Source: Mucilaginibacter sp. MD40
GTDB lineage: Bacteria > Bacteroidota > Bacteroidia > Sphingobacteriales > Sphingobacteriaceae
DNA length: 64,000 nucleotides
Assembly: GCF_002288635.1 (NCBI RefSeq)
Contig: NZ_NRSW01000001.1
Location: 2,280,802-2,344,801, forward strand
Direction: 5' to 3'
In this document: positions 1 to 64,000 of the stretch, in pieces
How positions within the stretch are numbered: the stretch's first letter is position 1
How the letters are laid out: every line of letters begins with the position of its first letter
The notes under the pieces: generated by a model
The model's database searches: none
The model's input: only the letters and a program-made list of their open reading frames with translations
What the model was told of the DNA's origin: nothing
Made by a program: the position numbers and the translations under genes

Positions 1-507
1 TTAATAACCCTTCAGGCTGATGCCATTGAGGGGCTAAAGCGCTTACAAGTTGCTGGTTATCTTTTTGTCATCGTGTCTAATCAATCGGGCGTGGCGCGTG
101 GCTTTTTTGAGGAGAAGATGTTAGTAGGAGTAGAGCAACGTATTAGTCAGCTATTGCAGGAGCGTGGGATCGAACTCTCCGGGTTTTATTATTGTCCGCA
201 TCATCCTGATGGTATTGTAACGGGTTTCAATAAAGATTGTAATTGCCGCAAGCCTGCACCGGGTATGCTGTTAACAGCAGCAGTGGCGCATAATATCGAT
301 TTGGGATTATCCTGGATGATTGGCGATATCCTTAACGATGTGGAAGCAGGTAACCGTGCCGGTTGCAGTACAGTTTTAATAGATAACGGCAACGAAACCG
401 AATGGGTACCCGGTCATCACAGAGTACCAACAATTACCGCTAAATCAATCGACGAAGCTGCGACGCTGATGTTAAAATCAAACCAACATGAATTGGCAGG
501 GCTGTAA
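1..507 (+). CDS. gmhB: D-glycero-D-manno-heptose 1,7-bisphosphate phosphatase, 5' end cut by window
   Basis: HAD-superfamily phosphatase that removes the 7-phosphate from heptose bisphosphate during ADP-heptose synthesis for LPS. The reading frame is open from base 1, so the N-terminal catalytic DxD motif lies outside the window. Visible are the SNQSG motif II, the GmhB-type zinc loop (CPHH followed by CNCRKPAPGML) and motif III MIGDILNDVEAG. A GTG at 73 is internal and not the start. Its last 20 bases overlap the following GT9 heptosyltransferase-like gene, so the two are co-transcribed in a surface-glycan cluster. The zinc loop separates it from histidinol-phosphatase relatives only partly, because HisB-N shares it; the GT9 neighbour favours GmhB. 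Confidence 0.82.
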   Translation, partial: LITLQADAIEGLKRLQVAGYLFVIVSNQSGVARGFFEEKMLVGVEQRISQLLQERGIELSGFYYCPHHPDGIVTGFNKDCNCRKPAPGMLLTAAVAHNIDLGLSWMIGDILNDVEAGNRAGCSTVLIDNGNETEWVPGHHRVPTITAKSIDEAATLMLKSNQHELAGL

Positions 508-1618
508 AAATATCCTCTGCATACGCCCGGATAACATGGGCGACCTGATCATGTCGGGGCCGGCCATTAGTGCGCTTAAGGAAAGTTTTGGTGCCCGTAT
601 AACGTTGCTTACCTCAACAATGGCTAAAGGCATTACACCGATGATGCCGGAGATTGACGAAGTAATGATCTATGATGTGCCCTGGGTGAAGACCGCGGAA
701 GCCGGAGTAACGGAGGCGTTATATGAGATAATTGCCAATATTAAAAGCAAAGCCTTTGATGCCGCGGTAATATTTACGGTTTACAGTCAAAACCCACAAT
801 CAACGGCCATGCTGGCTTACCTGGCAGGAATACCCAATATACTGGCTTACTGCCGCGAGAATCCGTATCATTTAATTAACAACTGGGTGCCCGATAAGGA
901 GCCATATGATCTTATAAAGCACCAGGTTCAGCGCGATCTCGATTTGGTTGCTGCCGTAGGTGCTTATACCAATAATGATAATTTAAGTCTGGAAGTTGAT
1001 GATCATTTATGGCCGGGAATATCCACCAAGCTTAACGTGATTGGTGTGGATTTAACAAAGCCCTGGTTGCTGATCCACCCCGGTGTAAGCGAACCAAAGA
1101 GAGAATATCCATTTAAGCTTTGGGTTGAGGCAGGTAAAAGATTAGTAAATGATGGTTATCAACTCGTGGTTACGGGAGCTTCAAGCGAAAAAGAACGCGC
1201 AGATTGTTTGGCAACTGAAATAGGAGCAGGCTGCTTTTCAAGTGCAGGACTTTTTCCACTTCAGGAATTTGTTTGCCTGGTTAAGCATTCACCGCTGCTG
1301 GTATCTGTTAACACCGGTACCATACATATCGCAGCCGCGGTTAACACTCCTGTGGTTGTGCTGTATGCGCAAACCAATCCACAACATACGCCGTGGAAGG
1401 TACCCCATGTAGTTTTGCCATTTGCAGTGCCTGCGAACCTGCGCAGCCGTAATGAGGTGATACAATATGTAAACCGAACGTTATACAGCGAGCCGGTAGC
1501 AATGCCGGATGCAGAAGCCATTTCAACAGCAGTTAAGAGCCTGCTTAACCCGCCAGGCTCACCAATTCAACTGTCTCCCGGAATACCAGATGAAAATCCG
1601 GCGATTGCAGCCAGTTAA
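488..1618 (+). CDS. GT9 family glycosyltransferase (heptosyltransferase-like)
   Basis: 376-residue GT-B protein of the ADP-heptose:LPS heptosyltransferase family, cytoplasmic or peripheral to the inner membrane, adding a sugar to LPS core. Family signatures are RPDNMGDLIMS near residue 13, HPGVSEPKREYP in the middle and SVNTGTIHIAAA in the C-terminal donor-binding domain. The ATG at 488 lies inside the end of gmhB, which implies translational coupling. The 3' end runs 74 bases into the oppositely oriented GT9 gene. The acceptor and exact sugar cannot be read from sequence. Confidence 0.85.
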   Translation: MNWQGCKNILCIRPDNMGDLIMSGPAISALKESFGARITLLTSTMAKGITPMMPEIDEVMIYDVPWVKTAEAGVTEALYEIIANIKSKAFDAAVIFTVYSQNPQSTAMLAYLAGIPNILAYCRENPYHLINNWVPDKEPYDLIKHQVQRDLDLVAAVGAYTNNDNLSLEVDDHLWPGISTKLNVIGVDLTKPWLLIHPGVSEPKREYPFKLWVEAGKRLVNDGYQLVVTGASSEKERADCLATEIGAGCFSSAGLFPLQEFVCLVKHSPLLVSVNTGTIHIAAAVNTPVVVLYAQTNPQHTPWKVPHVVLPFAVPANLRSRNEVIQYVNRTLYSEPVAMPDAEAISTAVKSLLNPPGSPIQLSPGIPDENPAIAAS

Positions 1619-2537
1619 TGGTACGATGAACGCGCGTATCTAAAGGCCCCCATCTTTGTGGTTCTCCATCCATACTGATCACGATGCTTGGCGTTTTAAA
1701 CGCGGACGCTATATGCGAAACGCCCGTGCAATTTGAAATTAGTATAGCTGCATTCTGTATCAGCACACCAACAGCACCCATAGATGTTTTGCCAGCGGTA
1801 TTAATGGGCTCATGCCTCATGTGGCTTATTACAGCTTCAATAATGTCACTTTCTTCCTTGGTGCCGGTAAGCACGGCTTTGTACCCTTCGTCAAAACAGT
1901 AATCTGCCAGAGCAGCGAAATATTTTACCGGCCATTGGCGGTAGCTGCCTCTCGATCCGGGGTGAATGCAAACATATTTTTTCGGTTCTATATCTAACTG
2001 TAAAGCATCTAACGCATCATAATCCGCGGTTGTTAATGGATACTCCAACTCATTACCCTGAGACTCGACGCCCAAAAAATCCATCAGGCGGATATGCCGT
2101 TCAATTTCGTGACCTTCATCGGGGTAAGTCATGAATAAGCCATTATCCGGTGCGTAATGTCCATCAATTTTATACCCGGCTGTATTCTTAGCGCCCAATA
2201 GTTCAACCATGGGGTTTACTACAGAACCATTACCCTGCATTTGTATGGCAAGATCAAAATGTTCATCCTGTACCTGTTTCAAAAAGCTGGTAAATGCGGC
2301 TTTATCCAATTGCTGTTCGGGCAGGCCCGGGTAGCCCGGGAAATGGATAAAATTATCGAAGTATTGTCCAAATCTTTCAGTGAACGATTTACCCCATGGC
2401 AAGCCAAGTAAGGTGATCTGCGCGTTGGGGTAAGCATGCCGCAACGCCCTTATGGCCGGTATTATACAAAGCATATCACCTAGTTGCAGTGCGCGGAATA
2501 TGGCGATCTTCTTTATTTCGGAGGGAGGGATCTTCAT
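1545..2537 (-). CDS. GT9 family glycosyltransferase (heptosyltransferase-like)
   Basis: 330-residue second member of the GT9 heptosyltransferase family, with LGDMLCIIPAIRALR near residue 19, IHPGSRGSYRQWP in the middle and NCTGVSHIASAF in the donor site. It reads leftward as the last gene of a carbamoyltransferase-GT2-GT9 operon and starts 5 bases after the GT2 stop. Its final 74 bases are antisense to the end of the other GT9 gene, with no terminator hairpin between them. It probably builds the same surface glycan. Confidence 0.85.
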   Translation of the reverse strand: MKIPPSEIKKIAIFRALQLGDMLCIIPAIRALRHAYPNAQITLLGLPWGKSFTERFGQYFDNFIHFPGYPGLPEQQLDKAAFTSFLKQVQDEHFDLAIQMQGNGSVVNPMVELLGAKNTAGYKIDGHYAPDNGLFMTYPDEGHEIERHIRLMDFLGVESQGNELEYPLTTADYDALDALQLDIEPKKYVCIHPGSRGSYRQWPVKYFAALADYCFDEGYKAVLTGTKEESDIIEAVISHMRHEPINTAGKTSMGAVGVLIQNAAILISNCTGVSHIASAFKTPSIVISMDGEPQRWGPLDTRVHRTINWLQSPDFHLVFRETVELVSLAG

Positions 2538-2542
2538 AATTA

Positions 2543-3511
2543 TCAGATAAATAAAACGCGGTATTTAATGGCTCCATACCATTGCCAAAACACCGAGGCA
2601 AATGGGATAATAATTGACGTATAGATCATTTCTAAAACATGGCTTGGGGCAAGGCTGGTATGTTGCAATCTTTTATAAATAAACCATGTGGTTAGCCCGG
2701 CCCATCCGGCAAAGCCGACTGTTGCGAGCGCCGGATAATGGCTTATCCACCCAGCCAGCATCATGATAAAAGCCGCGATAATGCAATAGTAAAACACTGG
2801 TGTTTTCTGGCAAATGAGCCTGTTATACAAGTCGGGGTGCTTTTTATAGAGCAATGCATTATACATGGTCTTCTTCTGGTCCTTAATGCTCACACCCCAT
2901 GAAGATGGCCGTACCGGATGTACAACAACCGCACTTTCTACTCTGGTAATAGGCACGTTATTGTGAATGAATTTAAAATGCAGGTCACTGTCTTCGCGCC
3001 AGGCCATCTCAAATTCCTCATCAAATCCGCCTGCCTTTATCAGTGCTTTCTTTGTACAGGCGCAGTTCGCTGTAATAAAATCTGCCGTTTGCAAATGCGC
3101 CGTGTTCTGCTCATGATCAGTAGGGCGGCCGCTGATGGGCACTATAACCTTGCCGGTTATAGCGATTTCTTTTTCGGGGTCACAATGGGCAACTATCTGC
3201 TGCAGCCAATGTGCATCAGGCAGGCAATCATCGTCGGTAAAAGCAATAATGCTGCCCTTTGCATTTAGCCAGCCATAGTTACGTGCGCCTGCAGGTCCCT
3301 TTTTTTGGGAGAGCGGCAGATACTTTATCTGCGGATGATCGTAAAGCGACCACTTGCTAATGGCAGCTTTAGTTTGTTCATCAGGCCCATCGCTCACCAC
3401 AATAATTTCGTACTGATGTTTGTCAAACTTTTGCTGAAGCAGCGCCTTTAAACAATTAGCTAATAGCTTCGGCCGCTGATACGTCGGTATCACTATAGAT
3501 ACGGTTATCAT
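2543..3511 (-). CDS. GT2 family glycosyltransferase with C-terminal membrane segments
   Basis: 322-residue GT-A glycosyltransferase. The N-terminus has the VSIVIPTYQRP nucleotide-binding strand, FTDDDC supplies the metal-binding aspartates and W-RED-SDLH is the catalytic region. Two hydrophobic segments around residues 240-285 should anchor it in the inner membrane. The first 56 bases overlap the carbamoyltransferase gene, and the GT9 gene follows after 5 bases, so it belongs to one operon. The donor sugar is unknown. Confidence 0.85.
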   Translation of the reverse strand: MITVSIVIPTYQRPKLLANCLKALLQQKFDKHQYEIIVVSDGPDEQTKAAISKWSLYDHPQIKYLPLSQKKGPAGARNYGWLNAKGSIIAFTDDDCLPDAHWLQQIVAHCDPEKEIAITGKVIVPISGRPTDHEQNTAHLQTADFITANCACTKKALIKAGGFDEEFEMAWREDSDLHFKFIHNNVPITRVESAVVVHPVRPSSWGVSIKDQKKTMYNALLYKKHPDLYNRLICQKTPVFYYCIIAAFIMMLAGWISHYPALATVGFAGWAGLTTWFIYKRLQHTSLAPSHVLEMIYTSIIIPFASVFWQWYGAIKYRVLFI

Positions 3512-5231
3512 TTTCTTTTTCTATTACAAATGAACCAATGATCAATGCATCAAAAGGCGACGACCAAAAACATTCTACCGCATCGCGTGGTGTACAAACT
3601 ATTGGTTTGCCCAGGGTATTAAAGGATGTGTTGACTAATACCGGCACGCCTGTTTTGCGTTCAAATGCTTTCAATAAGTCATAGTAATCTTTATGTTGTT
3701 GTTCGTTTATAGTTTGGATTCGGGCAGTACCGTCAGTATGCCTTACAGCAGGTATCTGATCGGCCTTGTCTTCCTTTACATCATAAATGAACAGCATAAA
3801 CGGAGAGTATTCCGCATTGTTAAACCACTCACCTGCTTTTTCCTGTAATACAACAGGTGCTACCGGGCGAAAGTCTTCCCGGTCTTTTACCTCGTTTAAC
3901 CTTGCCTGCATGGCCGGGTTAATAGGGGATGCCAGTATGGAGCGGCTGCCCAAAGCCCTTGGGCCAAATTCCATGCGTCCTTGGTACCAGCCAATAATTT
4001 TATCTTGCGCAAGAATGTCCGCTGTTTCTTCGGCAATATTTTCAAGCTTCCTATAGGGTACTTTCCAAAGCTTTAGTTGCTTTTCAATTTCAGCGTCACT
4101 GTATTGCGGTCCCCAGTAGCAATGGTCCATTACAAAAGTCTTCTCATCGCTTTTCCGTTGCTGCGCGTCTAACCAAAGGGCGGCACCAAGCGCGGTACCA
4201 TCATCGCCGGATGCAGGTTGTATCCAAATGTTTTTAAAGAAGCCTTTGTCGCGAATACGTGCATTGGCCACACAGTTAAGCGCTACACCACCCGCAAGGC
4301 ATAGGTTATCTTCTTTAGTTTCTTCGTGTAACCAGCCGGTAAGTTCCAGCATGGCTTCTTCTAAAACTAATTGCAGGGAGTGTGCTACGTTAAAATGGTG
4401 TTTAGTAAATTCTTCGTGGCGTAAGCGTTTAGGGCCAAAACGCTCCGTTAGGTTTTGGTTGTTGATGGTATATTGCCCATTAGCGCCAATTTGTACTATC
4501 TCGCGAAAATCGTTCACAAACTCCGGCTTGCCGTACGATGCTAAGGCCATTACCTTGTATTCGTCGCTTGAATGGAGGAACCCTAAATGTGTAGTAACAT
4601 CCTCATACAATAACCCTAAGGAATGCGGCATGTTTACCTGGCCTATACGGTCTAATTGCTGGCCGTGCCCAATATTGTAGGTGGTAGTCGCTTGCTCACC
4701 ACGGCCATCAACCGTCATTACCGCTGCATTGCGGAACGGAGAGCAATTGAAAGCGCTTGCGGAATGCGAAATATGGTGCTCAACAAAATGCCACTTTTCG
4801 CGGCCAATGTGGCAGCCTATAAACCGCTGCTGCAGATGATGCGGCCAACCATCTCTCAACTGGCCGGGTGCGTTTAAAATAGATGACAGGAATAGGGGCT
4901 CCCAGGGATTACCAAATTCTTCATTCAAATGCGAACGTCCTTCCTCAAAAGGAATTTCTATCGTTTCCTTGCCTCGATACTTTTCACCAATAAGTAAATA
5001 GGGGTCAAACGAATAAGCCACATGGTCTATATCGTTGATATGGATGCCGGCCACTTTAAGGCAATAATCAATTGCATGGAAAGGAAGCTCCCAAGTGGAG
5101 AATGGCACCGGCCGCTTGCCGTGTTTGTAATGGGTAAAACGCTCTTCCTCTGTAGCGGCAAGCAAAATACCGTCTTTTACGATACAGGCCGCGGAGTCAT
5201 GGAAAGCGGCATTTATTCCAAGTGTATACAT
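3456..5231 (-). CDS. Carbamoyltransferase (NodU/CmcH/TobZ family)
   Basis: Transfers a carbamoyl group from carbamoyl phosphate, through carbamoyl-AMP, to a hydroxyl of a sugar or small molecule. The protein begins GINAAFHDSAACIV, carries HHISHSASAF and GGVALN of the Kae1-like domain, and ends with the YrdC-like domain signature FGPRALGSRSI. Length (about 591 aa) is normal for the family. The start at 5231 (MYTLGINAAF) fits the family; an ATG 45 bases upstream is also in frame. Overlap with a GT2 gene suggests it decorates a surface polysaccharide rather than an antibiotic, though the NRPS cluster 8 kb away leaves room for doubt. Confidence 0.88.
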   Translation of the reverse strand: MYTLGINAAFHDSAACIVKDGILLAATEEERFTHYKHGKRPVPFSTWELPFHAIDYCLKVAGIHINDIDHVAYSFDPYLLIGEKYRGKETIEIPFEEGRSHLNEEFGNPWEPLFLSSILNAPGQLRDGWPHHLQQRFIGCHIGREKWHFVEHHISHSASAFNCSPFRNAAVMTVDGRGEQATTTYNIGHGQQLDRIGQVNMPHSLGLLYEDVTTHLGFLHSSDEYKVMALASYGKPEFVNDFREIVQIGANGQYTINNQNLTERFGPKRLRHEEFTKHHFNVAHSLQLVLEEAMLELTGWLHEETKEDNLCLAGGVALNCVANARIRDKGFFKNIWIQPASGDDGTALGAALWLDAQQRKSDEKTFVMDHCYWGPQYSDAEIEKQLKLWKVPYRKLENIAEETADILAQDKIIGWYQGRMEFGPRALGSRSILASPINPAMQARLNEVKDREDFRPVAPVVLQEKAGEWFNNAEYSPFMLFIYDVKEDKADQIPAVRHTDGTARIQTINEQQHKDYYDLLKAFERKTGVPVLVNTSFNTLGKPIVCTPRDAVECFWSSPFDALIIGSFVIEKENDNRIYSDTDVSAAEAIS

Positions 5232-5421
5232 TCTGGTGGTTTTTAAGGTAGATGTAAGTGCTTTTGAAGCTCCCAAAGTAATAGTGTATTTGGTACGCAG
5301 CCCTTTAACAACAGAGTGAAATGTGTTAAGTTTTAAATAAATTAATTTTCTTAAAATGATAATAATTAAAACTATGGAGAATTGTAAAGTGTTGTAGTTG
5401 AATAAAAAACAATAGATAATT

Positions 5422-6588
5422 ATGAAAGCAGCCGTATTTCACAAACCTGGCGATATTAGATACGATACCGTTGAAGATCCGAGAATTGAAGACTCACGCG
5501 ATGTGATTCTCCGCGTTACATCTACAGCCATATGCGGCTCAGACCTGCATATTCTGAGTGGCGGCGTGCCACAGAAAGAGCCAATGGTAATGGGGCATGA
5601 GTTTATGGGCATTGTTGAGGAAGTTGGTAGTTCTATTACCAATCTTAAACGCGGAGATAGGGTAGTAGTGCCGTTCCCGATAGCCTGCGGCCATTGCTTT
5701 TTTTGCCAGCATGGTGCATCTCCCGCTTGCGAAAATTCAAACTACAAACACTACGGTCCTGATGGCGATATGCTCGATCAAAAAGGTGCTGCCTTATTCG
5801 GTTATACCGACCTTTACGGCGGCTATTCAGGCGGTCAGGCAGAGTATGTACGTGTACCTTATGCAGACATCAGCCCAAGGGTAGTGCCCGATAATCTGAC
5901 CGACGAACAAGTGCTTTTCTTGACCGATATTTTTCCTACCGGATGGTCAGCAATCGACTGGGCCGGGCTAAAAGGCGGTGAGGTTGTAGCCATATTTGGT
6001 TCGGGACCGGTTGGCCTGATGGCTCAAAAGGCAGCATGGATTAATGGTGCAAGCAGGGTGATCGCTATTGATCCGCTTGATTACCGTTTAGAGCGTGCGC
6101 GTGTCGTTAACAAGGTTGAAACCCTAAATCCGCACAATGTTGATGTAGTTGAAGCTATTCGCGAAATGACAGGCGGTCGAGGTGCTGATGTATGTGTGGA
6201 TGCCGTAGGGTTTGAACCCGAACGAAGCATTATAGACAAAGCAAAAGCCCTTATCAACTTTGAAGTTGGCAGCATGAAGGTTTTAGATATGGCCTTTAAA
6301 GCCGTACGCCGTATGGGCACTGTTTCTATAATGGGTGTGTATGGCTCTACATACGATAACTTCCCTTTCCATCGCTTATTTGATAAAGGTATCACCCTTA
6401 AAATGGGGCAGGCACCGGTTATCAACTATGTTGATCATCTGATCGATCTGGTTAAACAGGAGAAAGTTGTGCTGGATGATATCATCTCACACACAATGCC
6501 TTTGAGCGAGGTTACAAAAGGTTATGATATGTTCCAGAACAAAGAGGACGACTGTGTTAAAGTAGTTTTAAAACCATGGGAACAATAA
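5422..6588 (+). CDS. Zinc-dependent alcohol dehydrogenase, formaldehyde-dehydrogenase-like
   Basis: 388-residue medium-chain dehydrogenase. Catalytic zinc ligands are C38 (AICGSD) and H59-E60 (GHE). The structural zinc site is formed by C89, C92, C95 and C103. The NAD-binding turn FGSGPVGL lies near residue 192. The long insertion after the structural zinc (KHYGPDGDMLDQ) and the overall length match the glutathione-independent formaldehyde dehydrogenase-like subgroup. It is divergent from the carbamoyltransferase across 190 bases. Substrate is not certain. Confidence 0.85.
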   Translation: MKAAVFHKPGDIRYDTVEDPRIEDSRDVILRVTSTAICGSDLHILSGGVPQKEPMVMGHEFMGIVEEVGSSITNLKRGDRVVVPFPIACGHCFFCQHGASPACENSNYKHYGPDGDMLDQKGAALFGYTDLYGGYSGGQAEYVRVPYADISPRVVPDNLTDEQVLFLTDIFPTGWSAIDWAGLKGGEVVAIFGSGPVGLMAQKAAWINGASRVIAIDPLDYRLERARVVNKVETLNPHNVDVVEAIREMTGGRGADVCVDAVGFEPERSIIDKAKALINFEVGSMKVLDMAFKAVRRMGTVSIMGVYGSTYDNFPFHRLFDKGITLKMGQAPVINYVDHLIDLVKQEKVVLDDIISHTMPLSEVTKGYDMFQNKEDDCVKVVLKPWEQ

Positions 6589-6759
6589 AATAGAACTATC
6601 AAATAAATGAAAACAGTTGTGAATTATGAGAGCAAAGGCGTGATAACAACCAGCGCAATAAACGGTAGAAGGTATGAGTCGAGTAAACTTTTTGCCGGGG
6701 ATATGGCGAGATGCAAAAGCCTTTAGAGGAAAAGTAATTAAAGCTATATACAAAAAAAC

Positions 6760-7758
6760 ATGTCTGAAGATAAAAAAATGACCCGGCGACAAGCGGTTGC
6801 CGGCTTAGGAACTACGTTAGCCGCGGTTGTTGCAGCCCCGGCATTAGCTAATATAACAAATAATACAATGGAAGCAAAACCACTTGAAGACCCGACAACC
6901 AAGTATCCTAAACCGCCCTTTATGGAGCAAAGCCAGCCTTGGCCTGGCTTAGCCAGCAAAATGAACCCAAGACCCGATCATGGCGAAACGAGCTACAAAG
7001 GATCGGGCAGATTAAAAGGCCGTAAGGCTTTAATAACCGGCGGTGACTCTGGTATGGGTCGTGCCGCGGCCATTGCTTATGCCCGTGAAGGTGCAGATGT
7101 AGCCATCAATTACCTGCCTGCCGAAGAACAGGATGCGCAGGAAGTAATTACCCTGATGAAAAAAGAGGGGGTAAAAGCAGTCGCCATTCCCGGCGATCTT
7201 CGGGACGAAAGTTTTTGCAAGAGAATGGTTGATGAGGCGGTAAAACAATTAGGCGGACTGGATATACTGGTAAACAACGCCGCCCGCCAGCAAACCCGCA
7301 AAACCATTATGGATGTAAGCAGCGATGATTTTGATGCCACAATGAAGACGAACATTTACGCGCCATTCTGGACTATCAAAGCTGCAATGCCGCATCTAAA
7401 GCCGGGTTCAGCTATAATTGGTACCACATCAGAGCAGGCGTATGATCCGTCGCCAGATCTTTATGATTATGCGCAGACCAAAGCCGCTACCATGAACTAT
7501 GTAAAATCTCTGGCAAAACAATTAGCGCCGAAGGGCATCCGTGTGAATGGCGTAGCGCCGGGCCCTATATGGACTCCGCTGCAGGTAAGCGGTGGGGCCA
7601 CCATGGAAAAGTTAAAACAGTTTGGCGGCCAAACACCAATGGGCAGGCCGGGCCAACCGGCAGAGCTGGCCTCCATATATGTGCAATTGGCTGCGGCCGA
7701 TGCCAGTTATGCAACCGGGCAGGTATACGGCTCAGCAGGTGGTAGTGGACAACCATGA
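6760..7758 (+). CDS. Tat-exported SDR family oxidoreductase (YghA-like)
   Basis: 332-residue classical short-chain dehydrogenase preceded by a twin-arginine signal: TRRQAVAGLG at residues 8-17, then a hydrophobic stretch ending AAPALA. The NAD(P) site is GGDSGMGRAAA, with NNAA following and a YAQTK catalytic Tyr/Lys pair. The order and the PFMEQSQPWPG segment resemble E. coli YghA and plant GSP-39 type dehydrogenases. It would act in the periplasm. The ATG is 4 bases after a run of A. A perfect hairpin terminator begins 1 base after the stop. The 171-base gap upstream holds no convincing gene. Confidence 0.85.
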   Translation: MSEDKKMTRRQAVAGLGTTLAAVVAAPALANITNNTMEAKPLEDPTTKYPKPPFMEQSQPWPGLASKMNPRPDHGETSYKGSGRLKGRKALITGGDSGMGRAAAIAYAREGADVAINYLPAEEQDAQEVITLMKKEGVKAVAIPGDLRDESFCKRMVDEAVKQLGGLDILVNNAARQQTRKTIMDVSSDDFDATMKTNIYAPFWTIKAAMPHLKPGSAIIGTTSEQAYDPSPDLYDYAQTKAATMNYVKSLAKQLAPKGIRVNGVAPGPIWTPLQVSGGATMEKLKQFGGQTPMGRPGQPAELASIYVQLAAADASYATGQVYGSAGGSGQP

Positions 7759-7797
7759 GAAACAATAAAGGCGGCCATTGGCCGCCTTTATTGTTTC
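7759..7797. terminator. Bidirectional hairpin terminator
   Basis: Perfect 18-bp inverted repeat with a 3-base loop. The GC-rich core GGCGGCC/GGCCGCC is flanked by A-rich and T-rich ends on both strands. It ends the rightward SDR transcript and the leftward DUF421 transcript, and contains the last codons and stop of the DUF421 gene. Confidence 0.85.
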
Positions 7798-8279
7798 TTA
7801 ACTATAGTGATCTCTCCATTGTTTTCCATATAAACTTTTTCTATCAGCTCCAGGTTTTCTGTGAGAGCCGACTTGCGAATACTTTGTAAAACATCATCGC
7901 GACAAACCTGCATAGCATTCATGTTAGGTTCATCGAACTTGCCGTTCTCGAATAGTACCAATGTGTTGCCTATAAAGGTTTTACGTATAAACTTACTTTT
8001 TACGGTAAGCCAGCCTATAAAGCGGTGTAAAAACACAATCACTAAACAGGTTATTACAACAGGGGCAAAGGCAGAGGCTCCTACAACGCTTCGGCTGAGG
8101 ATAGCTCCCAATAATACAGCCACAATATTATCAACGGGTGCGCGTAAACCGAATGAGCGCCTGCCCGAAATTCTTATCATCATCAGCGCCAGGAAAAAAA
8201 CCACAATACCCCGCAAACTCATTTGCAATGCATCGAGGTTTTTGCCTTCACCAAAAATATCGATCAATATATCTTTCAT
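7788..8279 (-). CDS. DUF421 (YetF-like) membrane protein
   Basis: 163-residue integral membrane protein. Three hydrophobic helices in the first 90 residues carry the typical DUF421 ...RISGRRSFG... segment. A small cytoplasmic alpha/beta domain follows, beginning LFENGKFDEPNMNAM. The biochemical function of the family is not established. It starts 4 bases after the cinA-like gene stop, so the two probably share a transcript. Its last codons lie inside the terminator stem. Confidence 0.85.
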   Translation of the reverse strand: MKDILIDIFGEGKNLDALQMSLRGIVVFFLALMMIRISGRRSFGLRAPVDNIVAVLLGAILSRSVVGASAFAPVVITCLVIVFLHRFIGWLTVKSKFIRKTFIGNTLVLFENGKFDEPNMNAMQVCRDDVLQSIRKSALTENLELIEKVYMENNGEITIVKKQ

Positions 8280-8283
8280 AGCA

Positions 8284-8763
8284 TCAATCAGTATCTAAAA
8301 TATGGGTAAGCATATCTGCGGTAGCCTGTATGGTTTGCGCGATAATTGATTCGCAATCTCCGGAAAAGTTAAATCTTTGATGATGTAATTCATGCCTTAT
8401 TGTTATAGAAATGAACATGGTACCAACCGGCTTTTCCTGTGTTTCGCTGCCACCGGGTGTGGTAAGCCCGGTTACGCCGACACAAATGTCAGCAGGTATC
8501 AATGCTGGCAAACGCTTGGCCAACTCGTCCGTTACTTCCATTGATTCGGGAATGTATCGTTCTATGATTTCATGTGGTACTTTTAACAGACTTTCTTTCA
8601 AAGCCGCATCGTAGCACACAATACCCCCTTTGAGTACGCTACCAGAAAACTCGGATAAGGCAAATTCAGAACATAACCACCCTGCTGTGGCACTTTCAGC
8701 GAATGCTATGGTTAATCCTTTGTCGGCAATTAACTTGCTACATTCATTTATCTTTTGCTCCAT
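8284..8763 (-). CDS. CinA C-terminal domain protein, nicotinamide-nucleotide amidohydrolase
   Basis: 159-residue stand-alone CinA C-terminal domain (PncC type), which converts nicotinamide mononucleotide to nicotinate mononucleotide in pyridine nucleotide recycling. Signatures are IAFAESATAGWLCSEF near residue 19, the conserved CYDAALKESLL and GVTGLTTPGG. It lacks the N-terminal molybdopterin-binding-like domain of full CinA, which is common. It is the first gene of a two-gene unit with DUF421 and is divergent from the PepSY gene. Confidence 0.88.
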   Translation of the reverse strand: MEQKINECSKLIADKGLTIAFAESATAGWLCSEFALSEFSGSVLKGGIVCYDAALKESLLKVPHEIIERYIPESMEVTDELAKRLPALIPADICVGVTGLTTPGGSETQEKPVGTMFISITIRHELHHQRFNFSGDCESIIAQTIQATADMLTHILDTD

Positions 8764-8846
8764 AATTAAAATAATTACTTATTTAACAACTATTGGTTGT
8801 GTTTTGTTGCAAATGAATAAGTGTTGTACTTCTTTTAAGTATTTAT

Positions 8847-8876
8847 TTGTAATTAATCTAAATAAAGATATTTTTG
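8847..8876 (+). promoter_or_regulatory. Bacteroidota-type promoter of the PepSY gene
   Basis: TTG at 8847-8849, a 19-base spacer and TATTTTTG at 8869-8876 match the -33 TTG / -7 TAnnTTTG consensus of the primary sigma factor in this phylum. It lies 52 bases before the ATG of the PepSY membrane protein. Confidence 0.65.
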
Positions 8877-8928
8877 CAGTGATCGATATGGGGCTATGTG
8901 AGTAGCTATTAATTAATGATGATCAACA

Positions 8929-10059
8929 ATGCGTTTTAAAAAATTAGTTGGCAAACTACACCTCATTCTTGGACTTGTTAGCGGGCTTGTTGTTTTTATT
9001 GTAGCGGTTGCTGCTGCAATTTTGGTTTTTGAAGAAGAAGGGCGGGAGCTTTTTCAGCGCGAATTTTACCATGTAGAAAGAATAGGTGAGCACAAGGCTA
9101 CTTTTAAGCAGATGGCAGATACCATTAAGCTGCACCATCCCGATTTTAAGTTCAGTAGTATACGTTTTAAAGAAAAAGCCGATGCCGCGGTTATTTTTTA
9201 CAGTAAAAAGGATCGCGCTATTAGCGTTGACCCTTATACCAGCAAAATTATTTCCGTGCGAAACCTTAAAACCGATTTTTTCACGGTAGTATTAAAACTA
9301 CATACGCATTTGTTAATGGGAGAGGTAGGGGGCGCTATAGTGAAAGCCAACGTACTCATATTTTTTATAATGTGCCTGAGCGGCCTTGTATTATGGTTGC
9401 CAAAGCAGTTAAGGCACTTGAAACAGGCATTGCGCATTAAAATTAAGGCTGGTAAATGGAAACGCCTCAATTATGACCTTCATAGTGTACTTGGCTTTTA
9501 TGCGGCCATTCCCCTAATTATTATTGCTTTTACCGGGATGTTCTTTGTTTATGACTCGGTTAAAAGCAGCGTAGCCGTTGTAACCAATAGCCCTAAGCCT
9601 AAAAAAGATAAGATAAAAGTTAAAGCAGGTAACAAAAAGGTTTATGGTATGGATGAGGCTTACCAATATATGCTGCATAATTACCCGGGTGCTATAGAAA
9701 CATTTATGGCCCCGCCAGCGGGCAAAGACGGAGCCATCCGGGTGCAGATGCGGTACTCTTATACTATTGTAAGGCAACAAAATACTTTATATTTTGACCC
9801 ATATACCGGGCGGATTATCAAAGCTGATCTGTTCAAAAATTATAATGCTTATGATAAGGTAGCTGCCAGCAACTATAACCTGCATACCGGCCGTTTTACG
9901 TTAATTGGTATCTGGGGTAAGATCATTTATTTTCTTGTTTCGCTCATAGCGGCATCATTACCCGTAACCGGGCTGATCATATGGCTTAACAAACAGAAAA
10001 AATCATCTAAAAAGGTCAAGCCAGCAGTATCTTTAAAAAGGGAATTGGTCGTAACTTAG
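8929..10059 (+). CDS. PepSY-associated transmembrane protein
   Basis: 376-residue inner-membrane protein with four predicted helices (about residues 14-34, 137-157, 190-213 and 325-350) and two periplasmic PepSY-like regions, one containing FYDPYTG-type sequence (LYFDPYTGRIIK). Such proteins often accompany siderophore receptors and are linked to reductive iron release, but no iron gene is next to it here. It has its own consensus promoter and a strong terminator, so it is monocistronic. Confidence 0.85.
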   Translation: MRFKKLVGKLHLILGLVSGLVVFIVAVAAAILVFEEEGRELFQREFYHVERIGEHKATFKQMADTIKLHHPDFKFSSIRFKEKADAAVIFYSKKDRAISVDPYTSKIISVRNLKTDFFTVVLKLHTHLLMGEVGGAIVKANVLIFFIMCLSGLVLWLPKQLRHLKQALRIKIKAGKWKRLNYDLHSVLGFYAAIPLIIIAFTGMFFVYDSVKSSVAVVTNSPKPKKDKIKVKAGNKKVYGMDEAYQYMLHNYPGAIETFMAPPAGKDGAIRVQMRYSYTIVRQQNTLYFDPYTGRIIKADLFKNYNAYDKVAASNYNLHTGRFTLIGIWGKIIYFLVSLIAASLPVTGLIIWLNKQKKSSKKVKPAVSLKRELVVT

Positions 10060-10076
10060 TATAATTTAGTCAAAGG

Positions 10077-10122
10077 TCTAAACGAATAAAGGCTCCCCAA
10101 AGGGAGCCTTTATTCGTTTAGA
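10077..10122. terminator. Bidirectional hairpin terminator
   Basis: Perfect 21-bp inverted repeat with a 4-base CAAA loop. The core GGCTCCC/GGGAGCC is flanked by AATAAA and TTTATT. It separates the convergent PepSY and polysaccharide-export genes. Confidence 0.85.
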
Positions 10123-10161
10123 GAACTATCTTTGCCACAAGTATTTAATTATTTAAGCTAA

Positions 10162-12657
10162 TTATTTCCTGAGTAGTACGGTTACTATTGCCGCTAAAGA
10201 GGCCAACGCTGTGGCAATACTTATGAGGCCTTGTATCCCAACCTTTTCTCTTGGAGCGTGTTGTGGTACAAATATTTCCGCGCCGGGTTTAACAGACGGA
10301 TGACTGCGGAAGAAGAGGAATTTTTTAGTGCCTTTAACTGAGCCGTTTGCATATTCAACGTATACCGCCCTTTTATCGGCGCTTGATGCATATCCACCTG
10401 CGCGATTGATGTACTCGCTAAGGCTCATACCTTTTTCATAAACTACGTTTATTGGTTTTAACACCTCACCGGATACTTTTACCGTTTGCAGTTCTGTAGG
10501 AATGTTAAGAATATCACCATCCTGTAGTATAAGGTCTGATTTTCCACCAGGATGTTTCATGATATCATTAAGGTCAATGCCTACCATATCGCTCCTGATT
10601 ATTTCATTACCTAAAGCTGTTTTAGACGTGTCAGTTACACCATTCTGTACCTGTAACCTCTTTAAATTCAGGAGTTTTAAACGCTCATTTTTTTGGCTAA
10701 GCGTATCATTTTTGTCATTAGGGTTGTTGCCCAAGACAGTGCCGGGACGCTTTAATGAAGCACCTTCAGGGAAAGCCTGGATTGTTAAACCGCCAGCCCG
10801 TAAAAGCACATCAGAAATACGCTCGTTTTTCTTTTTAAGCGAGTAGTTGCCCGGATATTTAACTTCGCCTTTTATCAGCACGTTAAGTTGAGGGCGGTTT
10901 CTGTCAGCAAGTCGTACCGATATCACATCAAAGGGCTGTAAAATAAAAGGCTGTCCATGATAAGTAAGGTCAGAGTCTACCGCGATAGTGAAAAGATCTG
11001 CCGTACGCAGCGACCTGCCGGAAGTATCTGCATTATTTATCCTCCGCGAAACTTCCACACGGGTAAAAGCTGCATCGGGTTTAAGCCCACCCGCCATTTG
11101 TATGGCCGTTTCAACACTCATGTTATCGGCATATTTGTAAGTGCCCGGAAGCCTTACTTCACCTTTAACCTCAAAAGTATATTCATCGCGCAGGTCAAGT
11201 AATGAATTGATGCTTACTTTATCCTCACGCTGTAAAAGGGGATCAGTGGTTCTGCCGGCTAATACATCGTTCAGATCAACAGACAAAACCGTGGATGAGT
11301 TGTCCTTGTTTAACCGCAGCACATAAACCCTGTTAGTAAAGGCATCCTCTTTTAAGCCACCTGCACGGGTAATTAACTTACTTAAAGTTAAACCGTTGCT
11401 TAGTTCATAATCGCCGGGCCTGAAAACCGCGCCGCGTATTTGTACACGGTTTGCAAAGCGGTTGAGTATGGTTTCAACCGTAAATTTATCGCCATTATTA
11501 GGTCGGTAGGTGCCAAATTCAGCAGCCGGTATATCGGCTATTTGCCTTTCACGGGAAGTATTTTGTACTACTTTTACAGATGCTGTATAGGCGGTTGAAG
11601 AAAAGCCGCCGCTGAAGTTAATAAGATCAGTTAACGATTCGCCATCCTTCATTTCATAAATGCCGGGGCGTTTAACATCGCCAGTCATCTCTACCCGTTT
11701 TTTGTAAACAGGCACACTAATTACATCCTGATCCTGCAGGCGTATATTGCTGTTTTGCAAGCCTTTTAGTAAAAAGTCATAAATATCAACGGTTTGTATA
11801 ACCCTATTGTTCCTGACTACGTGAATATCCCTGAATGAGCCGTTCTCATTTGGCCCTCCTGAAAGGTAAAGAGCATTAAATACCGATGACAAGGAAGATA
11901 CAGTATAGGACCCGGGTTTTCTTACCTCTCCAACCAGGGTTACCCTAATACTTCTAATGTTACCTATATTAACATTAACCGTGGTGCGGCCTGTTCTAAG
12001 CGCAGGATAGGTTTTAGATAGCGCCGCTTTTATTTTCGTTTCGGCACGCTCAATGGTTAAGCCTCCAACGGCTATCACACCGGCATATTGCACTCTTATA
12101 GTACCTTCCGGGCTTACTTTGAGCCGGTAACTGGCTTCGTTATCACCTGTAAGGTCCAGCAATATCTCATCATCAGGCCCTATTACGTAATTTTTGGGAG
12201 TAGCTATCCTAAGGTTGGGCTCAAAAGTTTGAGTACCATCTCTGAATAAATTTTCACCGAATATTTTAGGCGACAGATTGGCAAACGCGTCAGCCATGCT
12301 CTTTTGTTTGCTTCGTGAGCTACTGTCAGCAGCCATACCGTTTATCTTTCTTCCCGAGGGTATGGTGTCCGTATCGGTTGATTGGTTGTTATTGTTGTTA
12401 TTGCCTTTATTACGAAGATTACTTATCCTCACACGTAGTTTAGCAATTTCTTCGGGAGGCATACCTCTTGAAGCGGCAAGCTGGGCGGCCTGGTCGTCAC
12501 TGTAGCCAAGTGAGTTCGCTTTTTTTACCAGTTCCAGTACTTGCTGGTCATTCAGGTCATCAACTTTAATATTTTGTAAATTTTGGCCATAGCTATTCAT
12601 GCATAAAAAAACAAGAAACATGACCAAAATGGTATAAAGTGATTTTTTAAAGATCAT
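10162..12657 (-). CDS. SLBB-domain polysaccharide export protein (Wza-like)
   Basis: 831-residue outer-membrane export protein. It has a signal peptide (to about residue 24), then a low-complexity N/Q-rich segment near residues 86-96. The Poly_export domain (YVIGPDDEILLDLTG) comes next, followed by about six SLBB repeats recognisable by V-GEV--PG-Y motifs. A hydrophobic C-terminal helix precedes the final RK. This multi-SLBB architecture is the Bacteroidota form of Wza and should export an exo- or capsular polysaccharide. No Wzc kinase or polymerase lies beside it. It is divergent from the NRPS/PKS cluster across 586 bases. Confidence 0.88.
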   Translation of the reverse strand: MIFKKSLYTILVMFLVFLCMNSYGQNLQNIKVDDLNDQQVLELVKKANSLGYSDDQAAQLAASRGMPPEEIAKLRVRISNLRNKGNNNNNNQSTDTDTIPSGRKINGMAADSSSRSKQKSMADAFANLSPKIFGENLFRDGTQTFEPNLRIATPKNYVIGPDDEILLDLTGDNEASYRLKVSPEGTIRVQYAGVIAVGGLTIERAETKIKAALSKTYPALRTGRTTVNVNIGNIRSIRVTLVGEVRKPGSYTVSSLSSVFNALYLSGGPNENGSFRDIHVVRNNRVIQTVDIYDFLLKGLQNSNIRLQDQDVISVPVYKKRVEMTGDVKRPGIYEMKDGESLTDLINFSGGFSSTAYTASVKVVQNTSRERQIADIPAAEFGTYRPNNGDKFTVETILNRFANRVQIRGAVFRPGDYELSNGLTLSKLITRAGGLKEDAFTNRVYVLRLNKDNSSTVLSVDLNDVLAGRTTDPLLQREDKVSINSLLDLRDEYTFEVKGEVRLPGTYKYADNMSVETAIQMAGGLKPDAAFTRVEVSRRINNADTSGRSLRTADLFTIAVDSDLTYHGQPFILQPFDVISVRLADRNRPQLNVLIKGEVKYPGNYSLKKKNERISDVLLRAGGLTIQAFPEGASLKRPGTVLGNNPNDKNDTLSQKNERLKLLNLKRLQVQNGVTDTSKTALGNEIIRSDMVGIDLNDIMKHPGGKSDLILQDGDILNIPTELQTVKVSGEVLKPINVVYEKGMSLSEYINRAGGYASSADKRAVYVEYANGSVKGTKKFLFFRSHPSVKPGAEIFVPQHAPREKVGIQGLISIATALASLAAIVTVLLRK

Positions 12658-13243
12658 ATGTGATGTGTAGAGACAGAAAAATGATGTTTAGATATTTGCA
12701 CTATAACCTACGGTTGACACCGTTTATTGCGGCACCTTAATAATTAACTTTTAAGCTGATGCTCAATTTACAATCAAGTAAAATTTTTGTTTGTTAAAAG
12801 TTTAGAAAATATAATGCAGACATAATTTTTAATAGAGAATTTTTCATAGTGTTGACGGGTACAAATATGAAAATAATAATCGGATTTAGCTTTGTAAATG
12901 TATGCATGCAACTTTGTCAGTATGTGTAATACCTACTCTACGGGCTAAATGCACTTGTTGTAACACTATAGCTAAAATTTAAATAATAGTTATTATTCTT
13001 CTGGTTACAAATTGAAAGGTTTTTCAATAATGGTTTAACGGTTACCAGATTTAGGATAATAAAGAATTTTCTGAGATAAGTAAAAATGTTCATAAGACGT
13101 TTTAAACCAATAAAAACAGTATAAAGGCTTAAATATTTTTAATATTTGAATGTCATAAACGCCTAATTTCCTATATTAATGCCGATTTCAATCTAAACAA
13201 TAAACTAAAACGCAAGGTTGTAAAATCTTGTGCGTATTACTTA
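12658..13243. other. 586-base AT-rich intergenic region before the NRPS/PKS genes
   Basis: No credible gene on either strand. It separates the divergent polysaccharide-export and NRPS/PKS genes and must hold both promoters. A TAGCTTTG -7-like box lies at 12887-12894 on the plus strand but has no TTG at the expected distance. A short imperfect inverted repeat (CGCAAG at 13211 with CTTGTGCG ending 13234) sits just before the megasynthase start codon and could shape the leader. Confidence 0.4.
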
Positions 13244-16200
13244 ATGAGTATCCTTGCCGATCAGAAATATTATGGAAGTGCTGAAGGTGAAATGCTGCTA
13301 CACCATTTGTTTGAGCAACAAGCAAAGCAGCATCCTGATGTAGTAGCCGTGCAATTTGGAGATGAGCGCATCACCTATGCTGAAATGAATAGGAGGGCCA
13401 CTCAAGTGTCCGAAGTAATTTCCGCAACCAGTCCCGAAGCGCTTGTAATAGGAGTAAGCGCTACACGCTCTATAGCTACCATGGTAAGCCTGTTTGCCAT
13501 ATTAAAAGCAGGTAAAGCGTATTTACCCTTAGACCCCACTTTTCCCGCCGAACGCCTTCAGGATATTATTCTCGATAGCGGAATGGATACCTGCCTTGCC
13601 CCGGCGGCAGATGTGGATGTTTTTGGAAAACTCGTTAAAAACGTTATCATTTCAGACGGAGATATACAGGCTCCAGAGGAATTGCCGATAAGGGTTGCCA
13701 AAACCGGTATAGCTTATATCATTTACACATCAGGCTCTACAGGTAAACCAAAAGGCGTTTGCGTGGCCCATGCCGGGCCCATCAATTTGATTAAATGGAA
13801 CCAACGCATAGCGCCATACCTGGGCATTGGGCATCGTACGCTTCAGTTTTCGCCACTGATATTTGATGCCTCTGTGATGGAGATACTCTGTACCTTATGT
13901 ACAGGCGGTACCATGGTGCTGGTGCAGGAGGAGGTGCGTATTGACCCAATAAGGCTACTTAAGTATATTAACGACCAACAGGTAAACCGCATCATTGTCA
14001 CTTTTGTGGCACTACAGTATTTAACTGAGGCTGCCGATGCCGAACAATTCTTTCCCGCGTCATTGCAGGATGTGATCAGCGCGGGAGAGCAGTTAAAGGT
14101 TACGCCGCAGATACTCCGCTTTTTTAAGGCTTTGCCCGGCTGTATTTTTTATAACATGTATGGCCCTACAGAGGCCAGCGTTTGCAGCACCGCCTTAAAA
14201 CTGGAAGGTTCGCCTGATGCCTGGCCACTGCTGCCCAATATTGGCAAGCCTATTGATGGTGTTAATATTGTTGTGTTGGATGAACAACTACAGCAGGTAC
14301 CTGATGGCGAACAGGGAGAATTATGCATTAGCGGCATTAGTTTGGCCGAGGGTTACCTTAACCGTGCCGACCTTACCGCGGAAAAATTTGTAGACTGGCA
14401 AGACGGCGATGGCAATGCCCGTAAAGTATACCGCAGCGGCGACCTTTGCCTTTACCTGCCTGATGGGAACATCGAGTATTTGGGCCGCAAGGATACCCAG
14501 GTAAAAATACGTGGTAACCGGGTTGAGATAGGGGAAATTGAGGTATTACTTAACCAGATGGATGGCATTCAGCAATCTGTTGTGGCGGCACGGGAAGATG
14601 TGCCGGGCCAGAAACGGTTGGTAGCTTATTTAAAGGCCGGGGGCGACAAAAAAGATATTTCTTACCTGCGCGATAGCCTGGAGAAGCACCTCCCCGAATA
14701 CATGATCCCGTCCGCTTTTGTATGGGTTGATGGCTTTGTGGAAACTACCAGTGGTAAGATCGACCGCAATAAACTCCCCGCGCCTCATATGCAGCGCCCT
14801 GAATTATCGGTGCTGTATAAAGCGCCCGCTAACCCAACAGAAAAACGAATAGCAGATTACTGGGCCGGGTTGCTGCAAATAGACAGGGTAGGCGTTTACG
14901 ACAATTTTTTTGAGCTGGGTGGTAATTCCATACTGGCACTTAAAACAGTTGCCGCTTTAAAAAAGCAGTACAATTATACTTTACCTATTACTAAAGTATA
15001 CCAATACCCAACGGTAAATGGCATAGCATCCTACATCGATGGCAACAAAACAGTAGCCAGGGTAAATGCTGCAAAGCCGAGAAATAACGGTAACCAGGAT
15101 ATAGCTGTGGTAGGCATGGCGGTGCGTTTTCCCGGTGCTAATAATGTAGATGAGTTATGGAAGCTGCTTACCGAAGGACGGGAAAGTACCTCTTTCTTCA
15201 GCGACGAAGAATTGGATAAAAGCATTCCTATCGAAATACGCAATGCGCCTAATTATGTAAAAGCGCGCGGTATTGTTGAAGGTGCTCAAGGCTTTGATGC
15301 CGCTTTTTTTGGCATTAACCCTAAAGTGGCGGAGTTGATGGATCCTCAACAGCGTATTTTCTTGGAGCTGGCCTGGGAGGCGCTTGAAACCAGCGGGCAT
15401 TTACCCGAACATTACAATGGGGTAATTGGGGTTTACGGCGGTGTAGGTAACAATACCTATTATATTAATAATGTATTAGCGCATCCTGATAAAATAGAGA
15501 ATATAGGGCGGTTCTTAACCGCTACCATAAACGAGAAAGATTATATAGCTACCCGCACAGCTTATGAGCTAAACCTTACCGGCCCCGCTGTAAGCGTACA
15601 CGCGGCCTGTTCTACCTCTTTGCTGGCTATTGCGCAGGCGGCCGATGCCATTCGGAACGGCCAATGTACGGTAGCGCTTGCCGGAGGGGCATCCATCAGT
15701 ACACCTATCAACAGTGGGCATCTTTATCAACAAGGAACCATGCTCAGCGCCGATGGGCATTGCCGCCCGTTTGATGCCGAGAGTGATGGTACCGTATTTA
15801 GCGATGGAGCCGGTATAGTAGTGCTCAAAAATATGGATGATGCCATAAAAGATGGCGATACCATTTATGCCGTTTTAAAAGGAGTAGGGTTGAATAACGA
15901 CGGTGGCGGAAAAGGTAGCTTCACTGCGCCAAGCGCTGACGGGCAGGCAGGGGCTATTGCTATGGCTATCGCCGACGCAGGTGTAGAGGCTGCTAACATT
16001 TCCTACATTGAGGCTCATGGCACAGCCACTGCTTTAGGCGACCCTATAGAGATAGAAGGCTTAAACCTGGCTTTTGGCAAGCAGGAACATAACCAGTATT
16101 GCGCCATAGGCTCTATCAAGAGTAACATGGGGCATTTAGTAGCAGCGGCGGGTGTGGCAGGGTTCATTAAAACTACGCTGGCACTGTATCACCGGCAAAT

Positions 16201-19200
16201 ACCGCCTTCATTGCATTACACAAGGCCGAACCCTAATATCGACTTCACTGAAAGTCCATTCTTTGTCAACACATCCTTACGTAACTGGGGGGCTGTAGGC
16301 AAACGAATAGCAGGTGTAAGCTCATTTGGAGTAGGCGGGACCAATGTACACACGATACTGGAAGAATATCAGCAAAATGAAGATAATGAAACCATTGAGC
16401 AACGCCCGTTTGAGCTGATCAGTTGGTCGTCTAAAACCGCTACCAGCGCTTCAAAGTACGCGGATAGATTGTACTATTATATACAGGATCATCCCGAAGC
16501 CAGCTTAAGCGATATAGCTTATACGTTGCATACCACACGTGCGGATATGCGCGAGTGTAATTTCATCATAGCCGCCGACAGGCAGGACCTGATGGAAAAG
16601 CTCATGAATTACAAAAGGGATGTAACCAATTCAAAGGTGCTTAACCAGCAGGCAACAGAAGTAGTATTTATGTTCCCTGGCCAGGGTGCGCAATACCTCA
16701 ATATGGGCTATGATTTGTACAAACATGAGCCCGTATTTGCCGCTGCGGTAAGTGAGTGCGTGGCCATTCTGCAAGGTACGGCTCATGCCGGCATCCTTGA
16801 TGTAATATATGCTGAGGAAACCGCTGAAGCCGCGGAAAAACTGAAAAATACTTTTTATACCCAGCCGGCTATCTTCATCACTTCTTACGCCATGGCCAGG
16901 CTATGGATCAGCTGGGGCATTGAGCCGGCCATACTGATGGGGCATAGCATTGGCGAATTTGTTGCAGCGCACCTGGCGGGGATATTCAGTTTGGAAGATG
17001 CCCTTAAACTGATCACTGAACGTGCCCGCCTGGTAAGCGAAGTGGCCGAAGGTGATATGCTATCCGTACGGGTAGCGCCGGATGAACTGGAAAAAATACT
17101 ACCTGCTGATTTGTCGATAGCGGCGGTCAACAGCAACAAACTATCTGTAGTAGCAGGCACAAAAGCAGCCGTCGCCGCATTTGCCGTGCAACTGGAGGCG
17201 AAAGGTATACCCGGCCGTATGTTGCAAACCAGCCATGCCTTTCACTCGGCCATGATGGATGGTATCGTAGCACCGTTTGAAAGCGTTGTGCGCACGGTAC
17301 AGCTTAACCGCCCGGTGAAACCGGTATTATCTACCGTTACCGGCGATTGGCTTACCGAGGCCGAAGCGACCGATCCGGCTTATTGGGCTAACCATTTACG
17401 TAAAACGGTACATTTTGCCCGTGCTGTAGACCGTGTGTGTGAAGAAAAAGGCCGCGTATTATTAGAGGTAGGTCCGGGCCGCACCCTGGCCACCCTTGCC
17501 GCCCAGCAGGCACCTGTAGATGTGGTAACTACCATTGCCGGGATAGATAACAATAAGCAGCCCGAGTATGTGTCTGCCCTAAAAGCCATGGGGCAGCTTT
17601 GGTTAAACGGTATTACACCCAACTGGAATAAGTTTTACGGGGATGGGCATAAACGTTTAACTCTACCTGCCTACGCTTTTGATCATAAGATATATTGGGT
17701 AGAACCAGCGCTGGCAACCCCTGCATTAACAGTAAATTACCAGCCGGGAGAAATAGTGCCCGATTCGCTATCTTTAACTATACAAGAGAATATCATACAA
17801 AATACCATGACGAGAAAAGATTTTCTGGCCGGTAAACTCCAGGGCATATTCGCTGATGCAGCGGGTATAGACATTGATAATGCCTCTGCTGATGTCAGCT
17901 TCCCTGAGATCGGGTTCGATTCGCTTTTGCTTACCCAGATAGCCACCAATCTTAAAAAAACGTTCAATGTAAATATCACCTTCAGGAAACTGTTTGAAGA
18001 TTACAACTCTATCAACCTGCTGGCAGATTTCCTGGACAAAACCATACCGGCAGGGCAGTTTGAACCGGCTCCAGCCACGAACACCGCAACGCCGGCAGCC
18101 AACAAACAGGCAGTTTATACCCAGGCGGCTCCGATGCCGCGAGCCATGCCACTAACGGGTAATGGAAGCGAGGTTGCTCTTAACATGATTAGCCAGCAAC
18201 TGCAATTATTGGCCGGCCAGATAGCGCAGTTACAGGGTTATGAAGCCAAAACGGCCAACCATACCCCCACCAACCACCAACCAATCCCCAACGGGCTGCA
18301 AAGCGAACCTGTGGCGCCCTTACTGCTCGACCAGGAGCCGGAGGTAACCGAGGAGGAGATGGTAGAGATAAAAAAACCGTTTGGGGCCACTGCACGCATT
18401 GAACGAAAAGTGCAGGAGCTTGACGATAAGCAAATGGCCTGGCTTGCTGACCTTACCAAAAGGTACAACGATAAAACACGTAAGAGCAAAGAACAAACAC
18501 AACAGCACAGGGCCTACATGGCCGATCCACGGGTAGTGAGCGGGTTTCGCCCGTTAACCAAAGAGGTGGTATATCCTATAGTTATCAATAAGTCAAAAGG
18601 TAACCGCTTGTGGGATGTTGACGGCAACGAATACATTGACGCACTAAATGGCTTTGGTTCAAATATGTTAGGTTATCAGCCTGATGTATTAAAAAAGGCC
18701 ATACATGAGCAGATAGACCTTGGCTATGAAATAGGCCCGCAGCATGAACTCGCTGGTGAGGTATGTAAGCTGATGTGTGAATTTACAGGCCATGATCGCG
18801 CGGCATTATGCAATACAGGTTCTGAAGCTGTACTTGGGGCAATGCGTATAGCGCGCACGGTAAGCGGAAGGTCACTCATTGTGGCCTTTAGCGGTTCGTA
18901 TCATGGTATTATGGATGAGGTGATTGTACGTGGTACCAAAAAGTTAAAAACGTTCCCTGCCGCATCAGGTATTTTGCCGGAAAACGTTCAAAATATGCTC
19001 ATCCTCGATTATGGTACGGACGAAGCCTTACGTATAATCAGCGAGCGTGCCGATGACATAGCGGCGGTATTGGTAGAGCCAGTACAAAGCAGGCGCCCTG
19101 AATTTCAACCGGTTGAGTTTCTTAAGAATCTGAGGACACTTACTGCCGAAAAGCAGATATGCCTTGTGTTTGACGAGGTGATCAGCGGTTTCCGTTTTCA

Positions 19201-19942
19201 TCCCGGTGGTACGCAGGCTTTGTTTGGTATCAAAGCGGATTTGGGTACTTACGGCAAGGTAATAGGCGGAGGCATGCCGGTTGGCGCAATATGCGGTAAA
19301 GCAGCATATATGGACGCGCTTGATGGTGGCTACTGGCAATATGGCGATGATTCGGTACCGGAAGTGGGTGTGACGTATTTCGCCGGAACTTTTGTACGCC
19401 ATCCCTTAGCTCTCGCTGCAGCTAAAGCGTCATTATTATACATGAAAGAACGTGGGCCTGCTTTGCAGGAAAAACTTACAGGCCTGGCCACACGTTTAAG
19501 AGAGGGAATGGAAGTTACCTGCCGTAAGCTGGATATTCCTGTTTCTACCGTAGGTTTTGGTTCGCTATGGCGTATTAAATTTTTCGAAGAGATACCGTAC
19601 AGCGAATTGCTGTTTACACTTATGCGGCTGAAGGGCATACACATACTCGACGGTTTTCCGTGCTTTATGACTGATGCCCACTCAGAGCAGGACGTAGACT
19701 TTATGATAGCGCAATTTAGCGCGAGCATACAGGAGATGGTTGATGTTGGCTTTTTTAAACAAAGTCAGCCTGGAAATACCTCGGCTGATCATGAGGTTAA
19801 AACGGTTAATCTCGCAGCAATGAATACCCCACCAGTTGCCGGAGCAAGGCTGGGACGCGATAAAGAAGGAAACCCCGCCTGGTTTATAGAGGATAAGGCC
19901 AACCCGGGAAAGTATTTGCAATACAACATCAGTAATAATTAA
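13244..19942 (+). CDS. Hybrid NRPS-PKS-aminotransferase megasynthase (A-T-KS-AT-ACP-AMT)
   Basis: 2232-residue assembly-line enzyme. Adenylation domain, residues about 20-510: A3 loop YTSGSTGKPKG near 161, FDASVMEI core and GKIDRNK lysine. Carrier domain with FFELGGNSI near 557-565. Ketosynthase about 618-1040: active-site Cys in HAACSTSL near 789, His in EAHGTAT and NMGH. Acyltransferase about 1140-1430: GHSIGEF near 1232 and a HAFHS motif that indicates malonyl-CoA. ACP with GFDSLLL near 1557. Class-III PLP aminotransferase about 1740-2180: Lys in TYGKVIGGG near 2005. No ketoreductase is present, so the beta-keto group formed by KS should be transaminated, as in the iturin/mycosubtilin initiation module. 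A1 signature residues (D, A, M ... C, K) resemble aromatic codes. There is no condensation domain, so this protein starts the chain. Confidence 0.93.
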   Translation: MSILADQKYYGSAEGEMLLHHLFEQQAKQHPDVVAVQFGDERITYAEMNRRATQVSEVISATSPEALVIGVSATRSIATMVSLFAILKAGKAYLPLDPTFPAERLQDIILDSGMDTCLAPAADVDVFGKLVKNVIISDGDIQAPEELPIRVAKTGIAYIIYTSGSTGKPKGVCVAHAGPINLIKWNQRIAPYLGIGHRTLQFSPLIFDASVMEILCTLCTGGTMVLVQEEVRIDPIRLLKYINDQQVNRIIVTFVALQYLTEAADAEQFFPASLQDVISAGEQLKVTPQILRFFKALPGCIFYNMYGPTEASVCSTALKLEGSPDAWPLLPNIGKPIDGVNIVVLDEQLQQVPDGEQGELCISGISLAEGYLNRADLTAEKFVDWQDGDGNARKVYRSGDLCLYLPDGNIEYLGRKDTQVKIRGNRVEIGEIEVLLNQMDGIQQSVVAAREDVPGQKRLVAYLKAGGDKKDISYLRDSLEKHLPEYMIPSAFVWVDGFVETTSGKIDRNKLPAPHMQRPELSVLYKAPANPTEKRIADYWAGLLQIDRVGVYDNFFELGGNSILALKTVAALKKQYNYTLPITKVYQYPTVNGIASYIDGNKTVARVNAAKPRNNGNQDIAVVGMAVRFPGANNVDELWKLLTEGRESTSFFSDEELDKSIPIEIRNAPNYVKARGIVEGAQGFDAAFFGINPKVAELMDPQQRIFLELAWEALETSGHLPEHYNGVIGVYGGVGNNTYYINNVLAHPDKIENIGRFLTATINEKDYIATRTAYELNLTGPAVSVHAACSTSLLAIAQAADAIRNGQCTVALAGGASISTPINSGHLYQQGTMLSADGHCRPFDAESDGTVFSDGAGIVVLKNMDDAIKDGDTIYAVLKGVGLNNDGGGKGSFTAPSADGQAGAIAMAIADAGVEAANISYIEAHGTATALGDPIEIEGLNLAFGKQEHNQYCAIGSIKSNMGHLVAAAGVAGFIKTTLALYHRQIPPSLHYTRPNPNIDFTESPFFVNTSLRNWGAVGKRIAGVSSFGVGGTNVHTILEEYQQNEDNETIEQRPFELISWSSKTATSASKYADRLYYYIQDHPEASLSDIAYTLHTTRADMRECNFIIAADRQDLMEKLMNYKRDVTNSKVLNQQATEVVFMFPGQGAQYLNMGYDLYKHEPVFAAAVSECVAILQGTAHAGILDVIYAEETAEAAEKLKNTFYTQPAIFITSYAMARLWISWGIEPAILMGHSIGEFVAAHLAGIFSLEDALKLITERARLVSEVAEGDMLSVRVAPDELEKILPADLSIAAVNSNKLSVVAGTKAAVAAFAVQLEAKGIPGRMLQTSHAFHSAMMDGIVAPFESVVRTVQLNRPVKPVLSTVTGDWLTEAEATDPAYWANHLRKTVHFARAVDRVCEEKGRVLLEVGPGRTLATLAAQQAPVDVVTTIAGIDNNKQPEYVSALKAMGQLWLNGITPNWNKFYGDGHKRLTLPAYAFDHKIYWVEPALATPALTVNYQPGEIVPDSLSLTIQENIIQNTMTRKDFLAGKLQGIFADAAGIDIDNASADVSFPEIGFDSLLLTQIATNLKKTFNVNITFRKLFEDYNSINLLADFLDKTIPAGQFEPAPATNTATPAANKQAVYTQAAPMPRAMPLTGNGSEVALNMISQQLQLLAGQIAQLQGYEAKTANHTPTNHQPIPNGLQSEPVAPLLLDQEPEVTEEEMVEIKKPFGATARIERKVQELDDKQMAWLADLTKRYNDKTRKSKEQTQQHRAYMADPRVVSGFRPLTKEVVYPIVINKSKGNRLWDVDGNEYIDALNGFGSNMLGYQPDVLKKAIHEQIDLGYEIGPQHELAGEVCKLMCEFTGHDRAALCNTGSEAVLGAMRIARTVSGRSLIVAFSGSYHGIMDEVIVRGTKKLKTFPAASGILPENVQNMLILDYGTDEALRIISERADDIAAVLVEPVQSRRPEFQPVEFLKNLRTLTAEKQICLVFDEVISGFRFHPGGTQALFGIKADLGTYGKVIGGGMPVGAICGKAAYMDALDGGYWQYGDDSVPEVGVTYFAGTFVRHPLALAAAKASLLYMKERGPALQEKLTGLATRLREGMEVTCRKLDIPVSTVGFGSLWRIKFFEEIPYSELLFTLMRLKGIHILDGFPCFMTDAHSEQDVDFMIAQFSASIQEMVDVGFFKQSQPGNTSADHEVKTVNLAAMNTPPVAGARLGRDKEGNPAWFIEDKANPGKYLQYNISNN

Positions 19943-22900
19943 TGCCCGAACAGACAGCTACATATAATCCCCAGGTTAGCACTGAAGCGTTTAACCCGTT
20001 TACCGGGCCCGAAATTTTACTAATTGCCCCTGCTACCGAACCCCAGATGGAGATCTGGACATCGTGCCTTATCGGCGGAAACGATGCCAATTGCGCATAT
20101 AATGATTTTGCTACCATCACGCTTACCGGACACGCGTTTGATAAGGAAGCCATGTTTGCCGCCATACAAGCACTTAGCGACAGGCACGAAGCTTTACGCA
20201 CCGTATTTAGCGCCAGTGGCGAGCATATCATTATTTATAATAATCCATCGGTAAAGGTTGACTATTATGACCTTTCAGGACAGGATGACGCGCAAAACAA
20301 ATTGTTTATTGAAAATTATAATAAGCAACTGGCAATAACACCATTAGATCTGGTTAACGGGCCGCTTTTTAAGACGGCCTTAATAAAACTCAGCGCAGAT
20401 GAGCACATGGTCATATTGCTTACCCATCATATTGTTTGCGATGGCTGGTCAATGGGGATCATTATGCAGGAACTTGGAAAGCTTTATTCTGCCTTTGCAC
20501 AAGGCTTCGAAGTTGATTTGCCGCCTACACCAAGATTTAGCCAATATGCTGAAGAGGAGGCCAACACATGTAACAATGCCGAGCACCTGGAAACCGAGCA
20601 ATACTGGATAGAGCAATTTAAGGGTAGCGATCACCTGTTAGACATACCTACAGACAACCCACGGCCCGTACCACGTACCTTTAAAAGCACACGGGCCGAT
20701 TACGGGCTGGATACTTTACTGGTAAACGATTTAAAAGCTTTCGCACGTAAAACAGGGGTAAGTTTGGTAACTACTATACTGGCATCTTTTGAAGTGCTTT
20801 TGCATCAGATTACCGGGCAGGATGAAGTTATTGTAGGTTTACCCGCCGCAGGGCAGTCGGCCACGGGCAACTTTAGCCTTGTAGGGCATTGCGTTAACCT
20901 GTTACCGCTGCGAAGTTTTCCGCATGGAAACCAAACTTTTGCCAACTATCTCAAAGAACGAAAAGATACGGTTCTGGACGCGTACGATCATCAGCAGTAT
21001 ACCTTTGGCAGCTTACTTAAGCGATTGGCTATTCCTCGCGATCCATCACGGTTACCGCTGGTGCCGGTCATATTCAATATTGACATTGGTATGGATGATG
21101 GTATCGCTTTTCACGAGCTTAAACATCGCTACATCAATAACCCGCGTGAGTACGAAACCTTTGAGATATTCTTAAATATTACCGATAATAAAGGCACGCT
21201 TACCTTTGAATGGTCGTATAATACTCAGTTATTCCAGCCGGCAACCATTTCGCGTTTCATGCAGGAGTTTGAACACCTGCTGCGGTATGTGATCAAAAAT
21301 CCGGATGCATTGATAGGTAAAATACCGCTCATGAACGCGGAGCAGGTAAAAGAACTGTTAACCAAGTGGAATAACACACAAGTGGCATACCCTAAGGATA
21401 AGCCGCTGCATCATATCATCAGCGAAACCGCGTCGCAATATCCTGATAGAATATCGTTAAAATTTAACGGGCAGGAATTGACTTATAATCAGCTTAACAA
21501 AAAAGCCAACCAGTTAGCTGCTGTTTTGATTGAAAAAGGTGTTAAGCCGGGTGATAAGGTAGCTATCTCCATGGATAGGAACGCTGACCTGGTTGTGGCA
21601 CTACTGGCCATCATGAAAGCTGGGGCTACTTACTTACCGCTCGACCCGATATTTCCCATCAACCGCATTAATTACATGCTGGAGGATTCGGGTGCGGTTG
21701 TTTTGATCACCACTAAGATTTACAGTCAGCGTTACGTATCTAACGCCAAAGAACTATTGCTTGAAGAGGTAATACCAAGCCTTGGAAATTATCCGGAAAC
21801 AGATCCTTTGGTAGAAGTAAATGGCGATGACCTCTTGTATATCCTGTACACATCCGGGTCAACAGGGCAGCCTAAAGGAGTACAGATCAAACATCACAAC
21901 GTGGTGAATTTTTTGTACAGCATGCAAAAGCAGCCCGGGCTTACCAATACCGATAAACTGCTGGCGGTTACCACCATCAGCTTTGATATTGCGGGGCTGG
22001 AGTTATGGCTGCCGCTCATTACAGGCGCTCAAATTGTACTGGCTGACGCAGGTACTGCCAAAGATGGGAATGTATTGCTGGATATCATCCGCAAGGAGTA
22101 TATTACGGTTATGCAGGCAACGCCATATACATGGCGTATCATGCTCGAATCCGGCTGGAAAAACGAGCGGATAAAAGTAATACGCGGAGGAGAGGCCTTA
22201 CCTATGGACCTTGCCACCCGTATTTTGGAGAGGGCAACATCTTTATGGAATGTTTACGGGCCTACCGAAACAACAATATGGTCTACCTTAAAAGAAATAA
22301 AAGCTACAGACGAATCCATTAATATTGGAAGACCCATTGATAATACTTATATATATGTTTTAGATAAGTTTTATAACATGCTGGCACCCGGGGCCGCGGG
22401 CGAAATATTTATTGGTGGGGAAGGTGTTGCTAAAGGATACCTTAACCGGCCCGAGCTTACAGCCGAAAAGTTTGTTGCCGACCCGTTTGACAACACGCCT
22501 GGCGCCATGATGTATGGCACGGGTGATTTGGGAACCTTTACGCCTGATGGCGAACTTGTTTATCTTTCGCGTATAGATGCCCAGGTAAAAATAAGGGGTT
22601 ACCGCATTGAAACGGGAGAAATAGAATACAATCTTTCCAAAGAAGAGGCGATAAAGCAGGCTGTTGTAATTGCACGTAACGATAAAAACGGGGTGGCTAA
22701 ACTGGTAGCCTACATAGTGCTCAACGAGCAGTATAAGAAAATAGAGGATTATACCGATCTGATACATCAATGGCGTGTGGCATTGCGAAATGCCGTACCC
22801 GATTATATGGTACCGGATAATTTTGTGGTGACGGACGAAATGCCGCTTACACCCAATGGGAAAGTAGATAAGAAAGCACTCGCCGCGCAGGATGTGGAAG

Positions 22901-23982
22901 CCGTTGAAACGGTTCGTTATGTTGCACCCACAACCGAAAATGAGCAACTGCTGGCAAAAATATGGGCCGAAATGCTGGGCATTGAACAGGTGGGTATACA
23001 CGATAACTTTTTTGAGTTAGGCGGGCACTCCTTAATAGCAGTTAAAGTAATGGCCCGCATAGAAAAGGAAACAGGGGAGCGGTTACCTTTAGCCATACTG
23101 TTTGAAAACTCGACCATTGAGAAGCTGGCATCGGTACTGGATAACGACAGTAATGCTATCTCATGGGACTCATTAGTGCCTATTAAACCAACAGGTACCA
23201 AAGTACCTATTTACATTGTACATGGTGCAGGGCTTAACGTGTTGTTATTTAATACGCTTGCCAAACACCTTGATGCCGACCAGCCTGTATATGGCTTGCA
23301 GGCCAAGGGCCTCAATGGGGTAGACGAACCGCTTAACCGTATTGAAGATATGGCTGCTCATTACATAGCCTCCATACTGGCGAAAAATCCTGACGGGCCG
23401 TATGCGCTGGCGGGCTTTTCTTTTGGTGGGCTCATTGCTTTTGAAATGGCCAGGCAAATGAAAGCCTTGAACAAGGATGTACGGATGCTGGGTATGTTTG
23501 ATACTTATGCTTATCGCACACCGCATTATGACCCGCTTACCACTCAGTTGTTAAAACGTGGTTTATACTTTGGACGAAAGATCTGGCATTCCGTCACCTT
23601 TAAGGATGGTTTCATCAAAACCATTAATAAACGATCAACGGCTGTAAAGCGTGGTTTGACCCGCCTGTTTTGGAAACTGCGCTATGGTAAAGAACAAAAT
23701 CAGGCCGGCTTTTTCGGGTATTCTCACCGGATAGATGAAATGAATGATATAGCGCAAAAGTATTATCGTATACAACCATCAGACCTGGAAATAGAGCTCT
23801 TTAGGGCTGAAACCCGTTCTTATTACCTGGACGATTATGTTTATATGGGTTGGAAACCTTACGCGTTAAAGGGCATTAATATCCATAACGTACCGGGTGA
23901 GCATAACACCATGTTTAAAGAGCCTAATGATAAAGTTTTTGCACGGGTACTGCAGGACTGTTTGGATAAAATTAACTATTAA
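19942..23982 (+). CDS. Terminal NRPS module (C-A-T-TE), glycine code
   Basis: 1346-residue termination module. Condensation domain, residues about 20-450, with HHIVCDG near 159. Adenylation domain about 470-960, with YTSGSTGQPKG near 635. Carrier domain with FFELGGHSL near 1023-1031. Thioesterase about 1085-1340, with GFSFGG active serine near 1160 and a terminal GEHNTMF histidine motif. The binding-pocket residues I read (D, I, L, Q, I, G, V, I, W, K) are close to the classical glycine code DILQLGLIWK. The start codon overlaps the previous stop (TAATG), so the two megasynthases are translationally coupled and work in line. The TE releases the product by hydrolysis or cyclisation. Confidence 0.92.
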   Translation: MPEQTATYNPQVSTEAFNPFTGPEILLIAPATEPQMEIWTSCLIGGNDANCAYNDFATITLTGHAFDKEAMFAAIQALSDRHEALRTVFSASGEHIIIYNNPSVKVDYYDLSGQDDAQNKLFIENYNKQLAITPLDLVNGPLFKTALIKLSADEHMVILLTHHIVCDGWSMGIIMQELGKLYSAFAQGFEVDLPPTPRFSQYAEEEANTCNNAEHLETEQYWIEQFKGSDHLLDIPTDNPRPVPRTFKSTRADYGLDTLLVNDLKAFARKTGVSLVTTILASFEVLLHQITGQDEVIVGLPAAGQSATGNFSLVGHCVNLLPLRSFPHGNQTFANYLKERKDTVLDAYDHQQYTFGSLLKRLAIPRDPSRLPLVPVIFNIDIGMDDGIAFHELKHRYINNPREYETFEIFLNITDNKGTLTFEWSYNTQLFQPATISRFMQEFEHLLRYVIKNPDALIGKIPLMNAEQVKELLTKWNNTQVAYPKDKPLHHIISETASQYPDRISLKFNGQELTYNQLNKKANQLAAVLIEKGVKPGDKVAISMDRNADLVVALLAIMKAGATYLPLDPIFPINRINYMLEDSGAVVLITTKIYSQRYVSNAKELLLEEVIPSLGNYPETDPLVEVNGDDLLYILYTSGSTGQPKGVQIKHHNVVNFLYSMQKQPGLTNTDKLLAVTTISFDIAGLELWLPLITGAQIVLADAGTAKDGNVLLDIIRKEYITVMQATPYTWRIMLESGWKNERIKVIRGGEALPMDLATRILERATSLWNVYGPTETTIWSTLKEIKATDESINIGRPIDNTYIYVLDKFYNMLAPGAAGEIFIGGEGVAKGYLNRPELTAEKFVADPFDNTPGAMMYGTGDLGTFTPDGELVYLSRIDAQVKIRGYRIETGEIEYNLSKEEAIKQAVVIARNDKNGVAKLVAYIVLNEQYKKIEDYTDLIHQWRVALRNAVPDYMVPDNFVVTDEMPLTPNGKVDKKALAAQDVEAVETVRYVAPTTENEQLLAKIWAEMLGIEQVGIHDNFFELGGHSLIAVKVMARIEKETGERLPLAILFENSTIEKLASVLDNDSNAISWDSLVPIKPTGTKVPIYIVHGAGLNVLLFNTLAKHLDADQPVYGLQAKGLNGVDEPLNRIEDMAAHYIASILAKNPDGPYALAGFSFGGLIAFEMARQMKALNKDVRMLGMFDTYAYRTPHYDPLTTQLLKRGLYFGRKIWHSVTFKDGFIKTINKRSTAVKRGLTRLFWKLRYGKEQNQAGFFGYSHRIDEMNDIAQKYYRIQPSDLEIELFRAETRSYYLDDYVYMGWKPYALKGINIHNVPGEHNTMFKEPNDKVFARVLQDCLDKINY

Positions 23983-23988
23983 TACAAA

Positions 23989-24729
23989 TTGGCTACGCTT
24001 ACAAACCTGCCGCTGGCTCATATTGATTTTATGCCGGGCAATATGGCCAGCTATCAATTATCTGCTGACGAAGTACATGTTTGGTGTACGAGTATAAGTG
24101 AGGGCTTTGAAATGTTACCGGTTTACGGGGCGCCTCTTAACGCTGATGAATTGGCCCGGGCCGGAAAGTATTTTCAGCTAAAAGACCAGCACCGCTTTGT
24201 GATAAGCCGGGGTATGCAGCGTATGGTTTTGGGCAGGTATATGAATACGGCATCAGATAAGCTTGAATTTGTTACGGGAGAAAACAAGAAGCCGAAAATT
24301 GCAAATAATAATAATGAAGAACTGTGTTATAATCTCTCGCATGCAGGTGATCGGATATTATTAGCTATAGCCAATTCGCCCGTAGGGGTTGATGTGGAAT
24401 ATCTTGACCCCGATTTTGACTTTAAAGATATTCTGCCGGACAATTTCAGTGGGCAAGAGATAGACTGGATTAACGAAACAAACAGCTTGGAACGTTTTTA
24501 CCAGTTATGGACACGGAAAGAGAGTTTCCTAAAAGCCACAGGCAAAGGGCTGGGGGATCATTTATCTGTTACACCAGCACTTGATGGCTCACATAACTTA
24601 TCCCAAACTTTGTTAAAAGATGATATGGCATGGGTTCAACAAAGTTTCAAAATAAATACTGCACATATTGCCGCTGTGGCTTACGCAGGTAACCGGCAGC
24701 TAAAGGCTTATCAATTCAACTTAATTTAA
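23989..24729 (+). CDS. 4'-phosphopantetheinyl transferase (Sfp family)
   Basis: Activates carrier domains by adding the phosphopantetheine arm from CoA to serine. The family motifs are GVDVEYL (magnesium site) and WTRKESFLKATGKG. It begins 6 bases after the NRPS stop, so it is the third gene of the biosynthetic operon and surely serves the three carrier domains encoded upstream. The TTG at 23989 gives an N-terminus that fits the family (HIDFMPGN... before LSADEVHVW). ATG codons at 24031 and 24043 are alternatives. The last 9 bases overlap the convergent phospholipase-like gene. Confidence 0.88.
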   Translation: MATLTNLPLAHIDFMPGNMASYQLSADEVHVWCTSISEGFEMLPVYGAPLNADELARAGKYFQLKDQHRFVISRGMQRMVLGRYMNTASDKLEFVTGENKKPKIANNNNEELCYNLSHAGDRILLAIANSPVGVDVEYLDPDFDFKDILPDNFSGQEIDWINETNSLERFYQLWTRKESFLKATGKGLGDHLSVTPALDGSHNLSQTLLKDDMAWVQQSFKINTAHIAAVAYAGNRQLKAYQFNLI

Positions 24730-26016
24730 AGCTCTTAAAGTATCGGCTTGTATGGCCGGTTTAATGGCCATAATTTCCTTTATCCTAAATTCAGTTTCTT
24801 TCCATTTCTTTTTATTTTTTGTAGCTAAGGCTGCGGTGTCTGCTTTTGCATAGTAATCAGAAATGTTTCTTTGCAGATCAGCATCTACTGTTTGATAATG
24901 CTGTTTTTGTAATTCTTTCAGTAATTTGGCGTATGTATCGTCGGCAAGTACATATTGGCCGGGCAAGGTGGGTGTGCCTGTATCAAAATTAATATCAGGC
25001 AATGTAAGCGACTCGCTTTTTACTTGTTCAACAGCTTCCTTGTAATTTTTTAAAATAGACTCAAAGCTTACGGCAAATAGTTTCTGTCCTTCTTCTCCGG
25101 GCGATTGATATTTCAAGGTCTTAAGCGGGCCGATCTTTGGTAATATCCTTATCAGGAATACGGTAAGTTTAGCAAAAAATTTACTCTCTTTTTGCTCTTT
25201 GCCAAACTCGAGATTAAAAGCACGCCGGCTCATTTTGTACTGAAATTTTTTAGCAGTAATGCCGGGATGCATACGCTCGATTTCGGCTTGGTTGGCTTTG
25301 TAGGCAGATCTTGTTAAGTTAGGAAACAAATTACGTACACCCCAGCGCATGGTATTAATATCCGCGTTAATGTTGCCAAATATGGTATTCAAATGCTTTC
25401 CATAAGTTTTAAAAAAAGCCCGTTCAAGTACCGGAACGGATATGTTAAATCCAATAAAATCATGGTAACCTTCCGAAGTGTAGCCGTTTTGGCCTATCTG
25501 TAGCACATCATAAGCAAATTCCATACGGCTATGCGAAAGGTGGTTATCTTCATAAGTAACCACATCGCCATATTTTTTCCGGAGCTTAGGATATACGATA
25601 GGCACGTTTAAATTGGTTGACATGGAATGACCATACTTATCGGCCATGTAATGCGACATTGCACCCAACGCGAAAGCGTACTCATTTAAATTCTGCGCAT
25701 CATTGATGAGGTTAATGATAAAATCTCCGCTGCGTACGTAATGCAAAAGATCTGTAAAGAAACCGTTTCCGAAGGGCATATAGCCCATATCGGCCACTAT
25801 ACTGCCACCATAAGCGTAAGAATGTGCTACCAGGAGTTCTTCGCGGGTAGCCGTAGGAAACTTTTCTTTCAACAAGGGTAACAGCGACGGCTTCCATGAA
25901 GCATCAATTATTGCTTCATGCGCAAGTACCGAATAGGCTTTTACACTTTGCCCGAGTAAGGCAACAAGTACAAGCGCTAAGAACGATTTTAAAGCAGATC
26001 TGAAAAGCATCTTCAA
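24721..26016 (-). CDS. Zinc-dependent phospholipase C-like secreted protein
   Basis: 431-residue protein with an N-terminal signal peptide and a zinc-dependent phospholipase C / S1-P1-nuclease-like helical fold. Likely zinc ligands are in LAHEAIIDASW, MSHYMADKYGHS and LSHSRMEFAYD. Homologues in this phylum are annotated as zinc-dependent phospholipase C domain proteins of unknown substrate. The C-terminal 100 residues are helical and charged. Its start codon sits only 48 bases from the SusC fragment, leaving little room for a native promoter, so its upstream region may have been rearranged. Confidence 0.75.
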   Translation of the reverse strand: MKMLFRSALKSFLALVLVALLGQSVKAYSVLAHEAIIDASWKPSLLPLLKEKFPTATREELLVAHSYAYGGSIVADMGYMPFGNGFFTDLLHYVRSGDFIINLINDAQNLNEYAFALGAMSHYMADKYGHSMSTNLNVPIVYPKLRKKYGDVVTYEDNHLSHSRMEFAYDVLQIGQNGYTSEGYHDFIGFNISVPVLERAFFKTYGKHLNTIFGNINADINTMRWGVRNLFPNLTRSAYKANQAEIERMHPGITAKKFQYKMSRRAFNLEFGKEQKESKFFAKLTVFLIRILPKIGPLKTLKYQSPGEEGQKLFAVSFESILKNYKEAVEQVKSESLTLPDINFDTGTPTLPGQYVLADDTYAKLLKELQKQHYQTVDADLQRNISDYYAKADTAALATKNKKKWKETEFRIKEIMAIKPAIQADTLRALN

Positions 26017-26064
26017 TTACACGCAATTTGGATAGAGAACCACAAATAAGCGTAACAGTTTTTA

Positions 26065-27078
26065 TTGAATGCGGTTAAAGATGCAATTGTTACCGGTTTA
26101 GAAATGAAGTTCTGGGGCGATAGGTTGGGTTTCGACCTTACCTTATTTTCTCGTAAAACAAGCAACGAGATTGTTAATGGAAACTTAGACTGGTCTACAG
26201 GTTACACAAACAGGTATATTGGTACAGGTTCTACCCAAAATAAGGGTATTGAGTTAGAGATTCATGGTACACCCGTAAGAACATCATCAGGCTTTAGCTG
26301 GACCCCGTCATTTAACTTTACCTATGTTAAAAACAAGATCTTGCAAACAGATGGTGTAACTAACGATAACTTCAACTTCGGTAGGTTCCGTCCTTCTGCA
26401 GCTAACGGTTTAGCTATTACAGCACTTGTTGCTGGTTTACCTGGTCCGCAGATACTTGCTGCAGATTATAAACGAGATGCATCTGGTAACATCGTGTTTG
26501 ACAGTAATGGTTTGCCACAAACCGGAAATTTAATTCCTATGGGTTCTACGATCCCTAAAATCTATGGTGGTTTAAATAACACATTCAATTACAAACAGTT
26601 TAACTTAAGCTTCCTGGTTGATTACCGCTTTGGTAACAAAGTATTGTCTGCTACTGAGCAAGCCAGTATCCTTAGAGGATTAAATAAACTTACATTAAAT
26701 GGTCGTGAAACCGGTGTTGTTGGTGTAGGTGTTACAGAAAGCGGTACACCAAACACAGTTAATGTACCTGCACAAACATATTACCAGGCGTTAGCACGTA
26801 ACGTTTACACGATTGATGTATTAGACGGTAGCTTTATCAAACTACGTCAAATTACTCTTGGCTATACCTTCAATGCTGCATTCTTGAGAGGAACACCGTT
26901 CAGCAGCATTGGCGTATCAGCAGTTGGACGTAACCTTTGGACTATCATGAAACACACTAAAAATATTGACCCAGAGTCAGGTTTTTCAAACGATGTTAGA
27001 TATGCAGGTATCGAAGGTGGTAGTTTACCTTTCGCCAGGACTTATGGTTTAAATGTGAACTTTAAATTCAAAAACTAA
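26065..27078 (+). pseudogene. C-terminal remnant of a SusC/RagA TonB-dependent receptor
   Basis: About 337 codons encoding only the last third of a SusC-type outer-membrane porin: GLEMKFWGDRLGFDLTLF, NKGIELEIHGTP, and the terminal FARTYGLNVNFKFKN strand. A full SusC has about 1000 residues, with signal peptide, carboxypeptidase-like domain and plug; all of these are missing. An in-frame TAA at 26053 closes the frame 12 bases upstream, and no ATG start exists. The remaining frame has no internal stop, so the loss looks recent. The partner SusD directly downstream is intact. Confidence 0.8.
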
Positions 27079-27085
27079 ACAGAAT

Positions 27086-28657
27086 ATGAAAAAACGATAT
27101 ATTTTCAGTTGCCTCGTAGCGGGTGCTACATTGATGGCCAGCTGTACTAAGAATTTTGAGGCTATAAACACTGATCCTAACAGAACCACCGGTAATTTAA
27201 TTAACCCAAATTATTTTTTATCGCAGTCGCAGATCACGTTTTCACAAACCGGTTATGACCAGCTGCTTTTCCAAAGCGAGTGGATGCAATCTTTGGCCTC
27301 AACCTTTAGCTACTATTACAACGGTGACAAGTACGTTTTTGGCGGTGCCGGTTCTGGTTACTTTAGCTACCCTTGGAACAGGACTTATAGCGCATTAACG
27401 CTACTTGTTGAAATGCAAGCTCTTATTAAGGACAAGCCTGAGTACACCAATCTTAATGCTTGTGCTACAATTTTGCGTGTAATGGAAGTACAGCGTCTTA
27501 CAGATTTGTACGGCGATGTGCCTTACTCAGAAGCAGGGTTAGCCAAATCAGGTAATTTTACGCCTAAATACGATGCACAGCAAGCCATTTATACAGACAT
27601 GCTTAAGCAATTAGAAACAGCAACTGCTGCTCTTGATGCTTCAAAAGTAGGCCCTACTGCTGATCTATTTTACAAAGGAGATGTTAGCAAATGGAAGCGT
27701 CTTGGTTATTCAATGATGCTGAAATTGGGTATGCGTTTAGTAAAAGTTGACCCTGCAACAGCAAAAAGCTATGCTGAAAAAGCATTTGCCGGTGGCACAA
27801 TGAGCAGCATTGCTGATGACGCGAAAGTTATGGCTGATCCGTCTAACGCAACAAGCAGTAACTCAGATGTTATGCGTACACCAGATGACTTCAGAGAGGT
27901 TAGATGGGGCAAAACGCTTATCGATTATATGAAATCAAAAAATGATCCTCGTATATCAGCAATCGCAGCGATTGGTAATGGCCTTGCCGCTAACCAAAAT
28001 CAAACAGCTGGCGACAATACTGCAAGTTTGCAGCAAGGTATGCCAAATGGATATACCATCAGCAGCATTGTTAATGCTCCAGGTTATCCTGGCGCAACAC
28101 CTGCCGCAAGTGCCACTGATGCACCTGCACCGCTTGGTAAATATTCTCGCCCTCGTTTCCAGGTTTATGCTGATAGAGGAAGTGCAAATTATATTTACAC
28201 TTACGGTGAGTCTGAGCTATTATTGGCCGAAGCTGCGTCAAGAGGTTGGAATACGGGTGTTGCAGCTACGCACTTTGCAAACGCGTTAACCGCTGATATG
28301 AAAACTTTGGCCGGTTATAACGCAACACCAATTGCTGTTGTTAGCGATGCAGATATTGCAACGTACGTGGCGGCAAACCCACTTAACCCAGCTACTGCTT
28401 TACAACAGATCAACATGGAATATTGGGTAACAACTTCTGCTACGTTCAACTACAACGAAACGTTTGCAAACTGGAGAAGATCAGGTTTTCCTGTCTTAAC
28501 ACCTGTTGTTTTCCCAGGTCAATATATCACTGGTCAGGTACCGCGCAGAATGCCTTATCCAACCAGTCAATTACAACAAAACGGAGCTAATTATAACGCA
28601 GCTGTTCAAAGACAGGGTGCGGATAATTTTGCTACCCGTGTTTGGTGGGATAAATAA
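27086..28657 (+). CDS. SusD/RagB family outer-membrane lipoprotein
   Basis: 523-residue SusD-homologue (SusD-like group 2). A lipoprotein signal ends in LMASC at about residue 20, followed by NFEAINTDPNRTTG. TPR-like helical scaffold and late SusD motifs such as YGESELLLAEAA and NMEYWVTT are visible. SusD proteins sit on the cell surface as the lid of a SusC porin and bind the ligand. It starts 7 bases after the SusC remnant. With SusC truncated it may be orphaned, or may pair with a SusC encoded elsewhere. Confidence 0.9.
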   Translation: MKKRYIFSCLVAGATLMASCTKNFEAINTDPNRTTGNLINPNYFLSQSQITFSQTGYDQLLFQSEWMQSLASTFSYYYNGDKYVFGGAGSGYFSYPWNRTYSALTLLVEMQALIKDKPEYTNLNACATILRVMEVQRLTDLYGDVPYSEAGLAKSGNFTPKYDAQQAIYTDMLKQLETATAALDASKVGPTADLFYKGDVSKWKRLGYSMMLKLGMRLVKVDPATAKSYAEKAFAGGTMSSIADDAKVMADPSNATSSNSDVMRTPDDFREVRWGKTLIDYMKSKNDPRISAIAAIGNGLAANQNQTAGDNTASLQQGMPNGYTISSIVNAPGYPGATPAASATDAPAPLGKYSRPRFQVYADRGSANYIYTYGESELLLAEAASRGWNTGVAATHFANALTADMKTLAGYNATPIAVVSDADIATYVAANPLNPATALQQINMEYWVTTSATFNYNETFANWRRSGFPVLTPVVFPGQYITGQVPRRMPYPTSQLQQNGANYNAAVQRQGADNFATRVWWDK

Positions 28658-28672
28658 TAATTTGATTTAGTT

Positions 28673-28705
28673 AAAAGTAAGGGGGCGCAAGCCTCCTTAC
28701 TTTTT
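28673..28705 (+). terminator. Intrinsic terminator after SusD
   Basis: Imperfect inverted repeat of 13 bp with one mismatch (AAAAGTAAGG arm and CCTTACTTTT arm), ending in a run of five T. It lies 16 bases after the SusD stop and 19 bases before the FG-GAP gene, so the latter may depend on read-through. Confidence 0.7.
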
Positions 28706-28723
28706 CAACTTAACTGTGCCGGT

Positions 28724-31700
28724 GTGAAGGATTTTAAGAATACCCCCTGTTTATTTATACTGCTAATTATTTGTTTGCCCAGAGTTTCTTTCGCGCAAAC
28801 GCTTTTTAAACTATTACCTCCAACTCAAACAGGCGTTAAATTCAGTAATGATATTTCAGAAACTGAATCCCTGAACGTGTTATCATACGAGTACTTCTAT
28901 AATGGTGCCGGCGTAGCCGTTGGCGACATTAACAATGATGGCTTGCCTGACCTGTTCTTTACAGGTAACATGAAACCCAACAAGCTTTACCTTAATCTTG
29001 GTGGCTTAAAATTTAAAGACATTACCAGCGAAGCCGGAAAAGACCTGGCAGGCCGCAGCAACGGCTGGAAAACTGGTGTTACCATGGCTGATGTTAACGG
29101 CGATGGGCTGCTGGATATTTACGTTTGCTACTCGGGCAAAAAAGATGATGCCACCCGCGCAAACCAACTATTCATTAATAAGGGAAATAACAAATTCGAG
29201 GAACAGGCTGCAGCTTACGGCCTTGCCGATATAGGCTATAGTACCCAGGCCGTATTTTTTGATTACGATAACGACGGCGACCTGGACATGTTCCTGCTGA
29301 ACCATAATATAAAAAAGATAGATAACATGGAGCTTGCCCGCTTTAAGGAACAAACAGACCTTTTGGCGAGTAACAAACTCTACCGTAACGATAACGGCAA
29401 ATTTGTAGAAGTATCAAAAAGTGCTGGTATTATTCAAAATCCGTTAACCTTTGGCTTAGGAGTAGCGGTATCAGATATTAACAAAGATGGCTGGCTGGAC
29501 ATCTATGTAACCAACGACTACAACGAACCGGACTACATTTACATCAACACACACGATGGCAAATTTGCCGAGCGCTCAAAAGATATGGTAAGGCACATGT
29601 CGCACTTCTCAATGGGGGTTGATATCGCCGACTACAACAACGATGGCTTATCTGATATTTTAACGCTTGATATGTTGCCTGCAGACAATCACAGGCAAAA
29701 ATCGTTGCAATTAGAAGAGAATTACGAAGCTTTCGCATTAATGCAGAGCCAGGGTTTATACAACCAGTACATGCGCAACATGTTACAGCTAAATAATGGC
29801 GATGGCACATTTAGTGAAATTGCTCAGCTGGCTGGCGTTTCCAATACAGATTGGAGCTGGAGCCCTTTATTTGCCGACTTTGATAATGATGGTTATAAAG
29901 ACCTGTTTGTATCTAACGGTTATTTAAGAGATTACACCAATAAAGATTTTTTACGTTATTGGGGCGACTACAAAATAAAAAAAGCCATGGCCCAGGAACC
30001 ATTCCTGTTAATGGATCTGGTTAAGGCGATGCCATCAACTGCTGTTCCTGATTATATTTTTCGCAATAATCATGACTTAACTTTTAGCAATAAGCAAGTA
30101 GAGTGGGGGCTAAACCAACAGAACATTTCAGGTGGCGCGGTTTATGCTGATCTGGACAATGATGGCGACCTTGACCTGGTGGTAAATGCCATTAATCAGC
30201 CGGCGGCAATTTATCAGAACACTGCTGCGGATGACCACAAAACGCATTATATCGCATTTAAATTAAGAGGGTCGGGAAAAAACACTGCTGCCATAGGCGC
30301 TAAAGTTTACGTTTATAGTCCGCTGGGTCAACAATATCAGGAGTTGATACCTGGCAGGGGATACCTATCATCAGTATCAACAACCTTGAATTTTGGTCTG
30401 GGAAATCAAACTAAAATAGATTCGGTAAAGATCATATGGCCCGATCAAACAGTACAATATTTGAGGAATTTAAAAGCTGATCAGCAAGTAAGCGTTAGCC
30501 CCAAACCAACGGCTATGGCTGCTTTGGAGGTACCTACACCTAAGCTGATGAATGAGGTTAAACCACTGATTAATTACAATGCGGATGAAGTAACTGATAA
30601 TGATTTTAAGCGACAGTTATTGATGACCTTCATGTATTCCAAAGTCACACCGGTGATGGTTAAGGCTGATGTAAATGGGGACAAGCTGGAAGATATTTTT
30701 GTAAGCGGTGAAAAGAATAGTCCGGGAAAATTGTTTATTCAGCAGCAAAGTGGCAATTACCAACCCGTTGAATTGATTCGTGGTTACACAGAGAATATCG
30801 GTACCATATCTGCAGCAGCATTCTTTGACGCTAATGGCGATGGTAAGCCCGATCTTTACCTGGCTAAAGGTGGTTATAGTAACTACGAACCCACTGCAGT
30901 TGATCTGCAGGATGAACTCTATTTAAATGAAGGTAATGGCCGTTTCGTACTTACTAAAACCTCCTTGCCGGTTTTAACTGCCAACAGCAAAAGCTGCGTG
31001 GCGCCTTGTGATTTTGATGGCGATGGTGATATGGATGTTTTTGTTGGCGGCAGGGTGATACCGGGTAAATATCCGCTTGCACCGCAAAGCTATATGCTGG
31101 TTAATGATGGTAAAGGCCATTTTACCGTGGCGGATGTTCCGTTTGCCAAACTTGGTATGGTGACTGACGCGCAATGGGTTGACCTCAATAACGATAAGCG
31201 TAAAGACCTTATCATTTCTGGCGAGATGATGCCGATAAAAGTATTCATCAACACCGCTAAAGGTTTTGAAGATCGTACCGCTGATTATTTCAGTACTCCG
31301 CAGAGTGGTTTTTGGTTTAAAATGGCTGTTGCAGATATAAACGGCGATGGCTTACCGGATCTTATTGCGGGTAACTTAGGTGAGAATTCACAGATACACG
31401 CCACGGATAAAAAACCGGCTGAACTTTACTATGCCGATTTTGATGATAATGGTTCGATAGACCCTTTCCTCAATTTTTATAATGATGGTACCAGTTATCC
31501 CTTTGTTAGCCGTGACGAGTTAAACGAGCAGATATACCCGATGCGCCGTAAATTCGGTTCGTACAAAGCTTACGCTGATGCTACCATGAAAGACATTCTG
31601 TCGCCTGAGCAGATGGATAAAGCACAAAAGCTAACCGCAAATACGGTAATTACAACTTTGTTCATCAACAAAGGCGGTAAATTTAATCATGTAGCCTTAC

Positions 31701-32005
31701 CTATTGAGGCGCAATTTGCCCCGGTTACGCAGATATTAGTGAACGACTTTAATAAAGATGGCAAGCAGGATATTTTGCTCTTAGGTAACAAATCTGATAA
31801 TCGGCTAAAGATAGGCAGCATAGATGCCAATTACGGTGTGTTGTTAAAAGGCGATGGCACAGGTAAGTTTACTTATATTCCTCAGCCATCTTCCGGCTTG
31901 TCTGTAACGGGCGACGTAAAATCAGCTTTGGAAACAAAGGCAGGTAATGCCGATTATTTGATCATCGGGACATCAGGTAACCCCCTTCAATTTTTTAAAC
32001 GATGA
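28724..32005 (+). CDS. Secreted FG-GAP/VCBS repeat protein with UnbV (ASPIC) domain, CRTAC1-like
   Basis: 1093-residue exported protein. Signal peptide ends ...VSFAQ near residue 25. Two beta-propeller blocks are built of FG-GAP repeats with calcium loops of the form DxNxDGxxD (for example GDINNDGLPDLF near 64). A UnbV/ASPIC domain near residues 535-600 contains GRGYLSS and IIWPDQTVQ. The start is GTG; no ATG is available in frame. It overlaps the haloperoxidase-like gene by ATGA, a coupled pair. Proteins of this class are common next to SusC/SusD in Sphingobacteriia, but their role is unknown. Confidence 0.85.
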   Translation: MKDFKNTPCLFILLIICLPRVSFAQTLFKLLPPTQTGVKFSNDISETESLNVLSYEYFYNGAGVAVGDINNDGLPDLFFTGNMKPNKLYLNLGGLKFKDITSEAGKDLAGRSNGWKTGVTMADVNGDGLLDIYVCYSGKKDDATRANQLFINKGNNKFEEQAAAYGLADIGYSTQAVFFDYDNDGDLDMFLLNHNIKKIDNMELARFKEQTDLLASNKLYRNDNGKFVEVSKSAGIIQNPLTFGLGVAVSDINKDGWLDIYVTNDYNEPDYIYINTHDGKFAERSKDMVRHMSHFSMGVDIADYNNDGLSDILTLDMLPADNHRQKSLQLEENYEAFALMQSQGLYNQYMRNMLQLNNGDGTFSEIAQLAGVSNTDWSWSPLFADFDNDGYKDLFVSNGYLRDYTNKDFLRYWGDYKIKKAMAQEPFLLMDLVKAMPSTAVPDYIFRNNHDLTFSNKQVEWGLNQQNISGGAVYADLDNDGDLDLVVNAINQPAAIYQNTAADDHKTHYIAFKLRGSGKNTAAIGAKVYVYSPLGQQYQELIPGRGYLSSVSTTLNFGLGNQTKIDSVKIIWPDQTVQYLRNLKADQQVSVSPKPTAMAALEVPTPKLMNEVKPLINYNADEVTDNDFKRQLLMTFMYSKVTPVMVKADVNGDKLEDIFVSGEKNSPGKLFIQQQSGNYQPVELIRGYTENIGTISAAAFFDANGDGKPDLYLAKGGYSNYEPTAVDLQDELYLNEGNGRFVLTKTSLPVLTANSKSCVAPCDFDGDGDMDVFVGGRVIPGKYPLAPQSYMLVNDGKGHFTVADVPFAKLGMVTDAQWVDLNNDKRKDLIISGEMMPIKVFINTAKGFEDRTADYFSTPQSGFWFKMAVADINGDGLPDLIAGNLGENSQIHATDKKPAELYYADFDDNGSIDPFLNFYNDGTSYPFVSRDELNEQIYPMRRKFGSYKAYADATMKDILSPEQMDKAQKLTANTVITTLFINKGGKFNHVALPIEAQFAPVTQILVNDFNKDGKQDILLLGNKSDNRLKIGSIDANYGVLLKGDGTGKFTYIPQPSSGLSVTGDVKSALETKAGNADYLIIGTSGNPLQFFKR

Positions 32006-33342
32006 AAAGTATTAAGCAATACTTATTTATAATAACTGCTTTTGTTTCGGGTGCCGTTTCTGCACAAAGCAATAAGGCATATCCCGACTATTTGCAACCC
32101 GATCATGCCGTAAATGCCTTAACCATGGTGATGATACATGATGTGGTTAGCCCACCTGTGGCGGCGCGATATTATGCTTATAGCATGATGGGGGCTTACA
32201 ATCTGGTAGAAACGAACACTAAAAGTGTCCCGACCTTAAAAAGCATCATTAAAGCATACAAGCCTACCGGTGTTTTAGATACGCTTAAAGGTAAGTACGA
32301 TTATAAAATCGCTTCTTATTATTCCATACTGGAGTTAGGAAAGCAGTTGTTGCCGTCAGGCGTGCTTTTAGAAGATGATCAAAACCAGTTTGTAACCTTA
32401 CTTAAGAAAACAGGAGTTAAGCAGGATGTAATTGACAACTCCATCAAAGCGGCTTTGGCAGCTTCAAAGGAAGTTTTAGCTTTTTCTAAAACAGATAACT
32501 ACAATAAGTTAAGCGCGTTAAAAAGATACACGCCATCAAAAGCTGACGGTAAATGGTATCCAACGCCGCCGGGATATTTTGAGGCAGTTGAGCCCAACTG
32601 GCGCACTATAAGAGTAATGCTGCTTGATTCTGCAAAGCAATGTAAAGCAGCCAACCTTACACCGTTTAGTAAAGACACCACTTCAGCTTTTTATAAACAG
32701 GTTAAAGAAGTTTATGATCAATCCAAACACCTTAATGCAGAGCAAATTAACCAGGCATTATTTTGGGATTGTAACCCTTTTGCCATTACTACATCCGGCC
32801 ATATGGCTATAGGGTTCAAGAAAATCAGTCCAGGGGGGCATTGGATGCACGTTACAGGTTTAGTTGCCAAAAAAGCCGGATTAAGTTTTGACCAGACTGT
32901 AGCTGCGCTTACACTTGAAGGCGCTACGTTAATGGACGCTTTTATAAGCTGTTGGGACGAAAAATACAATAGCGACCGTATCCGTCCTGAAACTTATATC
33001 AATAGGTATATGGATGTAAAATGGCAGCCTTTGCTACAAACGCCTCCTTTTCCGGAGTACACCAGCGGGCATGCCGTTATATCAAATGCCTCTGCTGAAC
33101 TACTTACTTATTTGTTGGGAGATAACTTTAACTTTACCGATAATACTGATGTGCCATTTGGGAGTAGCGAACGCTCTTTTAAATCATTCAGGCAAGCGGC
33201 TGCTGAAGCGTCCATGTCGCGTTTCTACGGTGGTATACACTATATGGAAAGTATTACCCAGGGTAACACTCAGGGAAAAGAAGTAGGAGGCATCATCATT
33301 AGCAAATTGAAAGCGGCTGGCTTAAAGCCTTTTTCTAAATAG
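32002..33342 (+). CDS. Vanadium-dependent haloperoxidase-like PAP2 family protein
   Basis: 446-residue exported protein with a cleavable signal (ends VSAQS) and a helical PAP2 fold. The three active-site motifs are present: KYNSDRIRP (K-x6-RP), YTSGHAV (the SGH motif) and SRFYGGIHY (SR-x5-H). These residues bind vanadate in haloperoxidases and phosphate in acid phosphatases, so either activity is possible. Its length is closer to haloperoxidases. Coupled by ATGA overlap to the FG-GAP protein. Confidence 0.85.
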   Translation: MKSIKQYLFIITAFVSGAVSAQSNKAYPDYLQPDHAVNALTMVMIHDVVSPPVAARYYAYSMMGAYNLVETNTKSVPTLKSIIKAYKPTGVLDTLKGKYDYKIASYYSILELGKQLLPSGVLLEDDQNQFVTLLKKTGVKQDVIDNSIKAALAASKEVLAFSKTDNYNKLSALKRYTPSKADGKWYPTPPGYFEAVEPNWRTIRVMLLDSAKQCKAANLTPFSKDTTSAFYKQVKEVYDQSKHLNAEQINQALFWDCNPFAITTSGHMAIGFKKISPGGHWMHVTGLVAKKAGLSFDQTVAALTLEGATLMDAFISCWDEKYNSDRIRPETYINRYMDVKWQPLLQTPPFPEYTSGHAVISNASAELLTYLLGDNFNFTDNTDVPFGSSERSFKSFRQAAAEASMSRFYGGIHYMESITQGNTQGKEVGGIIISKLKAAGLKPFSK

Positions 33343-33403
33343 CATTAATGGGGGCCTTGTTTAGGCTCTGCATTTACCATATTGTCGATAGATAATTAAA
33401 AAT

Positions 33404-34843
33404 ATGAGAACAATTCGTGTTTTACTTTTCCTTTTAATTTGTCCGTTTTTATTGGTTGCGCAGGAACATAACATGTCTGCCAATTATATTGCACCATCAG
33501 ACCCGGCGGTACAGGCAAACCTCAAAAAATGGCAGAAATTAAAATTCGGTTTATTCATGCACTGGGGAACTTACAGCCAGTGGGGAGTAGTAGAAAGCTG
33601 GAGCATTTGCCCCGAAGATGAAGGCTGGACACAACGTAAAGGCCCTTACGGCGCTACATATAACGGTTACAAAGCGGCGTATGAAAACCTGCAAACCACA
33701 TTTAACCCAACAAAGTTTGCCCCCGAAAAATGGGTAAAGGCTGCCAAAGCAGCGGGGATGAAATACGTGGTTTTTACCACCAAACATCATGATGGTTTCA
33801 GTATGTTTGATACTAAACAAAGCGATTACAAGATCACATCGAGCAAAACACCTTTTTCGTCAAATCCGCGGGCAAACGTTACCAAAGAGATATTCAATGC
33901 CTTTTCTAAAGAGAATTTTATGATAGGCGCTTATTTCTCAAAGCCCGATTGGCATTCTGAAGATTACTGGTGGCCATACTTCCCGCCGAAAGACAGGAAC
34001 GTGAACTATGACCCCGCCAAGCATCCGGACCACTGGCAGAAGTTTAAGGACTTTACCTATAACCAGATCAGTGAGCTGATGAGTGATTATGGTAAAGTAG
34101 ATATATTGTGGTTAGACGGCGGATGGGTTAGGCCAAAAAACACCATTGACACTACTGTCGACTGGCAAAAGGCTATTACCTTTAATCAGGATATTGATAT
34201 GCCGCGCATCGCTAAAATGGCGAGATTTAAACAACCGGGCCTTATCGTTGTAGACCGTACAGTAGCGGGCGAGTATGAGAACTATACCACTCCTGAGCAA
34301 ACAGTGCCGAACCAGCCGCTTAACCATCCATGGGAAAGCTGCATTACCATGGGTAACTCATGGAGTTATGTACCCGGCGATAAATACAAATCGGCGAATG
34401 AGATCGTTAATCTATTGGTAAAGATCGTATCAAGAGGCGGAAACCTGTTGATGAACATTGGCCCCGGACCGGATGGTGATTGGGACCCTACAGCTTATAA
34501 TCGCCTGGCGGACATTGGTAAATGGATGGCTATAAATCAGGAGGGTATCTATAATTCAGTGCCGGTTGCGCCGTATTCGGAGAACAATGTTTACTACACG
34601 CAATCTGAAAACGGGAAGTCGGTATACGCTTTCGTTACCTCTGCTACCGAAAATGTTACTATACCGGCTACTTTAAACCTTCATTTACAAAATGCTAAAC
34701 AGATCAAATCCGTTAAGCTTTTGGGCGTTACCAGTAAAATTAATTTCAGCAAACAGACAGATAGTATTATACTAAATATCCCTGCGAAATTGCAAACTGC
34801 CAATGGCTTAAAACAAGCGGCGGTATTTAAAATACAATATTAA
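33404..34843 (+). CDS. Alpha-L-fucosidase (GH29), secreted
   Basis: 479-residue periplasmic or surface enzyme releasing L-fucose from glycans with retention. Signal peptide ends VAQE near residue 21. Family motifs are FGLFMHWGTYSQWG and TTKHHDGFSMF, and the nucleophile is D238 in ILWLDGGW. A C-terminal beta-sandwich follows. It heads a run of four glycosidase genes. The released fucose can be used by the UxaA-SDR-FAH-SDR genes 10 kb downstream. Confidence 0.93.
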   Translation: MRTIRVLLFLLICPFLLVAQEHNMSANYIAPSDPAVQANLKKWQKLKFGLFMHWGTYSQWGVVESWSICPEDEGWTQRKGPYGATYNGYKAAYENLQTTFNPTKFAPEKWVKAAKAAGMKYVVFTTKHHDGFSMFDTKQSDYKITSSKTPFSSNPRANVTKEIFNAFSKENFMIGAYFSKPDWHSEDYWWPYFPPKDRNVNYDPAKHPDHWQKFKDFTYNQISELMSDYGKVDILWLDGGWVRPKNTIDTTVDWQKAITFNQDIDMPRIAKMARFKQPGLIVVDRTVAGEYENYTTPEQTVPNQPLNHPWESCITMGNSWSYVPGDKYKSANEIVNLLVKIVSRGGNLLMNIGPGPDGDWDPTAYNRLADIGKWMAINQEGIYNSVPVAPYSENNVYYTQSENGKSVYAFVTSATENVTIPATLNLHLQNAKQIKSVKLLGVTSKINFSKQTDSIILNIPAKLQTANGLKQAAVFKIQY

Positions 34844-34871
34844 TTATCTACATATTATACATTTATCTATC

Positions 34872-37544
34872 ATGCTATTGAGAAACGTTAGGTTCAACTC
34901 AATTTTCCGTTCTGTCGTTACTTGCTGTGCTTTAATACTTTATATTTATTCTGCTAAAGCTCAGAATATTAACGAATTAAATACTGGCTGGCGCTGCGCA
35001 CCTGTAAATAGTGTAAAAGTTAATGGAGAGCAGTTATCATCAATAACATATCATACTGATGACTGGCTTCCGGCTACAGTACCGGGTACGGTGTTAACTA
35101 CTTTACTGGATAATAAAAAAGTAGCAGACCCTTTCTACGGAATGAATAATGAGCGTATCCCGGATATATATAAAGTAGGGCGCGATTACTATACCTATTG
35201 GTTTGTTAAAGATTTCCAGGAAAGTAAGCTGGCTGGTGATGAACAGGTTTATTTAAATTTCAGAGGGGTAAATTATAGTTTTGACGCTTACCTCAATGGC
35301 AAAAAAATAAACAAAGAGCAGGCAAAGGGCATGTTTATGCGTTTTAGCTACAACATTACCGCTCTCTTGTCAAAAACGGGGAAAAACCGCCTGGCAGTTA
35401 TTGTACATCCGCCGGATGTGGTCGGAAACCCTAATGGGGGCCAGGGTGGTGATGGTACCATAGCAAAAAATGTAGGTTTGCAGTATACCGCCGGATGGGA
35501 CTGGATACAACCCATGAGAGACCGTAATACCGGTATTTGGGATAAAGTGACCATCGAGCGCACAGGAGCTGTACGTATAACCGACCCACACATTGTTACA
35601 TTGGTTCCCGGAGTTCGTAACAGCGAAGGGCCGCAAGCCAATGCCATCGTTAAAACAGACGCGCAATTAACCAATGCCAATACTTTACCTGTAAGCGGCA
35701 AGCTGTCATTTACCATGGGTGGTAAAACGGTTAGTAGGTTGCTTACTATTGGAGGGGGGCAAACCATCCTGGTATCCTTAACAGACATGGTTTTGCAAAA
35801 TCCTAAACTATGGTGGCCCAACGGTTATGGTAAGCAGGATTTGTATGATGCATCCATGAGTTTTGAGATCAATGGCCAACTCTCAAACGTACAACACTTT
35901 AAAGTGGGTGTTAGAGAGATACAAACCACCTGGAATGAACATACAGGCAGCAGGCAAATAGCGGTTAATGGCCAAAAGATATTTATAAAAGGAGGTAACT
36001 GGGTTATTTCTGATGCCATGCTGCGCCTGTCGGATATGCGTTATGACGCAGAAGTACGGTTTCACAGAGATATGAACCTTAACCTGATAAGGGTTTGGGG
36101 CGGTGCGATGATGGAACGGCCTGAGTTTTATGAAGCCTGCGATAAATACGGTTTATTGGTATTTCAGGATTTCTGGGGATCTGGCGATTGTAATGGCCGC
36201 TGGCTCGACCCAATGAAAGCAGATGACCAATGGACAAGACGCAAATATCCGGATGATCATACGCTCTACCTGAAATCGGCTGCTGACCAGATAAAAATGA
36301 TCAGAAATTATGCTTCACTGGCCATATGGTGCGGCGGTAATGAAATTACGCCCCCTGAGGATATATTGACGGGTTTACGCGATAAGTTGTTGCCACAATT
36401 AGATAATACCCGTTGGTTTGTAGATTATTCCAATTCAGAGAGCATGTCGCGCAATACACTTGGAGGCAATGGCGACGGGCCATATGGCATACAGCCGCTT
36501 TCGGTTTTCTGGCAGCAACGCACTTTTCCGTTCAACTCAGAGGTAGGCTCTGTGGGCGTCGGCGATTATGAGTCGCTGAAAAGGTTTATACCTGAAAAAA
36601 ACATGGTACCGCCGGTTTACAACGAAAGCACCCGTAGCAACAAGGTGGACAGCGTGTGGGATTACCACAAATACATAGGCTATGATACCAGCATTAACAA
36701 ATACGGTAAAGCTAAGGACGCGCAAGACTTCGCCCGTAAGGCGCAGCTGGTAAATTACGACCAGTACAGGGGGCTGGCCGAAGGCTTTAGTTCGCATATG
36801 TGGGATTGGTATACCGGTTTTATTATCTGGAAAACTCAAAACCCATGGACGGCTATGCGTGGCCAGATGTATGACTACTACCTTGATCCTAACGCATGCC
36901 TTTATGGATTGCATAACGGTAGCGAGCCGCTGCATGTAATGTGTAACCCGGTTAACGGCATGGTATCGTTAGTAAACAATACGTTTACAGCACGCAGGAG
37001 TATCATGTTGGTAGTAAGGGCTGCTGATATGGCAGGAAAAGACAGCCTGATAACCCAGGTTTTTGTGGATGTTGTACCATCGTCAACAAAAAATATACTG
37101 TCTGTAAAAGAGATGATGGATAAACTGGCTGCTAAAGAAGGCGCATTCCTTACGCTGCAGTTATTAGATACAGACAAGCGCATACTTTCTGAAAATATCT
37201 ATTGGCTGCCTGATAGTAAAGGCGAATATTCGGGTTTGCAGCACATGCAAAAAGATAAATTGGATGTAGCCGCCCGTAAGTTGGATAACGATCGCATAGA
37301 AGTAACGTTAACCAATAAGCCTGGCTCGGTACCATCATTTTTTAATCGGATATCGCTGAATGACAAACAAACAGGTAACCGCGTTTTGCCAACTTTTTAC
37401 AGCGATAACTATATTACAGTGATGCCCGGCCAAACCAGGAAGATCATTGTCGAAAGTAAATCGGCCGCTACCAAGAGTATGGCAGTAGAAATTGATGGAT
37501 GGAACAGTGCCGACGGCGCAAAACAAATTAATATACTCAACTAA
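34872..37544 (+). CDS. GH2 glycosidase, endo-beta-mannosidase-like
   Basis: 890-residue secreted GH2 enzyme. After a signal peptide (ends AKAQN) come a jelly-roll sugar-binding domain, an immunoglobulin-like domain and a TIM barrel. The acid/base is E491 in WCGGNEITPPEDI and the nucleophile is E557 in FNSEVGS. The GGNE-x-PPEDI context resembles plant mannosylglycoprotein endo-beta-mannosidase, which cuts the Man-beta-GlcNAc bond of N-glycan cores; beta-mannosidase and exo-glucosaminidase are alternatives. It shares TAATG with the next gene, hence translational coupling. Neighbours GH20, GH29 and GH92 all fit N-glycan breakdown. Confidence 0.85.
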   Translation: MLLRNVRFNSIFRSVVTCCALILYIYSAKAQNINELNTGWRCAPVNSVKVNGEQLSSITYHTDDWLPATVPGTVLTTLLDNKKVADPFYGMNNERIPDIYKVGRDYYTYWFVKDFQESKLAGDEQVYLNFRGVNYSFDAYLNGKKINKEQAKGMFMRFSYNITALLSKTGKNRLAVIVHPPDVVGNPNGGQGGDGTIAKNVGLQYTAGWDWIQPMRDRNTGIWDKVTIERTGAVRITDPHIVTLVPGVRNSEGPQANAIVKTDAQLTNANTLPVSGKLSFTMGGKTVSRLLTIGGGQTILVSLTDMVLQNPKLWWPNGYGKQDLYDASMSFEINGQLSNVQHFKVGVREIQTTWNEHTGSRQIAVNGQKIFIKGGNWVISDAMLRLSDMRYDAEVRFHRDMNLNLIRVWGGAMMERPEFYEACDKYGLLVFQDFWGSGDCNGRWLDPMKADDQWTRRKYPDDHTLYLKSAADQIKMIRNYASLAIWCGGNEITPPEDILTGLRDKLLPQLDNTRWFVDYSNSESMSRNTLGGNGDGPYGIQPLSVFWQQRTFPFNSEVGSVGVGDYESLKRFIPEKNMVPPVYNESTRSNKVDSVWDYHKYIGYDTSINKYGKAKDAQDFARKAQLVNYDQYRGLAEGFSSHMWDWYTGFIIWKTQNPWTAMRGQMYDYYLDPNACLYGLHNGSEPLHVMCNPVNGMVSLVNNTFTARRSIMLVVRAADMAGKDSLITQVFVDVVPSSTKNILSVKEMMDKLAAKEGAFLTLQLLDTDKRILSENIYWLPDSKGEYSGLQHMQKDKLDVAARKLDNDRIEVTLTNKPGSVPSFFNRISLNDKQTGNRVLPTFYSDNYITVMPGQTRKIIVESKSAATKSMAVEIDGWNSADGAKQINILN

Positions 37545-39832
37545 TGAAAATATTAAAAAATATAGGAGTAGCGCTGGTAATAGGGCTTGGGTGTGTTCTT
37601 ACAAACAGATCAGCTGCGCAAGGCAATAGCTATAATATCATTCCGTATCCATCGGCATTAATAGCCAGGCAGGGTGTGTTTACGATAACAAATAGTACCC
37701 GGATAGATGTATCAGCGGGTAAGTTTGCTAATGAAGTTGTACAATTAAATGAGCTTATACAACGCGGTTTAGGTACAAAGCTCAAGTTAGGTAAAGGCGC
37801 TAAAACCATAAAACTGAACCTGGATGCCAGTTTACCGGCGGAAGGTTATAAACTAACTATTACGCCTCTTAACGTTGCAATAAGCGCCGCTACATCTGCC
37901 GGTATGTTTAGGGCGGTAGAAACCATAAGGCAATTACTACCCGTGGGCCTGCAGAGCAAAACGGGACATTTAAAAGCGCTTACCCTGCCTGCGTTAAATA
38001 TCACCGACAAGCCGGAATATGCCTGGCGCGGGATGCATTTAGATGTATCGAGGCACTTTTTCTCTATCAGCTATCTGCACAAATTCATCGATTTGATGGC
38101 ATTGTACAAAATGAACAAATTTCATTTGCACTTAACAGATGACCAGGGCTGGCGTGTCGAGATCAAGAAATATCCGCTGTTAACCCAACAGGGCGCCTGG
38201 CGGACCTTCAATAATCAGGATTCTGCCTGTATGAAGAAAGCCAAAGACAATCCTGATTTTGAGATTGACAAATCGCATATCATAAAAAGGGACGGTAAAA
38301 CCTTGTATGGCGGCTATTACACACAGGAACAACTAAAAGAACTGGTAGCTTACGCGGCTACAAAACATATTGAGATAATCCCTGAAATTGATATGCCGGG
38401 CCACATGATGGCCGCCATTACAGCCTACCCATACCTCACCTGTAATGGTGAAAATAAGTTTGGTGAACTTTTTTCCAAACCCATATGCCCATGTAATGAG
38501 ACTACTTACGAGTTTGCGCAAAATATTTTCGACGAGATCATGCAGATATTTCCGTCACAGTATATCCACATTGGTGGTGATGAGGTAGACCGTACGGATT
38601 GGGCAAAATCTGCCGAGTGCAAGGCGATGATGGAGCGCGAAGGTATTAAAGACCTGGCAGGCTTGCATAGCTATTTCATTAACCGTATGGAAAAGTATTT
38701 CAACTCTAAAGGCAAAAAGCTTATTGGCTGGGATGAGGTGATTGAAGGTGGTATTAGCCCTACAGCAACTATTATGTATTGGCGTACCTGGGTACCAGAT
38801 GCGCCTGTAAAGGCAGCTAAAAATGGTAACAAGGTGATCATGGCCCCTGGGGAGCCATTATACTTTGATAATCCTGCCGACCAATATTCGCTATACAAGG
38901 TGTATCACTTTAATCCAATCCCTGCTAAACTGAACAAGGAGGAAGCCAAGGCTATTATTGGCGCTCAGGCAAATATCTGGACGGAGATGATACCCTCTGA
39001 GCGCAGAGCCGACTACATGATGATGCCCCGTATGACTGCCTTAGCCGAAAGGTTATGGAACGGTAACGCTGATAATTACGATAGCTATCTTAAACGCCTT
39101 ACAGGGCAATACAAAAGACTTGATGCTTTAAACGTGCATTATAGGCTACCCGATATTCCCAACATCGTAAATGAGAATGTATTTACTGATAAGGCTGTTT
39201 TAACGATAACCAAACCATTGGCCGACATGACCATCAGGTACACTACTGATGGCAGCCTGCCGCAAAATACCTCAAATGTTTTACCGACATCGCTTACTAT
39301 CAATAAACCCGTAAATATTAAGCTGGCAGCATTTACGCCAAATGGCTCAAGAGGTGATATCTACACCATTAATTATCGCCAACAATCGTTAGCAGCAGCC
39401 GTTAGCGCTCAGACTACTGCAGGTTTAAAATGCGATTACTATAAAGCGTTCTTTAAACAAACGTCAATGATAGAGGCAAAGAAGCCGGATAGTTCTTTCA
39501 TTGCAAACAACATTATCGTCCCTGCTTCTGTTAACGCCCCTTCATTCGCCCTGATTTATAAAGGATATATCGATGTTCCCCAAACAGGTATTTATACTTT
39601 TTATCTTACCTGCGATGATGGCGGCATACTTAAAATCGCAGACCGAATGGTGGTAGATAATGACGGCTTACATTCAGCACAGGAACGGAATGGGCAGGTA
39701 GCTTTAGAAAAAGGTCTTCAACCTTTTGTACTTAAATTTATAGAAGGTGGCGGCGGCTTTGCTCTGAAACTAAAATACAGTTTTAACGGCAGTGCTCGGG
39801 CAGAAGTTCCTTCATCGTGGTTCAAAAATTAG
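37544..39832 (+). CDS. Beta-N-acetylhexosaminidase (GH20) with C-terminal PA14 domain
   Basis: 762-residue secreted enzyme removing terminal GlcNAc or GalNAc by substrate-assisted catalysis. Signal peptide, then GH20b domain (to about 155), then the catalytic barrel with WRGMHLDVSRHF and the D346-E347 pair in HIGGDEVDR. A chitobiase-type C-terminal domain (YTTDGSLP) follows near 565. A PA14 sugar-binding domain at about 625-762 contains FYLTCDDGG. The start overlaps the GH2 stop. Confidence 0.93.
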   Translation: MKILKNIGVALVIGLGCVLTNRSAAQGNSYNIIPYPSALIARQGVFTITNSTRIDVSAGKFANEVVQLNELIQRGLGTKLKLGKGAKTIKLNLDASLPAEGYKLTITPLNVAISAATSAGMFRAVETIRQLLPVGLQSKTGHLKALTLPALNITDKPEYAWRGMHLDVSRHFFSISYLHKFIDLMALYKMNKFHLHLTDDQGWRVEIKKYPLLTQQGAWRTFNNQDSACMKKAKDNPDFEIDKSHIIKRDGKTLYGGYYTQEQLKELVAYAATKHIEIIPEIDMPGHMMAAITAYPYLTCNGENKFGELFSKPICPCNETTYEFAQNIFDEIMQIFPSQYIHIGGDEVDRTDWAKSAECKAMMEREGIKDLAGLHSYFINRMEKYFNSKGKKLIGWDEVIEGGISPTATIMYWRTWVPDAPVKAAKNGNKVIMAPGEPLYFDNPADQYSLYKVYHFNPIPAKLNKEEAKAIIGAQANIWTEMIPSERRADYMMMPRMTALAERLWNGNADNYDSYLKRLTGQYKRLDALNVHYRLPDIPNIVNENVFTDKAVLTITKPLADMTIRYTTDGSLPQNTSNVLPTSLTINKPVNIKLAAFTPNGSRGDIYTINYRQQSLAAAVSAQTTAGLKCDYYKAFFKQTSMIEAKKPDSSFIANNIIVPASVNAPSFALIYKGYIDVPQTGIYTFYLTCDDGGILKIADRMVVDNDGLHSAQERNGQVALEKGLQPFVLKFIEGGGGFALKLKYSFNGSARAEVPSSWFKN

Positions 39833-39857
39833 TGCGTACTTATTACTTCGAGATTTA

Positions 39858-42113
39858 ATGAAACAAAAATTCATCTTATTTATATCGTTTATAGCCAGTG
39901 GCTTTGGCGCTCTCGCTCAAAAACAGGCATCGCCCAGGTTAACCCAATATGTCGACCAGTATATCGGTACAGGTTTTCACGGGCACGTTTTTGTGGGGGC
40001 GAACGTACCTTTTGGCGCTGTACAATTAGGGCCTACAAATATTTCAAAAGGTTGGGACTGGTGTTCTGGCTATCATATATCAGATTCTATCATTATCGGC
40101 TTTCAACATACACACCTAAGCGGTACGGGCATTGGCGATTTGGGTGATATTTCTTTTATGCCTACCACCGGGCGTGTAATTATAAATAAGGGCACGCTTG
40201 CAGATCCGTCAAGTGGTTATTTCTCACTGTTCAGCCATAAAGATGAAATTGTTAAGCCCGGTTACTATGCGGTTAAGTTAAAGAAATACAATATTAAAGC
40301 CGAATTAACGGTTTCAACAAGAGTAGGTTATCACCGGTATACTTATCCTGCAGGCGAACAAGCGAACGTCATTATAGATCTTACCGAAGGTGTTGCTGAC
40401 AGAACTACCGATGCCTATATTAAACAAAAAGATAAATACACTATTGAAGGCTACCGCTTTTCAAGAGGTTGGGCTGCTGATCAACGTATTTACTTTACAG
40501 CGGTATTTTCAAAACCCATAGAAAAGTTCGCGGTGTATGACAGTACAGCACTTAAGCAAGGCGTAGAAATGAACAGTAAAAACGCACGTTGTGCCATAAC
40601 ATTTGCTAAAAGCAATCTTCCTGAAAGGGTAGAGATAAAGGTGGGTATATCGCCTGTTGGTTGTGCTAACGCACTGCAAAACATTAAGGCCGAAATACCT
40701 GGTTGGAATTTCAACCAAACGGCCACTAATGCTGATCTGGCCTGGAACAAAGAACTGGGGCGGATTACTATCAAAGCCGATTCATTATCACAATTAAAGA
40801 AGTTTTATACCGCACTTTATCATACCATGATAGCGCCATCAACCTTTAATGATGTTAACGGCGAATATTGGGGTACGGATAAAAAGGTACACAAAGATGG
40901 GGCATTTAAAAATTTAACCACATTTTCGCTTTGGGATACTTACCGGTCTGCTAACCCATTATACACCATAATGCAGCCTGATAGAGTGCCTGATATGATT
41001 AATACCATGCTGAATATTTATAAACAGCAAGGGCGATTGCCTGTATGGCACCTGATGGCTAACGAAACCAATACTATGGTAGGTAACAGCGCTGTGCCGG
41101 TTATAGTAGATGCATATCTGAAAGGTTTTAAGGGTTTTGACGCTAAGTTTGCGTATGAAGCAGTAAAAGCAACCCAAATGCAGGACCTTCGCGGGCTAAA
41201 ATATGTAAAGGAGCTCGGTTTTATACCTGCGGATAGTTCGCGCGAATCCGTTGCTATGGGTCTTGAATATTCCATCAACGATTGGTGCATAGCCCAAATG
41301 GCAAAAAAGCTCGGCAAGATGGACGATTATCAATATTTTAGCGGCAGGGCCAAAAACTACCAGAAATATTTTGACCCGCAAACCCGTTTTATGCGTGGCA
41401 AGGTAAGTGCTGATACCTGGCGCACGCCTTTTAGTCCATTTGAATCCAGGCACGAGAAAGATGATTACACCGAAGGGAATGCCTGGCAGTATACCTGGTT
41501 GGTGCCACAGGATGTAGAAGGTTTGATAACTCTCTTGGGCGGTGAAAAGCCTTTCATTAAAAAGCTTGATTCGTTGTTTATGGTGAGTGGCGACCTTGGT
41601 GCGGAGCATTCGCCCGATATATCCGGACTGATAGGCCAATACGCGCACGGCAACGAGCCGAGCCACCACATCACATATCTATATGCCTATGTAGGCCAGC
41701 CCTGGAAAACGGCTGATAAGGTACGTTATATACTTAATAACTTTTATACCACTAAAGCCGATGGTATTATCGGCAACGAGGATGTGGGGCAAATGTCGGC
41801 ATGGTACGTTCTTTCCTCACTTGGATTTTATCCCGTTAATCCGGCAAATGGTAATTACGTTTTTGGCAGCCCTACTATTAACAGTGCGGTTATTCAATTG
41901 CCCTCCGGTAAGTCTTTTACCATTACTGTAAAAAATAACAGTGCAAAAAACAAGTACATCAGCAGCATGGTGCTGGATGGTAAGCCTTATTCAAAAAATT
42001 ATCTGAAACATACAGATTTAGTTGCAGGCGGCACGCTGGTAATTACCATGACAGATAAGCCTGGTAAATTTGGCACCGCGCCCGCAGATCGCCCACGGTC
42101 TGTAACTTTTTAA
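39858..42113 (+). CDS. GH92 alpha-mannosidase
   Basis: About 751-residue secreted calcium-dependent inverting exo-alpha-mannosidase, the family Bacteroidota use on high-mannose N-glycans. Signal peptide MKQKFILF...ALAQ. N-terminal beta-sandwich with GTGFHGHVFVGANVPFG. Catalytic (alpha/alpha)6 barrel with LWDTYRS, GNEDVGQMSAWYVLSSLG and FYPVNPA. An in-frame ATG at 39792 would precede the signal peptide and overlap GH20, so 39858 is chosen. Linkage preference (1,2, 1,3 or other) cannot be read. Confidence 0.92.
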   Translation: MKQKFILFISFIASGFGALAQKQASPRLTQYVDQYIGTGFHGHVFVGANVPFGAVQLGPTNISKGWDWCSGYHISDSIIIGFQHTHLSGTGIGDLGDISFMPTTGRVIINKGTLADPSSGYFSLFSHKDEIVKPGYYAVKLKKYNIKAELTVSTRVGYHRYTYPAGEQANVIIDLTEGVADRTTDAYIKQKDKYTIEGYRFSRGWAADQRIYFTAVFSKPIEKFAVYDSTALKQGVEMNSKNARCAITFAKSNLPERVEIKVGISPVGCANALQNIKAEIPGWNFNQTATNADLAWNKELGRITIKADSLSQLKKFYTALYHTMIAPSTFNDVNGEYWGTDKKVHKDGAFKNLTTFSLWDTYRSANPLYTIMQPDRVPDMINTMLNIYKQQGRLPVWHLMANETNTMVGNSAVPVIVDAYLKGFKGFDAKFAYEAVKATQMQDLRGLKYVKELGFIPADSSRESVAMGLEYSINDWCIAQMAKKLGKMDDYQYFSGRAKNYQKYFDPQTRFMRGKVSADTWRTPFSPFESRHEKDDYTEGNAWQYTWLVPQDVEGLITLLGGEKPFIKKLDSLFMVSGDLGAEHSPDISGLIGQYAHGNEPSHHITYLYAYVGQPWKTADKVRYILNNFYTTKADGIIGNEDVGQMSAWYVLSSLGFYPVNPANGNYVFGSPTINSAVIQLPSGKSFTITVKNNSAKNKYISSMVLDGKPYSKNYLKHTDLVAGGTLVITMTDKPGKFGTAPADRPRSVTF

Positions 42114-42126
42114 TGATAAGCAGTTC

Positions 42127-42152
42127 TCCGGCATCTTGAAAAAGATGCCGGA
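42127..42152. terminator. Hairpin after GH92 gene
   Basis: Perfect 11-bp inverted repeat with a GAAA tetraloop (TCCGGCATCTT arm). It lies 13 bases after the GH92 stop. There is no clear T run, so it may be a weak terminator or an mRNA 3' stabilising stem. Confidence 0.6.
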
Positions 42153-42239
42153 CAGTCGCTTCTTGAAATTGTTGCTGAATATTCTCTTTCGGTTTTTGAT
42201 AATTTATGATATATTAACGTAAATTTAAAGCCGAGCGCC

Positions 42240-43106
42240 ATGAAACCTAATTTCATCAAATCCGGCAGTGAGAACGAAGCATCATTTAGCTTTCGGGTAG
42301 ATCATTTACCATGCATCAATAATCGCTGGCATTATCACCAGGAGTTTGAACTAATCTATTTTCAAAAGGGAAGCGGTACACAGTTCATAGGAGATAGTAT
42401 TACCGGTTTTAATGAAGGTAATGTTATGCTGATAGGCCCTCAATTGGAGCATTACTGGCAATTTGAAGATCGGTACTTTTCGGAGGGTCATGACGCTAAC
42501 GTAGAGGCCTACGTAGTACACTTCGACAAGAATTTTTGCGGAAACGCTTTTTTTAATTTGCCGGAATGCGCGGATGTTTTAAAGTTACTCGAACGCGCCA
42601 AACGTGGCATAAAAGTGGTTGACTCTGCCCTAAAGGTAGCCGAATGTTTAGTGCAAATGAATGCTGCACGTGGTTACGAACGGCTAACACTCCTTATCCG
42701 GGCCTTGGGTGTTATTTCAGAAGATAATAGCGCTTACCCTGTAGTTACCAACGGTTTTGGTAATTTAAGTATTCATAACGATAAGCGTATTGATCTGATA
42801 GTGGAATACCTTTCAAAAAATCTCCAAAATCATATATCCCTGAAAGACCTGTCGGAAGTTGCTGCCATGAACCCTACTTCGCTATGCCGGTATTTCAAAG
42901 CTAAAGCGAACGAAAGTTTATCATCTTACATCGAAAAAATGCGCATAGGAAATGCCTGTAAGCTTATTGCCAGAGAAGAGATGAGCATGAAGCAAATCGC
43001 GCACGAATCAGGTTTCCGTAACCTCACCAGTTTTCACAAATCTTTCCGTAAACTTAAAGGAACCACTCCACTTATGTTTCAGCAAAGGGTAACAGGCAAA
43101 CAATAG
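42240..43106 (+). CDS. AraC family transcriptional regulator
   Basis: 288-residue regulator. The N-terminal cupin sensor domain carries WHYHQEFELIYFQKGSG, and the C-terminal double HTH (about residues 185-285) carries SLKDLSEVAAMNPTSLCRYF and a second helix-turn-helix with MKQIAHESGFRN. It follows the glycosidase operon and precedes the fucose-type catabolic genes, so it is the natural candidate for their sugar-responsive regulator. The effector is unknown. Confidence 0.9.
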   Translation: MKPNFIKSGSENEASFSFRVDHLPCINNRWHYHQEFELIYFQKGSGTQFIGDSITGFNEGNVMLIGPQLEHYWQFEDRYFSEGHDANVEAYVVHFDKNFCGNAFFNLPECADVLKLLERAKRGIKVVDSALKVAECLVQMNAARGYERLTLLIRALGVISEDNSAYPVVTNGFGNLSIHNDKRIDLIVEYLSKNLQNHISLKDLSEVAAMNPTSLCRYFKAKANESLSSYIEKMRIGNACKLIAREEMSMKQIAHESGFRNLTSFHKSFRKLKGTTPLMFQQRVTGKQ

Positions 43107-43198
43107 TTATCTTGTTGTTAATATAAAAATAACATGGCCATGCGCCATTGCTAATGCCTCTCGGTTAATTTTGTAAGCATTTTCCGTGTATACATCTT

Positions 43199-44071
43199 AT
43201 GAAACAACTGGTTATCATTATCCTATTTATCTTATCTGCTTCAACAGTATCATCATTACACGCGCAGAGAGCCTTTGATAAAGAAGGCCATAGAGGAGGG
43301 CGGGGGCTTATGCCTGAAAATACCATTTCGTCTATGAAAAAAGCTGTGGAACTTGGTGTAACGCTTGAAATGGATATTTCATTCACTAAAGAAAAGTTGC
43401 CTATTATATCACATGATCAATACATTAACCCGGCATTTACATTAAAAGCTAATGGCGATAGCCTTACCAGGCAGGAGGCTTCGGCATTACGGTTATACAA
43501 CCTTAGTTATACAGAAATAAAAAGCTTTGACGTAGGAAGTAAATTTTATAAGCAATTTCCGCATCAGCAGAAAATAAAAGAACATATACCGCTTTTGTCG
43601 GTGCTTATAGATACGGTAGAGGCTTACGCCAAGGCAAAACACCTACCTGCGCCGCATTATAATATTGAAACCAAAACAAGCCCCGATGGTGATGATATTA
43701 AACACCCCGCCCCTCAAGAGTTTGTTGACCGGCTTATGGCTGTATTGGTTGCAAAAGGAATACTAAAAAGAGTGATCATCCAGTCATTTGATCCGCGTAC
43801 GCTTGAAATTGTACACAGGCAATACCCGGCGGTTGCTACAGCCTGGCTGGTATCTAATCAGAAAGATCTTAAAACCAATCTGTCTGCCTTAACTTTTAAG
43901 CCAACTATATACAGCCCTGATTATAAAATGCTGAATAAACAGGTGGTTGACGACTGCCATTCGATCGGCATAAAAGTGATTCCCTGGACGGTAAATGATC
44001 CTAAAGACATTCAAGCTGTTAAGGCGTTGGGCGTTGACGGTATGATCTCTGATTATCCGGACCGGTTTTAA
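43199..44071 (+). CDS. Glycerophosphodiester phosphodiesterase, secreted
   Basis: 290-residue GDPD-family TIM-barrel enzyme hydrolysing glycerophosphodiesters to glycerol 3-phosphate and an alcohol. Signal peptide ends LHAQR. Catalytic motifs are GHRGGRGLMPENT, LEMDISFTKEKLPIISHD, and VIPWTVNDP plus GVDGMISDYPDRF at the end. A TAATTTTG -7-like box at 43166-43173 lies 25 bases before the ATG, with a TTG upstream at a short 15-base spacing. Confidence 0.9.
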   Translation: MKQLVIIILFILSASTVSSLHAQRAFDKEGHRGGRGLMPENTISSMKKAVELGVTLEMDISFTKEKLPIISHDQYINPAFTLKANGDSLTRQEASALRLYNLSYTEIKSFDVGSKFYKQFPHQQKIKEHIPLLSVLIDTVEAYAKAKHLPAPHYNIETKTSPDGDDIKHPAPQEFVDRLMAVLVAKGILKRVIIQSFDPRTLEIVHRQYPAVATAWLVSNQKDLKTNLSALTFKPTIYSPDYKMLNKQVVDDCHSIGIKVIPWTVNDPKDIQAVKALGVDGMISDYPDRF

Positions 44072-44266
44072 AAGGTTAATTGTTTTTAGGGAGGAACCAG
44101 CAAGTCAGGAACGTAAAATTGATGATATGCCAATATCATATAATTTTATGGTAATAAAGTTGAATATCAGTTAATGCAAATGGCTTTATTTGTATTAACA
44201 AAATAAAACCTAAAAGGGCTTCAGTAATCTTGTTGTAAGCCTTATAAATATATGATAAGTTCTACT

Positions 44267-45922
44267 ATGTCTACTGACTATCTACAGATACATCCGCATG
44301 ATAATGTTCTGGTTGCGTTAAAAGATCTACAAGCTGGTAAATTAATACAGCACAATGGCGAAACATTTAATCTTACCACAGGTGTGTCGGCGAAGCACAA
44401 GTTCACTATTGATGTATTGAACAAAGGCGATGAGGTTTACATGTATGGTGTTTTGGTAGGCATAGCTAATGAAAGCATTGATAAAGGCGCTGGCATAACC
44501 ACCGAAAACATACATCACGCTTCAACCGGTTTTGAATTGGGCGAGCGTAAACTGCAATGGGATAAGCCGGACATAGGCGATTTTGCATCACAGACCTTTA
44601 TGGGATATCATCGCAGTGATGGTAGTGTAGGCACCGGCAACTATTGGCTGGTAATACCACTGGTTTTTTGCGAAAACAGAAATGTTAATGTGCTAAAAGA
44701 TGCCATGTATGCTAAATTGGGCTTTGACCAGCCTAAAGGTTACGAACAGGAAGTAGACAGCCTGATTGAAATGTACAGGGCGGGTAAATCTGTTGAGGAA
44801 ATATTATCTGCTGATATAGCTCATCAATCTGTGAATGAACAACAAACCCGTAAGGTATTTGCTAATATTGATGGTATCAAGTTTTTGAATCACGAACTCG
44901 GATGCGGAGGAACCAAGTCTGATTCTGACGCTCTTTGCGGGCTGCTGGCGGGCTATATTACGCATCCAAACGTTGCTGGTGCTACCGTGCTGAGTTTAGG
45001 ATGCCAGCACGCGCAGGCCGATATATTAAGAACTGAGATCAACAAAAGAGACCCGCGTTTTGATAAGCCGCTCATTATACTTGAGCAGCAGCAAATGGGT
45101 ACAGAAAGCAGGTTGATGCAGGAGGCGCTTAAACAAACCTTTACCGGTCTTATAAAAGCTAATAAGCAACAAAGGATGCCGGCGCCGTTATCAAAATTAT
45201 GCGTAGGACTTGAGTGTGGTGGTTCCGATGGGTTTTCGGGAATTTCAGCTAACCCGGCACTGGGGTATTTTTCAGATATGCTGGTAGCTTTAGGTGGCAG
45301 TGTGATCCTGGCAGAATTTCCGGAACTGTGCGGCGTAGAGCAGGAACTGAGCGACAGGTGCGTAGACGAACGTTCGGCTTTGCGTTTTATGGAGCTGATG
45401 CGTAATTACAATGCTCAGGCCGAGGCAGCGGGGTCAGGCTTTTACGCTAATCCCTCACCCGGAAACATAAGGGACGGATTAATTACAGACGCCATTAAAT
45501 CTGCCGGTGCAGCAAAAAAAGGCGGCACTTCGCCGGTGGTGGATGTGCTGGACTATCCGGGCAAGGTTTCAAAACCGGGCTTAAACTTGTTATGCACCCC
45601 CGGCAGTGACGTGGAAAGCACTACCGCCGAGGTAGCTGCAGGCGCTAATGTAGTATTGTTTACAACAGGCCTGGGTACACCAACTGGTAACCCTGTAGCA
45701 CCGGTTATTAAGCTATCTACCAATACGGCACTTTATAAGCGTATGCCCGATATTATTGATATTGACTGCGGCACTATTATAGAAGGTACAGAAAGTATTG
45801 CTGAAGCAGCAAAACGTATACTCAAGTACGTAATTGACGTAGCCAGCGGCAACATAAAACCTAAGGCGGTGCAGTTAGGCCAGGACGATTTTATACCGTG
45901 GAAAAGGGGCGTATCACTCTAA
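44267..45922 (+). CDS. UxaA-family sugar acid dehydratase (altronate or L-fuconate dehydratase-like)
   Basis: About 551-residue fusion of an N-terminal SAF domain (residues 1-95) and the C-terminal UxaA hydro-lyase domain, with FMGYHRSDGSVGTGNYW, HELGCGG and GLECGGSDGFSG. Altronate and galactarate dehydratases use iron here. The following genes (SDR, FAH-family hydrolase, SDR) match the oxidative L-fucose route rather than hexuronate degradation, so I infer L-fuconate dehydration to 2-keto-3-deoxy-L-fuconate. Start chosen at MSTDYLQIHPHDN; an ATG 15 bases earlier is also in frame. Confidence 0.8.
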   Translation: MSTDYLQIHPHDNVLVALKDLQAGKLIQHNGETFNLTTGVSAKHKFTIDVLNKGDEVYMYGVLVGIANESIDKGAGITTENIHHASTGFELGERKLQWDKPDIGDFASQTFMGYHRSDGSVGTGNYWLVIPLVFCENRNVNVLKDAMYAKLGFDQPKGYEQEVDSLIEMYRAGKSVEEILSADIAHQSVNEQQTRKVFANIDGIKFLNHELGCGGTKSDSDALCGLLAGYITHPNVAGATVLSLGCQHAQADILRTEINKRDPRFDKPLIILEQQQMGTESRLMQEALKQTFTGLIKANKQQRMPAPLSKLCVGLECGGSDGFSGISANPALGYFSDMLVALGGSVILAEFPELCGVEQELSDRCVDERSALRFMELMRNYNAQAEAAGSGFYANPSPGNIRDGLITDAIKSAGAAKKGGTSPVVDVLDYPGKVSKPGLNLLCTPGSDVESTTAEVAAGANVVLFTTGLGTPTGNPVAPVIKLSTNTALYKRMPDIIDIDCGTIIEGTESIAEAAKRILKYVIDVASGNIKPKAVQLGQDDFIPWKRGVSL

Positions 45923-45934
45923 TTTTTATTAAAC

Positions 45935-46699
45935 ATGTTCAGCTTAGAAGGAAAACAAGCGGTAATAACCGGAGGAGGTAGTGGCATAGGCAAGGCTATA
46001 AGCCAGCTATTTGCCAGGCAAGGCGCCATAGTGCATATTATAGAATTAAATGGAACCGCAGCTTCTGACACTGTAAAAGAAATACAGGAGGCGGGCGGTA
46101 AGGCATTTGCCTACGGTGGCGACGTGACCAACCAGGATCAGATGGTAGATATATTTCACAGCATAACCGAAGTAGATATATTGGTTAATAATGCCGGTAT
46201 AGCGCATGTAGGTAATCTGGAGAATACCAGCGCATCAGATTTTGACCGTATTTACAGCGTTAATGTTAAGGGAGCTTATAATTGCTTTTATGCGGCTATT
46301 CCTTTGATGAAGGCACGCAAGGGCGGCGTTATTTTAAGCATGGCATCTATTGCGGCATTGGTGGGTATAACCGACCGGTTTGCCTATTCTACGAGCAAGG
46401 GGGCTATTTACGCCATGAGTTTGTCAGTAGCGCGTGATTATATGCAATACAATATTCGTAGCAATACCATTTCACCTGCCCGGGTACATACTCCGTTTGT
46501 TGATGGCTTTATCAGCAAAAATTATCCTGGCAGGGAAGAGGAAATGTTTCAGAAACTTTCTCAAAGCCAGCCGATCGGCCGTATGGCCCAGCCTGCTGAA
46601 ATTGCCGCGTTGGCTTTGTACTTATGTTCAGACGAAGCCTCATTTATTACAGGTTGCGATTATCCTATTGATGGCGGATTTATTAAATTAAACAATTAA
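45935..46699 (+). CDS. SDR family oxidoreductase, likely 2-keto-3-deoxy-L-fuconate dehydrogenase
   Basis: 254-residue classical short-chain dehydrogenase with GGGSGIGKAIS cofactor site, NNAGIAH and the YSTSK catalytic Tyr/Lys. The acidic residue after the second strand (IIELNG) favours NAD over NADP. It lies 12 bases after the dehydratase and 6 bases before the FAH-family hydrolase. That order fits oxidation of 2-keto-3-deoxy-L-fuconate to the 2,4-diketo acid. The role is inferred from context. Confidence 0.82.
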   Translation: MFSLEGKQAVITGGGSGIGKAISQLFARQGAIVHIIELNGTAASDTVKEIQEAGGKAFAYGGDVTNQDQMVDIFHSITEVDILVNNAGIAHVGNLENTSASDFDRIYSVNVKGAYNCFYAAIPLMKARKGGVILSMASIAALVGITDRFAYSTSKGAIYAMSLSVARDYMQYNIRSNTISPARVHTPFVDGFISKNYPGREEEMFQKLSQSQPIGRMAQPAEIAALALYLCSDEASFITGCDYPIDGGFIKLNN

Positions 46700-46705
46700 G
46701 AACTA

Positions 46706-47560
46706 ATGAAATTGATCAGATACGGAAAGGCTGGTGCCGAAAAAACCGGTGTTATATATAATGGAAAGCGACTGGACGTATCTGGTTTTGCTTCAAACTT
46801 TGATGAAGCCTTCTTTGAAAGCGACGGCTTGGCTCAGCTAAAAGAGTATGTTGCTACCGGTCATGGTCAGCTACCAGTTGTAAGTGAAGATGAGCGCCTG
46901 GGTTGCCCGGTAGGTCGTCCTTCTAAAATTGTCTGCATAGGTTTAAACTATGCAGACCATGCCCGCGAAACTAACGCACCTACACCTTCGGAGCCTATCA
47001 TATTCTTTAAAAGTACAACAGCTATTACCGGCCCAAATGATGATGTGATTATTCCTAAAGGTTCACAAAAAACAGACTGGGAGGTTGAACTTGCCGTACT
47101 CATTGGTAAAAAAGCCTCTTATGTTACTGAAGCTGAAGCGCAAACTTACATTGGCGGGTATTTACTGCACAACGATGTATCTGAAAGAGAATTTCAGTTG
47201 GAGCGTAACGGTACCTGGGATAAAGGCAAAGGCTGTGATACATTTGCCCCACTGGGGCCCTACCTGGTAACACCCGATGAAATTGAAGATGTGAACAATT
47301 TACGTTTGTGGTTGAGTGTGAACGGGAAAATGATGCAGGATGGCACAACAGCTAACCTCATATTCAATATACCATATTTAATAGCTTACATCAGCCGGTT
47401 CATGACCTTATTGCCGGGTGATATTATCTCAACAGGCACGCCAGCAGGAGTTGGCCTGGGCTTTAAGCCGCCTGTTTACCTTAACCCCGGGGATGTGGTT
47501 GAATTAGGTATTGATGGATTAGGGACACAAAAGCAAACATTAAGGGCTTACAACCAATAA
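46706..47560 (+). CDS. Fumarylacetoacetate hydrolase family protein, likely 2,4-diketo-3-deoxy-L-fuconate hydrolase
   Basis: 284-residue FAH-family enzyme with the IVCIGLNYADHARE motif, metal ligands in DWEVELAVLIGKK and the C-terminal ISTGTPAGVGLG. The family cleaves or hydrates diketo acids. In L-fucose oxidation it splits the diketo intermediate into pyruvate and L-lactate. The position between two SDRs supports this. Other acylpyruvase activities are possible. Confidence 0.85.
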   Translation: MKLIRYGKAGAEKTGVIYNGKRLDVSGFASNFDEAFFESDGLAQLKEYVATGHGQLPVVSEDERLGCPVGRPSKIVCIGLNYADHARETNAPTPSEPIIFFKSTTAITGPNDDVIIPKGSQKTDWEVELAVLIGKKASYVTEAEAQTYIGGYLLHNDVSEREFQLERNGTWDKGKGCDTFAPLGPYLVTPDEIEDVNNLRLWLSVNGKMMQDGTTANLIFNIPYLIAYISRFMTLLPGDIISTGTPAGVGLGFKPPVYLNPGDVVELGIDGLGTQKQTLRAYNQ

Positions 47561-47582
47561 TTGCGGCACTAAATCAGATAAC

Positions 47583-48371
47583 ATGGATTTATTTTTAAAG
47601 GATAAAGTTATCATCGTTAGTGGTGGTGCTAAAGGTATAGGCAAAGGCATTAGCATGGTGCTTGCTAACGAGGGTGCTATACCTGTAATTATTGGCAGGA
47701 ATGAAGAGGATAACCTTTTCGCTGTAAAAGAAATTGAAGCAAAAGGTGGTCGTGCTTTTCAAGTTGCCGCAGAACTCTCTGTTCCCGAAAATTGCGAAAA
47801 AGTTATTCAAAATGTGGTAAATCAATTTGGCCAAATTGATGGTTTAGTAAACAATGCCGGGCTAAATGACGGTGTAGGTTTAGAGAAGGGGAGTTACCAG
47901 GGCTTTATGGATTCTCTGCATCGTAACCTGGTACACTATTACCTGTTGGCACATTTCGCTTTACCTGAACTTAAAAAAACGCAGGGCGCTATAGTAAATA
48001 TCAGTTCTAAGACTGCCGAAACAGGTCAGGGCGAAACATCAGCCTATGCTGCCGCTAATGGCGGCCGTAACGCACTTACCCGTGAGTGGGCTGTTGAATT
48101 ACTTAAATATAACATACGTGTTAACGCCGTAGTAGTTGCCGAGTGCTGGACTCCGCAATACGAGAACTGGATAACTACCTTGCCTAACTCTGAAGAAACG
48201 CTGAGAGAGATAAACGCGCGTATTCCTTTACAACACCGCATGACCACGGCCGAGGAAATTGCCAATACAACAGCCTTTTTGCTTTCGGAGCGTTCCAGCC
48301 ATACTACAGGGCAACTGCTTCATGTGGATGGGGGCTACGTACATCTGGATAGAGCGCTGCTAAGAGATTAG
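47583..48371 (+). CDS. SDR family oxidoreductase, L-fucose dehydrogenase-like, with Lys-to-Asn at catalytic site
   Basis: 262-residue SDR starting MDLFLKDKVIIVSGG with GGAKGIGKGIS, like bacterial L-fucose (L-galactose) dehydrogenases, and a typical ALTREWAVELL helix. The catalytic motif reads Y155-AAA-N159: the usual active-site lysine is asparagine (codon AAT at 48057-48059). Ser and Tyr are kept. The enzyme may be slow, may use an altered proton relay, or may belong to a subfamily where Asn is normal. It completes the UxaA-SDR-FAH-SDR cluster. A dedicated L-fuconolactonase is not present in the window. Confidence 0.8.
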   Translation: MDLFLKDKVIIVSGGAKGIGKGISMVLANEGAIPVIIGRNEEDNLFAVKEIEAKGGRAFQVAAELSVPENCEKVIQNVVNQFGQIDGLVNNAGLNDGVGLEKGSYQGFMDSLHRNLVHYYLLAHFALPELKKTQGAIVNISSKTAETGQGETSAYAAANGGRNALTREWAVELLKYNIRVNAVVVAECWTPQYENWITTLPNSEETLREINARIPLQHRMTTAEEIANTTAFLLSERSSHTTGQLLHVDGGYVHLDRALLRD

Positions 48372-48441
48372 CATCGCAACATCCTCGCAATTTGCAGGCG
48401 CGGATAATTTTTGCTTATTTAAATGCCACATAGAAATAAGA

Positions 48442-49101
48442 ATGGCAAAGCGTATCATTTTCTTCTTCTGTATCGTACTAAGTTCGTTTGCTTTTGCGCA
48501 ACCCAATAACCGGTATGTAAAAATTGAAACGCCACAGGGTTGGTGTGTGGTAAAGTTGTATAACGAAACCCCAGTGCATCGCGATAACTTTATCAAATTA
48601 ACCAAAGCAGGTTATTTTAATAAAACCACTTTTAACCGTATATTAAAGAATTTTGTGATACAGGGTGGCGACCCAGATTCGTTATACGAAAAAGGTAAAC
48701 AACTCAATTCAGAGCAAAAATGGTTACCCGCCGAATTAGTTCCGGCCTTTTTTCATCATCGTGGTGCAGTTGCAATGGGGCGCGATAATAATCCGTCCCA
48801 ATCATCATTCAGTACCCAATTCTACATAGTTGACGGCAAAACCTGGACAGATGAACAGTTGGATATGGTAGAACAGAAATACCATTACCACTTTGCGCCC
48901 GAACAAAGAAACGTTTACCGTACTGTTGGCGGCACTCCATTTTTAGATGGGCATTACACGGTGTTTGGTGAAATTGTAAAAGGTATGGACCTTATTGATA
49001 AAATTACCACCGTTAATGTAGATAAAAACGGCAACCCGGATAATCCGGTCTGGATGAAGGTAACGGTATTAAGTCCACGTCAGGTAAAAGAGATATTTTA
49101 A
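48442..49101 (+). CDS. Cyclophilin-type peptidyl-prolyl isomerase, exported
   Basis: 219-residue cyclophilin with a signal peptide (ends FAFAQ). Recognisable blocks are FNRILKNFVIQGGDP, GAVAMGRDNNPSQSSFSTQFYI and HYTVFGEIVKGMDLIDKI. It accelerates prolyl isomerisation of exported proteins in the periplasm. The insertion around residues 130-160 (EQKYHYHFAPEQRNVY) is common in the Bacteroidota form. It stands 70 bases after the fucose-type genes and is probably independent. Confidence 0.9.
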   Translation: MAKRIIFFFCIVLSSFAFAQPNNRYVKIETPQGWCVVKLYNETPVHRDNFIKLTKAGYFNKTTFNRILKNFVIQGGDPDSLYEKGKQLNSEQKWLPAELVPAFFHHRGAVAMGRDNNPSQSSFSTQFYIVDGKTWTDEQLDMVEQKYHYHFAPEQRNVYRTVGGTPFLDGHYTVFGEIVKGMDLIDKITTVNVDKNGNPDNPVWMKVTVLSPRQVKEIF

Positions 49102-49134
49102 AATTAAAAACTTAATCAACTAATTGTACTAAAT

Positions 49135-49605
49135 ATGCAGGAAGCAGAATCACTCAATAAAGTAGCGGAATTTCATCGTACATTTAAACACCCTATTTTA
49201 AATAACCCAACCATTCCCGATAAAAAGAGATGCGATCTGCGGGTTGCCTTACTTGCAGAAGAAGTAAAAGAATTACAGGAAGCAGTAGCTGATAACAATA
49301 TCGTTGAAATAGCCGATGCGCTGTGCGATATACAATATGTGTTGGCCGGCGCAATATTGGAGTTTGGCCTGGCTGATAAATTTAAGGAACTGTTTGACGA
49401 GGTGCATCGTTCAAACATGAGCAAGGCATGTAACTCAGCCGATGAAGCAAGCCAAACCATAGCGCATTACAAAGCTAAGGAAGGCTGTGAGGCATACATG
49501 CACCAGGAGGATGAACGCTTTTTGGTTTACAGGAGTCACGACAATAAGACATTGAAATCAGTAAACTATTCTCCCGCTGATCTGAAAAGTATTGTTGAAA
49601 GATAA
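49135..49605 (+). CDS. MazG-like nucleoside triphosphate pyrophosphohydrolase
   Basis: 156-residue all-alpha NTP pyrophosphatase of the MazG/PRA-PH type. Metal-binding acidic residues are in LLAEEVKELQEA and IADALCDIQYVL (the E-x-x-E ... D-x-x-D pattern), and EVHRSNMSKA follows. It probably hydrolyses a non-canonical or excess nucleotide. The last 50 residues lie outside the core domain. The stop codon is inside a terminator stem shared with the convergent gene. Confidence 0.82.
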   Translation: MQEAESLNKVAEFHRTFKHPILNNPTIPDKKRCDLRVALLAEEVKELQEAVADNNIVEIADALCDIQYVLAGAILEFGLADKFKELFDEVHRSNMSKACNSADEASQTIAHYKAKEGCEAYMHQEDERFLVYRSHDNKTLKSVNYSPADLKSIVER

Positions 49606-49627
49606 GCTGTACTATTACAGCTTATCT
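49600..49627. terminator. Bidirectional hairpin overlapping two stop codons
   Basis: Perfect 12-bp inverted repeat with a 4-base CTAT loop (AGATAAGCTGTA arm). It contains the stop codon of the MazG-like gene (49603-49605) on one strand and that of the DUF1543 gene (49615-49617) on the other. Confidence 0.7.
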
Positions 49628-50208
49628 AATTTAAAGTAACCAAGGTAAATTTCATCATCCGGCAAGGACGAATTCGGTATGATACTGATACTGAAATTAG
49701 CTTTTTGATGAGGCAATAAAATATCTTCAATACGATATATATCATCTACATCTATGCCATATTTATCATCAACATGCGCGTTAGCGCCTTTTGTTGTAGT
49801 TGATGGTGTGATGCTATTGGTTTTAAAGAACACGGTTTTTTTAGATTCCTGTACCGCTAATGCCTGCTCTGTTTGAACGGATAACATGGTGTAATGCTGC
49901 TCGGCCAGGTCACCGGCTTTGTAACCACCAAGGTTAATAAAGAATAATTTTTTTTCGTCGGCAACCTTTTGTTCTCCTTTAGGGCTAACCACAATGCTGT
50001 ACCCATCAACTGTATTTACCTCTCGCCAGCCATCAATATGTAGGCTTGCGCCGGCTTCAGGCCAAAAAGCTTTCATTTCCGGAACGAGTTCTTTAATGGA
50101 TGTGCCTATACCAAAGAAAAAGTCATGTTGTTCAATATGCCTTCCGGGCGCTTTTGAGCCTAAAAGCACCATAAATAATTTATAATTAGTACCGGGTTGC
50201 TGGTTCAT
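49615..50208 (-). CDS. DUF1543 domain protein
   Basis: 197-residue cytoplasmic protein recognisable by KLFMVLLGSKAPGR-IEQHDFFFGIG at the start, as in DUF1543 proteins. Function is unknown. It overlaps the end of the FAD/NAD(P)-binding protein gene by 23 bases, so both are translated from one leftward transcript. The C-terminal half (IYRIEDILLPHQ) looks like a repeat of the same small alpha/beta fold. Confidence 0.75.
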   Translation of the reverse strand: MNQQPGTNYKLFMVLLGSKAPGRHIEQHDFFFGIGTSIKELVPEMKAFWPEAGASLHIDGWREVNTVDGYSIVVSPKGEQKVADEKKLFFINLGGYKAGDLAEQHYTMLSVQTEQALAVQESKKTVFFKTNSITPSTTTKGANAHVDDKYGIDVDDIYRIEDILLPHQKANFSISIIPNSSLPDDEIYLGYFKLDKL

Positions 50209-51913
50209 GGTTTAAAATACTTTTTACAATAATATCCGAAGCCGCCTCACCAAAGTCGAGGCCGGAGTAATCCGGATTGTAGCCGCCAATATACGGAACA
50301 GCCATGATATATATCCGCTCATTCAGCGCACCATAACTATCTACAGCTTCAAAATTATCATTAATGGCAATCCCAGGTACCTGCAGGTAATAATTTCCCT
50401 CAGAGTCTGTATAAACATTCTTATTCCCTTTGTCCTTTTCTATTAAACCCATTGCCTGGTCTTTAAATCTTAATCGGGCCGGCGCAAGCGTCCTGTATTT
50501 GATAAGGCCTTTAAAAGGGAAATCATCATAAGCGAAATGTTGTTGCCCCGTGCTGTCGACAAAGGTTTTGTAAGAACTTTTAATTGGCTTCCCTTTAGTA
50601 TCGGTGTAATGATAAACAGTTGCTTCATCAGCAGGCTCCACGTAACTATCATCACCTACGGCTATTATTTCCAGTACACCTGCATTGTGAAGTGCCATCA
50701 TTTCTTCGGCTGAGCTTTGCGGTACAAAGGCAATTACTACAGAAATTAGCGGCATAAGTGTTTTTTGGATGCGCAACATATCTTCGGCCGAAAAATATTT
50801 TGCCGGGTAATTCATTGCAAAGCTTAATATAGCGAGCATTTCTTTCCAATAAACAGACTTTCGTTGAGCTATAGATGCCTCGGCTTCGTCATATTCTATT
50901 TTTAACAATTCAAAAGGATCTATACTTTCACGCAGAGTCATCATCGCATCAACAAACTCCTCCATGTTCATGTCCTTAATTTCCTCATAGAACGTAGGCC
51001 GCTTGGCTTTGAGGGGAAGTTTAAAATCCTGGTCAAAAACATAATCAAGAGATAAGAAGCCGTTATTTTGTGCTCTGTGATCCTTTATTTGTTGTGGTGT
51101 AAGGGTTTGATTCTTGGAAAGATGAGGGTCTTCGAGATGGAACCTTACAGCGGGTAACAAACCATTACGAGAATGCATGACCATTTTAAAATCCGGGCTA
51201 TCATTATGCAGATGGTAAACAACTTGGCCATTTTCGTTTCTGTGATAATGGCCATTGTGCCTGGAAAGTGTACGGATAGCGTCAATGGCAGTTAATGATG
51301 AACCTTTAATTGCCACCGGGTGATTGATCTTATGCGCCAGTTTTGCAGGGGGGTAAGGTGAATCGTAATATCCTTTTATTTTATCTTCATTTTTCTTAGG
51401 CCAATTATGTCCGGTAGAAATAATTACAATATCAAATTCTAAAACCTGATTATCGTTAATGATAACTGTTACCTTTTCTTCATCAGGGCGATCTATAATG
51501 TCTGTGACGCAGTTGTTATAAAATATTTCATATTCAACTCCTTTCTCACTGGCCTTTCGTTGTAATAGCTTAAACTGTTCGGTAAGATATTGGCCAAACA
51601 GTAGTCGGGGCAATACTTTGTAATCGTTAAATTTTTCAGGATCAATGTGATATTTATCAACTGTATCACGTGGTACCGATTTAATCCATTTATTTAGCGA
51701 AGTAACTAAATCTGGTATTTCATTGCCCGAAACATTGGTAACGTGTTCATCATTTGCGCCATCACGTGAGTAGGGCATGCCTGCTCCCAGGCGATCGCTC
51801 TTTTCAAATATGGAAATGGTGAAATTGTGTTCACCTGATTCGACAAAACGTTTAAATATAAATAAGCTGCTCGGCCCTCCGCCAAGTATAGCTATATGCT
51901 TTTTTATCTTCAA
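50186..51913 (-). CDS. FAD/NAD(P)-binding protein (NAD_binding_9 type)
   Basis: About 575-residue putative flavoprotein of unknown substrate. HIAILGGGPSSLFIFKR at the N-terminus is the FAD dinucleotide fold, YSRDGANDEHVTNVSGNE follows, and IVIISTGHNWP marks the second nucleotide-binding half, as in HI0933/FAD-NAD(P)-binding (PF13454) proteins. The TTG at 51913 puts the start 4 residues before the flavin motif. An ATG at 52042 is also in frame but adds about 43 residues, partly encoded by a terminator-like hairpin. A 27-codon ORF and a consensus promoter lie just upstream. Confidence 0.75.
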   Translation of the reverse strand: MKIKKHIAILGGGPSSLFIFKRFVESGEHNFTISIFEKSDRLGAGMPYSRDGANDEHVTNVSGNEIPDLVTSLNKWIKSVPRDTVDKYHIDPEKFNDYKVLPRLLFGQYLTEQFKLLQRKASEKGVEYEIFYNNCVTDIIDRPDEEKVTVIINDNQVLEFDIVIISTGHNWPKKNEDKIKGYYDSPYPPAKLAHKINHPVAIKGSSLTAIDAIRTLSRHNGHYHRNENGQVVYHLHNDSPDFKMVMHSRNGLLPAVRFHLEDPHLSKNQTLTPQQIKDHRAQNNGFLSLDYVFDQDFKLPLKAKRPTFYEEIKDMNMEEFVDAMMTLRESIDPFELLKIEYDEAEASIAQRKSVYWKEMLAILSFAMNYPAKYFSAEDMLRIQKTLMPLISVVIAFVPQSSAEEMMALHNAGVLEIIAVGDDSYVEPADEATVYHYTDTKGKPIKSSYKTFVDSTGQQHFAYDDFPFKGLIKYRTLAPARLRFKDQAMGLIEKDKGNKNVYTDSEGNYYLQVPGIAINDNFEAVDSYGALNERIYIMAVPYIGGYNPDYSGLDFGEAASDIIVKSILNHEPATRY

Positions 51914-51997
51914 GTATAAGTTGGTGTCTTTTAATTTAAGATACCTGTTTTTACACCTAATTGTTTTATTATGATTGTTATCACAGCAATTGTGCAC

Positions 51998-52027
51998 AAA
52001 AAAGCCGTATATCAATGCTATACGGCT
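51998..52027 (-). terminator. Intrinsic terminator in the leader of the FAD protein gene
   Basis: On the minus strand, a perfect 9-bp stem (AGCCGTATA arm, 7-base loop, TATACGGCT arm) is followed by TTTTTT. It lies 11 bases after the stop of the 27-codon ORF and about 85 bases before the TTG of the flavoprotein gene. Transcription from the upstream promoter must pass it, so it can act as an attenuator. Confidence 0.65.
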
Positions 52028-52038
52028 CTGCAGGAAGA

Positions 52039-52122
52039 TCATATCCCCCCTAAATTAATAGTATGATCGTCCTGGTTTTCAAATAAAGCCTCACAATTTC
52101 CCAGTTTAAAACTGTAAAGCAT
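52039..52122 (-). CDS. Putative 27-residue leader or small peptide
   Basis: ATG at 52122 to TGA at 52039 encodes 27 residues beginning MLYSFKLGNCEAL and ending TINLGGI. It has no runs of one amino acid as in classical attenuator leaders, and one cysteine at position 10. A consensus promoter (TTG-N20-TACTTTTG) is centred about 40 bases upstream and an intrinsic terminator follows directly, so a short transcript containing only this ORF is predicted. The stop overlaps the upstream ATG of the flavoprotein frame (ATGA). I do not recognise the peptide. Confidence 0.4.
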   Translation of the reverse strand: MLYSFKLGNCEALFENQDDHTINLGGI

Positions 52123-52150
52123 ACTCAATTATTATTTATAATTGCTTAAA

Positions 52151-52181
52151 CAAAAGTAACCGTGTATGTATAGCTTATCAA
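52151..52181 (-). promoter_or_regulatory. Bacteroidota-type promoter for the small ORF and flavoprotein operon
   Basis: Minus strand: TTG at 52181-52179, 20-base spacer, TACTTTTG at 52158-52151. This fits -33 TTG / -7 TAnnTTTG. The start of transcription should fall near 52144, about 22 bases before the ATG of the 27-codon ORF. Confidence 0.6.
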
Positions 52182-52297
52182 TAACTCATATGCTGTATAT
52201 TATGTAGTACAATATTAATGTATCTAACATTGAATAAAATTTAAGTTTTTGCAAATGAATTGATTAGATTGTTTATCCAATATTATTTAAAAAAAAG

Positions 52298-52328
52298 TTT
52301 GCACAGGTACGCAAAAAAGCTACCTTTG
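52298..52328 (+). promoter_or_regulatory. Promoter of tRNA-Pro
   Basis: TTTG at 52298-52301, a 19-base spacer and TACCTTTG at 52321-52328 are a full match to the phylum's housekeeping promoter. The tRNA begins 20 bases after the -7 box. Confidence 0.8.
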
Positions 52329-52348
52329 CAGTCCCAAAGAAAACCAAA

Positions 52349-52422
52349 CGGGATGTAGCGTAGCCCGGTATCGCGCCACATTTGGGATGTGGAGGCCGCA
52401 GGTTCGAATCCTGCCATCCCGA
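52349..52422 (+). tRNA. tRNA-Pro (anticodon TGG)
   Basis: 74-base cloverleaf without encoded CCA. Acceptor stem CGGGATG pairs with CATCCCG. The anticodon stem CCACA/TGTGG encloses loop TTTGGGA with TGG at 52383-52385. The T arm contains GGTTCGAATCC. A consensus promoter precedes it and a terminator follows. The gene remains whole although an integrase gene follows it closely. Confidence 0.97.
52401..52422 (+). other. Probable attachment site (attL) in the tRNA-Pro 3' end
   Basis: The integrase gene starts about 310 bases after this tRNA and everything to its right is element-like. Tyrosine integrases commonly use the T-arm and acceptor 3' half of a tRNA as core site. I found no second copy of this segment in the window, so the right end must lie beyond base 64000. 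The exact core is inferred. Confidence 0.5.
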
Positions 52423-52448
52423 CGCTTACGGTGTCAAGCGATACCAAA

Positions 52449-52484
52449 AAGCCCTTAAATCTATGATTTAGGGGCTTTTTTATT
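52449..52484 (+). terminator. Intrinsic terminator of tRNA-Pro
   Basis: Stem AAGCCCTTAAATC / GATTTAGGGGCTT (13 bp, one mismatch) with a short loop, followed by TTTTTT. It lies 26 bases after the tRNA. Confidence 0.75.
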
Positions 52485-52536
52485 TTATTCCACCCCAATA
52501 TATTCAAGTTATATCAAAGAAAATGTACCCTATTCG

Positions 52537-52568
52537 GTGCCCCAAATCTATACTTTATATTTGGGCAC
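52537..52568. repeat. Inverted repeat between tRNA-Pro and the integrase gene
   Basis: Arms GTGCCCCAAAT and ATTTGGGCAC (one base bulged) are separated by 11 AT-rich bases. The right arm contains a TATATTTG -7-like box. It may be an integrase arm-binding site or operator. The rest of 52485-52730 shows no gene. Confidence 0.45.
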
Positions 52569-52730
52569 AAATAGCGAATTAAGTAACTGATAGTCAATTT
52601 GTTATTTGATTTATTTTGATTGGTTTTGGTGTCTTTTAGTGTATTGAAAATTTATGGGCAAATCGCCCGCCTGCTAAATGGTATCAAAGCCCGTCAATAT
52701 GAAGCTATTGCGAAATAAAAATTGACGAAT

Positions 52731-53957
52731 ATGAAAACACAGAACAGCACCTTTGGCGTAATCTTCTACTTAAGAAAGTACAAGGCGACCAATGACGGAA
52801 AAACACCTATCTATGCGCGAATCACTGTAAACGGTCAACGTACCGATGTTTCAGTAAAGCGTTCAATTGATCCCGCCAACTGGAATGCAAACAAGGGAAT
52901 GGCAAAGGGCAGCAAAGAAGAAATTGTAAAGTTGAACAAATATTTAGAGCAATACCGGTCCGGCATTGTAGAAAGCTATCAGCAGCTATCATTACAAAAG
53001 AAGCTCGTTACAGCGGAATTAGTAAAGGATAAATTCACTGGTGAAGATCAGGCCGAATTTACCCTATGCAAATTGATGACTTATCACAACTCCGAACAAG
53101 CGCAGATATTGAAGCCTGGTACGATGAAGAACTACTTTACCACCCAAAAGTACCTTAAAGAGTTTATCAAAGAACGCTTTAGCACTAATGACAAGTACCT
53201 TTCAGAACTCAGCTATAAGTTCATTACTGATTTTGAGTACTTCTTAAGAAATAGGAAACCGGAAAAAGGCCAAAAGCGATTAGAAAACAATGGGTTGATG
53301 AAACACCTTGAAAGGTTCTGCAAGATGGTAAACCTTGCTGTCAGGTTAGAGTGGTTAGACCGCAATCCATTTCAGGCCTATCAATTGAAGTTTGATAAAG
53401 TCGAGCGGGAATATTTGACTAAAGATGAATTGGCAAGGATTGAAAACAAGCATTTCAATATCGTACGGTTACAGGTTGTTAAAGACCTATTTGTCTTCAG
53501 TTGCTATACCGGGCTTGCCTACATTGATGTTTATAATTTAACACCAGCCAACCTGATCGAAAAGGCTAAAGGCAGCCTATGGATTATGACCAACAGGCAA
53601 AAGACAAATGAGCCTGTTAGAGTTCCATTATTGCCTAAAGCTTTAGTAATTATCGAAAAATACAAAGGCCATCCACAAGCATTAGCAGAGGGAAAGGTAC
53701 TGCCTACGTTGAGCAATCAAAAATTAAACAGCTATTTGAAAGAGATAGCTGATATGTGCCACATAAACAAACCGCTGACGTTCCATATAGCACGCCATAC
53801 ATTCGCAACAACTGTAACCTTAACTAATGGTGTCCCGATTGAAACAGTAAGCAAGCTGTTAGGTCATACCAAATTGACTACGACACAAATTTATGCAAAG
53901 GTTATAGAAAGTAAGATAAATGATGATATGGCCGCCTTAAGTGCTCGTCTGCAATAA
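52731..53957 (+). CDS. Tyrosine-type site-specific integrase (Bacteroidota conjugative-transposon type)
   Basis: About 408-residue recombinase. An N-terminal arm-binding domain (FYLRKYKATNDGKTPIYARI) is followed by a SAM-like core-binding domain (about 110-210) and a catalytic domain. The C-terminal motifs HIARHTFATT, LLGHTKLTTTQIYAKV give His, Arg, His and the Tyr nucleophile. The usual first arginine (TGLR) reads TGLAYID, as in many Bacteroidota CTn integrases. ATG at 52731 is preferred over the TTG 9 bases upstream. A perfect terminator follows. Confidence 0.92.
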   Translation: MKTQNSTFGVIFYLRKYKATNDGKTPIYARITVNGQRTDVSVKRSIDPANWNANKGMAKGSKEEIVKLNKYLEQYRSGIVESYQQLSLQKKLVTAELVKDKFTGEDQAEFTLCKLMTYHNSEQAQILKPGTMKNYFTTQKYLKEFIKERFSTNDKYLSELSYKFITDFEYFLRNRKPEKGQKRLENNGLMKHLERFCKMVNLAVRLEWLDRNPFQAYQLKFDKVEREYLTKDELARIENKHFNIVRLQVVKDLFVFSCYTGLAYIDVYNLTPANLIEKAKGSLWIMTNRQKTNEPVRVPLLPKALVIIEKYKGHPQALAEGKVLPTLSNQKLNSYLKEIADMCHINKPLTFHIARHTFATTVTLTNGVPIETVSKLLGHTKLTTTQIYAKVIESKINDDMAALSARLQ

Positions 53958-53966
53958 TTAACTGAG

Positions 53967-53999
53967 AAATCTACGGTCGCTATCTGTGACCGTAGATTT
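53967..53999. terminator. Bidirectional hairpin terminator between integrase and CBASS operon
   Basis: Perfect 12-bp inverted repeat (AAATCTACGGTC arm) with a 9-base loop, 9 bases after the integrase stop and 53 bases beyond the end of the leftward nucC gene. A-rich and T-rich flanks allow use in both directions. Confidence 0.75.
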
Positions 54000-54051
54000 A
54001 CTTACGTTTACTCTATAATATAGTAAAACAGAAAGTCAGATTAAAATCAAA

Positions 54052-54888
54052 CTAAAGCGCTTCATCAATCTCTATTTTAATTGCTTTTGCGTATTCACTC
54101 ATATCGATAGCAGCAACAGAGCCAATACTTTGTTGTAGGTACCGTGTTAATTGAAAAAAGAACGACACTAATGATACATCAGCTTTACTAAATTCAATCC
54201 CTGAAATTGTTCTTGAATTATAATAGTCTTTAATTCGGGATAAAATGTCTGTGTTTTTAATATCCTCCTGACCATCATGTTCAATTATAAATGCACCAAA
54301 ATCAACTGCGCATCCCATATCAATACCTTTAAGACCAGATAACGACTTTAAATGATTTTCTAAAGTCTCATTTTTTTTAATGGTATTTGTACTTGCTAAT
54401 ATTCCTCCGATAATTTTTGTTAGTGGCCTTGGAGGTCTTTGTTCGCCACGATCGATTATATATGTTGAGGTACGTTTAAGTTTTCGAACACTTTCTATTT
54501 TCCGACCTGCATACTCTATATAGCTAATACTCTCTGAAGATACATTTACTGTGCCGTTAAGATCGGGTTTTACTTCAAATACCGCATAAACGCCCTCAGC
54601 AGGAATATAATGAATTCCATTTTGTGTGAGTACAAACGGTGTATATTGCTGATCATATATTACGAGATCAATTTGATCGCTTAACTGACCCGTACTATCG
54701 ATTACGATAGCTTTATCGACACAATAACGATTAGGCAGGTATTTCCTAAGCCATTCTATCCAAGTATCTTCGAGCGAGTCCCCTTTTGAACCTGGATGCA
54801 ATATAAATTCACGGTTTGTGCTCAATTGAGCTGACATTTGAAGCTGAAGCGCAGAAAATAAATCTTTTAAAATAACCTTACTTGCCAT
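54052..54888 (-). CDS. nucC: NucC-type CBASS effector endonuclease (DUF6602)
   Basis: 278-residue restriction-endonuclease-fold nuclease, the killing effector of type III CBASS. In E. coli NucC, a cyclic tri-AMP signal assembles trimers into hexamers that cut double-stranded DNA and destroy the chromosome. The protein matches NucC closely as I remember it: HPGSKGDSLEDTW, LPNRYCVDKA, then the active site D74 (QIDLVIYD), E105 and K107 (VYAVFEVK), equivalent to D73/E104/K106. It is about 35 residues longer than the E. coli protein. Last gene of the four-gene operon, 2 bases after the ATPase. Confidence 0.9.
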   Translation of the reverse strand: MASKVILKDLFSALQLQMSAQLSTNREFILHPGSKGDSLEDTWIEWLRKYLPNRYCVDKAIVIDSTGQLSDQIDLVIYDQQYTPFVLTQNGIHYIPAEGVYAVFEVKPDLNGTVNVSSESISYIEYAGRKIESVRKLKRTSTYIIDRGEQRPPRPLTKIIGGILASTNTIKKNETLENHLKSLSGLKGIDMGCAVDFGAFIIEHDGQEDIKNTDILSRIKDYYNSRTISGIEFSKADVSLVSFFFQLTRYLQQSIGSVAAIDMSEYAKAIKIEIDEAL

Positions 54889-54890
54889 AA

Positions 54891-55826
54891 TTAACTTTCT
54901 TTAAATGGTGCTGTAGGAATAATATTCGCAGCAATCTCAAATGCTCTTTTGGGCTGAATTGATTGATCCGGGTAAGCATCTAATACTAAAGATGGCAGCA
55001 AACGTTGAACAATATCAGAAAAAGTATAGCCATATTTTCTGTCGTCTGAAGGCCCCGTTAAGGTGACCATGCGTTGAATGTCGTGATCTTTAAAACCCAA
55101 CTCTCGCAATGGCCCGGATAATACACCATATCTGCTTTCGTCGGACGGTCTTTTGAAATAAACAATTTCCGCTGCACGACGGCGAATTGCAGGATCAAGT
55201 GAATTTGGACGATTAGTGCACATTATTACCGCAGCCGGAAATTTCCCATTGCCCAAACTATCAATACCCCTAATAAATGCATTAACCCCCGCTTTGTCTT
55301 CGTGGTGCATTTGGTCATTTTCGCGAGATTGTGCAAGTGCGTCGGCCTCATCTACAAGCAAGATTACTGCACCTCTAGATTTACCCGAATGGTTTTTTAG
55401 CTTTTTGGCCCGTTCAAGTGTATATTCAAATGCAGAGGATACAAGCTGAGTCATCTGTCCAACCCGCCCCTGGCCTCTTGTGGCCAAGCTCAGCGGAAAT
55501 AATTCAACATCAATGTCTTCCTGCCTTGCAACTGCATCCCCTATTGTATATGCCAATTCTGATTTCCCTGAACCAACATCACCAGCCAAAACGATTAATG
55601 GTGGACGCCTGGTAACAAAATTTAAGATTTGGCTGGCATCCGGGTGGTGTTTTTTAGCCCATTTTGCGACACCATCCGGATTGATTAGCAATCCTAAAAT
55701 CTTTTTTAAAGTTTCTTTTGTATCATCTAATCCGACAAGTAAACCATATCGGTCATGCATATCTGGATCAGGAAATACTATAGTTTGCTCAAATAATTCC
55801 GCAAATGTTGGTTTGTTATTTTCCAT
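54891..55826 (-). CDS. TRIP13-like AAA+ ATPase of type III CBASS (Cap6)
   Basis: 311-residue AAA+ remodeller. Walker A GDVGSGKS at 82-89, Walker B VILLVDEAD at 154-162, sensor 1 CTNRP near 203 and arginine fingers RRR near 215. In type III CBASS this protein strips active HORMA from the cyclase and so keeps the system off. Between HORMA and nuclease genes with 2-base gaps on each side, the order is the canonical one. Confidence 0.92.
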   Translation of the reverse strand: MENNKPTFAELFEQTIVFPDPDMHDRYGLLVGLDDTKETLKKILGLLINPDGVAKWAKKHHPDASQILNFVTRRPPLIVLAGDVGSGKSELAYTIGDAVARQEDIDVELFPLSLATRGQGRVGQMTQLVSSAFEYTLERAKKLKNHSGKSRGAVILLVDEADALAQSRENDQMHHEDKAGVNAFIRGIDSLGNGKFPAAVIMCTNRPNSLDPAIRRRAAEIVYFKRPSDESRYGVLSGPLRELGFKDHDIQRMVTLTGPSDDRKYGYTFSDIVQRLLPSLVLDAYPDQSIQPKRAFEIAANIIPTAPFKES

Positions 55827-55828
55827 TA

Positions 55829-56338
55829 TTAACTTTTTAAAGATGAGCGGTTTAGCGATTTGCCTCCTGATGAATAGCTCTTATCTGAACTTAAATACCC
55901 ATTAAATCCCGGCTGGGGCGCTCCTGTTCTAACAAATGGTAATGAGTTATGAAAGGAATTTTTATCAGCCTCAGATAAAAAGTGATAAGCCCATGTATAG
56001 GTCATATAAGAACTGAAATATGCGCCATTAACATTGGCATTAGGGCTTATTCTTCCAGGATCATCGTCATTAGCATAAGCATCGGCAAGATCTTGTGCGG
56101 TATATTTTAATGTAGGTTCCGTCCAAGTTCCATTTATCTTAAATCCGTAGGTGACTTCTTGAAGATATCCCTTCTTTAAAAATTCTATTAATTCTGATTC
56201 ATAATCAGCAATTTCAGTATCTGACGGTGAATTATAAAAGCGCTGTATGCGTTTTAAATCTGCGGCAACCTTTGATGCCAGGTATTTGGCATGTGTTACA
56301 GTAAATGTAGAGGTGCCTGTATTAGTATATGAACTCAT
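55829..56338 (-). CDS. Bacterial HORMA-domain protein of type III CBASS (Cap7)
   Basis: 169-residue HORMA1-type protein. Family-typical stretches are TFTVTHAKYLASKVAADLKR, RFYNSPSD, YGFKINGTWTEPTLKYTA and NDDDPGRI. In studied systems it binds a phage-derived closure peptide, changes conformation and activates the cyclase; the TRIP13 ATPase reverses this. The C-terminal serine-rich tail (about 145-169) may be flexible and serve as the safety-belt region or ATPase handle. It sits 5 bases after the cyclase gene. Confidence 0.88.
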   Translation of the reverse strand: MSSYTNTGTSTFTVTHAKYLASKVAADLKRIQRFYNSPSDTEIADYESELIEFLKKGYLQEVTYGFKINGTWTEPTLKYTAQDLADAYANDDDPGRISPNANVNGAYFSSYMTYTWAYHFLSEADKNSFHNSLPFVRTGAPQPGFNGYLSSDKSYSSGGKSLNRSSLKS

Positions 56339-56343
56339 AATAA

Positions 56344-57309
56344 TTAAACTTGAAATGATGGGCCAAATATTTTTTGCCAGTAGTAAACAGTTTTTTCTTT
56401 TGTAGTTGCAGATAACGCTGCATCGATGGCATCCCCCGCATCGAGTGCCGCATCTATAATGGCATTTGCCTGGTTAGTTGTGTACAACTTAGAAGCGTTA
56501 TTTTTAGGATTTACAGGATCTATAATTCGTACACGCTCACCGAATGAAGGTATTTCTGACGCTCTATAGTAATCACTGAATGAAATAATTTCTTTCAGGT
56601 CACTTTTAGCAAGATAGGTAAAGAAACTTTGCATAGCTTCGGGATAATCAGAGAAATTAAGACCATCGTCCAAAAGCTTTGACATAATTAATTCAACCAT
56701 AAAGGATTTAAATTTAAAGTCGCTGTTTTCGGCTTTTATATTTCTTACCCAATATTTTGCTAAACGAATCACTTGCGAAAAGTGATCTTTTTGCTTCGCC
56801 TTTCGTGTTCTTATAAATTCAAGGTGTCGGGGTATGCAGGTCTCCAGCAGAGAACCATCATCCTGACTCACTACACAACCATACCAGTTTACGTCTCCAT
56901 AATAAAGTATTGGAACGACATCTACATCTAAGCCTGAGCCTCTGAAAGAAATCGTTACAGAATAGGTTTTCGGTTGCACTTGTTCAGGAGCCATATTAGG
57001 AAATGCCTTGCGTAATTTATCAGCAAGATATTCCAATAGCGCCTTTATATCATGGGGTGCATCTGATCCACTTATATAACATGCCATATCAATATCATTA
57101 AGCGTTCGCAAAGCTGTTCCTTTAGCCAGGCTACCTGAAAGGAGAATTTTTCTAAGTTTAAAATCAGGATGGTCATCTACATACTCAGTAACTTTTTCGC
57201 GAACCCGTGCGGCTTGTGCCCTATATGTATCTGCTTTATCTTTCGGCAGGTTTACGCGATCTTTTGCAAACTGTGCGATATCATCGTGAGATACGTGTAT
57301 TCTTCCCAT
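56344..57309 (-). CDS. CBASS oligonucleotide cyclase (CD-NTase)
   Basis: 321-residue nucleotidyltransferase that makes a cyclic nucleotide alarm. The pol-beta-like active site is G59-S60 in LLSGSLAKGT, D72 and D74 in NDIDM, and a third acidic residue at D128/D130 (GLDVDVVP). A C-terminal helical domain completes the OAS-like fold. With HORMA, TRIP13 and NucC partners it should be of the CdnC group making cyclic tri-adenylate; the product is inferred from the effector. First gene of the operon, reading away from the AAA/RloB pair. Confidence 0.92.
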   Translation of the reverse strand: MGRIHVSHDDIAQFAKDRVNLPKDKADTYRAQAARVREKVTEYVDDHPDFKLRKILLSGSLAKGTALRTLNDIDMACYISGSDAPHDIKALLEYLADKLRKAFPNMAPEQVQPKTYSVTISFRGSGLDVDVVPILYYGDVNWYGCVVSQDDGSLLETCIPRHLEFIRTRKAKQKDHFSQVIRLAKYWVRNIKAENSDFKFKSFMVELIMSKLLDDGLNFSDYPEAMQSFFTYLAKSDLKEIISFSDYYRASEIPSFGERVRIIDPVNPKNNASKLYTTNQANAIIDAALDAGDAIDAALSATTKEKTVYYWQKIFGPSFQV

Positions 57310-57348
57310 AATTCTCTGTTTTTAACTTTTGTCAAAAAATAATTTAGA

Positions 57349-57391
57349 CAAATATAATAAAAAAACAACAGGTTACGACGAAAGTTTCGTC
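57349..57391 (-). promoter_or_regulatory. CBASS promoter region with operator-like palindrome
   Basis: On the minus strand TATATTTG (57356-57349) fits the -7 box, 39 bases before the cyclase ATG. The -33 position lacks TTG and instead falls at the edge of a perfect 15-base palindrome, GACGAAAGTTTCGTC at 57377-57391. A repressor or activator bound there could control CBASS and the divergent AAA/RloB operon together. Confidence 0.5.
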
Positions 57392-57476
57392 ATATATTGC
57401 ACTTTTTCAACATTTTTATTATTTTATTATAATGTTTATTCGGGTTTTTCGTTATAATTACATCAAATTCGACCCC

Positions 57477-58811
57477 ATGCTCATAAGATTCACTGTTGAA
57501 AACTTTCTATCATTTAACCAGGAAACAGAATTTAATATGCTAACAGGAGAGGTTAGGCGTCTTCCTAATCATGTTTTTTCGTTTTCAAAAGTTGACCTTT
57601 TAAAAAGTGCTGTCATTTATGGCGCTAACGGTGCAGGAAAATCCAATCTGGTAACTGCAATAAACGTCTTGAGGCATATCATTTTAGATAAAACGGTAAA
57701 TTATATTCCTGAAGATTCTTACTTCCGACTTGATCAGAACGAAGACAAACCAACAACTTTTGAAATAGAATTTCTATCTGGTAAAAATGGATATGCCTAC
57801 GGAATATCCGTATATAAAAGCGCAATTGTAGAAGAATGGATGTTTAAACTGAACTTTGGAAAGAAACCGGATGACATCATTTTTGAGAGAAAGTTAAAAA
57901 AGGGCGGTCAAGAAAGCCTAAAAATGGGTGATAAATACTCTAAAACCCCGGAAGATAAAATTCTTATTAAAGTTTACGAAGATATTTTAGAGGCTGATAA
58001 ACCATTTCTTACTACTGTAAAAGAGAAAAAGTTCAAAGAAATTCAGGATGCACGGCATTGGCTGGAAACGGGAATGTTCATTATTTTTCCGCGAATGCAC
58101 TTTTCGGGGCTTGTAAACAACTTCCTAAACGATGACAGATTCAAATCTTTCACTAACGAATTGATTTGCAATTTGGAAACAGGAATTAAGGAAATTGATG
58201 TACAAACAATAGATTTTGATTTGTATTTCGGCGAGGATAATTCTGCCGAAAAAGATCGGGTACTTAAGAAAATCAGAGGTGGCGAATCGGAAAGTGTTGG
58301 AGATTTCAAAAATGCCCTGGCCATGATTGAAGGAGGAAAGCCGGTAGTAAAAAAACCTGTCTCCTACCATGCCGATCCTAATGGCAAAAAGGTAAAATTT
58401 GAACTTTACGAAGAATCTGATGGTACGTTAAGGTTGATTGATTTTATTCCATTATTATTTTTGATAAAGAATTATCAGGTAACCGTTATCATTGACGAGA
58501 TTGATCAGAGTATCCACCCATCGTTATTGAAAGAATTTGTAACTAAAATTCAGAATGACTCAGAAAGATTTGGCCAATTGATATTCACAACCCATGAATC
58601 AAATTTATTGGATTTGGATTTGTTTAGACAGGATGAAATTTGGTTTGCCGAAAAAAGCAAAGGATGCTCATCACAATTTTATGTGCTCAGTGATTATGAT
58701 GTGAGAACAGATTTTGACATCAGAAAGGGATATTTATCTGGAAGATTTGGCGCAATCCCATTTTTAGGAAACTTAAAGGATCTAAAGTGGGGGCAATATG
58801 TCGAGGAATAA
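57477..58811 (+). CDS. AAA15-type ATPase of an AAA/RloB (AbiL-like) defence pair
   Basis: About 444-residue SMC/OLD-like ATPase. Starts MLIRFTVENFLSF, with Walker A GANGAGKSN near residue 51, a coiled or inserted central region, Walker B VIIDEIDQSIHP near 338 and the H-loop FTTHESNLLD. Such ATPases act as sensor and motor in abortive-infection pairs. It overlaps the RloB gene by 14 bases. The upstream ATG at 57432 would add 15 residues not typical of the family. Divergent from the CBASS operon. Confidence 0.85.
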   Translation: MLIRFTVENFLSFNQETEFNMLTGEVRRLPNHVFSFSKVDLLKSAVIYGANGAGKSNLVTAINVLRHIILDKTVNYIPEDSYFRLDQNEDKPTTFEIEFLSGKNGYAYGISVYKSAIVEEWMFKLNFGKKPDDIIFERKLKKGGQESLKMGDKYSKTPEDKILIKVYEDILEADKPFLTTVKEKKFKEIQDARHWLETGMFIIFPRMHFSGLVNNFLNDDRFKSFTNELICNLETGIKEIDVQTIDFDLYFGEDNSAEKDRVLKKIRGGESESVGDFKNALAMIEGGKPVVKKPVSYHADPNGKKVKFELYEESDGTLRLIDFIPLLFLIKNYQVTVIIDEIDQSIHPSLLKEFVTKIQNDSERFGQLIFTTHESNLLDLDLFRQDEIWFAEKSKGCSSQFYVLSDYDVRTDFDIRKGYLSGRFGAIPFLGNLKDLKWGQYVEE

Positions 58812-59400
58812 AAACCGCGAATACAAAAAGGGAAAACCTCATAGGGATTTCCGAAAATTTATTATTGTTGCTGAAGGTGAAAGAGAAGATGATTACTTTC
58901 ATTTCTTTAAAAAACTATCATTAAGAATCGATATTAGGATAGTTAGCCGAGAGGGCGGTAGATCGGCAGCTAAGTATTTTTTGGAAAGGCTTGCCCTATA
59001 TGATAACCAACATGGTATAGAGAAAGAGGATTTTGTTTGGTTCGTACTAGATGTTGATCGATGGCCTAAAGCCGAAATTCATAATTTGTATGACGCCTGT
59101 GAAAATTCCAAAAACTATCATATTGGAATGAGTAATCCAAGTTTTGAAGTTTGGTTATGTTATCATTTTATTAAAACCATACCGGCAGATTTAAATAGTG
59201 CCAAAAAATTAAAAGCCCATTTACCGGAAATCGTTAAAGGTGGATATAATCGCGACCTCTTTGCTTCTCAAATCCAGACAGCGACGAAGCATTCAGAAGA
59301 AGCAGACTCTAATAAAGAAAATTATTTCCCTGAGTCAGGTGTAACGAAGCTTTACAAGTTAGCATCTCAATTACTATACTTTTTGGGAAACAATTGGTAA
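58798..59400 (+). CDS. RloB family protein (AbiLii-like effector)
   Basis: 200-residue RloB-domain protein with a TOPRIM-like arrangement of acidic residues: IIVAEGEREDDYF, then VLDVDRWP, then NPSFEVWLCYHF. This set suggests a metal-dependent nuclease. RloB proteins were first noted in restriction loci, and as I recall the AbiL system pairs such a protein with an AAA ATPase like the one upstream. The two genes overlap and form one operon. What triggers it is unknown. Confidence 0.82.
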   Translation: MSRNKNREYKKGKPHRDFRKFIIVAEGEREDDYFHFFKKLSLRIDIRIVSREGGRSAAKYFLERLALYDNQHGIEKEDFVWFVLDVDRWPKAEIHNLYDACENSKNYHIGMSNPSFEVWLCYHFIKTIPADLNSAKKLKAHLPEIVKGGYNRDLFASQIQTATKHSEEADSNKENYFPESGVTKLYKLASQLLYFLGNNW

Positions 59401-59525
59401 CAACAATGAAATTAATTGCGATACGATTATATCGTAAATCACATATAACGATTCTGTTATCAGTTTATTCACTATACGTGAACAAAAAATAAAGTTTTTT
59501 CTTACTATATACTATGATTTAAACG

Positions 59526-60287
59526 ATGCCTAACAAGTACTTTAAACCCCATAAGCCTTATGATCGTAACCCTCACAAATATGATATTGGTGTATTTGTT
59601 GGATTGAAGAAAGGTTACGAGGACAATCTATTTATAAAGAAACTATTTACACTACCAGAACTCGAATACGCCCCATATTATCTCTACCACCTGACTTACT
59701 TTTTAAGCAAAGAGCCGAATGGTGAGCAGGAGTTTTTTTCTTTTGTATGGCAGATCGTTTTACGCCGCATTAAGTTCATAGAAACCAAAGACCCTTTTAA
59801 TTCAAGCCATGCGCTGGACATGGACATATTGGATAAGCTAATTAGCTTTCAAAAGTATCTACGTTCCATCGACCAGTGGAACACGCAAAAAACCTTACCG
59901 GAGATTATTGCCGAGCAGCAGGACGAGATCAGGAAGCAGCAGAACGAGATAGTAGCACTTAAAGATGACCTGAAAGCGACGAGAAAGTTAGACACGCAGG
60001 AGTATATCAATATTGCGGATGGTTACTTGTTAAGCTTTTTGGATATATGCCTGCAAATGCAGGAAGCTATGTTACCTGATGACGGTAAAGAATTGGTGTT
60101 TTCCCAAACGCAGATCGTATGGTGCAAGATGATCGCCAAGTATTTTAAAGAGGGTAATAACGAGATCAGTTTAGAAACCATACGCCGATATTTCCCTGCC
60201 GATAAGAATAATCCCGGCTCAAAATACGCCAAAATCCCATCAGAGTTAAAACTGTTTCAGCTTAAACCTGCCCGTAAGCGGAGTTGA
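59526..60287 (+). CDS. Mobile-element protein of unknown function with central coiled coil
   Basis: 253 residues, no signal or membrane segment. The first 115 residues are compact and aromatic-rich. Residues about 120-155 are a Q/E/K-rich heptad stretch (EIIAEQQDEIRKQQNEIVAL) that should form a coiled coil. The last 90 residues are helical and basic at the end (KPARKRS), loosely like the C-terminal part of RteC-type regulators, a similarity I would not rely on. It lies between the defence genes and the small HTH genes, and may be a structural or regulatory protein of the element. Confidence 0.6.
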   Translation: MPNKYFKPHKPYDRNPHKYDIGVFVGLKKGYEDNLFIKKLFTLPELEYAPYYLYHLTYFLSKEPNGEQEFFSFVWQIVLRRIKFIETKDPFNSSHALDMDILDKLISFQKYLRSIDQWNTQKTLPEIIAEQQDEIRKQQNEIVALKDDLKATRKLDTQEYINIADGYLLSFLDICLQMQEAMLPDDGKELVFSQTQIVWCKMIAKYFKEGNNEISLETIRRYFPADKNNPGSKYAKIPSELKLFQLKPARKRS

Positions 60288-60451
60288 AAACCGTTCAAAC
60301 TTAGCCGTACTTCTTTTCTCTTTTTAAAGGCAGCAATAGCCTGAATTTCAGAATCTTATAAGCTTGTCTTAGCTTAATATAAACGCCGTCAATTTAACCA
60401 CGCAGTTCCGCGTGGTCACGCCCGCGACACCTTTTTGTTTTCATTTGCTTC

Positions 60452-60718
60452 ATGGAGATCATCAACCAGGAAGCCCTAAGCCGGTGTGTCAGGGATGCAG
60501 TCAGGGCAGAATTACAAGAACATTTTAAGGCAAGCGAAGCCTTGCCACAGGACGAACGGCTATTGTCCAAAAAGGAACTGTCCGAGGAATTGGGCGTGTC
60601 ATTGGTCACGCTTACGGACTGGATGAAAAAAGGCTTACCGTTTTTGCGGCTGCATAAACGGGTGTATTTCAAAAAGAGCGAAGTGCTCAAAATCATGCAA
60701 CAAAAAATTAAAGAGTAA
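60452..60718 (+). CDS. Small helix-turn-helix (excisionase-like) protein
   Basis: 88 residues. A charged N-terminal helix is followed by a MerR/excisionase-type winged helix: LLSKKELSEELGVSLVTLTD, then KKGLPFLRLHKRVYFKKSEV. Proteins of this type in Bacteroidota elements act as excision or transfer regulators. The upstream gap (60288-60451) holds a 7-bp inverted repeat ACCACGC/GCGTGGT at 60397-60416 that could be its operator. The next HTH gene follows after 12 bases. Confidence 0.8.
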   Translation: MEIINQEALSRCVRDAVRAELQEHFKASEALPQDERLLSKKELSEELGVSLVTLTDWMKKGLPFLRLHKRVYFKKSEVLKIMQQKIKE

Positions 60719-60730
60719 CAGGAGGGCAAA

Positions 60731-60991
60731 ATGAACATCGAGTTTATCACAAAAGAGGATTTAAAAAAGTTAGAGAACTTATTATACGAGATCAAGGGAC
60801 TTTTAAAACCCGGTCAAGGTCAGAGTAAGCAGTGGCTTAAAAGTTACGAAGTCAGGAAGCTGCTTAATATCTCACCCGGCACCTTGCAGAATTTAAGAGT
60901 TAACGGAACGCTCCGATATACCAAGATCGGCGGCTTGCTTTACTACAAGCGTGAAGATATTGAAACCCTTTTAGAGGGTAACGGGAAGTAA
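60731..60991 (+). CDS. Small helix-turn-helix (excisionase-like) protein
   Basis: 86 residues. Helical N-terminus, then a winged helix: WLKSYEVRKLLNISPGTLQN followed by LRYTKIGGLLYYKREDIETLL. It is a tandem relative of the preceding gene, with different sequence and the same fold. The AGGAGG-like sequence 8 bases before its ATG is one of the few Shine-Dalgarno sites in the window. It ends just where the palindromic candidate oriT begins. Confidence 0.8.
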   Translation: MNIEFITKEDLKKLENLLYEIKGLLKPGQGQSKQWLKSYEVRKLLNISPGTLQNLRVNGTLRYTKIGGLLYYKREDIETLLEGNGK

Positions 60992-61183
60992 GGCTTCGTG
61001 TACGAAGCCCAAAGCGAAGCTTTGGTAAAAGGGCGGCGCAGCATACCGCTTGCGGTATAGCTGTGTATCTGGATAGACCGGCCGGAGGCCGTTAACTAAA
61101 TCCATTTGCCGATAAGAAGCAAGTTTGTGTTTTCGGTACCCGAAAACTCCGCCCATGCCTTCGGCAGGACGGCAAACTTGCTT
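60992..61183. other. Candidate oriT: cluster of palindromes upstream of mobC
   Basis: Five perfect hairpins follow one another: GGCTTCG/CGAAGCC (60992-61009), CAAAGC/GCTTTG (61010-61024), ATACCGC/GCGGTAT (61043-61058), CGGCC/GGCCG (61079-61091) and GTTTTCGG/CCGAAAAC (61129-61147). The last one is enclosed by a 10-bp inverted repeat AAGCAAGTTT (61117-61126) / AAACTTGCTT (61174-61183). Position directly before mobC and relaxase is where origins of transfer usually lie. No protein-coding frame covers it convincingly. The nick site cannot be assigned. Confidence 0.5.
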
Positions 61184-61237
61184 TTTGCTCCCGATGGTCG
61201 CAAAAAGGGGAAAAGGATTTAAGGATAATATAAGTGT

Positions 61238-61621
61238 ATGGAAACCACAGTAAAGACCGTAACAAAAACGACAAAGCCGAAGCATAAAGGCGGCAGGCCG
61301 AAAACCAGCATTAAGCGTGAATCACACGCTAAAATCCGCCTGACCGCTACCGAACGATTGGTTTACGACAAGCGGGCAAAAGAAGCAGGTATGAGCCTAA
61401 GCGACTTTGTAAGGGCGGCGGCTAAATCCGCGCGGGTCACCGCCCGTCTATCGGTCGATGATATGAAATTGATGCGGATGCTGGCAGGACTTGCCAACAA
61501 TTTAAACCAGTTGACAAGGCTTGCCCACCGTGACGGATTGCTATCGGTCGCCCGAAAATGTAGTGAGGTTTTAAATGAGATTGACCAGGCATTAAAATAC
61601 TTCAATAACGATGATCGCTAA
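61238..61621 (+). CDS. mobC: MobC-like relaxosome protein
   Basis: 127-residue DNA-binding accessory protein. A basic N-terminus (KPKHKGGRPKTS) is followed by a ribbon-helix-helix region (KIRLTATERLVYDKRAKEAG, LSDFVRAAA) and the MobC signature LANNLNQLTRLAHRDGL. It bends and opens oriT for the relaxase. It overlaps the relaxase gene by 11 bases, so the two proteins are made together. Confidence 0.88.
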   Translation: METTVKTVTKTTKPKHKGGRPKTSIKRESHAKIRLTATERLVYDKRAKEAGMSLSDFVRAAAKSARVTARLSVDDMKLMRMLAGLANNLNQLTRLAHRDGLLSVARKCSEVLNEIDQALKYFNNDDR

Positions 61622-62567
61622 AATACCCAAGCCCGGCAGAAGCTTCGGCGGTGTTGTGGAATACAATGTATTGAGAAAGGATGCGGAGTTGCTTTTTGCC
61701 GATGGCATTAGGACAGATCATGTAAAGCACATGATAGCAGATTTTAATATGCAACGGAAGCTTAATCCCGGATTGGGTCAGGCGGTCGGTCACATTGCTT
61801 TAGGCTTTAGTGCGAATGATAAAGGTAGATTAACCAACGACCTGATGACCGCTATTGCTAAAGACTATCTGCAAAGAATGAAGATTGAGAACACGCAGGT
61901 TTTGATTGTCCGGCATCAGGATAAGGCACACCCACATCTGCACATCGTTTATAACCGGGTTAATAATGACGGTAAGACTATTGCCGATAATTTCCAACAG
62001 TATAAAAGCATTAAGATCACTAAGGCGCTCACTTTGCAACATGGGTTATATATCGCATTGGATAAGAAACAAGTGAAAAGGGAACAGCTCAAAGGTGCCG
62101 ATAAAGTCAAATATGAATTGTACGACAAGATCAAAGCTGCGAGCAAGCAGGTGAACACTATCGGAGAACTAAAGCAGATATTAGCTAAACAAGGTATTAC
62201 AACGCAATACAAGTTAAAAAGCGGTTCGCTGGAGATACAGGGAGTTAGTTTCAGCAAAGGCAAATACACCTTTAAAGGATCTGAAATAGACCGAAGTTTA
62301 AGCTATGGTAACCTCGCCAAACAGTTGCAGGAGCAGGCTAAAGAAAAACAAATAGTTGTTCAGCAGCCATCGTTAGCTCAGCAGTTACGGGAGGTGTTAA
62401 ATAGCGAACGAGGAAAAGAGCAAGGAAGCGATAGGCAAGCATTGAGCGCAGCACTCGATTTATTTGGACACATGCCGGTAATCTCCACTGACCCCGAACC
62501 GCCCCGTAAACGCAGAAAGAAAGGCCAGGGTGAAGATGAAGAACAAAGCAGGGGGATGAAAATTTAA
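61611..62567 (+). CDS. Relaxase / mobilization nuclease
   Basis: 318-residue relaxase (PF03432 type). The N-terminal 180 residues are the nicking domain with a candidate Tyr in VVEYNVL near residue 18 and the metal-binding histidines in HPHLHIVYNRV near 104. The C-terminal part is Q/K-rich and ends in a basic, proline-rich tail (PPRKRRKKG). It nicks oriT and pilots the strand to a recipient. It is shorter than ICE relaxases and typical of mobilizable elements that borrow a transfer apparatus. Confidence 0.9.
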   Translation: MIAKIPKPGRSFGGVVEYNVLRKDAELLFADGIRTDHVKHMIADFNMQRKLNPGLGQAVGHIALGFSANDKGRLTNDLMTAIAKDYLQRMKIENTQVLIVRHQDKAHPHLHIVYNRVNNDGKTIADNFQQYKSIKITKALTLQHGLYIALDKKQVKREQLKGADKVKYELYDKIKAASKQVNTIGELKQILAKQGITTQYKLKSGSLEIQGVSFSKGKYTFKGSEIDRSLSYGNLAKQLQEQAKEKQIVVQQPSLAQQLREVLNSERGKEQGSDRQALSAALDLFGHMPVISTDPEPPRKRRKKGQGEDEEQSRGMKI

Positions 62568-62579
62568 ACAATTAGAATT

Positions 62580-63194
62580 ATGAAAAACCACGAAGATAAT
62601 TTACAGCAGGAGATTATAGATAGCTTATCGCGTAAGTTCAGTGAGCTTGAAAAGCGACAAAGTAAATTGGAGGCATCAAACCTTGAAGCAATGCCGGAGC
62701 AAATCAAGGAGTTAGAAAGATCTATTGCCGAGAACAAAGGAACGAAAACAACAGAACTCAACGATCAGTTAAAGCAATACGGAAATCAATTAGACATATA
62801 TGGCCAGCAATTAAAATCCTTTCCAAAGGAAATACCTATCCGCAACAAAATTGAGTTTAATACTAAATCCAAATTTATGGTCAGGGTAATATTGTCTTTG
62901 ATTGGGATTTCTGCCGCGTCAGTTGGAATAATTGGCGTTTTGGCGTTCGAGTTAGGTAGTCGGTCTGATTATAAAAACAAGTATAAGATTGTGCAGGGAT
63001 TTTATCCGAGTGTGGCCGGTCAGGTCGATAGTGCATACTCTGTAAACAAGGACACGCTACTTAATCAGGCAGAAATAAATATCGAACATCGAAAAGAAAT
63101 ACTAAATGCGGAATTTGATGCAAAGCAGGCGAAAGAAAAAAATGAGGATGCAAAGCAAAGATTAGAAAAGCTTAAAAAGCGTAAATCAAGGTAA
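62580..63194 (+). CDS. Membrane-anchored coiled-coil protein of the mobilization operon
   Basis: 204 residues. Long heptad-rich helix at about 1-85 (SLSRKFSELEKRQSKLEASN), one transmembrane helix at about 101-125 (VILSLIGISAASVGIIGVL) and a second charged helix at about 165-204. It begins 12 bases after the relaxase stop, so it belongs to the mob transcript. Function unknown; tethering the relaxosome to the membrane is a guess from topology. Confidence 0.7.
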   Translation: MKNHEDNLQQEIIDSLSRKFSELEKRQSKLEASNLEAMPEQIKELERSIAENKGTKTTELNDQLKQYGNQLDIYGQQLKSFPKEIPIRNKIEFNTKSKFMVRVILSLIGISAASVGIIGVLAFELGSRSDYKNKYKIVQGFYPSVAGQVDSAYSVNKDTLLNQAEINIEHRKEILNAEFDAKQAKEKNEDAKQRLEKLKKRKSR

Positions 63195-63234
63195 TCTACC
63201 TGATTACTAATTAATCATGGTGCTTGAGAAAAAT

Positions 63235-63261
63235 AAAAGCCGGGCATTGCGCCTGGCTTTT
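63235..63261. terminator. Hairpin terminator after the mobilization operon
   Basis: Arms AAAAGCCGGGC and GCCTGGCTTTT (11 bp, one G-T pair) with a 5-base loop. A-rich and T-rich ends allow use for the rightward mob transcript and the leftward XRE transcript. Confidence 0.75.
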
Positions 63262-63337
63262 ACCTAATCTTATCACAATCGTCAAGTAATTACATAACGA
63301 CAGTATTTTTTAAATAAATATTTCATAGTTGAAATAT

Positions 63338-63736
63338 TTATTTACCTGTTAAAAGATCGTTTTTTTCTTTTTCTGCTTGAACCAGGCGTTCATATAGCTT
63401 CTTGTTTTCCTCTACTAATTCCAGCAGTTTATCTAACGGATTAAACGTACAATGGTAAAATGGGCCATGATTACTACCGTGGAATGTATTATTAAAATAG
63501 TTAACCACGGCTTCTTCAGTAAAGTTCTTTATTGCTTCAGTTGTTACGCCCAATATTTTGGCAATCTTTTCTAATACCTCATCCTCAATAGTTTCGCTCT
63601 GTTCAATCCGCGATATTGCTTGCTGGCTAATGCCTAATTCGGTAGCAAGTGTATCTTGCTTAATACCACGCATTTCGCGAATGCGGCCAATTTTCCTACC
63701 TATATGATTGTTTGAGGGTTTAGCAGAGGTTTCCAT
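63338..63736 (-). CDS. XRE-family helix-turn-helix regulator
   Basis: 132 residues. HTH_3 domain at about 13-70 (RIREMRGIKQDTLATELGIS, QQAISRIEQSE), then a linker and a short C-terminal helix (LLELVEENKKLYERLVQAEK) likely used for dimerisation. Candidate repressor of the element. A TATATTTG -7-like box (63748-63741, minus strand) stands only 4 bases before the ATG, which would give an almost leaderless mRNA. It is divergent from the partial gene at the right edge. Confidence 0.85.
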   Translation of the reverse strand: METSAKPSNNHIGRKIGRIREMRGIKQDTLATELGISQQAISRIEQSETIEDEVLEKIAKILGVTTEAIKNFTEEAVVNYFNNTFHGSNHGPFYHCTFNPLDKLLELVEENKKLYERLVQAEKEKNDLLTGK

Positions 63737-63866
63737 AATTCAAATATACAAAGAAATTATAACGGTAAAGATAACGTCGTACCGGGTAAAAAACACACCC
63801 TTTGAGTTCGATACGCAAGCTACCTCGCAGAAATTTGATTGAAACGGTCACAAAATTTCAATCAGC

Positions 63867-64000
63867 ATGGAAAAAATTAACATTAACGGAACGACAATAG
63901 GAAATCTTACCATATACAGCGATACAGGTAGTATTTCCGTGGATGGTGTCAAACTTGACCCTAATAATTTGAATGATTCCGAATATAAACGGCTCTACGA
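63867..64000 (+). CDS. Hypothetical protein, 3' end outside the window
   Basis: Open frame from ATG 63867 to the window edge (44 complete codons), starting MEKININGTTIGNL with alternating hydrophobic residues that suggest beta strands. An 8-bp inverted repeat GATTGAAA/TTTCAATC (63837-63863) ends 3 bases before the ATG and could be an operator or a translational control stem. Not recognised. Confidence 0.5.
   Translation, partial: MEKININGTTIGNLTIYSDTGSISVDGVKLDPNNLNDSEYKRLY

Follow-up and report, generated by a model that had tools for sequence, protein, structure and literature searches.

What a hybrid assembly line encoded in only three genes could produce is the question raised by the locus described here. 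It lies in a 64,000-nucleotide stretch of Mucilaginibacter DNA (hereafter the window), where three open reading frames on the + strand, at 13244-24729, encode A-T-KS-AT-ACP-AMT, C-A-T-TE and an Sfp-type PPTase (Table 1), the whole route comprising 3 genes and 11.5 kb.

Results

Organisation of the locus and domain architecture

The ORF positions and Pfam domains agree with a preliminary description of this DNA, which had listed three genes with this domain order and taken protein 2 for a single terminal module; Condensation, AMP-binding, PP-binding and Thioesterase domains were identified in the latter. The ORFs of proteins 1 and 2 overlap at TAATG by a single base, an arrangement suggestive of translational coupling within an operon, and the PPTase ORF begins 6 bases past the end of protein 2. 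Among the fetched loci, the closest relative was that of Mucilaginibacter sp. 44-25, with 96% identity over the AMT region.

Table 1. Features of the locus and of the adjoining gene (window positions).
Feature	Position	Strand	Details
Protein 1, A1-T1-KS-AT-ACP-AMT hybrid starter NRPS/PKS	13244..19942	+	2232 aa; Pfam
A1 adenylation domain	13310..14761	+	AMP-binding residues 23-372; Asp235, Lys517; code DAMIIAMVCK
T1 carrier	14846..15037	+	PP-binding residues 535-598; Ser562
KS	15095..16552	+	ketoacyl synthase residues 618-992; Cys789/His925/His964
AT	16664..17611	+	acyltransferase residues 1141-1456; Ser1235; malonyl-type HAFHS
ACP	17830..18040	+	second PP-binding; GFDSLLL, Ser1560
Class-III aminotransferase (AMT)	18569..19648	+	Aminotran_3 residues 1776-2135; PLP Lys2005
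Protein 2, C-A2-T-TE terminal module	19942..23982	+	1346 aa; Pfam, motifs
Protein 3, Sfp/HetI-type 4'-phosphopantetheinyl transferase	23989..24729	+	246 aa; start codon putative
Zinc-dependent phospholipase C-like protein, neighbour	24721..26016	-	41/61 genus genomes

The preliminary description had found neither a condensation nor a ketoreductase domain in protein 1, and indeed the search for KR and C domains returned 0 Pfam matches in it; the ~75 residues between AT and ACP hold no KR, and the arrangement of statine synthases, with a KR after KS-AT, is not present. The malonyl HAFHS motif attributed to the AT was located at residues 1331-1335, and the class-III aminotransferase was confirmed behind the Ser1560 carrier. 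Since the carrier, KS, AT and class-III AMT, all with their active residues, share one polypeptide, protein 1 has the make-up of a hybrid NRPS-PKS with an embedded AMT. The best match of the AMT among solved structures was the mycosubtilin (MycA) AMT 6kfm (E 6e-107), which makes it a homologue of a characterised beta-ketoacyl-ACP transaminase; the next-best family was glutamate-1-semialdehyde aminomutase (E about 1e-47). The C-terminal tail of protein 1, starting from residue 2197, reads PVAGARLGRDxxGNPAWFI. In protein 2, the C domain bears the motif HHIVCDG, and the thioesterase, a type I TE domain, bears GFSFGG. This C domain is the only Condensation domain in the whole genome; hence, there is no upstream acylating module.

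The active sites are strongly conserved. Across 32 homologs, protein 1 shows no change in the active serines of T, ACP and AT, the Cys-His-His of the KS, HAFHS or the PLP lysine of the AMT; among the checked residues, one AMT tyrosine and one Arg/Lys position were the exceptions. Inactive AMT or KS residues on alignment, which the preliminary description had named as grounds for abandoning its reading, were thus not seen. Protein 2 was likewise invariant, over 23 homologs, at HHxxxDG, at the serine of its carrier and at the serine and histidine of the TE. A simple Nei-Gojobori count against the close locus L035 gave dN/dS values of 0.095 for protein 1, 0.069 for protein 2 and 0.24 for the PPTase; synonymous sites were saturated in more distant pairs. 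Proteins 1 and 2 are under purifying selection, and values of 0.07-0.10, together with Pfam scores far above the cut-offs, imply that the domain architecture did not arise by chance.

Specificity of the adenylation domains

A1 retains Asp235 and Lys517, the hallmarks of alpha-amino-acid A domains, and also matches TIGR01733. These residues, the absence of a C domain before A1 and the single C domain of the genome are the features expected of an alpha-amino-acid starter with a free amine, and not of the fatty-acid-activating starters of the iturin/mycosubtilin lipopeptide synthetases. The 10-residue code of A1, which forms a hydrophobic pocket, had no match in the open-access literature searched; it is identical at 6/10 positions to what we take to be the phenylalanine code, which may serve only as a lead. 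The substrate of A1 is probably a free, hydrophobic alpha-amino acid, as judged from these residues.

The first A domain is variable, with 30 distinct codes over 73 loci: Pro-like DVQ types account for 23, Thr for 8, Ser for 5 and Asp/Asn-like ones for 2, the others including hydrophobic codes that are unassigned (loci not fully deduplicated, here and for the next A domain). The codes at the A1 position of relatives comprise Thr (DFWNIGMVHK), Ser (DVWHLSLIDK), Asp-like (DLTKMGHIGK) and Pro-like (DVQF..) ones, where DVQFMAQVVK is called Pro-like from its resemblance to DVQFIAHV and the Asp/Asn-like label is presumptive. Code families for Thr, Gly, Ser and Pro are documented (PMC12283262, PMC2866473). 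The A2 code, DILQIGVIWK, is of the Gly type, DILQLGMIWK being given as a Gly code (PMC12283262), and the next A domain was Gly-type in 47 of the 65 scorable loci and Asp-like in 4. Within Mucilaginibacter, the A1 pocket gave no support for positive diversification, its entropy being no higher than elsewhere (P 0.54-0.66).

A constant chassis with a variable first domain

With the AMT region as the query, relatives were detected in 42/201 genomes of the family and, in a sampled set, in 17/395 genomes of the phylum, the latter count including a few weaker matches from other, larger assembly lines. The genera with relatives include Mucilaginibacter, Pedobacter, Parapedobacter, Larkinella, Spirosoma, Fibrivirga, Aquiflexum, Belliella and Pseudoxanthomonas; within the genus, the distribution of the cluster is patchy. 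One further contig, L065, is labelled Nostoc sp. CHAB 5824, has 70% GC and shows 91% identity to a Pseudoxanthomonas MAG; it is probably contamination.

Across the family T-KS-AT-ACP-AMT is the constant part and the first A domain the variable one. From T1 to AMT, the proteins of Larkinella and Parapedobacter are about 42-71% identical to that of the window, whereas their A1 is nearer to the window A2 (32-38%) than to the window A1. In the A1 tree, strong support separates both genera from the A1 group of Mucilaginibacter; a quick KS-AT-ACP-AMT tree, by contrast, places Parapedobacter next to Mucilaginibacter with moderate support. Such discordance, together with the identities, is consistent with an exchange of the first A domain while the chassis stayed constant, and the change of A1 between genera looks like domain replacement as far as sequences can tell.

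Several loci bear on the order and extent of the line. In L090 and L104 the domains A-T-KS-AT-ACP-AMT-C-A-T-TE run unbroken in one polypeptide, which fixes the order as protein 1 then protein 2. In Spirosoma sordidisoli (L056, 4139-11575) and Fibrivirga (L057, 4210-11560) a Thr-coded A-T-KS-AT-ACP-AMT protein lacks an adjacent C-A-T-TE gene, so that this unit need not be followed by a glycine step; in both, a GNAT acetyltransferase gene lies immediately upstream of the protein 1 homolog. Parapedobacter soli (L055, 4952-18265) has two A-T-KS-AT-ACP-AMT proteins in tandem, with a Thr and then a Ser code, which suggests two consecutive diamino units. A scan of 4 longer homologs of protein 2 (L092, L051, L087, L120) revealed in each a methyltransferase domain inserted behind the second A domain, and an N-methylated second residue would be expected from them; in 3 of these the code is Gly-type, making a sarcosine unit likely.

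Genomic neighbourhood

Over 18 representative loci, no extra gene besides the PPTase was shared across genera. The phospholipase C-like neighbour was rejected as a member of the system, as 41 of the 61 genomes of the genus have it, those lacking the cluster among them. The clusters L050, L051, L059 and L062 (Pedobacter, Spirosoma, Aquiflexum, Belliella) adjoin glycosyltransferase, flippase or GDP-mannose genes, and a Pycsar effector-type (PycTM) gene lies close to the Pedobacter hartonius cluster (L050, 1810-3132). A SusC-like protein at 26065-27078 of the window matches its profile over the final third alone (664-981 of 981) and adjoins a full-length SusD; in L035 an alpha-L-fucosidase is found at this place, which makes a rearrangement breakpoint near 26.0 kb probable.

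Proposed route and alternatives

From these results, a route may be proposed: a colinear, self-contained line would extend an alpha-amino acid with a malonyl unit to a 3,4-diamino acid, couple it to glycine and release it by the TE, a reading that we hold to be rather probable. Domain order, intact active sites, a malonyl AT, a Gly-type A2 and an operon are read directly from the DNA, and the chemistry is deduced from domain homology. The PPTase would arm the carrier domains, and A1 would charge T1 with a free, probably hydrophobic alpha-amino acid, whose amine would stay unacylated because no C domain precedes A1. The KS would then join the T1-bound amino acid with malonyl-ACP to give a gamma-amino-beta-ketoacyl thioester, the beta-ketone of which would be transaminated by the AMT, yielding an aminostatine-like acyl-ACP with amino groups at positions 3 and 4, a vicinal diamine. 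Finally, the C domain of protein 2 would link the diamino acyl chain to glycine and the TE would set the product free. The linear product would have the mass of amino acid X plus 100.064 Da and the cyclised one 18.011 less, with [M+H]+ values of 266.150 (Phe), 232.166 (Leu/Ile) and 218.150 (Val) expected. Elsewhere in the family, this chassis with another first A domain, and often another or an N-methylating second one, would give a series X-(C2-NH2)-Gly. The 3,4-diamino acid of the preliminary description thereby gains from the nearness of the AMT to 6kfm, Asp235/Lys517 of A1, the amino-acid codes of relatives at the A1 position and the Gly-type A2.

The foremost alternative, which we regard as unlikely though worth keeping in view, is that the dipeptide is closed by the TE or by its own chemistry through the 3-amino group, giving a 7-membered 1,4-diazepane-2,5-dione, or through the 4-amino group, the vicinal diamine being merely an intermediate. 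Free 3- and 4-amino groups would be close to the glycyl thioester and a type I TE domain is present; nevertheless, the sequence is equally compatible with hydrolysis and with cyclisation. Against the proposed route it can also be held that the free gamma-amine may attack the thioester, giving a tetramic acid or gamma-lactam ahead of protein 2. It seems improbable that ring closure of this kind is the main outcome, in which the ACP-bound thioester, whether gamma-amino-beta-keto or diamino, would become a tetramic acid or 4-aminopyrrolidin-2-one and protein 2 would seldom act or take another substrate: the primary gamma-amine and the thioester are placed for a 5-membered ring, and orphan first proteins occur in Spirosoma and Fibrivirga, but most loci have protein 2 next to protein 1, two have the pair fused, and protein 2 retains every motif at a dN/dS of 0.07.

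Very little speaks for a fatty or aryl acid as the substrate of A1, which would lead to an ordinary beta-amino acyl-glycine: starter A domains of AMT systems, such as the microginin and McyG starters, can use carboxylic acids, but Asp235 and Lys517 are retained in A1 of the window and its relatives, and clear Thr, Ser and Asp codes stand at several orthologous A1 positions. Just as improbable is a dipeptide unit that decorates an exopolysaccharide or envelope polymer instead of being secreted as a free metabolite, since for all the polysaccharide and glycosyltransferase genes flanking the cluster in the four genera named above, and a gene upstream in the window (10162-12657) that resembles, judged from sequence, polysaccharide export (SLBB-type) genes, the neighbours in Mucilaginibacter and Larkinella are mostly unrelated and no transferase is conserved alongside the cluster.

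Discussion

The cluster belongs among the AMT-containing NRPS-PKS lines and is not a separate category. In MycA, the first subunit of the iturin/mycosubtilin line and the source of the closest solved relative, the AMT likewise makes a beta-amino from a beta-keto acyl chain; MycA, however, begins with a fatty acid and supplies a long lipopeptide line, whereas the window line has a predicted amino-acid starter and stops one residue later. The AMT modules of microcystin McyE and microginin MicA likewise place a KS-AT-ACP with an embedded class-III AMT ahead of a C domain, but their starter is not an alpha-amino acid, as is predicted here, and they carry further domains for methylation or oxidation. 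Statine-forming A-T-KS-AT-KR modules build a gamma-amino acid skeleton from an alpha-amino acid and malonyl; where their KR gives a 3-hydroxy group, the AMT of the window would give a 3-amino group. Vicinal diamines are scarce among natural products, and 3-amino analogues of statine are, to our knowledge, a matter of medicinal chemistry and not of nature.

No characterised product for this layout was found in the open-access literature, nor was a characterised match for aminostatine, for a vicinal diamine with an NRPS or for the A1 code. The preliminary description knew of no exact match at all, which does not hold for the layout: it is widespread in Bacteroidota and was catalogued in 2013 for Pedobacter heparinus, whose protein C6XWU5 is listed as A-CP-KS-AT-CP-PLP1 of the Aminotran_3 type with Nrp-Mal-Gly predicted (Milano et al. 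2013, PMC3870968, Table 2). As described there, and by layout rather than alignment, its domain order is identical to that of the window, with Gly predicted next; the entry itself is a catalogue listing that gives no product, vicinal-diamine inference or family comparison (PMC3870968). For the product, the absence of an exact match may still hold. An antiSMASH NRPS/T1PKS region has been reported for M. aquariorum JC4 (PMC9843747), the locus of which is L041 of the compared set. In guadinomine, a T3SS inhibitor, a vicinal diamine is required for potency; by its description, that pathway differs from the window cluster in being larger and actinobacterial (PMC6963908).

What appears to be new is the comparison of the family as a chassis, in which T-KS-AT-ACP-AMT is constant, the first A domain variable and the second usually of the Gly type. 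We tentatively suggest that swaps of the first A domain could give a natural series of aminostatine-type 3,4-diamino acids joined to glycine or sarcosine, plausible metal chelators or protease inhibitors, widespread in Bacteroidota. Expression of the whole 11.5 kb, three-gene route would be easy, and the variation of A1 on a constant downstream chassis offers ready examples for engineering. If the proposed route is true, an orphan cluster common among soil Bacteroidota would gain a product.
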